Under the pieces are notes generated by a model. It was not told the origin of the DNA, did not search any database, and saw nothing but the letters and a program-made list of their open reading frames with translations. A program made the translations under genes and the position numbers. From Desulfobacteraceae bacterium (GTDB lineage Bacteria > Desulfobacterota > Desulfobacteria > Desulfobacterales > JAABTS01): a stretch of 35,429 nucleotides of DNA. Below, piece by piece: positions 1 through 35,429 of the stretch (position 1 is its first letter; every line of letters starts with the position of its first letter). The DNA is taken from positions 1 through 35,429 of the forward strand of contig JAABTS010000051.1 of NCBI GenBank assembly GCA_011389735.1. The letters are read 5' to 3'.

Positions 1-188
1 TAAATTTCACAAGGCGGAAGGCCCAAGATTGTTGCATTTTGTTTTGAATGCTAAATTATTTATGTTGAATGCTAAATGTTAAATGCTAAATGAGGGGACT
101 TACATTCAACATTCAACATTCAACATAATATAATTCTTATATCCCCGGGCCGACAAAGCAGTGAAATTAATTATCTGAAAGGCTATAG
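1..188. repeat. Long-form imperfect palindrome, copy A (cut by window start)
   Basis: The left arm (AAATTTCACAAGGCGG, then AGGCCCAAGAT) and the right arm at 141-187 (ATCCCCGGGCCGAC...AGTGAAATTAATT...CTGAAAGGCTAT) are imperfect inverted copies. Between them lies a core with direct and inverted copies of TTGAATGCTAAATGTTAAATG and ACATTCAACATTCAACATTC. The same arms and core recur at 2261-2430 and, inverted, at 27022-27204; the arms without the core recur at 16297, 21496 and 34851. It fills the space upstream of the first gene. No coding potential is seen. Confidence 0.75.
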
Positions 189-212
189 AAGAAGGGTTTG
201 AAAAGGCGTAAT

Positions 213-1445
213 ATGGAAACCGTCGTACTCATCACCGGAATCGCTATCGTCGCCAATTTGATGATCAAGCTGGGACTTGAACGTACAATTGCGCCGGCGA
301 TGGTGGGATATCTTGTGTTGGGCGTTTTCCTGCGGATTGTGGATACCCAATGGGGCTTTCTGGATGAAAAATGCCGGGAAGTTTTTGAATTCCTGGCTAA
401 AATCGGGATCATCACCCTTCTTTTCAGAGTGGGATTGGAAAGCGATATTCATGGATTGTTAAAGCAGTTGCCGCGCGCAGGGCTGATATGGATCGGAGAT
501 GTATTGATCAGCGGAAGCTCAGGTTTTGCGGCGGCATATTATATTCTGGATCTGAATTTTTCCACATCCCTTATTGTGGCCGCCGCATTTACAGCCACCA
601 GCGTCGGCATATCCGTAGCCGTGTGGCAAAGCCGAAAAGCTCTGAATTCATCTACGGGCAGGCTTTTGATCGATGTCGCCGAGATGGACGATATTTCGGC
701 GGTAATTCTCATGGCGCTCCTGTTCTCGCTACTCCCCTTGATCAAGGAAGCGGCTGATATCAGTTCGATGCTGCCGACCATCGGACAAACCCTGGGCCTG
801 TTCGCCGCCAAATTCATCCTTTTCAGTATATTGTGCCTGATGTTTTCGCTTTACGCGGAAAAACCGGTCACAGATTATTTCCGGAAAATGGCGAACACGC
901 CCCAACCAATGCTACTGGTGACCGGAATCGGAATCATTGTGGCTTCACTGGCGGCGATCCTTGGCTTTTCCGTAGCTATAGGAGCCTTTTTCGCGGGCCT
1001 GGTCTTCAGCCGCGATCCTGAAACAGTTAATATGGAGGCCAATTTTCTGCCGATTTACGGTCTGTTCAGCCCTTTCTTTTTTATCGGCATAGGGCTTGAT
1101 ATCGATCCGGCCGTCATAATATCGGCCGTCAAACCGGCGGTTATTCTGCTGGCGGCTGCAATTATCGGAAAACTGATCGCGGACGGGCTTCCGGTATGGT
1201 TGATGAACGGCTGGACCTGCGGGCTGCTGATCGGCGCGAGTATGGCGCCGCGAGCCGAAATAGCCATGATTGTCATGCAACGCGGTCTGAAACTGGGCGA
1301 CTGGGCGGTCAGTTCCGAAATTTACGGCGCCATGATTATCCTGTGTACGTCTACCTGCTTGATTTCGCCGTTTATCGTGCAAATCATGCTCAAACGATGG
1401 CCGCCCCCTGAAACAGGTTCAAAGGAGGCAAACCAAAATGCCTGA
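213..1445 (+). CDS. CPA2-family cation/proton antiporter (Kef/NapA-like membrane domain)
   Basis: This is a polytopic inner-membrane protein of about 410 residues with roughly 12 hydrophobic segments, matching the Na+/H+ exchanger domain of the CPA2 family (KefB, KefC, NapA). Family hallmarks seen are TATSVGIS at about 127-134, the acidic pair D159-D160 in AEMDDISAV, where the ion-binding aspartate of the family lies, and GAFFAGLVFSRDPE further on. It ends after the membrane domain: there is no RCK/TrkA-N nucleotide-binding tail, so it is not a full KefB/KefC. ATG at 213 is chosen over an in-frame TTG at 198 because AAAAGG sits 6 nt upstream of 213. It overlaps the next gene by 8 nt, implying translational coupling. 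Transported ion (K+ or Na+) cannot be decided from sequence. Confidence 0.85.
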   Translation: METVVLITGIAIVANLMIKLGLERTIAPAMVGYLVLGVFLRIVDTQWGFLDEKCREVFEFLAKIGIITLLFRVGLESDIHGLLKQLPRAGLIWIGDVLISGSSGFAAAYYILDLNFSTSLIVAAAFTATSVGISVAVWQSRKALNSSTGRLLIDVAEMDDISAVILMALLFSLLPLIKEAADISSMLPTIGQTLGLFAAKFILFSILCLMFSLYAEKPVTDYFRKMANTPQPMLLVTGIGIIVASLAAILGFSVAIGAFFAGLVFSRDPETVNMEANFLPIYGLFSPFFFIGIGLDIDPAVIISAVKPAVILLAAAIIGKLIADGLPVWLMNGWTCGLLIGASMAPRAEIAMIVMQRGLKLGDWAVSSEIYGAMIILCTSTCLISPFIVQIMLKRWPPPETGSKEANQNA

Positions 1446-2253
1446 ACTCCCTGATGTTGAAATTTTCAAACGTTACATGGATTCCACCTCCCTGCATCAA
1501 TCCATTCAAGATATTGACGCAGGCGATTCGGAAGACATGCTGGCGGAAATCTCCCGCCGCGATTTAAAAAATCGGTTAAAGAACCGCTCTCTTCTCAAAA
1601 CCAGTCGCCATGGAAAACATTTGTTCGCAAAATTGGACAATGACCAATGGCTCATGTTCCATTTCGGAATGACGGGATTTTTCAAATACTATAAACGTTC
1701 TTCTCAAAAACCGGAACATGTGCGCTTACGAATAGATTTCACAAACGGGTATTCTCTGGCGTTTGACAGCCGGCGGCGGCTGGGTGAAATCAGCCTCATC
1801 GACGAGCCGAAACAGTTTGTGCAAGATAGAAATCTGGGCCCGGACGCCTTGAAAGATCTTACAAAACAGCAGATTGAAGACTACCTGATGAACGGCCGGG
1901 AGATGATCAAGTCTTTTTTGATGAATCAGGAAAAAATCGCCGGGCTTGGCAATATTTACTCCGATGAAATATTATTTCAGGTACGTTTGCATCCGCGCAC
2001 CAAACCGCCGGATATTGGATCGTCCGGCGTGATTGTGAAAGAGTTGTACACAAACATCCGGAAAGTGTTGAAAACCGCTATAAACGCCGGCGCTGTTCCG
2101 GAAAAATTTCCGGATCATTTTTTGATTCCCAATCGTGAGAAAGGACGTCAATGTCCCCGCTGCGGCGAAAGCGTTGAATCGATCAAATGCGCCGGCCGCA
2201 CGAGTTATTATTGTCCCGGATGCTTGAACGCTCACGGTGAGCTATTGAGCTGA
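1438..2253 (+). CDS. Fpg/Nei family DNA glycosylase/AP lyase
   Basis: The protein is a base-excision-repair enzyme that removes oxidised bases and nicks the abasic site. It begins MPELPDVE, giving the N-terminal proline nucleophile and adjacent glutamate of the Fpg/Nei family after Met removal. The Lys of the beta-hairpin is present (GKHLFAK, about residue 60), the helix-two-turn-helix reads IAGLGNIYSDEILF, and a C-terminal zinc finger has Cys239, Cys242, Cys259 and Cys262 with the conserved Arg in CAGRTSYYC. Length (271 aa) is normal. A strong ribosome-binding site, AAAGGAGG, lies inside the end of the antiporter gene, which it overlaps by 8 nt. Fpg (MutM) is more likely than Nei from the N-terminus, but substrate preference (8-oxoG or oxidised pyrimidines) cannot be fixed, so no symbol is given. 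Confidence 0.9.
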   Translation: MPELPDVEIFKRYMDSTSLHQSIQDIDAGDSEDMLAEISRRDLKNRLKNRSLLKTSRHGKHLFAKLDNDQWLMFHFGMTGFFKYYKRSSQKPEHVRLRIDFTNGYSLAFDSRRRLGEISLIDEPKQFVQDRNLGPDALKDLTKQQIEDYLMNGREMIKSFLMNQEKIAGLGNIYSDEILFQVRLHPRTKPPDIGSSGVIVKELYTNIRKVLKTAINAGAVPEKFPDHFLIPNREKGRQCPRCGESVESIKCAGRTSYYCPGCLNAHGELLS

Positions 2254-2260
2254 TTTTCTA

Positions 2261-2430
2261 AAGGTTTTCAGAAATGGAATTTCACAAAGCGACAGGCCGG
2301 GATAGTTGTATTTTATTTTGAATGCCAAATGTTAAATGCTAAATGGGGCTCACATTCAACGTTCAAAATTCAACATAATAAATTTCTTATATCCAGGGCC
2401 GGCCACGCATTGAGGTTTAATTTACGGTAG
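2261..2430. repeat. Long-form imperfect palindrome, copy B
   Basis: Left arm AAGGTTTTCAGAAATGGAATTTCAC...GGCCGGGATA and right arm TATCCAGGGCCGGCC...TTGAGGTTTAATTTAC flank the core that also occurs in copy A (GAATGCCAAATGTTAAATGC, then CACATTCAACGTTCAAAATTC). It starts 8 bp after the glycosylase stop codon, so a processing or termination role for the glycosylase mRNA is conceivable but not shown. Confidence 0.75.
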
Positions 2431-2440
2431 ACTGTTATTT

Positions 2441-2562
2441 TGCGCCTGAACGAAAACCTCCTCGTGCTCCAAGGGGATTTGCAATCCCCGTTGGCCGCGA
2501 GAGGGAAGACGCGGGTTACAAACCCGCTTAGAGCCGTATTTTAAGACTTTTCGTTCAGGCAC
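2441..2562. repeat. Nested-hairpin element, copy 1
   Basis: An outer 13-bp perfect inverted repeat (GCCTGAACGAAAA at 2444-2456 and its complement at 2548-2560) encloses two perfect small palindromes: GGGGATTTGCAATCCCC at 2473-2489 and GCGGGTTACAAACCCGC at 2511-2527. The same pair of small palindromes, in the opposite order, recurs at 28077-28154. It has the look of a REP/MITE-type non-coding repeat and lies about 35 bp upstream of pcm. Confidence 0.75.
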
Positions 2563-2596
2563 TATTTTCCTATAACTCAAGAAAAAGGATAGCAAA

Positions 2597-3238
2597 ATGG
2601 AATCACAACGAAAAAACATGGTGGAAACTCAACTAAAAAACAGAGACATTTCCGATCCGTTGGTTTTAAAAGCAATGGGCGAAGTGCCGCGTGAAGCCTT
2701 TGTTCCCAAAGAACGGATCGGCATTGCCTATTCCGATGGTCCTCTTCCCATAGCGGATGGCCAGACCATTTCCCAGCCCTATATCGTGGCCTTGATGATT
2801 CAGGCGATGGAAGTTTCGCCGGAAGATCACGCACTGGACGTAGGCACCGGCTCAGGGTACGCCGCGGCTGTTTTAAGCCGGATCGTGGAACGGGTTTACA
2901 GTATCGAACGTCACGCAAGTCTTGCTGAAAGCGCGAAAGCGCTTTTCAAAAAGCTCGGTTACGACAATATCGAAGTGACGGTGGGAGACGGCAGTATCGG
3001 CCTGCCGGAACACTCGCCCTACGACGCCATTGTGGTCACCGCGGGCAGTCCGGATATCCCCGAACAATTGATCGGCCAATTGAAACCTTTCGGCAGGCTG
3101 GTCATTCCGGTGGGATCGCTTCCGGTCATGCAAAAACTGATTCGGGTGCGAAAAGTCAACGGCGGCGAACCCCTCCGGGAGAACATCGGGGACGTCCGTT
3201 TTGTGCCGCTCGTGGGGATCGCCGGTTGGAAAGAATAA
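2597..3238 (+). CDS. pcm: Protein-L-isoaspartate O-methyltransferase
   Basis: This cytoplasmic repair enzyme uses S-adenosylmethionine to methylate L-isoaspartyl residues in damaged proteins. The SAM-binding motif DVGTGSGY is at residues 81-88, preceded by the family signature DGQTISQPYIVA (about 54-65), and the C-terminal motif RFVPLVG is present. Length (213 aa) is typical. AAAAAGGA stands a suitable distance before the ATG. The AsmA-family gene follows 24 bp downstream on the same strand, so the two may be co-transcribed, although no functional link is obvious. Confidence 0.95.
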   Translation: MESQRKNMVETQLKNRDISDPLVLKAMGEVPREAFVPKERIGIAYSDGPLPIADGQTISQPYIVALMIQAMEVSPEDHALDVGTGSGYAAAVLSRIVERVYSIERHASLAESAKALFKKLGYDNIEVTVGDGSIGLPEHSPYDAIVVTAGSPDIPEQLIGQLKPFGRLVIPVGSLPVMQKLIRVRKVNGGEPLRENIGDVRFVPLVGIAGWKE

Positions 3239-3262
3239 CCTACAGCCCCCAAGGTAAAAGCG

Positions 3263-5743
3263 ATGAAATCAACCCTAAAAATTACGCTGTGGATCGCCGG
3301 AGGCCTGTTTACGGTGTCGGTGGTCGCGCTTGTATTGATTGTTATAATGGTCGATCCGAATGATTACAAAAATGTTATTGAGGGTTTAATCGAAGAAAAA
3401 ACCGGTTTGCCGGCCAATATCGAAGGAGATATCGATTCGACGCTGTTTCCCTGGATCGGCGGAGTTATCGGCGCCGTATCCCTGGGCAATCCCGAAGGCT
3501 TCGACGACAAACCGATGATCCGCGCGGAACGTATTAAGGTGCTGTTGAAACTCTGGCCTTTATTAAACGGAGTGCTGAAGGCCGACGACATTATCCTTGA
3601 AAACGCCGAGATCGTTCTTGTTAGAAACAAGGAGGGCCGGGGAAACTGGGAAACTCTGAAAAAGACGCCCTCCGAAGAACAGCCGGAAAATGCTGAATCA
3701 GCCGGAGGTTCCTCGTTTCATTTCCCGAAAATCGAAGGACTTATCGTCAAAAACGCCAGGATCATTTTTGAAGATCGTCGTGATGAACGGCGCTATGAAT
3801 TATCCGACGTTCGAATCGAAACCGGCGAGATAGACGAATCGAAGCCGTTCTCCGTCGATCTTTCCATGAATGTCGATTCTAACGCTCCTCCTCTATCGGC
3901 TCACCTGTCATGCGCCGCGGAAGCCGCCGTGTATCCCGCCGAACACCGCGTATCCCTCGAGGGCGCGAAAATTTCCATTGACGACATTGAATACCCGCCC
4001 GCAACGAATTCGACCAGGCGGAAAGCCTCGTCGTTAACCGGGAAAACCGATATTTCCGGAAATTGCGAGATCAATTGGAGTGGACCCGGGATTCAAGTGA
4101 AAGCCCTCACTATCGATTTGGAAGGCCGAAAAGGCGATTTCAGTGGTGTCATCGCTGTTCAATCCGAGAAAATTGTCGAGAAAACATCAGGAGGCGTGAC
4201 AAAATTGTCTGATCTTACCGTCAACGCCGATCTGAAAACGAACAAGCTGGATTTGAACCTGGATGTGAGTTCCAGCGACGTAACGGCGGACCGGACAAAA
4301 GGGATAGTGAAAATCCTCGGACTGGATATAGCGGGCGACGTTGGCGCCGGCCTTGCGCCCGGTGAAAAGACAAGTTTCAATCTGACGGCGGAGCCGGTCT
4401 GGCGATGGAAAGAGGATACCCTTTCCGTACAAAACATAAAAGTGACGCTATATTCAGAATTTGAGGCGACCGGACGTCTGGAAGGAAAAAATTTGTCATC
4501 AAAAGCGAGTTGGACAGGGAATCTATCCGTCGCCGAATGTTCGCCGCGACGCCTCGTTCAAAACATGGGCGTCGCCTTGCCGGAGCTTAGAGGTTCCGAT
4601 GTATTACAATCCTTTTTTGCCGATATGGGGTTTTCGTATGAGGGGGAAGGTCTGAGTCTCCCGGACATCGATATCGGTGTCGACGGCAGCCGGATAAACG
4701 GTTCTATCCGAGCGGAGCGCTTTAATCCAGTGAACGCCGATTTTCACCTGGATATCGATAAAATCGATTTAAACCGGTATCTTCCACAAAAACGAGACGA
4801 ACCGCCGGATCAAACTAAAAACGGGGATTCCGGTAAAACCTTGGAATCTTTCAAAAACGCGAAAATCGCCGGCGATCTACACGCCGGCCGATTGACGGTT
4901 TATGATGCGGATTTAAATGATGTGACCGTAAAGCTGTCCGTTCAAAACGGACGGATAAAAATCGATCCGATTACAGCGGACTTTTACGGAGGCGGCGTAA
5001 AGTCCGTCTTATCCGCCGGTTTATATGAAGAAACGTCGGACATGGATGTGACTTGCCGCTTTTCGGATGTAAACATCGGAAGACTGGTCAAAGCGTTGTC
5101 GAAACAAAATCCGATTAAAAAAGGGGGACGGGTCGATCTTTCTTTCCAATTGGCCGGAAAGGGCCGCAAAGCAAGAGACATTCTTCAAGACGCAGACGGA
5201 AAAGGAAGCATCGAGACGGAAGAAATGACTATCAAAGGATTGAATATTCCGGGTTTGATCGAATTGACGGGATATCCGTTTCGATCTTTGCTTCAGAAAC
5301 TCGGGGTGAGCCGTGAGCTGCCGGATCAGATGACAATCAAACCGGTTTCGGCCGATTTTCAGGTGAAAAAGGGCAGCCTTGCCGCAAAAGAACTTGTCCT
5401 CAAAACAGATGACGGCGTGATTACGTTCGACGGCGATCTGCATTTACCGTCAATGACTATTGACGGCGAATTGAAAGTGGTTATCAACGATCTCGCGGCG
5501 ATTCCCATGACAATCACAGGGTCGGTCGCCAGTCCGAAACTATCGACAAACACCGCTGGCGTTATCCTGAACACGGCCTCCGAAGCGGCGGCGTCTCCAA
5601 TTGAATTAGGCAAGGATATTATCACCGATCCGGAAGAAACAGGCAAAAAAATTTTGAAAGCGCCCTGGGGTATAGGCGCCGAATTTATCAAGGAAGGCAT
5701 TCCTGGCGTCGAGGAAAATTCCAATGAAAATAAAAGTCAATAA
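3263..5743 (+). CDS. AsmA-family envelope protein
   Basis: An 826-residue protein anchored by one N-terminal membrane segment (about residues 5-30) with the rest predicted periplasmic. The start follows the AsmA pattern closely: a short cytoplasmic tip, the transmembrane helix, VDPNDYKNVIEGLIEEKTG, then GDIDSTLFPWIGGVIGAVSLGNP and AERIKVLLKLWPLL. The C-terminal 250 residues carry the AsmA/TamB-like beta repeats, ending DLAAIPMTITGSVASPKLS. Members of the family are long bridge-like proteins implicated in moving or placing lipids between inner and outer membrane. This indicates a diderm cell. AAGG precedes the ATG, and the gene is likely in one unit with pcm. A 192-bp gap containing a GGATCAATATGATCC palindrome separates it from the ATPase operon; I see no confident promoter there. 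Confidence 0.88.
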   Translation: MKSTLKITLWIAGGLFTVSVVALVLIVIMVDPNDYKNVIEGLIEEKTGLPANIEGDIDSTLFPWIGGVIGAVSLGNPEGFDDKPMIRAERIKVLLKLWPLLNGVLKADDIILENAEIVLVRNKEGRGNWETLKKTPSEEQPENAESAGGSSFHFPKIEGLIVKNARIIFEDRRDERRYELSDVRIETGEIDESKPFSVDLSMNVDSNAPPLSAHLSCAAEAAVYPAEHRVSLEGAKISIDDIEYPPATNSTRRKASSLTGKTDISGNCEINWSGPGIQVKALTIDLEGRKGDFSGVIAVQSEKIVEKTSGGVTKLSDLTVNADLKTNKLDLNLDVSSSDVTADRTKGIVKILGLDIAGDVGAGLAPGEKTSFNLTAEPVWRWKEDTLSVQNIKVTLYSEFEATGRLEGKNLSSKASWTGNLSVAECSPRRLVQNMGVALPELRGSDVLQSFFADMGFSYEGEGLSLPDIDIGVDGSRINGSIRAERFNPVNADFHLDIDKIDLNRYLPQKRDEPPDQTKNGDSGKTLESFKNAKIAGDLHAGRLTVYDADLNDVTVKLSVQNGRIKIDPITADFYGGGVKSVLSAGLYEETSDMDVTCRFSDVNIGRLVKALSKQNPIKKGGRVDLSFQLAGKGRKARDILQDADGKGSIETEEMTIKGLNIPGLIELTGYPFRSLLQKLGVSRELPDQMTIKPVSADFQVKKGSLAAKELVLKTDDGVITFDGDLHLPSMTIDGELKVVINDLAAIPMTITGSVASPKLSTNTAGVILNTASEAAASPIELGKDIITDPEETGKKILKAPWGIGAEFIKEGIPGVEENSNENKSQ

Positions 5744-5935
5744 ATTCGGGGATTCGGCAAAGGATCAATATGATCCATTACCTCAGGTGCGTCACAAATA
5801 CAGGTTTCCCCGTATTTATAAAACATGAGGGATTGATATGTATATTTTTAGAAACTGGATTTCTGGAAATCATATATTCGCAACGGTTAAACCATAGCCG
5901 GATACAACAACGATGATAAAAAACAAGGTAATTGA

Positions 5936-7696
<1,761 letters not shown>

Positions 7697-7704
<8 letters not shown>

Positions 7705-8044
7705 CCCGGATCAACAAAAGGACGAACCAAAACAAAACCGGAAAGAAAACCGGAAAGAAACAGAATGGTCTTTTCCAAAGACTATTCTGAAAAAGCAGGA
7801 ACGGAAACTGAGGGCGCGGAAAAATGAAGGTCACCATTTGTGGTTCGGCCTCGGAATGTTCGGCCTGGTAGGATGGTCTGTTTCGATTCCAACACTGATC
7901 GGTGTTTTTTTGGGTGTCTGGATGGATCGCATGTGGCCCGGCCGCCCGTCATGGACGCTGACCATGCTGCTCGTTGGAATTTGTGCCGGGTGCTGGAACG
8001 CCTGGTTTTGGGTTAAACGGGAAAGCCGCAAAGGGGAGGATTGA
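7697..8044 (+). CDS. atpQ: N-ATPase accessory membrane subunit AtpQ (AtpI/AtpZ-like)
   Basis: A 115-aa protein with a basic, hydrophilic N-terminal half (about 50 residues rich in K, R, E) and two hydrophobic hairpin segments (LWFGLGMFGLVGWSVSIPTLIGVFLG, then TLTMLLVGICAGCWNAWFWV). This matches the AtpI/AtpZ type of small membrane protein present in every N-ATPase operon between atpC and atpR. ATG at 7697 overlaps the atpC stop; an upstream in-frame start at 7592 is rejected because it would lie deep inside atpC. The probable role is assembly of the c-ring, or ion handling, with AtpR. It is coupled to atpR by a TGATG junction. Confidence 0.82.
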
Positions 8045-8331
8045 TGGACAATATCATCATCGTAAAAACGTTTATGTGTTTAGCCGCAGGCGTGTTAATC
8101 GGCTTTGTCCATTTCGGCGGTTTGTGGCTGACCGTGCGCAGGTCGTTTGAATCCCGATCCGGAGGCGTAAACTATCTTGCCGGTTTTTTCGTCAGGTCTC
8201 TGATAAGCCTGACCGCGATTTATCTGGTGAGCGACGGACAACTATTCGGCGTGGCCGCTTGTATCGCCGGCATGATTTTAATCCGCCGGGTGTTGACTCG
8301 AAAAATCGGGACTGTAAAAGATCTTCCCTAA
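8044..8331 (+). CDS. atpR: N-ATPase-specific membrane subunit AtpR
   Basis: A 95-residue, three-segment membrane protein found only in N-ATPase operons. Visible features are the FGGLWLTVRRSFESR stretch after the first helix and an arginine inside the second helix (LAGFFVRSLISLTAIYLV); membrane-embedded arginines are the feature of this family proposed to face the acidic residues of the c subunit. ATG at 8044 shares a base with the atpQ stop (TGATG), with GGGGAGGA just upstream; a TTG at 8041 is also in frame. A GGAG site 14 bp further on serves atpB. Confidence 0.82.
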   Translation: MDNIIIVKTFMCLAAGVLIGFVHFGGLWLTVRRSFESRSGGVNYLAGFFVRSLISLTAIYLVSDGQLFGVAACIAGMILIRRVLTRKIGTVKDLP

Positions 8332-8344
8332 AAGGAGACGGATT

Positions 8345-9064
8345 ATGAATTTCATGAACATTCAAGATATCAGCCCGGATCAGGTCGTTTTCTTTCAGTA
8401 CGGATTTATCAAACTGAACCTGACGATCGCGTTCACCTGGGCTGTCATGGCGCTGCTGGCGATAGGAGCATGGTTGGCGACCCGCAATTTGACTACAGGT
8501 GAAAAAATGTCTCGATGGCAAAATTTACTGGAAATCATCGTGGCCGGAATACGTGATCAAATCACGGAAATCAGCCATCAAAAGGCGGAACGATATATCG
8601 ATTTTATAGGCGCGCTGTTCATATTTATTGCGGTCTGCAACTTGCTGAACGTGATTCCGGGATATGAATCGCCGACGTCGTCGCTTTCCACGACGGCGGC
8701 GCTGGCGATCTGCGTGTTCATATCGGTTCCGATTTACGGGATCGCCTATAAAGGACTCAAAGGATATCTGAAACAATATTTTCAGCCCACCCCTTTTATG
8801 CTCCCGTTCAATATAATCGGCGAACTTTCCAGGACTCTGGCCCTGGCTGTGAGGCTATTCGGCAATATCATGAGCGGTTCTAAAATCGTCGCCATTCTGC
8901 TGGTCATCATTCCCTTTATATTCCCAGTGGTTATGCAGCTTCTGGGATTGCTCACCGGCATGATCCAGGCCTATATATTCGTCGTGCTGGCGATGGTTTA
9001 TATTGCATCCGCCACCCAAATTCAGGAGCAAGAAGACGGAGGACATCAAAAAGACAAATCCTGA
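8345..9064 (+). CDS. atpB: N-ATPase Fo subunit a
   Basis: The 239-aa stator membrane subunit that forms the two ion half-channels. The essential helix reads ELSRTLALAVRLFGNIMSG with the invariant arginine at R170, and the last helix ends GMIQAYIFVVLAMVYIASA. About five to six membrane segments are evident. The N-terminus lacks a signal-like helix and begins with the short NIQDISPDQVVFFQYG segment seen in N-ATPase a subunits. GGAG precedes the ATG. It stands in the Fo block between atpR and atpE. Confidence 0.93.
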   Translation: MNFMNIQDISPDQVVFFQYGFIKLNLTIAFTWAVMALLAIGAWLATRNLTTGEKMSRWQNLLEIIVAGIRDQITEISHQKAERYIDFIGALFIFIAVCNLLNVIPGYESPTSSLSTTAALAICVFISVPIYGIAYKGLKGYLKQYFQPTPFMLPFNIIGELSRTLALAVRLFGNIMSGSKIVAILLVIIPFIFPVVMQLLGLLTGMIQAYIFVVLAMVYIASATQIQEQEDGGHQKDKS

Positions 9065-9106
9065 TTATCATTATTAATTTCAATCGTATTCCAAAAGGAG
9101 GCGTTT

Positions 9107-9382
9107 ATGACCAGTATCGATCTTATCAGCATATCATCCGTGATTACCGCGGGCTTGACCATAGCGATCGGAGCCGTCGGCCCGGCGCTCGGAGAAGGCC
9201 GCGCCGTGGCCAGCGCATTGAGTTCCATCGCCCAGCAGCCTGATGAAAAAAGCACCATCACCCGCACCCTGTTTGTGGGGCTGGCCATGATTGAATCGAC
9301 CGCCATTTATTGTTTTGTGGTTTCCATGATCCTGCTTTTCGCAAATCCCTTCTGGAACCATGTACTTTCAACAGCCAAATGA
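9107..9382 (+). CDS. atpE: N-ATPase Fo subunit c with Na+-binding signature
   Basis: A 91-aa two-helix proteolipid. Helix 1 carries glutamate E30 in GPALGEGRA, where H+-type c subunits have a small residue and Ilyobacter-type Na+ enzymes have Gln; helix 2 carries MIESTAIY, giving E63, S64, T65 and Y68, the known Na+-ligand set (E, S, T, Y). Two carboxylates per hairpin is characteristic of N-ATPases. The polar loop AQQPDE connects the helices. A strong AAAAGGAGG site lies 7 nt before the ATG, as expected for the subunit needed in most copies. The predicted coupling ion is Na+; this is inference from ligands, not demonstrated. Confidence 0.94.
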   Translation: MTSIDLISISSVITAGLTIAIGAVGPALGEGRAVASALSSIAQQPDEKSTITRTLFVGLAMIESTAIYCFVVSMILLFANPFWNHVLSTAK

Positions 9383-9392
9383 GGAATGTCCT

Positions 9393-10154
9393 ATGTTGAT
9401 TGATTGGTTCACAGTTGCGGCTCAGATCGTCAATTTTTTAATCCTGCTGGGATTATTGAAATATTTTCTTTTCGACCGGATCATCAGCGCCATGGATGAT
9501 AGGGAGGCCGGTATCCGGGAACGATTCGAGAAAGCGCAAAAGGAGAAGGCGGCGGCCGAGCAGGAACGTTCCGCATATGAAGAAAAGCAAAGAGCGCTTG
9601 AAAACTCACGGGACGCTGAAATGGAAAAAGCCGTTGAAGAAGCGGAGCGGCGCAAGGATTCCATCCTTGAAAACGCCCGGCGGGAATCGGAGGCGCTTCG
9701 TCAAAAATGGCGTGAGTCTCTAAAAAACGAAAAATCGTCATTTTATCGTGAATTTCAGGAAACGGTTATTCGGGAGATCCGAAGGTCCACTGAAAAAGCT
9801 CTTTCTGATCTGGCGGACGCGAACCTGGAAAACCAGGCCGTGAATCTGTTCATCGCCCGGTTCAACGCTCTTGACGAAAACGAACTGCCTCATGGAAACG
9901 GAAAACCGCCTCATGTAAAGACAGGCTTTGAAATTCCGGATGAACAAAAAGATAAAATTCAAGAGGCGTTTTCCAAACGTCGTCCGGATTATCCGAATAT
10001 TGAATTCGAAACCGATTCCAACCTGGTGTTTGGTGTTGAACTTACAGCAGGCGGCAAAAAACTTGCCTGGCATCTGAAAGAATATACCGGCGCTCTGGAA
10101 AAACGAATCAAACAAACACTTGACGGCTTGACCTATGAATCAAAATCGGCATGA
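9393..10154 (+). CDS. atpF: N-ATPase subunit b with delta-like C-terminal domain
   Basis: The 253-aa peripheral-stalk subunit has one N-terminal membrane helix ([24 protein letters not shown]), then a long charged coiled coil (about residues 35-150). The last 75 residues change character: [17 protein letters not shown], then [20 protein letters not shown] and a final helix, which resembles the C-terminal domain of F1 delta (the 'LIGGvvl.iGd' pattern). No separate delta gene (atpH) exists in the operon, so b probably supplies delta's contact with F1. ATG 9393 is chosen because GAGGA lies 6-8 nt upstream and the alternative at 9360 lies within atpE. Overlaps atpA by 20 nt. Confidence 0.88.
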
Positions 10155-11688
10155 ATTATATAATGTTATGAACACTCTGTTTTCGGCCGTAGACCAGGCC
10201 CTCGACGAAAGCGGCGCAGGCATGGGCGTCAGGGATTTCGGGCGTATCGCTTCCGTAAGTCCGGGTATTGCGACCGTAAATGGATTGAAAGGGGTTCGGG
10301 CTGACGAAATGTTGGCCTTCGAGGGCGGTAAAACCGGAATGGCCTTTAATCTGGATATGGATACGATCGGCGTCATCATGCTGGATTCAACCGATGAACT
10401 CAGCTCCGGCGGAGAAGTACGCCGCACGAACACGGTCATGTCCGCGCCTGTGGGCGATGATCTTTTTGGCCGTATTGTGGACCCACGCGGAAAACCTCGG
10501 GATGGCGGTCCGGAACTTCAGCAGCTCGAACAAAGACCCGTTGAGCAGCCGGCGCCGGCGATCATGGACCGTTCGCCGGTCGAAACTCCCCTCCAAACAG
10601 GCCTCAAAGTCATCGACACCCTGATCCCGATAGGCCGCGGGCAGCGAGAACTGATTTTAGGGGATCGCCAAACCGGCAAGACTGCTATCGCGCTGGACAC
10701 AATCGTCAATCAGAAAAATAACGATGTGATTTGCATTTATTGCGGAGTCGGCAAACGGAGCGCATCACTGGCAAAGGTAATTGCGGAGCTGGAAAACCAC
10801 GGGGCGCTGGACTATTCCTTTCTGGTGGTTTCCACGGAAGAAGATCCGCCCGGCCTTCAGTTTATGGCTCCCTATACGGCCACGACCATGGGCGAATATT
10901 TCATGAACCGGGGCCGGGACGTGCTGATCGTTTATGACGATCTCACCCGGCACGCCCGGGCCTATCGAGAATTATCGCTGCTCCTGCGAAGACCTCCGGG
11001 CCGGGAGGCCTATCCGGGTGATATTTTCTATATCCATTCGCGACTCCTCGAAAGATCGACACACCTTAGAAACGAACACGGCGGCGGCTCTCTGACCGCT
11101 ATGCCCATTATTGAAACCGAAGCGCAAAACATTTCGGCGTACATTCCGACTAATCTGATTTCCATCACGGATGGGCAGGTTTACCTGTCGCCGCACCTTT
11201 TTCGGAAAGGCGTGCTTCCGGCGGTGGATGTGGGCAAATCGGTGTCCCGGGTCGGCGGTAAAACCCAATTGCCGGCCTACCGGATTGTAGCCGGAGATTT
11301 GAGACTGACTTACTCTCAATTCGAGGAACTTGAATCTTTCTCACGATTCGGAGCCCGGCTGGATGAAGAAACCGAAAAAAAGCTGGCGCGAGGACGGCGT
11401 ATTCGGGAAATTTTAAAGCAATACCGGTATTCGCCGTTGACCGCGGCGGAACAGGTCGCCATCCTAATTGCATTGAACCGAGGCGTTTTCGATAATATTC
11501 CCGTTTCCGACATGGCCGACGCTGAACAGGCAATCCGAAAAAACACCAACGACCGTAATAATGAAACTATGGCTTCCATTTCGGCGGGCGAAAAAATAGA
11601 CCGGGACGCAATCGCCGCCCTGGTAAAAACCGCCGAAAACGCTGCAAAACCATACATGAAGCAATCATCCGATGCAAACACTCAATAG
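10135..11688 (+). CDS. atpA: N-ATPase subunit alpha
   Basis: The 517-aa regulatory F1 subunit. The Walker A motif GDRQTGKT is at residues 176-183; [15 protein letters not shown], the [39 protein letters not shown] block and [13 protein letters not shown] are all in place. The start is uncertain: ATG at 10135 overlaps atpF, and ATG at 10171 ([14 protein letters not shown]) is also possible; neither has a clear Shine-Dalgarno site, which suggests coupling to atpF translation. The tail beyond residue 490 ([19 protein letters not shown]) is variable in the family. It overlaps atpG by 17 nt. Confidence 0.94.
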
Positions 11689-12562
11689 CCTGAAACGCAG
11701 GATTGACAGCACCGAAGATCTCCAGTCGGTTGTGAGAACCATGAAATCTTTGGCGGCGGTCAATATCCGCCGCTATGAAAAGGCGGTGGATTCGCTGCTC
11801 CAATACGCACGCACACTGGACATGGCCTTTGGGATTGTGCTTCAATATAATCCGGACACCCGCACCTACGCCGGGCGTTCATCCAGAGAACGGGTCGGAG
11901 CCGTGGTGTTCGGATCCGACCAGGGCATGTGCGGCTCCTTGAATGAACAGGTGGTCGATCACGCCGTGAACATCATTTCTCCATACAAGAAAGGACGCAA
12001 AAACAATATTCCCTTGATTTGTTCGGGCGTAAGAGCGTCAACTCATCTGGCCGACGCCGGGCTGACGCCCCGGCAAATCCGCGAACTGCCGGGCTCGATC
12101 AAAACGATCGGATCCCATGTAGGCCGAATTCTGGTTACAATCGAACAATGGCTCGAACAGGAACATGTGGATCATGTGATGCTCTTTCACGCTCGCCCGG
12201 AATCACATGCGGGCTATACGCCGCACACGGTTTATTTGCTGCCGATGGACGCCCAATGGATCGAACGTCGGCGCAAACAAAAATGGGAATCACGCACCCT
12301 GCCTTTCTTCACCATGGACGTGAACACGCTCTTTTCCGATCTTGTCCGGGAATACCTGTATATCGGCGTACACCGGGCCTTTGTGGAATCCATGGCCGCG
12401 GAAAACGCCGCTCGCCTGGCAGCCATGCAGGGCGCTGAAAAAAATATCGAGGAATTGATGGACGATTTGACCACCGAATACCATCAGCTCCGGCAAATGT
12501 CCATCACCGAAGAATTGCTGGATATTGTTTCCGGGTTTGAAGCGTTGGAACAGGAGATATAG
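11672..12562 (+). CDS. atpG: N-ATPase subunit gamma
   Basis: The 296-aa central-shaft subunit. The N-terminal helix ([36 protein letters not shown]) and the C-terminal helix ([27 protein letters not shown]) match the coiled-coil pair of gamma. The central Rossmann-like part contains [17 protein letters not shown], as in the family. It is the last gene of the operon and begins inside atpA. Downstream there are 96 bp without a recognisable terminator before the convergent chemotaxis gene. Confidence 0.9.
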
Positions 12563-12658
12563 AGCTTCCGGCGTCCACTGTATTACCAAATCCAATCCTT
12601 GCGAAATTGAATATTGAACACGAAGCGGATATGTTTCGTGAAAAAAGGCGTCAAACCT

Positions 12659-15127
12659 TCACAGCTTAAACCGTTTGATGATCGTGGATAAGGTTTCGGC
12701 GATGTTCGCCATTTCTTCCGAAGCGCTTTTTATCTGATCGGCGATTTCCGATGTCGCCTCCGATGCGATGAAGATGTTTCGAATGCTCCTGGAAATCATA
12801 TCCGCCCCGGACGCCGCATCCGATGCGGATTGAGCCACTTCCTTGACATCCTCGGACAGTTCATCCAAAAAATGGGATATTTTTCCGGCCGTTTTCGATG
12901 TTTCATTGGTCGATCCAGCGATTTGAGCCACCAGTTCGGCGGATTCGTTCGCATTGTCGGCGACCTCCTTGACTGTGGCGGAATTGAAAGCAAATGCCTT
13001 TGAAATTTCAGTTGCGGTGGATGTTTGCTCCTTGACCGAATACGCAATAAAGCGGTTTATTTCGGCGATTTCGTTGATGGTGCGGGTAATTTCACGGATG
13101 GCCTGCGCGGCGTTGCCGGTCGTGGCCTGAATGGTTTTAATACGTCCGGATATTTCATCGGATGAGGATGCGGTTTGTCTGGCGAGTTCCTTGACTTCAT
13201 TGGCGACGACGGCGAAGCCCTTTCCGGCGTCGCCGGCGCTGACCGCTTCGATGGCCGCGTTCAAAGCAAGCAGATTCGTTTGAGTCGCAACAGTTTTTAT
13301 AACGCCGACAATTTCTCCGATTTGCTCGGACGCCTCCGCAAGAGAATTCACTCGCTCATCAATAATGCGGGCTCGATTGTTTGCGTCCTCGGAAATTTCA
13401 CTGGCTCTGGCCGTATTTCGGGCCACCTCTCCCAATGAAGTCGTCAACTCTTCAACCGCTACGCCCACACTATCGATGCCGACGATCATTTCATTGCTCA
13501 AATTCGCCGTTTTTTTCACATAATCGGCCGTCATATTCGCATTTTTGGCCACATTCGAAAACGACGAAGACATCTGAACCGTCATATCTACAATATCCGA
13601 CACGGATTTGCTGGATTTATCGGCGGCGGACGCAACGACCGCCACCTTTTCGCTGACCAGGGTGGACGCCTGCAGTACGGAGTCCGATTGTTCACTGGTG
13701 TTGGCGGCGTTCGAAGCCATTTCCACGGAGGCGGCCGAAAGTTTTTCAGAGGCCTCCGAAAGGCGTTGACCGGTCTCCATCACGCCGCTGATAATCTTCT
13801 GCAGGCTCGCCGCCATGGCCCGCAACGCATCCGCCAGTTTTCCGATTTCATCGTTTTGTCGAATATTAATTTCCGCCGTGAGATCGCCTTCCGCCACAAC
13901 CTCCGCGAAACCGACGCCTTTATTGATCGAAACCACAATCGAATGGGTGGTCAATACAGCCGTAACGATTCCGAAAAGAACGGCCACAATCCCGATAATA
14001 ACGGCCAAATTCGAATTGACGCCGGCTTTTTTAATGGTTAAAGACGTTTGAGCCATCGCGATCTTTTTTACTTCGTCATGAATTCCGTCCACCTCTTGTT
14101 CGATAATCTCCGCGGATTCTTTCATCGCGTTTTTGTAAATATCGATTTTCCGGTCTTCGACCACCAGCTTGTCAAACGCCTGCTTGTAAGTACTCAATAA
14201 TTCGGTGGCTTTTTGCTCATATTCCGGCAGAACGTTCGAATCCTTGAATCTCAACAACAATTTCAATATGGAAAAATGGGTGGCCTGAACGTATTTTTCA
14301 TCGCCTCGGAGCAAATAATCTTTTTCGTTTTTTCGAATATCCAGAACCAGTTCTTCGGCCCGCTGAACATACACCGACAAAATCGCTTTTTCCATCTTTT
14401 GCCCGGCGTCTTGCATAATGCTGTAAAACATGGGATCGTTTTCATATTTTTCCAGAGCCGCTTCATAACGCGCCAGTTGCTTTTCGAGCCGGTCTTTGAC
14501 GGATTCATTGCATAAGCTTTTACGGATCAGGGTTCGATAATGTTTAATAGCACTTGCCAAATTTTCCTGATCCGTGGCGAAACCAGTCTGTAAAAAGGCT
14601 TTTTCATTAATCCACAATTTCATCAGGGCCTGATACAAATCATCCACCTGATGTTGTTTCATTTTTTCGGCAAGCTCCTGAACCGCTTTATGAAATGTAC
14701 CTTGAAGCCCGCAATCAGCGGTTAACCCCTTTGTTTTACACGCACCGGCGACCTCCTGGAAATTTTCAAGGTAAATCACGGCTTGCTCGATGATGTCTCC
14801 CGCATTTTTCGAAAATTCGGGATACCCGGCCCGCTGGGAAATTTTCTGAATACTCATTGCCCGGTCGATTAACTGATCGATGTTGCTTTTTAACCGTTCC
14901 GCATACGCGGTGTCGAGATAGCTGATAAAATCGCTTTCGTTTTTTCTGGATTGCAGCAGCAACAGCTTGACTTCATTTGCAAATTCGTCGAGTTTCAACT
15001 CCTCTTTCATCAGGGTGTCGAAATCTTGCGTAAAAGATGCGATAGTGTCCTGGTAAATGGCCATCGCGCCCGACAACAATATTAATGAGACGCCGAAACC
15101 ACAAATGAGTTTTGAACTTAACTTCAT
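12659..15127 (-). CDS. Methyl-accepting chemotaxis protein, HBM-type sensor
   Basis: An 822-aa transmembrane chemoreceptor. A first membrane segment (about residues 8-26) is followed by a long, all-helical periplasmic region (30-365), a second membrane segment (about 372-397), a HAMP domain (about 397-450) and a cytoplasmic signalling domain. The hairpin tip is canonical around residues 603-650 ([30 protein letters not shown], in shorter form [11 protein letters not shown]). The periplasmic part contains two RKNE-x-D-[FY] motifs (61-67 and 265-271), the mark of the helical bimodular (HBM) sensor fold, which in known members binds small organic acids. There is no CheR-docking pentapeptide at the end. 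The ligand is unknown. No che genes are nearby. The AAGGA site stands about 14 nt from the ATG, a rather long spacing. Confidence 0.93.
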
Positions 15128-15181
15128 ATAAACGGTGAAATTCCTTTCCGGAGCTTTTCGACTTCGCTTAGTTCAAAAAAT

Positions 15182-15455
15182 TGCGGGCCTGGTTCTAATT
15201 TCGGCCATTTTAATAAAACCACTAAATACACGAAACACACCAAAAAAATTTCATCAGTATTTTCGTGTATTTAGTGTATTTCGTGGTAGTATCCAAAAAC
15301 ATAATTGGCCGGTTTTCGAACCAACCTCAAAATTTCTTTGCTAGTATAATGGAATTCATCCGATTGATCAATAAATACTGATTTTCCTGCTTTTTCGTGT
15401 ATTTCGTGTATTTCGTGGTTCCTTTAAGCTGGCGGAAATTAGAACCAGGCCCGCA
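15182..15455. repeat. 274-bp non-coding element with 26-bp terminal inverted repeats
   Basis: TGCGGGCCTGGTTCTAATTT at 15182 (extending to 15207) and its inverted copy ending at 15455 match over 26 bp with one mismatch. Inside are three copies of a 26-bp block based on CGTGTATTT: inverted at 15216-15241 (AACCACTAAATACACGAAAC), and direct at 15262-15287 and 15394-15419 (TTCGTGTATTTCGTGTATTT, then CGTGGT). No ORF of significance lies within it. It occupies the gap between the chemotaxis gene and the SDR gene and has a MITE-like structure. Confidence 0.75.
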
Positions 15456-15486
15456 TAGATTAAAGCAATCCAAACTGCTTTTAACG

Positions 15487-16272
15487 TTATTGCGCCGTCC
15501 ACCCGCCGTCCACGAGCAAGGCATGGCCTGTGATATAGGCGGATGCGTCTGAACATAGAAACATCACCGACGATGCGATTTCGGACGTTTTTGCAAATCG
15601 TTTCATGGGCGTCCGGCTGATGATGTCCTCGTACAGTTCCCTATCGTCTTTGAGATTTTGAACCAGCGGCGTTTCGACAAATCCGGGGCAAACAGCGTTC
15701 ACCGTAATGTTGTATTCAGCAAGATCCAGGGCGAAATACCGGGTGATCGAAATCAATCCGCTTTTACTGGCTCCGTAAGGAGCGATGGAAAACCGGCCGG
15801 CCCCGGCCCAGGAAACCACTCCCTGGATGGAACTGATATTCACTATCTTTCCATATCGTTGTTCCTTCATGATTTGGGCAACACGATTCGACAAAAAAAA
15901 GATCGATTTCAGATTGACGTCGAGAATCATATCCCACTCATCGGATGTATAATCAGCCAATGCTTTTCTGACATTGACTCCGGCGTTGTTGATCAGAGCG
16001 TCGATTCGTCCATGCCTGTCCATTGCTTCCGACACAATCCGATCCCGATCGGATTCGGACAGCAAATCAGCTTCGATAAAATGAGGGGAGATCGTGAACC
16101 CGGCGTTGAACTCCTTAACGGTTTTTTCATCCGGAGTTTTTCGGTCAACGAGTACGAGTCCGGCGCCCCGGCGTCCGAAAAAACGAGCGATTTCACCGCC
16201 GACGCCCCCGGCCGAACCGGTAATAATAACCACTTTGTCTGAAATAGCGAACGGATCGTCAACTGAATTCAT
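15487..16272 (-). CDS. Short-chain dehydrogenase/reductase (SDR), classical
   Basis: A 261-aa cytoplasmic NAD(P)-dependent oxidoreductase. The nucleotide-binding motif is ITGSAGGVGGEIA (residues 17-29), with Asp43 (LVDRK) after the second strand suggesting NAD+ preference. NNAG is at 95-98, and the catalytic Ser148, Tyr166 and Lys170 are present (NISS...YGASK). The Ser-to-Tyr spacing is 18 residues, about five longer than in FabG, because of a VVSWAGAGRFSIAP insertion, so the substrate pocket probably differs. The C-terminus (YITGHALLVDGGW) is typical. GGGAGG lies just upstream of the ATG. The substrate is not predictable. Confidence 0.93.
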   Translation of the reverse strand: MNSVDDPFAISDKVVIITGSAGGVGGEIARFFGRRGAGLVLVDRKTPDEKTVKEFNAGFTISPHFIEADLLSESDRDRIVSEAMDRHGRIDALINNAGVNVRKALADYTSDEWDMILDVNLKSIFFLSNRVAQIMKEQRYGKIVNISSIQGVVSWAGAGRFSIAPYGASKSGLISITRYFALDLAEYNITVNAVCPGFVETPLVQNLKDDRELYEDIISRTPMKRFAKTSEIASSVMFLCSDASAYITGHALLVDGGWTAQ

Positions 16273-16296
16273 ATCATTCCTCCCGAACGTCGAAAA

Positions 16297-16402
16297 TACA
16301 GGTTTTCAGAAGTTAAATCGCACAAGTCGGAAAACCCGGGACAATACGATTCGCACCCCCGATCCGACCGCACATTGAAATTGAATTTCCTGAAAGCTGT
16401 AC
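16297..16402. repeat. Short-form imperfect palindrome
   Basis: Left arm ACAGGTTTTCAGAAGTTAAA, CGCACAAGTCGG, ACCCGGGA; right arm CCCCGATCCGACCGCACATT, GAAATTGAATTTCCTGAAAGCTGT. The arms are imperfect complements of each other and belong to the same family as 21496-21607 and 34851-34968. It lies just upstream of the SDR gene start. Confidence 0.7.
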
Positions 16403-16514
16403 CACAACGATTCAATCATTCAAACGATTTTTAAAAAACCGGGAAAACCTTAAGTTTTCGAATTTTATTCCTTGACAAATATTTTAACAAGAATTCAAAT
16501 GGTTATTTGCTATC

Positions 16515-16934
16515 CTAATCGGGATCGGGATCGGGATCGGGATCGAATTCAATATGCCTATAAGGATCTATGCTTTCTTTGACGTGATAGCTTGTTCCTC
16601 CCAAGCGACTGACCATTGCAGCAATACGATCTAATTCGATTTTGCGTTCCCGACTTTCTTTCTTATCCAAAGCTTCACCAACCACGAGTACGTCCTGAAT
16701 TGCAGCACATTCCAATGCTGATCCGCGCGCAATTTCGAAATATCGACGTCGATCTGCAATTGTTGACTTGCCGTTTCCTTCCGCAATATTCAATGGAATC
16801 GATTGACTCGCACGCAACCATTGGTCGCGGGCATGACGATGAATTTCTCCAAGATCATTGGCTTTTTTATAGACCCATGCAATATACTCTATTGAGAGGC
16901 GATATACATCTAATTTTTCATGTCCAAGCGCCAT
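16515..16934 (-). CDS. Four-helix bundle protein (S23/Avd-like, TIGR02436 type)
   Basis: A 139-aa, mostly helical protein with the family pattern: HEKLDVYRLSIEYIAWVYK, then DQWLRASQSIPLNIAEGNGK, RRRYFEIARGSALECAA and a last helix ESRERKIELDRIAAMVSRL. Proteins of this family occur in intervening sequences inserted in bacterial 23S rRNA genes (S23) and as Avd accessory proteins of diversity-generating retroelements; a biochemical role for free-standing ones is not known. The last residues, FDPDPDPDPD, are encoded directly by the GGGATC array, so array length changes alter only the tail length. The start codon lies 7 nt from the other array and has no Shine-Dalgarno site, so translation may be controlled by the stem. 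Confidence 0.85.
   Translation of the reverse strand: MALGHEKLDVYRLSIEYIAWVYKKANDLGEIHRHARDQWLRASQSIPLNIAEGNGKSTIADRRRYFEIARGSALECAAIQDVLVVGEALDKKESRERKIELDRIAAMVSRLGGTSYHVKESIDPYRHIEFDPDPDPDPD
16518..16545. repeat. GGGATC hexamer array (left)
   Basis: About four and a half units of ATCGGG in head-to-tail order. On the minus strand the array is the 3' end of the four-helix-bundle gene, coding for alternating Asp and Pro, and it stops directly before the TAG codon. Confidence 0.9.
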
Positions 16935-16940
16935 ATTTTT

Positions 16941-16972
16941 CGATCCCGATCCCGATCCCGATCCCGATCCCG
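16941..16972. repeat. GGGATC hexamer array (right, inverted)
   Basis: Just over five units of CGATCC in the opposite orientation to the array at 16518-16545. It lies immediately 5' of the four-helix-bundle start codon on the minus strand. The two arrays can pair over about 28 bp. Confidence 0.9.
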
Positions 16973-17104
16973 AATTGGATTATCCAAGCAAATTTATGTC
17001 AAGAAAAATTTTTCGAAAACTCCGGGAAAACAAGATAAGTTAAAAAGACATGAACATTCAATCCGGCGGCGGATAACCCCTTCAAGATGCTAAGACGGCC
17101 GGAT

Positions 17105-17869
17105 TTACAGGTATTCTCGAATCGCCCCGGGATTCTGGTTTAAAAATTTTCCTCCGGATACGTCCATTTCCATGCCGGTAATGTATGACGCCGAACGGGA
17201 TGCCAAAAAAAGAACGGAATCAGCGATTTCTTCGGGCGATCCAAATCGGTTGAGGGATATGTCTTTCAGCAGTTTATCCTTGTTTTTCGAAATGGCGTCT
17301 CTGGTCATATCGGTTTCGATGATTCCAGGGGCGTAGGCGTTGACCCGGACGCCATACGGCGCCCATTCCGCGGCCATGCTTTTCGTAACGGACAATAATG
17401 CGGCTTTGGACGCGGCATACACCGAATAGCCCGGAAGCGGCAGTTTTACCGCGAACGAAGATGCGTTGATGATGACGCCTCCGCCCCGGCCGGCCATATG
17501 CCGGGCCATCAACCGGGATAAAAAAAAGACGGCCTTGAGATTCACGTCCATAATCCTGTCCCAGTGATCTTCATCAGCGTCGATCAAGAGCTTGTTTTCG
17601 TTGATTCCGGCGTTATTGACCAGAACGTCGACCCCCAGTCCCGAATCTTCGAACGATTCCAGCCATTCGGCGATTTTCACCCTGTCCCGGACATCCGCCT
17701 GAAGATAAACCGGCTGCTGCGAACACTCCAAATCCGGCTTGGCTTCACGATAAAGCAGCACAACCCGGCATTCGTTTTCAATAAACGCTTTTGCAATACC
17801 CAGACCGATTCCACGATTCGATCCGGTTATAAAAACCGTTTTCCCTTTCAAATCTTCATAACAGGCCAT
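17105..17869 (-). CDS. SDR-family oxidoreductase (FabG-like)
   Basis: A 254-aa classical SDR. It has TGSNRGIGLGIA (residues 15-26), NNAG (85-88) and the catalytic set Ser138, Tyr151, Lys155 with the normal 13-residue spacing. After the second strand there is Arg41 (YREAK), which favours NADPH. The C-terminus reads YITGMEMDVSGGKFLNQNPGAIREYL, slightly longer than FabG. It lies 31 bp downstream of the substrate-binding protein gene on the same strand and has AAAAAAGGA before its ATG, so the two are probably co-transcribed. An acetoacyl-CoA or acyl-carrier reductase is possible, but the sequence only supports 'SDR'. Confidence 0.92.
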   Translation of the reverse strand: MACYEDLKGKTVFITGSNRGIGLGIAKAFIENECRVVLLYREAKPDLECSQQPVYLQADVRDRVKIAEWLESFEDSGLGVDVLVNNAGINENKLLIDADEDHWDRIMDVNLKAVFFLSRLMARHMAGRGGGVIINASSFAVKLPLPGYSVYAASKAALLSVTKSMAAEWAPYGVRVNAYAPGIIETDMTRDAISKNKDKLLKDISLNRFGSPEEIADSVLFLASRSASYITGMEMDVSGGKFLNQNPGAIREYL

Positions 17870-17900
17870 ACAAATCCTTTTTTGGCGAACGTTTGAAACC

Positions 17901-18962
17901 TTATTCTATATAATTATCCGTCGCCCTGGCAAAGGCTTCGTAAATGGACGGAATCGGCAGATTGCGTTTTTCCATGGTCGATTCACGTATGGAAATTAAA
18001 AACTGTTTGGTTCTGACTATTTCATAATCCGTCGGGGCTTTTCCCAAAGCTACGGCGCGAGCCCTTTCAGCGGCGATTTCCCCTTGCTCATACCCGGACG
18101 CGGCCACACACATCATTCCGCCGTCTTCGACAACGAGAATCCGCGCCATGCACAAAATGGGATTTTCAGAATGCGATTCAGTCCATTCCATCACCTGGTC
18201 AGGTTTCACCAACTCCTTGCTGTTTTCCGACACCCGGATCTGCCGGATATCGCTGATCATCACGAGATCTGCGATATCATTCGCCTGTATCACCGCATCT
18301 TGCCAGGCTTCAAAATGTCCCGCCCGGAGCGGCGGAACCCATTGCATCGGCGACCAGTCGAATTCCGAATAATCGTCGATTTCAGCGCTGACCGTAAACG
18401 AATTATCGCCGATAAATACGACTTTCGGCGGTTCGGCGTCAGGGTTGTCCTTGTTGTATCCCATGGCCACGGCCATCATCATGAGCGTTTCCTTGGTGGC
18501 CTCCAGCGGTTTCCGTTCAAGAATCCCGGTCACGTTTTGAGCCGTATCATATCCATAATCGACAGGCTTGCCGTTTACACCGCAGAACACAACCTTAACG
18601 CCGGGATCATTGACAAATTCAGACCCAACCAGTATCTGGGCAAGATCGTCCGCCAGAATCAATACATCCGGACGCCATTTATCAATGGTGCGATGCGTGA
18701 TCGAAGCCGATGTCCGCCGATAATTATCGCTCACGTGATTCTTCAAATCCATATAATGATATCGAACAGTTACATCATGATATTTGCTAAACACACGTTC
18801 AAAACCGACGTTAATTTCATTCACCCAGTCATAATCGTTCAAATAGCTGTGGATTATCATGATTCTGGGTTTGTTGGCTTTGTGAGCAAGAACGAACGAA
18901 AACAAAACCACAATGAAAACGATCTTGAGTATCCTTGGGATCATTATATTGATTTTATTCAT
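17901..18962 (-). CDS. Periplasmic substrate-binding protein (ABC_sub_bind-like), solitary
   Basis: A 353-aa protein with an N-terminal hydrophobic segment (about residues 8-26) that is a signal peptide or anchor. It continues KPRIMIIHSYLNDYDWVNEINVGFERVF, the pattern of the type-1 periplasmic fold found in ABC_sub_bind proteins and as sensor domains of histidine kinases; later parts include RPDVLILADDLAQ, VVFCGVNGKP and MCVAASGYEQGEIAAERA, as in that fold. No ABC permease, ATPase or kinase is adjacent, so it may be an orphan solute receptor. The ligand is unknown. It is followed by an SDR gene 31 bp downstream and preceded by a DUF4412-like gene 60 bp upstream. Confidence 0.72.
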   Translation of the reverse strand: MNKINIMIPRILKIVFIVVLFSFVLAHKANKPRIMIIHSYLNDYDWVNEINVGFERVFSKYHDVTVRYHYMDLKNHVSDNYRRTSASITHRTIDKWRPDVLILADDLAQILVGSEFVNDPGVKVVFCGVNGKPVDYGYDTAQNVTGILERKPLEATKETLMMMAVAMGYNKDNPDAEPPKVVFIGDNSFTVSAEIDDYSEFDWSPMQWVPPLRAGHFEAWQDAVIQANDIADLVMISDIRQIRVSENSKELVKPDQVMEWTESHSENPILCMARILVVEDGGMMCVAASGYEQGEIAAERARAVALGKAPTDYEIVRTKQFLISIRESTMEKRNLPIPSIYEAFARATDNYIE

Positions 18963-19022
18963 ATCAGCCCGCCTTTACGCATGTTTGATTGTTCGCGGCT
19001 AAACGTTCGCGAATTTTTTCGT

Positions 19023-19793
19023 TCATTTCCCGAACAGCTCCTCCAACGAAATTTCTTTATAATCCGACGGAATCTCAAAAACCTCGCTCTCTATGTCTCC
19101 TTTCCGAACTTTGACGGTTTTATCCGTCCGCGTATCGATATCAGTGCGATAATCCACCGTTTTTAACGGCCACCCCTTTTTCAACAGCGACACGCCCGCC
19201 TCGGACGAAAGCGCCAGTGTTTCCGGAGACGCTCCAAGACCGGACTGAAAACCCCGCATCATCTCACCAAATTTTTCAACATCGAGATCGCCGGTGATAT
19301 CCATATCTTCTGAAATCCATTGCTCCTGCTTTAACTTTCCGTCTATTCGTATCTCATATTTAACGGCGTCATATCCGGCCAGCTTTTCGGTTTTATCCGT
19401 TTTTTGGATATTCACATCAATCGCATTTTCCGAAGTTTTTTGTTTTATATCCGCCAGCGCCTCTTTCACCACTTCATCTTCGCCGCCCGCCGCCTCCATG
19501 AAATCCTCGGTCAACGCTTTTTCCACATCCGCCTGGCTCTCTCTGATACGGGATTCAAACAACTGAGGCTCGCCGCTCCAATAAACCTTCCGCTCAGGAT
19601 CTAAAATGGTCAATCGATTTTGATTCAAATCCATATAAATCGCCTGATCCGGAGCGTCCAATTTGACACGGTTCTTCTGTATATACGTGATCCGATTCTC
19701 ACCGTCGCTGTCTTCAACGAACACCCATCCCGCAATTCCCTGAGATACAAACCCGAATGTGATGATCAAAAACGCCGTTATCAACTTTTTCAT
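19023..19793 (-). CDS. Secreted DUF4412-like protein
   Basis: A 256-aa protein with a clear signal peptide (MKKLITAFLIITFGFVSQGIAG). The mature part begins WVFVEDSDGENRITYIQKNRVKLD, then YMDLNQNRLTILDPERKVYW, and later KLAGYDAVKYEIRIDGKLKQEQWISEDM, which is the layout of DUF4412-type outer-membrane/periplasmic proteins (a beta-rich fold that reads a value, a 'tag' and a threshold region). The function of that family is not established. A strong GGGAGG site lies before the ATG. It may head the run 19793 to 17105 on the minus strand. Confidence 0.75.
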   Translation of the reverse strand: MKKLITAFLIITFGFVSQGIAGWVFVEDSDGENRITYIQKNRVKLDAPDQAIYMDLNQNRLTILDPERKVYWSGEPQLFESRIRESQADVEKALTEDFMEAAGGEDEVVKEALADIKQKTSENAIDVNIQKTDKTEKLAGYDAVKYEIRIDGKLKQEQWISEDMDITGDLDVEKFGEMMRGFQSGLGASPETLALSSEAGVSLLKKGWPLKTVDYRTDIDTRTDKTVKVRKGDIESEVFEIPSDYKEISLEELFGK

Positions 19794-19932
19794 GATTCAA
19801 TCCTCCCTTGTAATTGATTTTTCAATTTATCAGAATCCCGTATCGATGTAAATAGACGACAATACTATTTCATGGGAATTACCCAATATTAAAGCAAAAA
19901 ACAAAAAGGACGCGACCGCAAAAAAAAACTGC

Positions 19933-19985
19933 TTGACAAACATAACGCGATGCGTCATTTTTGTATTGATAACGCATTGCGTCAT
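19933..19985 (+). promoter_or_regulatory. Candidate phasin promoter with paired dyad operators
   Basis: A consensus -35 box TTGACA (19933-19938) is followed by a weak -10 region (CATTTT or ATTTTT near 19956). Two copies of TAACGC-N3-TGCGTCAT-type sites, TAACGCGATGCGTCAT (19943-19958) and TAACGCATTGCGTCAT (19970-19985), are spaced 27 bp apart start to start. Each is itself a dyad, ACGC-N3-GCGT, and the first sits over the promoter spacer. The arrangement suits a repressor. The binding protein is unknown; PhaR encoded 0.9 kb downstream is an obvious candidate. Confidence 0.55.
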
Positions 19986-20031
19986 GCACGTAATGTAAAA
20001 ACAAATTCACTAATCAATAAGGAGGAAAATC

Positions 20032-20475
20032 ATGTCTGAAAAAGAAAGCAAAAAGGTTGTAGCGAAAGAGAACGAAAAAGAGGAAAAAGCGGAAAAAGCG
20101 GAATTTTTTCTTACCCGGCAAATGAACAAAGTTTCCGATGGCATAAAAGAAAGAACCCGGTCCATGAATGAAAAATACGTTCAAAAAAATATTGAACGGG
20201 GCAAGAAATTCAAAAACGGAATCCAAAACGACGCCCGAAAACTTATGGATCGTCTTTCTGAAAGAGGAAGAAAAACAGTGGAAAAATATCCGACCCTCGG
20301 CAAGATAGAGGACAGAGCCAAAACCGAATGGAAGAAGGTTGACGAAAGAACCCGTAAAACTTTGTCCAGCCTTACCAACCGGGCCAACCTGCCCAATAAA
20401 AACGATATCGAGCGTCTTACCAAAGCTATGGAGCAACTGAGCCGCAAAGTGGACGTACTGGCTGAAAAACAATAA
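20032..20475 (+). CDS. Phasin-like PHA granule protein
   Basis: A 147-aa, highly charged, alpha-helical protein. The Lys/Glu-rich N-terminus resembles PhaF-type proteins, the middle is amphipathic, and the C-terminus NLPNKNDIERLTKAMEQLSRKVDVL matches the coiled-coil end of the phasin superfamily (poly(hydroxyalkanoate) granule-associated proteins). Phasins coat PHA granules. A perfect AAGGAGG ribosome-binding site lies 6 nt before the ATG. The two dyad operators upstream suggest tight control. A PhaR-type regulator gene follows. No PHA synthase is in the window. Confidence 0.8.
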   Translation: MSEKESKKVVAKENEKEEKAEKAEFFLTRQMNKVSDGIKERTRSMNEKYVQKNIERGKKFKNGIQNDARKLMDRLSERGRKTVEKYPTLGKIEDRAKTEWKKVDERTRKTLSSLTNRANLPNKNDIERLTKAMEQLSRKVDVLAEKQ

Positions 20476-20891
20476 TTCGGTTTAATGGTTTGATATGGAA
20501 CGTTTGCGCTCTTTGAAACTTTCCGGTTTCGACAGCCTTCCAGGAATGAGAGTTCGCAGCGCCGCCGGTTGGGAATATACGCATTTTAGTGTTCCCGGTT
20601 CCGCCGGCCGGTGAAAATCAGTTCCGCCCCCCTGTCAACAATGTAATGGGATCCTTGATCCGCCGGTTTTCCGTACCGAAAACCGGCGGATAGGGGAATA
20701 TTGATATATTTTTTAATTGATTTTACGGCGCACACAATGTAAGTATGAAGGTTTGATGATGGAAAAGCGTAAAGGCCGAAGCCTGTCGCGGAATCTGAAA
20801 GGCTATATAATCCGGCCCCGGCGAAAAAACCGTTGCACGGAATTGTAGTTTTTATTTGTAACCTGAAAAAGGAAAGCTAAAGGAACGATGG
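20476..20891. other. Intergenic region between phasin and phaR genes
   Basis: This 416-bp gap contains the perfect hairpin listed at 20658-20691, then an AT-rich stretch near 20695-20730 (TTGATATATTTTTTAATTGA). No tRNA, rRNA or convincing ORF is seen. The AT-rich stretch could hold the phaR promoter, but I see no well-spaced -35/-10 pair. Confidence 0.6.
20658..20691. terminator. Perfect 14-bp hairpin downstream of phasin gene
   Basis: ATCCGCCGGTTTTC (20658-20671) pairs perfectly with GAAAACCGGCGGAT (20678-20691) across a 6-nt loop. There is no U-tract after it (AGGGGAATATTG follows), so it is not a classical intrinsic terminator; it may act as a transcript-end stabiliser or a repeat. It lies about 180 bp downstream of the phasin stop. 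Confidence 0.5.
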
Positions 20892-21476
20892 ATGCGAACG
20901 ATTAAAAAATATGCAAACCGGAAATTATACGACACCGAAGAGAAAAAGTATATTTCCATGCAACGTCTATCCTCGCTGATCAAAGAGGGGGAAGAGGTGG
21001 TGATCATTGAAAATGATACTGGAAATGATATTACGGCGACTATTGTCTCCCAATTGATAGCCAGGGAAGAGAGCAAAGAGCAGAACGGAGTTCCGTCCCA
21101 CCTTCTTGTCCAACTGCTCAGAAAAGGGGGGGGCACGGTGGTCAACTACGCCAAACGGTATACGACCATCTGGCAGAGCGCTTTGACAATGGCTGAAGAC
21201 GAAGTGGACAAGCTGATCAACCTTCTCGTTAAAAACAAGGAGATTTCCGAATCCGAGGGAAACAAGCTGAAAACGGAAGTAACCGGCTACGCCGATAATT
21301 TCAAAGCCTGGATCGGCGAAAAAATCGACCAGCGGGTGAATGAAGCCCTGGGTCTGATGAATCTGGCGACCAAAGAACAAATCGTGGGGATCACTGAAAA
21401 AGTGGAAGAATTGACTAAAGCGGTCGAGCGGCTTGAAAAGCTTCATTCGGACGCCGATAAGGATCATTCGTCATAA
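20892..21476 (+). CDS. phaR: PhaR-type polyhydroxyalkanoate synthesis regulator
   Basis: A 194-aa protein. Residues 1-60 match the PHB/PHA accumulation regulator DNA-binding domain: RTIKKYANRKLYDTEEKKYI, then MQRLSSLIKEGEEVVIIENDTGNDITATIVSQLI. The C-terminal part (about 95-190) is helical with leucine heptads (EKVEELTKAVERLEKLH), similar in style to the end of the phasin encoded upstream. In studied bacteria PhaR represses phasin and PHA genes and is released by binding the polymer. AAAGGA stands about 7 nt upstream of the ATG. An ATG at 20888 is out of frame and not used. Confidence 0.88.
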   Translation: MRTIKKYANRKLYDTEEKKYISMQRLSSLIKEGEEVVIIENDTGNDITATIVSQLIAREESKEQNGVPSHLLVQLLRKGGGTVVNYAKRYTTIWQSALTMAEDEVDKLINLLVKNKEISESEGNKLKTEVTGYADNFKAWIGEKIDQRVNEALGLMNLATKEQIVGITEKVEELTKAVERLEKLHSDADKDHSS

Positions 21477-21495
21477 GATTGAAATCCTGGTTTAA

Positions 21496-21607
21496 TATAG
21501 CCTTCCGGAAATAAAATTTCACTGTGTTGTAGGCCCGGGATACAAGCACAAGTTATCATCCCAGGGCCGCCGCATTGTGAAATTCAAATTCTGAAAACCT
21601 GTGCTAT
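21496..21607. repeat. Short-form imperfect palindrome
   Basis: Left arm TATAGCCTTCCGGAAATAAA, ATTTCACTGTGTTGTAGGCCCGGGA; right arm ATCCCAGGGCCGCCGCATTG, TGAAATTCAAATTCTGAAAACC. It lies 20 bp after the phaR stop and 42 bp before the patatin-like gene. Confidence 0.8.
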
Positions 21608-21648
21608 AGATCATTTCAACGTCGAACAAGGACTCTGGGAGCGGCTGT

Positions 21649-22956
21649 ATGGGAATCACCATTGTTCAGAAAAGCGATTTAAAGCGTCCTAAAAAAAATG
21701 CAAAAATCGCTTTGGTACTTTCGGGGGGCGCCGTATCCGGAGCCGCTTTCAAGCTGGGCGGGCTTATGGCCCTCAACAGCTTCATGCTGAATCAGAAAAT
21801 CATTGACTTCGATATGTATGTCGGAACCAGCGCGGGATCGATTATATCGGTTTATCTGGCGAATGGAGTGCCGGTGCTGGAAGTGATGAAGAGCCTGGAA
21901 GGCCAGCGGGGAATGCTTGATCCTATCAGAGCGTCGGATCTGTACAATTTCAATTATAAAGATTTTATTTTTCAGCCCGCCCATTTATGCTGGGACGCCC
22001 TCACGCTCCTTCCGGAAACGTTTATCCGTTTCATCGCCTCCAATAATTTTTTCCAAAAAGATTTCAGACGATTTTTTATCCGCATGATCGACAAGCCCAC
22101 CTATGAAAATGTGGAAGCGTTCCTGAAATTTTGTTTTGCATACAATGAAAAATATCCAAAACGCCCTTCCCTTCCCTGGCACTATCTGCCCACCGGGATA
22201 TTCACGACGGACAAGTTCGAACGTTCCAACCGTAAAAACCTGAAGAACAATCATCTTTCCAATGATTTCACAGAGCTTTACGAACGGACGGGCAAGGCGT
22301 TTTATATCGTGGCCATGAAACTGGATACGGCTCAGCGCGCCGTATTCGGTCATGACCATATCAACCATGTTCCCATTAGCAAGGCGATACAGGCGTCCAT
22401 GGCGCTCCCGCTGTTTTACAAACCGGTGACGATCGACGGCGAAGATTATATTGACGGCGCAGTGGTCAAAACGACCAGTATCGATCTGGCCCTCGCCAAA
22501 GGAGCGGATCTCGTAATCTGCTACAACCCTTTCCGCCCCTTCAACAATGAAACCTATCACCGTATGTCTAAGGGAATGCGCGGAGAAAGACGAATCACCC
22601 AGGACGGTATCTATGCGGTGCTGAATCAGGTGGCTCGAACATTCCTTCATACCAGGCTTCAGCATAACATTGAACTAAGAAGGAAAAATCCCGATTTCAA
22701 AGGCGACATCATCCTGGTGGAACCCACGGAATACGACGATAAATTTTTTGATATCAATCCGATTGCGTTCTGGGAAAGGCGAAAAGCCACAAAAAGAGGC
22801 TTCGACTCGGTCAAAGCATCCATCAGTGAAAAATACGACACATTAAAAAGCATTCTCAACGCCTACGGAATCGACACCAGCCCCCAATTTATCGATCCCG
22901 ATTATAATGAACCCCTGCCCTATTTGAAAACCATGTATGAAAATTTGCTCATTTAA
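21649..22956 (+). CDS. Patatin-like phospholipase family protein
   Basis: A 435-aa serine acyl hydrolase. Residues 21-31 (ALVLSGGAVSG) form the glycine-rich oxyanion loop, GTSAG (59-63) holds nucleophile Ser61, and the catalytic aspartate is Asp269 in YIDGAV, giving the Ser-Asp dyad of the patatin family. No signal peptide is seen, so it is cytoplasmic or granule/membrane-associated. The long middle and C-terminal parts are not assigned. The preceding phasin and phaR genes raise the possibility that it acts on PHA or lipid inclusions, but patatins are mostly lipid acyl hydrolases and this is inference. Confidence 0.85.
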   Translation: MGITIVQKSDLKRPKKNAKIALVLSGGAVSGAAFKLGGLMALNSFMLNQKIIDFDMYVGTSAGSIISVYLANGVPVLEVMKSLEGQRGMLDPIRASDLYNFNYKDFIFQPAHLCWDALTLLPETFIRFIASNNFFQKDFRRFFIRMIDKPTYENVEAFLKFCFAYNEKYPKRPSLPWHYLPTGIFTTDKFERSNRKNLKNNHLSNDFTELYERTGKAFYIVAMKLDTAQRAVFGHDHINHVPISKAIQASMALPLFYKPVTIDGEDYIDGAVVKTTSIDLALAKGADLVICYNPFRPFNNETYHRMSKGMRGERRITQDGIYAVLNQVARTFLHTRLQHNIELRRKNPDFKGDIILVEPTEYDDKFFDINPIAFWERRKATKRGFDSVKASISEKYDTLKSILNAYGIDTSPQFIDPDYNEPLPYLKTMYENLLI

Positions 22957-23070
22957 TCCCGCCGGCGAACCGTTTCACGGCTTCGCCGACGGAAATAAGC
23001 CGCCGCATTGTTTTCCCCCTACAGCCTTGCCGGTTCGCCCGAAGTTTTCCTCAACGGCGGCCTCTCCACA

Positions 23071-23130
23071 GATTTTAAGGAATTTAATTTCACCAGGCGG
23101 CCGACAACACAGTGAATTTTTTATGGAAGA
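23071..23130. repeat. Shortened copy of the dispersed palindrome
   Basis: TTTAAGGAATTTAATTTCAC, CAGGCGGC and, directly after, CGACAACACAGTGAATTTTT, TATGGAAG: both arm ends are present but the centre with the CCCGGGAT boxes is missing. Confidence 0.6.
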
Positions 23131-23231
23131 CTACGCCAAAAAAGATCTCCGATACGGCCTGATCAAACCAAATCATATATGACCGGCTCGATTCAAGCTT
23201 GAATTAAATTCCAATTTCAACTATAGGTTTT

Positions 23232-23384
23232 CAGGCATCCTTCATTTCTTGTTTACAGTTTCATCAAAATCGGGATCGGGATCGGGATCGGGATCGGGAT
23301 CGTAATAATTCGATACCGATGCCGATTTCAATACCGATTTGGGAAGTGTAAACTATTTATCAACATTTATGAAAGATGCCGGTT
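23232..23384. repeat. Long hairpin carrying a GGGATC array, without ORF
   Basis: From outside inward: GGCATCCTTCAT (23235-) pairs imperfectly with ATGAAAGATGCC (near 23368-23379); GTTTACA (23251-) with TGTAAAC (23347-23353); AAATCGG with CCGATTT (23333-23339). The inner 5' arm holds the array ATCGGG x5 (23269-23302), and the 3' side holds decayed CCGAT units (23311-23338). It uses the same hexamer as the four-helix-bundle unit at 16453-17021 but encloses only a few bases. Confidence 0.65.
23269..23302. repeat. GGGATC hexamer array (third locus)
   Basis: Head-to-tail ATCGGG units, about five and a half, in the same orientation as the array at 16518-16545. No coding frame is attached. Confidence 0.9.
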
Positions 23385-23432
23385 TTCAAAAATAATATTT
23401 CGCCGGGCGCTGGGCCCGGGTATACAAACATC
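23377..23432. repeat. Half-copy of the dispersed palindrome
   Basis: GCCGGTTTTCAAAAATAATA, TTTCGCCGGGCG and GGGCCCGGGTATACAAAC reproduce one arm and the centre only. It ends 14 bp before the GDT1-family start codon. Confidence 0.55.
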
Positions 23433-23445
23433 GTATGGAGAATAT

Positions 23446-23721
23446 ATGGATTTAAGGCTTGTATTATCATCCTTTATTACGGTATTTTTAGCGGAGCTAG
23501 GCGATAAAACGCAGATCGCTACGTTTTGCTTCGCGGCTGAAGGCGGATCTCGTATAGCCGTCTTTCTCGGTTCAGCAGGCGCTCTCACATTGTCATCGCT
23601 TATCGCCGTACTTTTGGGATATGAAATCAACCGTTTCGTATCACCCCAGGTCGTCAAAACGACCGCAGGCGTTGTGTTTATATTCATGGGAATCTGGATG
23701 ATCTTGTTTTCCGGACGGTAA
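23446..23721 (+). CDS. TMEM165/GDT1 (UPF0016) family transporter, single-repeat form
   Basis: A 91-aa membrane protein with three hydrophobic segments and one copy of the family motif E-x-G-D-K-[ST], here AELGDKTQIATFCFA (about residues 16-30). Full-length GDT1/MneA proteins (about 190-200 aa) have two such repeats in inverted topology and export Mn2+ or exchange Ca2+ and Mn2+ for H+. A single-repeat protein would have to work as a homodimer or with a second half not found here. The next gene, recJ, starts 24 bp downstream, so the two are probably co-transcribed. Confidence 0.82.
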   Translation: MDLRLVLSSFITVFLAELGDKTQIATFCFAAEGGSRIAVFLGSAGALTLSSLIAVLLGYEINRFVSPQVVKTTAGVVFIFMGIWMILFSGR

Positions 23722-23745
23722 AAGGATAACTGAAAAAAGGAACAA

Positions 23746-25461
23746 ATGCCCGGAACAAATTATATTATATTACGGCCCGACATAGAGATAAGTCGCCGGA
23801 TTCAGGCTTCGCTGGATTGCAGTCCGGTCACCGCCGCGGTTTTGGCGAACCGTATGATTTCGACTCCCGAAGAAGCTCTGACCTTCCTCGAACCGTCGTT
23901 AAAAGATCTGCGCCCGCCTTCAAGCCTCAAGGATATGGATATCGGAACCGAACGTATCGTTCAAGCCGTATTGAATCATGAAAAAATTCTCGTTTTTGGC
24001 GATTATGATGTGGACGGCGTTTCCGGAACCGTTATTTTATACGATTTTTTAAAATCCCTTCAAGCGGACGTATCGTACTACATTCCGCACCGCTCGGACG
24101 AAGGTTACGGGTTTCAGGCCGAGCAGGTGGAACGTTGTCTAAAACCGAATCAGATACGCTTGTTGATAACCGTGGACTGCGGCGGTTCGAGCCACAAAGC
24201 GGTCAAAGCCGCGAAGGAGGCCGGAACCGACGTAGTCGTCACAGATCATCATACTATCGAAGGCGAGCTTCCTGAGGCTGTCGCGGTCATCAATCCAAAA
24301 CGGGAAGATTGCGATTCGGGGCTGGATCATCTGGCGGGCGTAGGCGTGGCTTTTTATTTAATCATAAGTCTTCGGGCGCGTCTCAGGGAACTCGGGTTCT
24401 GGAAAACACGGCCGGAACCGAATTTAAAAAACTATTGCGACCTGGTTTGCCTTGGCACACTTGCGGACGTGGTTCCCTTGAAAGCGGAAAACCGGATTTT
24501 GTCCAAAGCCGGACTCGAAATGATCAATTCCTGCGAAAGGCCTGGAATCCAGGCCCTTATAAAAGTCTGCGGCCTTAGTTCCCTTGCGGATTCCGACGAT
24601 CTGCTGTTCAGGCTGGCGCCTCGGATAAACGCCGCCGGAAGAATGGATCATGCGGAAAAAGCTGTCCGGCTGCTGCTCGAAAAAGATCCGGAAAAAGCCG
24701 GGGCGGGGGCCTGCGAACTCAACCGGATGAACATCGAACGTAGACAGGTAGAAGCCGCCATGATACAGGAAATACTGGCCATGCTCGACGCTAATCCCCA
24801 TATATTGACACGAAATTCATTCATTATAGCCGGAAACAATTGGAACGAAGGCGTTATCGGAATCGCGGCGTCAAAAATCGCCGAACGTTTTTACCGGCCG
24901 GTAGTGTTGTTATCGGTCCACAACGGTTTGGGAAAAGGGTCGGCCAGAAGCGTAGCCGGAATCGATCTGTATGAGCATCTGTCATCGTGTTCCGCCTTGT
25001 TCGAACGGTTCGGAGGCCACCGGATGGCCGCCGGGCTTACGATCAAAACGGAAAACATCGAACGATTCCGTGTCATGTTCGAAGACGCCGTGGCTCAGGC
25101 GATAGGAACGGCGGGACTGACACGCTCCATAATGATCGACGCCGAACTGTCCTTCGATCATATCGACGGCGCCCTTTTGGACGAACTCGAACGGCTTGCC
25201 CCTTTCGGATCGGACAATAGCGAACCCTTGTTTATGGCGCGAAACGTGGAGGCGTCATCTTCCAAAATCGTCGGCAAAGGGCACAGGCGCATGATCCTGC
25301 GGCAAGCCGGCGAAAGAATATCTCGAGGAATCAACGCAATCCGGTTCAACGTGGAAAACAAAGCGCAATCGCCCATGAGATACGATCAAATAATATTCAA
25401 AATCCGGTGGAATCGCTGGAATGGAAATAAAATTCCTCAAATTATTGTTATTGACCCATAA
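23746..25461 (+). CDS. recJ: Single-stranded-DNA-specific exonuclease RecJ
   Basis: A 571-aa DHH-superfamily 5'-3' exonuclease for recombination and mismatch/base-excision repair. Motifs: FGDYDVDGVSG (residues 84-94, motif I), ITVDCGGS (141-148, motif II), VTDHHT (165-170, the DHH motif) and NPKRED. The C-terminal DHHA1 signature GGHRMAAGLTIK (near residue 421) and a terminal OB-like region (ERLAPFGSDNSEPLFMARNV) are present. Length is within the RecJ range. The metal-binding Asp and His residues are all intact. Confidence 0.95.
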   Translation: MPGTNYIILRPDIEISRRIQASLDCSPVTAAVLANRMISTPEEALTFLEPSLKDLRPPSSLKDMDIGTERIVQAVLNHEKILVFGDYDVDGVSGTVILYDFLKSLQADVSYYIPHRSDEGYGFQAEQVERCLKPNQIRLLITVDCGGSSHKAVKAAKEAGTDVVVTDHHTIEGELPEAVAVINPKREDCDSGLDHLAGVGVAFYLIISLRARLRELGFWKTRPEPNLKNYCDLVCLGTLADVVPLKAENRILSKAGLEMINSCERPGIQALIKVCGLSSLADSDDLLFRLAPRINAAGRMDHAEKAVRLLLEKDPEKAGAGACELNRMNIERRQVEAAMIQEILAMLDANPHILTRNSFIIAGNNWNEGVIGIAASKIAERFYRPVVLLSVHNGLGKGSARSVAGIDLYEHLSSCSALFERFGGHRMAAGLTIKTENIERFRVMFEDAVAQAIGTAGLTRSIMIDAELSFDHIDGALLDELERLAPFGSDNSEPLFMARNVEASSSKIVGKGHRRMILRQAGERISRGINAIRFNVENKAQSPMRYDQIIFKIRWNRWNGNKIPQIIVIDP

Positions 25462-25467
25462 AATTCC

Positions 25468-25496
25468 TTGCAATCATTGAGATATATTTTTATGAT
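25468..25496 (+). promoter_or_regulatory. Predicted sigma70-type promoter
   Basis: TTGCAA (25468-25473), a 17-bp spacer, then TATGAT (25491-25496). It lies between recJ and the 25558 gene and would serve that gene and the coupled metallo-hydrolase. Confidence 0.5.
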
Positions 25497-25557
25497 GTCT
25501 TTTAATTCATAAAACGATTCAGTAACCTGAAAACAATAAGTATGAAGGGATATTTCC

Positions 25558-25983
25558 ATGGCCAAAGTTTTTCGCCCCAGTTCGAGGGAATCTTCGATAT
25601 TATCCAAAATTGAATCTTCCAAGGAATATGCCAGGCGGCAGGTGCTAAACGGCATCAGGGAATGCATCGATCCGTTGAGTAACGAAATCGCGATGAAACT
25701 CGTTGAGAACCAGCATATTGAAACAACCAGCAAAACCAATGTTCAGGATGAAATCCACAAATGTCTTGAAACCATGAGCCGGGCCGATGATTTCGATATT
25801 GATTATGCAATCGCGCCGCTGCGGAATCTCGTCGCCAATCCCCATATCGTCAGTCTCTATCTTACCGTTTTTGTTATAGAAAAATTGATCAATCACAAAA
25901 ACGTGATCGATGTTTACGGATCGGACGATGAAATCTACGCTTGCATTAACCGGCAAGTGACAAAATATTTACCAATGGGATGA
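25558..25983 (+). CDS. Conserved-looking protein of unknown function
   Basis: A 141-aa soluble, mostly helical protein that I do not recognise. It has no signal peptide or membrane segment; the middle contains NVQDEIHKCLETMSRADDFD, and the C-terminus is LYLTVFVIEKLINHKNVIDVYGSDDE. Codon use and length fit a real gene: it has a plausible promoter at 25468-25496, and its stop overlaps the start of the metallo-hydrolase gene (ATGA at 25980-25983), so the two are translationally coupled and probably act together. Confidence 0.75.
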   Translation: MAKVFRPSSRESSILSKIESSKEYARRQVLNGIRECIDPLSNEIAMKLVENQHIETTSKTNVQDEIHKCLETMSRADDFDIDYAIAPLRNLVANPHIVSLYLTVFVIEKLINHKNVIDVYGSDDEIYACINRQVTKYLPMG

Positions 25984-26999
25984 AACCTGTTTTCCACTCC
26001 CGGCCCCTCAACGGCCCCTTCGGCGATCCGGGAATTTACATATCTTTCCTGTTTGAAAAACGAGCGATCCTGTTCGACTCCGGAGACCTGAACACTTTAT
26101 CCGCAAAAGAAATTCTCAAAATCGATTATGTATTCATTTCTCACACCCACATGGATCATTTCTCCGGATTCGACATCCTTCTCCGCCTTTTTCTGGGACG
26201 CGAAAAAGAATTGGTGGTCTTCGGCCCTCAAGGGTTTCTAAGCAACATTGAAGGTAAATTCGCCGCTTATTCATGGAACCTGGTCAATAACTTCAAATAT
26301 CCTTTCAGCGTTTGCGCCGTGGAAGTTCATCCCCGCACACTGAAATCCAAAACCTATCATTGCAGGGACGCCTTTTTAAATCTGGATCCGCCCGCTGTTT
26401 CGGAATTTTCAGGGATTCTGGCTTCCGAGCCGGCTTTCACCGTGTCGGCGGCGATATTGGATCATAAAATCCCCTGTCTCGCGTTTTCCCTGAAAGAAAA
26501 ATTTCACGTCAATATCTTGAAGGACCGGCTGGACGATTTGGATTTGGACGTAGGCCCCTGGATCAGAACGTTTAAACAGGCCCTTTATGATCGTATCGAT
26601 CCGGATTCTGATTTTTCCCTACCGGACCGATCCGGAACGACCAAATCATTCCGGCTGGGAGACCTTGCCGAACAGATCGCTAAAATCACCGAAGGCCAAA
26701 AAATCGTTTATATTACCGATGCGGGTTTTCATGATGACAACCTTTCAAAAATGGTCTCGCTTGCAGAATCCGCGGACAAACTCTATATAGAAGCGTCGTT
26801 TTTGCACGAAGACCGGGAAACGGCGCGTGAAAAATATCATCTGACCGCCCGCCAGGCCGGCGTGATTGCAGGCATGGCCGGAGTCAAGCAATTTTCCCTG
26901 TTTCATTTTTCTCCCCGCTACACAGGCCGGGAAAACTGGTTCCAGCAAGAAGCGGCCGAAGCTTATGAAAAAACCGTTCAATCTCTACAGGGATATTGA
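25980..26999 (+). CDS. Ribonuclease-Z-like metallo-beta-lactamase-fold hydrolase
   Basis: A 339-aa protein with the MBL metal motif SHTHMDHFSG (His55, His57, Asp59, His60) and a C-terminal part typical of RNase Z/ElaC relatives: IVYITDAGFHDDN, then LYIEASFLHEDRETA, HLTARQAGVIAGMAGVK and LFHFSPRYTG, supplying the later metal-binding Asp and His. The length fits the family. It differs from standard RNase Z at the N-terminus, which lacks the usual GTG/GSG start and reads PLNGPFGDPGIYISFLFEKR. It may process tRNA 3' ends or another phosphodiester; it forms an ATGA-coupled pair with the unknown gene upstream. Confidence 0.82.
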   Translation: MKPVFHSRPLNGPFGDPGIYISFLFEKRAILFDSGDLNTLSAKEILKIDYVFISHTHMDHFSGFDILLRLFLGREKELVVFGPQGFLSNIEGKFAAYSWNLVNNFKYPFSVCAVEVHPRTLKSKTYHCRDAFLNLDPPAVSEFSGILASEPAFTVSAAILDHKIPCLAFSLKEKFHVNILKDRLDDLDLDVGPWIRTFKQALYDRIDPDSDFSLPDRSGTTKSFRLGDLAEQIAKITEGQKIVYITDAGFHDDNLSKMVSLAESADKLYIEASFLHEDRETAREKYHLTARQAGVIAGMAGVKQFSLFHFSPRYTGRENWFQQEAAEAYEKTVQSLQGY

Positions 27000-27021
27000 A
27001 TATGCGCCGGTAATTACCGGG

Positions 27022-27204
27022 TATGGTCTTCCAGTATTAAAATTTCACTGCGTTGCCGGCTCCGGGATATACGAAATTTATTATGTTGAATTTTGAATGT
27101 TGAATGTGAACCCCATTTAGCATTTAACATAAATAATTGGCATTCAAAATAAAATGCAAGAATCCCGAGCCTGCCGCCTTGTGAAATATATTTTACAAAA
27201 ACCT
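27022..27204. repeat. Long-form imperfect palindrome, copy C (inverted)
   Basis: Arms TATGGTCTTCCAGTATTAAA, ATTTCACTGCGTTGCCGGC...CCGGGAT and ATCCCGAGCCTGCCGCCTTG, TGAAATATATTTTAC...AACCTGT. The internal core (TGTTGAATTTTGAATGTTGA, CCCCATTTAGCATTTAACAT) is the reverse complement of the cores at 1-188 and 2261-2430. It fills the 224-bp gap between the metallo-hydrolase and hydrolase genes. Confidence 0.8.
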
Positions 27205-27223
27205 GTGGCCGGTTGAGAGTAAA

Positions 27224-28015
27224 ATGCAGTCCAAAATCGAATACAAAAATATTTCAGGATTCAACCATCGTATCAAATTGATCGACCGTTCCCGACAAAA
27301 TACGCCGACCATCGTTTTTCTTCATGAAGGCCTGGGTTGCATCGAGTTCTGGCGGGATTTTCCGGAAGAAATATGCGGTGAATCAGGCTGCGGCGGAATG
27401 GTTTATGATCGGAGAGGATACGGCCGGTCCGATCCGCTGAAAGTTCCCTGGCCGTTTGATTATCTAAACGATGAAGCGCTGTTTTTAAACGGAATTCTAA
27501 ATGCATACGATATCCGAAAAACAATCCTGGCAGGTCACAGCGACGGAGCCACGATTGCGCTTCTGGCCGCCGCCGCCGGAGATCCACGCATAACCGGCGT
27601 CATCACCGAAGCCGCTCACATTTTTGTCGAAGATATCACCATCGAAGGCGTTAAAGCGTTTATCCGGACGTATCACCGCAAAAACATGAAAGAAAAATTG
27701 AAAAATTATCATGCGGATCAGGCGGAGACTGTGTTTTTTCGATGGGCGGACAGATGGTTGTCGGATGAATTCAGAAATTGGAACATTGAAAACCGCCTGC
27801 CCGGAATAAAATGCCCGCTGCTGGCGATTCAGGGAGATTCAGACGAATACGGCACTGAAAAACAGGTTCAAGGCGTTGTAAACGGCGTAAGCGGGCCGGC
27901 GCGCTATGCGATCATCGCGAAATGCGGGCATATACCGCATCATCAAAACCGTCCCGAAACCGCTCGAACCATGATCGCTTTCATTGAGGAAATCATTTCC
28001 TGTCTACCGCCATAA
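27224..28015 (+). CDS. Alpha/beta-fold hydrolase
   Basis: A 263-aa cytoplasmic hydrolase. The order is typical: VFLHEGLGCIEFWRDFP (oxyanion loop), MVYDRRGYGRSDP, then GHSDGA with nucleophile Ser106, IQGDSDEYGT with the acid Asp207, and CGHIPHHQ with catalytic His236. The cap region (about 130-190) is helical. The substrate cannot be inferred; the family includes esterases, dehalogenases and C-C hydrolases. The ATG lies after GGTTGAGAGTAAA, a weak ribosome-binding site. Confidence 0.88.
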   Translation: MQSKIEYKNISGFNHRIKLIDRSRQNTPTIVFLHEGLGCIEFWRDFPEEICGESGCGGMVYDRRGYGRSDPLKVPWPFDYLNDEALFLNGILNAYDIRKTILAGHSDGATIALLAAAAGDPRITGVITEAAHIFVEDITIEGVKAFIRTYHRKNMKEKLKNYHADQAETVFFRWADRWLSDEFRNWNIENRLPGIKCPLLAIQGDSDEYGTEKQVQGVVNGVSGPARYAIIAKCGHIPHHQNRPETARTMIAFIEEIISCLPP

Positions 28016-28076
28016 ACCGGGACACGCGTCATAACTGCGTCATATGTGCAGTACCCTCTTGCTCTGAATGCTCTGA

Positions 28077-28154
28077 GCGGGTTTATAACCCGCGCCATAC
28101 GAAGCACCAGGCACCGGCTCCATGCGACAGAGTAAGCCGGGGGTTGCAACCCCC
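28077..28154. repeat. Nested-hairpin element, copy 2
   Basis: GCGGGTTTATAACCCGC (28077-28093) and GGGGGTTGCAACCCCC (28139-28154) form the same pair as in the element at 2441-2562 but in reverse order. Short CTCTGA-GCGGG repeats border both sides. It lies in the 336-bp gap between the hydrolase and the 28352 gene; nothing else recognisable is in that gap. Confidence 0.7.
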
Positions 28155-28351
28155 CTCTGAGCGGGATAGTAGGACGGCGCTGAAAAAGTGTCCAGTTTTA
28201 TAGCGGTAGCCATCCTCGGATTCATGGGCTTAGCGATCATAAGAACGATAATATGTTTGTAATTGAAATAAAAATCTGTAAAATCGCCGATTATCTATTC
28301 GGGATTCATTCTGTAAATGCTTCAAAACGTTTTTGAAAGTAGATTGTTGCC

Positions 28352-29038
28352 ATGACAAAACGCCTTCAAACTTTATTGGACATCGTAAAGCCGACGCCGG
28401 AAGAAATGGCGATACTGTGCAAGGAGGTCGCCCGTCGAGCGGCGGTATTGTTTGAAGAATGCGGTCAATTGGAGGAAACGGCGGAATGTTGGGTGGAGCA
28501 TGGGAAGCGGGATCGTGCGACGGAGCTGTATCTTGAAAAAAATCGTTTCGCCGAAGCCGCGCCGATATTGCTTGAGCTGAAAGAATACCGTAAAGCGCCG
28601 GACGGCTATCGCCGCTGGTTAGATCATATTGCCGACTCCGATATTATAAACCGGATCAAAGCGGAATTGGGCGAAATCGCGTGTTTGAAATATTTGGATG
28701 AGGACCTTGAGCCCGCCAGAAAGCGGTTTTTAAAGATCAGAGATTTGATTGAAGCCGACCAGGAGCGTCAACCGTTCATCTCCGCACGTTGCTGGGAAAC
28801 TTTGGGCGATTACGGTGTAATCATGAACAGATCGGATCTGATTCATTACGGATATGAAACCGCATTATCCTGTTATGGCGATGAATATCCGGAAGAACGT
28901 CTACGGGTCGCCCGGATTTTATTAAACGTGCTGAAAGTAAACCGTCTGTTCCGCAAAGAGATAGAAGACCTGATCGTCAAATGGAAAGATACGGAACTGA
29001 CAACCGCTAGGAGAATAACAAACTCAATCAGCCAGTAA
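28352..29038 (+). CDS. Helical-repeat protein, apparent N-terminal part of a split SUMF1 protein
   Basis: A 228-aa protein, nearly all alpha-helical with TPR-like character (ARRAAVLFEECGQLEETAECWVEHGK, split here as ARRAAVLFEECGQ and LEETAECWVEHGK; later RDRATELYLEKNRFAEAAPI). Its last residues, ARRITNSISQ, correspond to the start of the 'ITNSIG..FVYIPPGTFMMGSP' segment that usually opens a SUMF1 domain, and the next ORF starts at FVYQPGTFMMGSP after a TAA and a frame change. I therefore read it and the next ORF as one gene interrupted by a small indel near 29036-29040. On its own, the function is unknown. Confidence 0.65.
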   Translation: MTKRLQTLLDIVKPTPEEMAILCKEVARRAAVLFEECGQLEETAECWVEHGKRDRATELYLEKNRFAEAAPILLELKEYRKAPDGYRRWLDHIADSDIINRIKAELGEIACLKYLDEDLEPARKRFLKIRDLIEADQERQPFISARCWETLGDYGVIMNRSDLIHYGYETALSCYGDEYPEERLRVARILLNVLKVNRLFRKEIEDLIVKWKDTELTTARRITNSISQ

Positions 29039-29043
29039 TTTTT

Positions 29044-29646
29044 GTGTATCAACCGGGAACATTTATGATGGGCAGTCCGGAAGATTATCCGGAGAGAATT
29101 GGTAATGAAGTTCTGCATCAAGTAACCTTGACCAAGGGCTTTTACATGCAGACCACCCAGGTGACTCAAAAACAATGGATGGCGGTCATGGGCGATAATC
29201 CTTCCAAATTTAAGGAAAGCGGCGAAAACGCTCCGGTGGAGCCAGTTTCATGGAATGACGTGCAGGAATTCATTAAAAAGCTGAACGAGAAAGAAGAAAT
29301 AAATGTAGACAGGCTTCCAACCGAGGCCGAATGGGAATACGCTTGCCGTTCTGGAGGATCTGACGCTTATTGTTTCGGGAGTGATACTGATAAGCTTGAT
29401 GATTACGCATGGTACATAAGAAACGCCGAAAGCAAAACCCATCCTGGGGGGGAAAAGCTTCCAAACGCCTTGGGATTGTACGACATGCATGGTAATGTAC
29501 GGGAATGGCGCCAGGATTGGTTCGGCGATTATCCAAAAAGTTCCGTAAAAGACCCTGTTGGACCTGAAACTGGCGGCTCTCGCGTGTTTCGCGACGGCGG
29601 TTGGGACTACTACCTCGGTTTTCGTCTCTCGAGGTCATTACCCTGA
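29044..29646 (+). pseudogene. SUMF1/formylglycine-generating-enzyme-type domain, shortened and out of frame with upstream part
   Basis: A 200-aa frame with YQPGTFMMGSPEDYPERIGN, MQTTQVTQKQWMAVMG, VSWNDVQEFIKKLNEKE, RLPTEAEWEYACR and GLYDMHGNVREWRQDWFGDY, all hallmarks of the SUMF1/EgtB/PvdO family (C-type lectin-like fold). The GTG at 29044 is not a convincing start: the frame runs upstream to 29008 without an ATG or ribosome-binding site, and the missing N-terminus lies in the preceding ORF. The C-terminus reads RVFRDGGWDYYLGFRLSRSLP; the usual stretch of about 25 residues between 'GGSW' and 'GFRL', which holds the R-x-A-x-R core, is gone. It is therefore probably inactive as a formylglycine-generating enzyme. 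Confidence 0.7.
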
Positions 29647-29776
29647 AACCCTTTTACTCTTTTACACTTTATGTCTTTTTTGAGATAGAGGCTAAAATTA
29701 AATGCAGAACGAATAACTAAGAAAAAACAAGCCCCAGGCAGCGCGTAATTTTTATTTTGCGCATTATAATATGTTA

Positions 29777-29822
29777 CGCCTAACCCGTAACACGTAACCC
29801 GTAACACGTAACCCGTAACCCG
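29777..29822. repeat. Heptamer tandem array CGTAACC/CGTAACA
   Basis: About six units of CGTAACM (CGTAACACGTAACCCGTAAC and so on). It lies just upstream of the small ORF at 29838. No CRISPR-like spacers. Confidence 0.85.
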
Positions 29823-29837
29823 AAACAAAGGTAAACA

Positions 29838-30149
29838 ATGAAAAACAAATCAACAGAAAAAATCTTAGACGCTCCATTGATTCCAGATACCCTGTCCGGC
29901 GTCGAAGTTCATATTCGAAAAGCGTTCGATAAAGGCATCGACGCCTCCCGTGATCCGAAAAACGCCTATCTCAAGGATCCGGCGCCGCGTGTGACAACGA
30001 TATATTCAACCTGGTGGGATGACACTCTACATATAATTCTCTGTATCATCCTTTTCGGATGCGCCGCGCCCGACCCTCCCTCTTCCAGGTATGATGATCT
30101 GAAAGATCCTCATCACCGGCTCCACCACGATCTTAGCATTGAACCATGA
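29838..30149 (+). CDS. Short hypothetical protein, possibly a gene fragment
   Basis: A 103-aa frame beginning MKNKSTEKILDAPLIPDTLS with AAAGG before the ATG. The first 65 residues look protein-like (GVEVHIRKAFDKGIDASRD), but the rest (LHIILCIILFGCAAPDPPSS, then a His-rich end) changes character and may be read out of frame. I do not recognise a family. It lies between a heptamer array and a palindrome remnant, in a region of decayed genes. Confidence 0.35.
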   Translation: MKNKSTEKILDAPLIPDTLSGVEVHIRKAFDKGIDASRDPKNAYLKDPAPRVTTIYSTWWDDTLHIILCIILFGCAAPDPPSSRYDDLKDPHHRLHHDLSIEP

Positions 30150-30163
30150 TCTCGAAAACGGCA

Positions 30164-30251
30164 GGCTTCCGGAAATCAAATTTCTGAAAACCTGAAAGAA
30201 TAGTATATCCCGGACCGGCAAACCAGTGAAATTGAATTTCTGGAAGGCTAT
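30164..30251. repeat. Composite fragment of the dispersed palindrome
   Basis: GGCTTCCGGAAATCAAATTT joined to CTGAAAACCTG, then ATATCCCGGACCGGCAAACC, AGTGAAATTGAATTTCTGGAAGGCTAT. Arm ends of two copies appear fused. It borders the tRNA promoter. Confidence 0.6.
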
Positions 30252-30260
30252 CTTTTTTTA

Positions 30261-30289
30261 TTGACAACAATGCCGAATATTGTTAAGGT
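30261..30289 (+). promoter_or_regulatory. Promoter of the tRNA-Ala gene
   Basis: TTGACA (30261-30266) is followed after 17 bp by TAAGGT (30284-30289); the tRNA begins 15 bp further on. The -35 box is consensus, while the -10 is weak. Confidence 0.55.
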
Positions 30290-30304
30290 AGCTTTTTATC
30301 TCAC

Positions 30305-30380
30305 GGGGCTGTAGCTCAGCTGGGAGAGCGCATGACTGGCAGTCATGAGGCCAGGGGTTCGAGCCCCCTCAGCTCCACCA
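30305..30380 (+). tRNA. tRNA-Ala (anticodon GGC)
   Basis: A complete cloverleaf with encoded CCA. The acceptor stem GGGGCTG/CAGCTCC pairs over seven positions and includes the G3:U70 wobble that identifies alanine tRNAs. The D arm is GCTCAGCTGGGAGAGC, the anticodon arm CATGA-CTGGCAG-TCATG gives anticodon GGC (reads GCC/GCU), and the T arm is AGGGG-TTCGAGC-CCCCT. It is a single gene with its own promoter and a terminator 10 bp downstream. Confidence 0.97.
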
Positions 30381-30390
30381 ACAAAATCAA

Positions 30391-30422
30391 GGGGATACGC
30401 GACATTGCGTATCCCCTTTTTT
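30391..30422 (+). terminator. Rho-independent terminator of tRNA-Ala
   Basis: GGGGATACGC (30391-30400) and GCGTATCCCC (30407-30416) form a perfect 10-bp stem with a 6-nt loop, followed by TTTTTT. Confidence 0.92.
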
Positions 30423-30764
30423 GTGCCACTACGACTGCAATTTACCATCCTTTTACTACACGCCGGTTTTTTCCGGAGGTCCGTTCAAAACGAAAAAAAG
30501 GCCTTTTACAATCTCGCTCTGAAAGGTTTACACACACACAGATGCTTGACGGCGACCCCTGAAGAGATTGAATTTATCAAGCGGTTGACCGCTTTCCGTA
30601 GTTTCTTCCTTGAAAAGCGAATCCAGCGCCTGATCACATGACTGGAAATGGAAAACATGTCCTCAAATTTTGGGACACTCCCGCCATTCGTATCCTTCCG
30701 GCAAGCATGCATGAAAATATTTTCGGAAGGTGATATGCGGCTGTCAAAACAAGGAGGACAGCCA
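30423..30764. other. Non-coding or decayed region between tRNA and IS66 remnant
   Basis: No supported gene. A frame through about 30490-30641 reads FYNLALKGLHTHRCLTATPE and continues to EKRIQRLIT, which looks protein-like but has no start of its own and reads back through the tRNA terminator; it could be the remnant of a lost gene. Confidence 0.45.
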
Positions 30765-31187
30765 ATGAAAGCAAACAGGAGATCCGCTCGGAAAAACGAG
30801 GAGCTTGACCGGGCTAAACAACAGTTCGAAAACTGGCGGCTCGGCAATAAAGGGCGGCGAACCGTTATCCCCGATGAACTCTGGAACGCCGCAATCCATC
30901 TGACTCACACCCTGCCTGTCAGTGTTGTGGCTACACATCTCCGTCTGAACTACACCGTATTAAAAGAACACGCTCACGCGTCATATCCAATCCACGCGGA
31001 GAACCAGGAATCCTCTCCGGTATTCGTCGAATTTCAAATGAATTCGACGCCGGCGCGGCAGGCGCGCCAAAGCGAATGCGTCATCGAATTGGAAACCAGC
31101 GGCGGAGATAAGATGAAAATATGCATGAAGAGCGATCCGCCATTCGATGTCCATGAATTGTGCCGGACATTTTTTGAAAAGAGGTGA
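30765..31187 (+). CDS. IS66-type element orfA-like accessory protein (TnpA)
   Basis: A 140-aa basic protein beginning MKANRRSARKNEELDRAKQQ, with WRLGNKGRRTVIPDELWNAA and a helix-turn-helix-like LPVSVVATHLRLNYTVLKEH. This layout and the position directly upstream of a TnpB-like start fit the small first ORF of IS66-family elements. ATG 30765 is chosen over upstream in-frame ATGs (30648, 30735) because AAGGAGG is at 30751-30756. It appears intact, but the rest of the element is missing. Confidence 0.62.
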   Translation: MKANRRSARKNEELDRAKQQFENWRLGNKGRRTVIPDELWNAAIHLTHTLPVSVVATHLRLNYTVLKEHAHASYPIHAENQESSPVFVEFQMNSTPARQARQSECVIELETSGGDKMKICMKSDPPFDVHELCRTFFEKR

Positions 31188-31193
31188 TTTAAA

Positions 31194-31274
31194 ATGTTGC
31201 AGATAACCCCTCAGATGAGGCTTTTTATCGCTGTCGAACCGGTCGATTTCAGAAAAAGAATCGACGGTTCTTAA
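31194..31274 (+). pseudogene. Truncated IS66 TnpB
   Basis: A 26-codon frame, MLQITPQMRLFIAVEPVDFR then KRIDGS and stop. It matches the N-terminus of IS66 TnpB (the 'iflavePVDMRkgfDGLaalV' pattern) and then ends, so about three quarters of the protein and all of TnpC are lost. It has a good GAGGTG site and sits 6 bp after the orfA-like gene, the normal IS66 order. Confidence 0.8.
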
Positions 31275-31552
31275 CCTCACTTTCGCGGTTAGCCCAGTCG
31301 CCGTCGGCGGACGATTTTTCGGAAAGCCAATATAATCAATTACTTACGAAATGTAGGCTGTGCTTTTCGAAAATTTAACTACCTGATTATATTGTTAATT
31401 TAAAATTCGTTGGCAAACGTAGTGTCTGTAAACATAGCTACACTATAATAATAGTTCTTGACATAACTTCTTCCTTATAATATCGTTTTCTCAATTGGGC
31501 GGGGACTCATCCACGTACACCAACAACCGTCAATGGTATAAGGAAGGCGCAT

Positions 31553-32128
31553 ATGTTTTTCAGAGAAACACGATCAAAAAATTCCAAGTCAACCGTTCTG
31601 AAACTTGTTGAAAATATACGGACAGACAATGGTCCACGGCAGAGATTGGTCGTGTCTTTGGGGACAACATTTAAAATCCTCAAAAAAGATCGGAGAGCGG
31701 TTGCTACCATGGTGGAGAATCGGTTGCGAGGTAATCGGACTTCACTATTCGATGATGATCCGGCGCATGTCGCATACGCCGACAAGATCATCAAAAAGAT
31801 ACAGGTAGAAGGAAAATGGGAATCAACCCGCGAGAAAGTGCAACAATTCAAGCGCATGATTTTGCCGGAAAATAATACGGCGCCTACCGCTCATGTTTTT
31901 TTTAAAATCGCTGCTTTTCTCCCCGAATTAAAAATCAGGGTAAATCCAAGGTCTACCTTATTCCGGCATACAAGCGTTTACGAAGAATTCGGCATTACAA
32001 AAAATCAAAAAGCGAACGACAAGACTATAGCTTTTCATTCGTTTTTTATTTTTGGGATCACTATCAAATCAGCGCTGCACGCTTTCAATAAAACATACGC
32101 CGCCGCTGTTATCATCATCCGGTTTTGA
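31553..32128 (+). pseudogene. N-terminal fragment of an IS1634-like transposase
   Basis: The frame begins MFFRETRSKNSKSTVLKLVE, then GPRQRLVVSLGT, VENRLRGNRTSLFDDDP and YADKIIKKIQVEGKWES: the N-terminal portion of IS1634-family transposases. After about residue 105 (near 31865) the similarity stops and the frame runs into unrelated sequence that converges with the cohesin gene end; the catalytic DDE part is absent. GGAAGG precedes the ATG. The 278 bp upstream (31275-31552) hold no gene that I can support. Confidence 0.7.
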
Positions 32129-33325
32129 CGCTGTGGTTTCGGTTTTGTCATGATTGTGTGAATCAGTATTCTCAATAGCTTTAACCGATATCTGAAATGC
32201 GGGAAGAGGGATGGAATCGCCGTTGCTGTCTGTAACGCTGATACGAATATTTTCATACTCGCCGATATCCGAGTTTAGGGGTATTCCATTTAGCACACCG
32301 GTTTTTATATCAAAATCCGCCCAATCGGGTTTATTCTCAATGTTAAATAAAAGTGAATCCTCCGGATCGGGATCTTCGGCTTTGGGGGTGAATTTGTAAG
32401 TTTCGTTCGCATAGACTGCCGTCGGCGGGGTTCCGAAAATCGAGGGCGGATGATTGGGGTTAAAACTGTAAACCGCATTTTTTTCCAGATTTCCGTTTCC
32501 GGAATCGTCATGCGCTGAATCAGCGGGAACGGTGATTTGAATATCACCTTCAATTTCAGGGCGCAATAAAAATGTATAGGTTTTACCGGAACCGGCGAAG
32601 GTATCGATTTCGCCGCCGGAAACCCGGATATCGTTCTTTTCGAATCCGGCCACCGGTTCGCTGAAATCGATTTTCACTTGAATTGATACCGGTCCATCCT
32701 TGTCCGGTTCTGTAAAAGAAAAGTCCAGTGAAGGACGACTATTATCGACCGGCAAAATCGTCCCGTTCTCAAGGGATGTAGCATAGTCTCCTTTCCCCGT
32801 TGAATCCGGAAACAGCACATTGGCTAAACAAACGTCCTTTTTTCGGGTTTCATCCAACACTTTGAATTTGAGCAGGGAAATGACACCGCCGCCGCTGACG
32901 ACGTTTTCCGTATGATTCCCTAAAAGCGCTCCGGCGATCCTCACTGTGCCTTCACGGATATGTTTCGGCGGCATATAGATGGTTTCTCCGCCGTTGATCT
33001 TTAACAGATTTTGATTGTCCTGCGTTTCTTCCAGGCTTTTCAAAAAGGTCAATCCATTGGCGTCATAAACGATATCCACCTGGTACGCATCTAAATCCGT
33101 CACGTTTTGAGCGATAATGGCGATCATGATTTCGTCATTGATGCGTGCGGTGATTTCCGATTCGATCTCCGGAGTCCGAGGCGCCATGTCCACGGCGCAT
33201 CCGGCGGATAAGTTTTGACCGGCTTCAGAAAATAATGCGGAAAGGCCAAAAAAAGCGAAAATTGTAAACGCCGCCAGTCCTTCGATACATCTCCTTTTCT
33301 TGTAAAATACCATTTGCAACGTCAA
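32069..33325 (-). CDS. Secreted cohesin-domain protein with Ig-like and cadherin-like domains
   Basis: A 418-aa exported protein. Hydrophobic signal at about residues 13-35; a cohesin-type domain at about 55-190 (EIMIAIIAQNVTDLDAYQVD, IVYDANGLTFL and later VISLLKFKV are its strands); a bacterial Ig-like domain at about 196-288 (FSEPVAGFEKNDIRVSGGEI); and a putative-Ig/cadherin-like domain at 292-383 (DWADFDIKTGVLNGIP). The tail is DDDNSGGVCFIESVQR; SGGVCFI resembles the beginning of 'GGCFI' C-terminal sorting tails but the hydrophobic and basic parts are missing. It starts at TTG 33325 in a 4-nt overlap with the upstream gene; ATG 33313 is an alternative. It is the last gene of the cohesin operon. 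Confidence 0.75.
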   Translation of the reverse strand: MTLQMVFYKKRRCIEGLAAFTIFAFFGLSALFSEAGQNLSAGCAVDMAPRTPEIESEITARINDEIMIAIIAQNVTDLDAYQVDIVYDANGLTFLKSLEETQDNQNLLKINGGETIYMPPKHIREGTVRIAGALLGNHTENVVSGGGVISLLKFKVLDETRKKDVCLANVLFPDSTGKGDYATSLENGTILPVDNSRPSLDFSFTEPDKDGPVSIQVKIDFSEPVAGFEKNDIRVSGGEIDTFAGSGKTYTFLLRPEIEGDIQITVPADSAHDDSGNGNLEKNAVYSFNPNHPPSIFGTPPTAVYANETYKFTPKAEDPDPEDSLLFNIENKPDWADFDIKTGVLNGIPLNSDIGEYENIRISVTDSNGDSIPLPAFQISVKAIENTDSHNHDKTETTASKPDDDNSGGVCFIESVQR

Positions 33326-34029
33326 TTCCTCATATACGATATGGTTTGGAGAATATAGATGATGTTTTCCATGCCGATTCGTTCATTGCAATCGATATCC
33401 GTTGATAAACGCAAATCGGTTGCCGAACCTCCGCAGAGCATTTTCAGGCCGGAAATCGAGTCCGCTAAATCAATGTTCAGATCACCGTCTATATCTCCGG
33501 GACGAAAAATGGTCCCGTTTTCAAATACAGCGGGAATGATATGGTAACCTGCGTCGAAAAGGTTTGTTTTCGGACTGTCTCCGGCCGTGCCGACGAATTC
33601 AATCGTGGATGTATTGCACGTAAACGCCGGAGACACATTGAACCGGATTTTTATCAATGTTCCTGATGTTTCCGGCCCTATGCCGGATTGAAATCTAACC
33701 CCTGTTGAAAAATCGCCGACGCCGTCCAGCGGCCGTTGACCCACAGGCGTCTGATAAAAGTCTTCATATGATTGTGAAAGCGTATCTTCAGTCTCTGCAA
33801 CCGGATTGGAAAACAGCATAGTTTCATAACCCAGTCTTATGGAATAGCCCATTATGGGAAGATTGGAAGGATTTACGATTCCGATTTGAATTTCAATCAT
33901 TGAATCCGGTATCTCTATGTATTGTTGGATAAAGACCCTCGGAAAATCCGCAAAAGCAAATTGTGATTCCGCACAATAAAAGCATCCGGCAAGAAAAAGA
34001 ATTTTGAACATTCCCTGAAGACTTCTCAT
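33322..34029 (-). CDS. Secreted cohesin protein with C-terminal dockerin
   Basis: A 235-aa protein with a signal peptide (cleavage after about residue 27), a cohesin-like beta domain at about 30-175 (IEIQIGIVNPSNLPIMGYSI as the first strands, TSGTLIKIRFNV as a late strand), and a type I dockerin at about 178-232. The first Ca2+ loop, DIDGDLNIDLAD, has the D-x-D-x-D...D spacing; the second, DIDCNERIGMEN, has kept only part of its ligands. In established systems dockerin binds cohesin on another protein in a Ca2+-dependent way. It overlaps both neighbours by 4 nt. Confidence 0.78.
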   Translation of the reverse strand: MRSLQGMFKILFLAGCFYCAESQFAFADFPRVFIQQYIEIPDSMIEIQIGIVNPSNLPIMGYSIRLGYETMLFSNPVAETEDTLSQSYEDFYQTPVGQRPLDGVGDFSTGVRFQSGIGPETSGTLIKIRFNVSPAFTCNTSTIEFVGTAGDSPKTNLFDAGYHIIPAVFENGTIFRPGDIDGDLNIDLADSISGLKMLCGGSATDLRLSTDIDCNERIGMENIIYILQTISYMRN

Positions 34030-34835
34030 GGGGCTTCTATGACCTCAAGCCAGTGTTCCGTAAAAATCTTTAAATCCGCTTCATCGATCCGGCAATCAGG
34101 ATGCAGATCGAACCTGAAATCCCATCCCGGATCGCTGGTTTCCATCAGCCATTGGCCGGCGATTTTTTGGAGATCGAAAATATCAACAACACCGTCGGAA
34201 TTGAAATCCCAGAGCGCAGGATTATTTTGGTTCGATGATTCAAGCAGGCTTTTTTCGCAATCCGTCAGAATGACCGGGGGATCGGCCGGCGGCGGCGTGT
34301 CCGGTTCCGTTGATGGCCTAACGGCCGGCGGCGCCGCCAATTTGAGGCTGCCGGGGATAAAATCGGTTTGAATGGTGTCATAGCCCTGAGTAAATAGGAC
34401 GGTTTTCGTGTTGGGAGCCGCAAAACGGATCCCCGTGTCTTGAGCCGCATTCGAATCTACGGCGAATTGGATGATAATCAGGGTTCCTTCATCGACTCCG
34501 GAAATAAATCCGTCCATTACGCCGATGGAAAGTTTGCCGATACCGTCTTCAGGGTAAAGCTTATGCAGAATTTCAAGATGTCCGACCAGTGTTTCATTAT
34601 GGATGATTTCCGGCCTGGTTAAAATCGTATCATCGTAATCCAGACGCAGAAAAAAACCAAAGCTTTCACCAGAAAGGCCGCCAGCCGTGATGGGAATTTT
34701 AATTCGGCTTCCGGGAGACATTTCAAGATTTTCCGGTAATTTGACAACCGGTGAAGCGAAAACATGATGTGTTGCGGCGAATAAAAGGAAGATGAAACAG
34801 ACGGCAAAGCGTTTTGTGTGAATTCTTATTCCCAT
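34026..34835 (-). CDS. Secreted cohesin protein with Pro-rich linker and dockerin
   Basis: A 269-aa protein: signal peptide (1-28), cohesin-like domain at about 29-166 (LEMSPGSRIKIPITAGGLSG, FGFFLRLDYDDTILT, DEGTLIIIQFAV), a linker rich in Pro and Thr (168-188), and a dockerin at about 208-265. Its first loop DFNSDGVVDIFD is a perfect F-hand; the second, DLHPDCRIDEAD, retains Asp at positions 1, 5 and 12. It is the first gene of the three-gene operon and overlaps the next by ATGA. Immediately before its ATG there is only GAGGT, so the ribosome-binding site is poorly placed. Confidence 0.82.
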   Translation of the reverse strand: MGIRIHTKRFAVCFIFLLFAATHHVFASPVVKLPENLEMSPGSRIKIPITAGGLSGESFGFFLRLDYDDTILTRPEIIHNETLVGHLEILHKLYPEDGIGKLSIGVMDGFISGVDEGTLIIIQFAVDSNAAQDTGIRFAAPNTKTVLFTQGYDTIQTDFIPGSLKLAAPPAVRPSTEPDTPPPADPPVILTDCEKSLLESSNQNNPALWDFNSDGVVDIFDLQKIAGQWLMETSDPGWDFRFDLHPDCRIDEADLKIFTEHWLEVIEAP

Positions 34836-34850
34836 ACCTCATTCCGGAGT

Positions 34851-34968
34851 TATAGTCTTCCAGAAATTTAATTTCACTGCGTTGTCGGCCTGGGATATAC
34901 GAATAGTATTATCCCAGACCTGCCGCCTTGTGAAATTCAATTTCTGAAAACCTATATCTTGGATTATA
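34851..34968. repeat. Short-form imperfect palindrome
   Basis: The best-preserved short copy: TATAGTCTTCCAGAAATTTA, ATTTCACTGCGTTGTCGGCC, TGGGAT on one side and ATCCCAGACCTGCCGCCTTG, TGAAATTCAATTTCTGAAAA, CCTATA on the other. Arms of about 46 bp. It fills the gap upstream of the cohesin operon. Confidence 0.85.
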
Positions 34969-34985
34969 GTCCTTCCTCAAACAGA

Positions 34986-35282
34986 TTACTGAAAATCGCC
35001 TGACGTCTTTAATTTTTCCACATCTCTGATATCCAGTTTGGTCAATTCGGCGATCAAATTGATATCCATGCCTTTGGCAAGCATCATCAACGCTGTTTCT
35101 TGCGCCTGTTTTTTTCTTCCTTCTTCTCTGCCTTTCTCTCTTTCCCCGGCCATCAGAATCGCCTCGTTTATCAACGCTTTTTCTCTTGTTTCGGCGCGGA
35201 ACCGGGTTTCTTCGTCAGCGCTCATGGTTTTCAGCAAATCATATGCTTTGCGAATTTTGGGATTTGCATAGTGGGCTTTCAT
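34986..35282 (-). CDS. C-terminal part of an Rpn/YhgA-like protein, free-standing
   Basis: A 98-aa frame: KAHYANPKIRKAYDLLKTMS, ADEETRFRAETREKAL, a Glu/Lys/Arg/Gly-rich stretch (EREKGREEGRKKQAQETALM), MLAKGMDINLIAELTKLDIR and an end in DVEKLK. This is the tail that follows the nuclease domain in Rpn/YhgA-type (PD-(D/E)XK transposase-like) proteins; the nuclease part is absent. Its ATG lies in an ATGA overlap with the end of a second copy of the same tail upstream. It is probably a remnant created by a 281-bp tandem duplication. Confidence 0.6.
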   Translation of the reverse strand: MKAHYANPKIRKAYDLLKTMSADEETRFRAETREKALINEAILMAGEREKGREEGRKKQAQETALMMLAKGMDINLIAELTKLDIRDVEKLKTSGDFQ

Positions 35283-35429
35283 GGCGTCTTCAATTTTTCC
35301 ACATCCCTGATATCCAGCCTGGTCAATTCGGCGATCAAATTGATATCCATGCCTTTGGCAAGCATCATCAACGCTGTTTCTTGCGCCTGTTCTTTTCTGC
35401 CTTTCTCTCTTTCCCCGGCCATCAGAATC
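35002..35429. repeat. Tandem duplication, 281-bp offset
   Basis: Sequence from 35002 repeats from 35283 with an offset of 281 bp, with scattered substitutions and a 12-bp length difference (TTCCTTCTTCTC stretch). The offset is not a multiple of three, so the duplication breaks the reading frame at the junction. Confidence 0.85.
35279..35429 (-). CDS. Partial Rpn/YhgA-like protein tail (runs off window)
   Basis: Reading inward from the window edge the frame gives ILMAGEREKGRKEQAQETAL, then MMLAKGMDINLIAELTRLDI and RDVEKLKTP followed by TGA. It is nearly identical to the end of the downstream copy, but lacks four residues of the REEG repeat. The beginning, possibly with the nuclease domain, lies beyond position 35429. 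Confidence 0.7.
   Translation of the reverse strand, partial: ILMAGEREKGRKEQAQETALMMLAKGMDINLIAELTRLDIRDVEKLKTP

Follow-up and report, generated by a model that had tools for sequence, protein, structure and literature searches.

Introduction

What is a gene for a small four-helix-bundle protein doing on its own between two inverted arrays of a short tandem repeat? The question is raised by a locus in 35,429 nt of DNA from a Desulfobacteraceae bacterium (assembly GCA_011389735.1, contig JAABTS010000051.1), the whole of which is called the window below. The protein belongs to the S23/23S-IVP family, whose genes are common and whose function is unknown. Members of the family are encoded in intervening sequences (IVSs) of 23S rRNA genes. 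The Coxiella IVS carries tandem heptamers (GACAGAT, two or three copies and a degenerate one) ahead of the start codon of S23p, has a 28-bp terminal stem and is excised by RNase III; a mobile origin of IVSs has already been proposed, with credit to Ralph and McClelland 1993 (PMC4990558). Avd proteins of diversity-generating retroelements (DGRs) have a homologous structure and resemble PF05635 (PMC10053308). The original prediction for this locus was that of a free-standing, IVS-like unit, either mobile or acting as RNA, in which an RNA stem encloses the gene.

Results

An S23 gene between inverted hexamer arrays

The S23 ORF of the window is placed between the arrays so closely that its stop end adjoins one of them.

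16515..16934, minus strand: S23/23S-IVP four-helix-bundle gene, 139 aa, with an (Asp-Pro)n tail from the 3' array (PF05635, TIGR02436, 2gsc)
16942..16971, minus strand: 5' array of the S23 gene, sense GGGATC x5, 7 nt ahead of the ATG
16518..16547, minus strand: 3' array of the S23 gene, sense GATCCC, inverted copy; starts beside the stop codon and supplies the codons of the DP tail

Read on the plus strand, the arrays are GGGATC x4 (16521-16544, within the 30-nt stretch 16518-16547) and GATCCC x5 (16942-16971). The stretches 16518-16547 and 16939-16968, each of 30 nt and 391 nt apart, are 100% complementary, and the C-terminal codons of the gene read ...FDPDPDPDPD-stop. The inverted homology carries on outward, with AGTTTTCGAA and CTTGACA spaced 18 nt start-to-start on both sides (16453/16471 and, inverted, 17021/17003); complementarity between the outer arms, 16453-16484 and 16990-17021, is 78%. 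Across the ORF, the inverted-repeat score was 30, while the maximum was 16 in 1000 shuffles of its own flanks and 17 (median 9) among 31 other ORFs of the window. The protein scored above the curated cut-offs of PF05635 (E 2.6e-19; 69.8 bits against 33.8) and of TIGR02436, four helix bundle protein (64.8 bits against 24), and matched PDB entry 2gsc with an E value of 5.5e-9. The placement of the ORF exactly between inverted arrays, the outward homology with its 18-bp spacing, the array-encoded (Asp-Pro)n tail and the protein family are thus all as had been predicted from the letters of the locus.

The unit sits between two SDR genes, outside any 23S rRNA gene. At gathering scores, Rfam found one tRNA and no rRNA across the window, and no family in the element. 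The protein matched no PADLOC model (0 families at E 0.01), that is, no anti-phage defence family, and no PHROG at E 0.01. The profile-library searches (PF05635/TIGR02436, PADLOC, PHROG) yielded no recognised catalytic domain, and neither a transposase nor a nuclease is encoded in the unit.

Two repeat families carry the arrays in the same genome

When this stretch was used as the query, 84 matches came up in the genome to which the window belongs (6.5 Mb, 477 contigs), and many of the aligned copies ended sharply at 16449 and 17023. The arms are thus present at many genomic places, and the mobile-unit reading, which the original prediction had tied to the existence of further loci with the arms, stands. 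An element had correctly been foreseen here, although its limits (16453-17021) were not those of the dispersed copies. The repeat was named family A.

16449..17023, minus strand: complete family-A element, right end probably 17025; boundaries common to dispersed copies
16449..16477, plus strand: left terminal inverted repeat of family A, CTTAAGTTTTCGAATTTTATTCCTTGACA
16997..17023, minus strand: right terminal inverted repeat of family A, GGAGTTTTCGAAAAATTTTTCTTGACA read on the minus strand
16441..16448, plus strand: left copy of the 8-bp flanking duplication GGGAAAAC
17024..17031, plus strand: right copy of the flanking duplication GGGAAAAC; an element ending at 17025 would share its last 2 nt with it

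The family-A terminus pattern GTTTTCGAAN8CTTGACA had 23 exact matches in the genome and 152 at up to 3 mismatches, compared with 70 for the reversed control; the right end of the family probably includes two more bases, up to 17025. Gene-less copies with a readable middle were of two types: one joins 16449-16649 to ca. 16947/16959-17023 (L014, L018), and the other, shorter one joins 16449 to ca. 16520-16544 with ca. 16941-16961 to 17023 (L028, L032, L035). In the assembly, no more than three genes or gene pieces of the window's S23 kind were found (that of the window, one with a stop and a partial one); since many family-A copies end at contig ends, hidden gene-bearing copies are possible. The 8-bp direct repeat GGGAAAAC stands directly outside the window copy, and four gene-less copies with both flanks (L014, L018, L028, L035) have AG and six matching or partly matching bases there, the duplications being 6-bp or imperfect. 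The family-A duplication is therefore put at 6 to 8 bp. The genus is represented by one genome, that of the window, which leaves no relative for an empty site of the window copy. Two exact family-A termini in opposite orientation, 155 nt apart start-to-start (G000:C213:3742-3920), possibly mark another short relative.

Matches to the arrays alone at further places revealed a second element carrying the same hexamer arrays, family B, which is 129-177 bp long, with lengths mostly in steps of 6, and has the terminal inverted repeat GGCATCYTTCAT...ATGAAGGATGCC. Its left end gave 80 matches at up to 3 mismatches, compared with 0 for the reversed control pattern. The target duplication was a perfect 8 bp in 8 of the 21 copies with both flanks (0.25% for random pairs), and identity peaked at length 8. 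One family-B element, a miniature inverted-repeat transposable element (MITE) with a perfect 8-bp duplication, lies in the window, 6 kb from the S23 unit.

23234..23380, minus strand: gene-less family-B element, GGGATC x5 at 23272-23301, terminal inverted repeat GGCATC..GATGCC
23226..23233, plus strand: left 8-bp target duplication GGTTTTCA of this element
23381..23388, plus strand: right 8-bp target duplication GGTTTTCA of this element

Both families have terminal inverted repeats, multiple copies, no internal transposase and a target-site duplication, as MITEs do. They look as if a classical transposase had moved them, and S23 may be a passenger there. The 8-bp duplication and the GGC terminal repeat of family B are features that we take to resemble ISL3; however, the ISL3 transposase (PF01610) was not found in a profile search of the genome and was rejected as the mover of family B.

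At another locus (L016), the start of a window-type S23 gene (93% identity) continues through the array into a family-B end. This locus joins the S23 gene to family B, so that one array-S23 module appears in two different jackets. Positions 1-430 of L016, next to the B-jacketed fragment, hold octamer-like repeats (CTCTGTGCCTCTGTG) and a GTTGAAT-type heptamer array. Inverted heptamer arrays, GTTGAAT/ATTCAAC, enclose another S23 gene of the same genome (C353).

Inverted arrays box S23 genes in many phyla

PF05635 was present in 161 of the 297 genomes of the window's phylum. Forty families were sampled with one S23 gene each, chosen among the high-scoring listed genes whose flanks were usable. 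The best inverted match was scored between two regions, the 250 nt ahead of the ORF on one side and, on the other, its last 60 nt together with the 250 nt that follow, a score of at least 16 being regarded as strong. Strong inverted flanks were found at 20/40 S23 genes and at 0/155 other ORFs of the same loci. From a cross-phylum scan of the collection of named genomes, the best 80 of 584 relatives were kept; they represent many bacterial phyla, and two of them are from Methanophagales (archaea). Of these, 36 of the 76 S23 genes with enough flank had strong scores, compared with 4/198 controls, and one of the four scoring controls (L284) is itself flanked by an array of the S23 type. One of the Methanophagales loci had too little flank, and the other, the sole scorable archaeal locus, scored 13. 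When both samples, which favour high-scoring S23 proteins, were pooled, inverted flanks were strong at 56/116 S23 loci and direct ones at 13/116, while 4/353 control ORFs had strong inverted flanks. The inverted-array architecture of S23 genes is thus general and not confined to the window. The remaining 60/116 S23 loci scored below 16, showing that the arrays are not always detectable.

One single-contig genome has, within 21 kb, five S23 matches that score similarly and all contain an internal stop (G214:C1:3065483-3086641). At another locus (L190, upstream of 3983), the start of an S23 unit, comprising the array and the first part of the gene, is tandemly repeated ahead of an intact gene.

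Anatomy of the arrays

Autocorrelation of the flanks of 118 S23 units peaked at lag 7 (0.364 upstream and 0.352 downstream; controls 0.274), with a second peak at 14. A heptamer consensus was obtained on at least one side in 92/119 loci. After rotation, the heptamer units aligned to the cyclic consensus TYAGKRR with 4.07 bits, as compared to 3.11 ± 0.07 for shuffled units. The unit differs from locus to locus; that of the window is a hexamer, unlike the usual heptamer. Where both arms gave a consensus, the two arms had a common unit (up to 1 mismatch) in 43/58 loci, against 3.7% of random pairs, and at 76/116 loci a gene's own arms outscored all of the arms from 40 other loci. The arms also have a polarity: among 77 loci scoring at least 14, the upstream arm was richer in G in 67 and in C in 8, with no difference in 2. 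The median spans were 30.5 and 31 nt (122 arrays); 63 arrays spanned 27-37 nt, 31 were shorter than 27 nt, 9 spanned 38-60 nt and 19 exceeded 60 nt. The upstream array ended a median of 33 nt before the start codon (56 loci), and the downstream array overlapped the end of the ORF in 12/56 loci, as it does in the window. Divergence of the S23 proteins and divergence of the units were weakly linked (Mantel rho 0.087, with 7/500 permutations as high), and co-evolution of the two was set aside.

The unit is inserted as a block

A comparison of occupied and empty sites, the check that had been proposed with the original prediction, was made in relatives. Filled and empty versions of six sites were found in cyanobacterial plasmids, and the insert consists of array-S23-array with little or nothing else. 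At site 1, in Trichormus and Scytonema, the unit stands inside a conjugation operon, and six plasmid records of 97-98% identity lack it (two were read at the junction). The empty sequence is AAAAAGTAATTAACAAATAAATATG and the filled one is AAAAAGTAAT, the unit and GTAATTAACAAATAAATATG, with a 5-bp duplication, GTAAT. Site 2, in Nostoc plasmids, is filled in three records and empty at the junction in four, with TTCTA (ATTCTA in L310) on both sides. One gene further on, at site 3, a different S23 unit with AAAGGGG arrays is present in L315 and absent in four relatives; it has ca. 40 extra nt after the 3' array, and the duplication is only ATG. Filled and empty versions were also paired in Calothrix brevissima (site 4), where the exact edges are blurred by divergence, in Picosynechococcus (site 5; the unit lies between cas10 and cmr3 in PCC 7003 and is absent in PCC 7002, the edges again being blurred by divergence) and in Aulosira (site 6; the unit lies ca. 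39 nt ahead of the upstream gene's stop). With the exception of site 6, the units are placed at the upstream gene's stop codon, before the next start codon. The case of cas6-S23-cas4 in Anabaena sp. 90 was dropped as a clean empty site because the corresponding place in a Dolichospermum relative holds a different sequence.

At sites 1, 2 and 6, the inserted block is array-S23-array with no further terminal sequence, and the three units are 78-83% alike over the unit only, in unrelated flanks. Gene-less pieces also disperse. The S23 gene of L310 is interrupted at 1085-1256 by a 172-nt piece that is bounded by the same heptamers as the unit and is absent from the S23 genes of L304 and L311. A 196-nt query covering most of this piece matched 95 places, spread over 43 cyanobacterial plasmid records, and the piece has no Rfam family at gathering score. 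In one genome (G182), the heptamer array of the genome's own S23 unit had 29 matches; the other 39 S23-bearing genomes tested had 11 array matches together, 35 of them having none. A clear duplication of 5-6 bp was found at 2/7 plasmid junction pairs (sites 1 and 2), the other five having none or a doubtful one; none was clear at sites 4, 5 and 6 or at the gene-less insertion in L310. A fixed target duplication for S23 units was accordingly rejected.

These filled and empty sites, together with the genomic copies and their target duplications, strongly support the first half of the original prediction, namely a mobile unit, and the S23 unit is almost certainly mobile. Since filled and empty sites differ by array-S23-array and at most little else, the mobile unit has no recognisable transposase.

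S23 genes lay in sense with both neighbours at 60/85 loci, as compared to 67/123 control genes (p 0.02); 35/120 loci with no readable neighbour on one side were excluded from the count. Strict sense orientation was rejected at this ratio, and units also stand between opposite-strand genes (including L321 and L323). A tblastn search with one S23 protein (L164) gave no match in 50,697 phage records. Three units lie in CRISPR-cas operons: one between cas10 and cmr3 (L318, 1492-1848) and two between cas6 and cas4 (L322, 1495-1863; L324, 1501-1860). These are likely to be hitchhiking insertions.

Discussion

A model for the array-S23-array unit

The array-S23-array unit is inserted as one block at different sites, and its ends are inverted tandem arrays. 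Gene-less pieces bounded by arrays also disperse, and in the window's genome the module travels inside families A and B as well. We propose that this is a small mobile unit in which an S23 ring would serve as the end-binding protein on the arrays, and that a trans-acting enzyme would move the unit; the probability of this reading is put at roughly 55%. Several features point to the arrays as recognition ends: the common unit in both arms, their polarity, the span that they prefer and the fact that array pairs disperse. The chances that S23 itself binds them appear evenly balanced.

The solved relative 2gsc (XCC0516) has 5 chains and is described as a homopentameric toroid (PMC4990558), and by homology the window's S23 is probably a homopentameric ring as well. 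In such a ring, each subunit may take one short repeat. With a pitch of 7 nt, five AG-centred motifs would cover 31 nt, the usual array length, and this agreement with the observed median is the ground on which one repeat per subunit is proposed. This five-site geometry is doubtful in itself; the fit is loose, the window's hexamer, the 31/122 arrays under 27 nt and the 19/122 over 60 nt not matching exactly. Ring proteins of the TRAP type bind evenly spaced (G/U)AG triplets, and TRAP is an 11-mer. The likeness to S23 lies in a ring oligomer and AG-centred repeats at an even pitch, for S23 as a proposed geometry only; the fold and the subunit number differ (a pentamer as against the 11-mer), and binding by S23 is only proposed. 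S23 would then bring the two inverted arrays together, an enzyme encoded outside the unit would move it in trans, and gene-less copies would use S23 made elsewhere. The uneven duplications argue against a single simple cut-and-paste enzyme for the jacket-free units.

Alternative explanations

The second half of the original prediction, that the unit acts as RNA, would have the arrays pair in the transcript with the gene in the loop, so that cutting by RNase III or opening of the stem controls expression and complementarity is kept for the sake of the RNA. The arrays of the window do pair in the RNA fold (z -7.5), a stem of this kind, cut by RNase III, is present in 23S IVSs with S23p (PMC4990558), and the nearness of the 5' array to the start codon and the G-rich upstream arm are in keeping with this. 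However, any inverted repeat would fold in this way. Selection on an RNA stem should favour G.U over A.C, but mismatches between the arms were G.U in 64 cases and A.C in 59 (p 0.72), so that the wobble test does not support control by an RNA stem. As gene-less pieces disperse with no gene to control and units stand between opposite-strand genes too, we consider this explanation rather unlikely; the predicted fold held, and a wobble preference did not appear.

It is likewise unlikely that families A and B account for the whole as ordinary non-autonomous repeats of insertion sequences, with S23 and its arrays as cargo that takes no part in movement. Their classical terminal inverted repeats, the 8-bp flanking duplications in family B and in the window copy of family A, and the many copies lacking the S23 gene would fit such an origin, whereas the bare insertions at plasmid sites 1, 2 and 6, the boxing of S23 by arrays across many phyla and the missing ISL3 transposase (PF01610) do not. 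The families resemble MITEs in terminal repeats, duplications, many copies and no transposase seen, but differ from them in carrying inverted short tandem arrays and, in some copies, an S23 gene, and no parent was found (ISL3 alone was sought). A retro-type insertion, in which an Avd-related S23 would escort the RNA of the unit to a reverse transcriptase and the copy would be inserted near gene junctions, seems very unlikely. An S23 relative (L164) matched the PHROG for Avd (E 1.2e-12), junction duplications are variable or absent, and a sense bias exists; the window's genome has reverse transcriptases (7 RVT_1 matches), which makes such a route possible. Against it, none of these matches is on the window's contig (C419), so that, unlike in a DGR, no reverse transcriptase stands beside the Avd-like S23 gene; the modest sense bias could be a matter of survival, and nothing in the data shows an RNA intermediate.

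Relation to intervening sequences and orphan repeats

The rRNA IVSs are among the known systems closest to the units described here. The 23S IVSs with an S23p ORF (Leptospira, Coxiella) have the protein family and an ORF inside terminal inverted repeats in common with the S23 unit, and the predicted likeness of the window unit to them is borne out by the tandem heptamers and the 28-bp stem of the Coxiella IVS (PMC4990558). The window unit has stem-capable inverted repeats around its ORF but is not in an rRNA gene; for S23 units, moreover, insertion is seen from empty sites, tandem-array ends occur in many lineages and gene-less copies are dispersed. A blastn search with E. coli rrlH gave no match in the S23 loci against which it was run, and the comparison with IVSs therefore rests on PMC4990558. 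S23-bearing IVSs are already known; the window observation belongs to a general mobile unit. If a mobile unit with tandem-array ends carries the S23 genes as its cargo, an origin of the S23-bearing rRNA IVSs would be indicated, and one must ask what moves a unit lacking a recombinase gene. The literature search, made in a library of mostly non-subscription papers, found no publication that connects S23 genes with inverted short arrays in a mobile unit.

Short heptamer arrays like the ends of S23 units have been described as orphan repeats: GGGGA(T/C)T in Nostoc and GGGAATC in Xanthomonas, the latter with 70-75 close convergent pairs per genome (PMC4692102), TAACTGA in Beggiatoaceae, mostly just upstream of start codons (PMC4679880), and heptamer repeats in Geobacter (PMC2700814). 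In their accessible parts, these papers give no established cause; those on Nostoc, Xanthomonas and Beggiatoaceae discuss regulation or G-quadruplexes and, in these parts, connect the repeats with no S23 gene, and the term S23 is absent from that part of the Beggiatoaceae paper (PMC4679880). We infer that the repeats of Nostoc, Xanthomonas and Beggiatoaceae are ends of S23 units; if so, an origin can be offered for repeat families long described without a cause. The cyanobacterial STRR are a further family of short heptamer repeats. The figure legend of a CRISPR survey names 23S rRNA IVP among associations of the adaptation module (PMC10910872), and the association would become explicable as insertion into cas operons.

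A wider reading, which we put forward tentatively, is that S23 units form a separate, world-wide class of mobile elements whose sole gene would encode a non-catalytic pentameric ring; at both ends, the ring would read four to five AG-centred heptamers, each subunit taking one. Array pairs without a gene, moved in trans, would have become the scattered heptamers of cyanobacteria, Beggiatoaceae and Xanthomonas, and S23-bearing 23S IVSs would be units that landed in rRNA genes. Nuclease-like GxxExxY genes boxed by inverted arrays, often of 8-9 nt, would be a parallel class. At loci with GxxExxY genes (PF13366, PDDEXK_3; L192-L221), for which the match ends were approximated and 3/30 were dropped for short flanks, the inverted-flank score was at least 16 in 11/27 scorable loci. 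Autocorrelation over 29 PF13366 flanks gave no clear period, which makes the parallel weaker than for S23. Several of the repeats at these loci are 8-9 nt long (ACACGGATT, ACCGCAGAG and CACGAAGTG).
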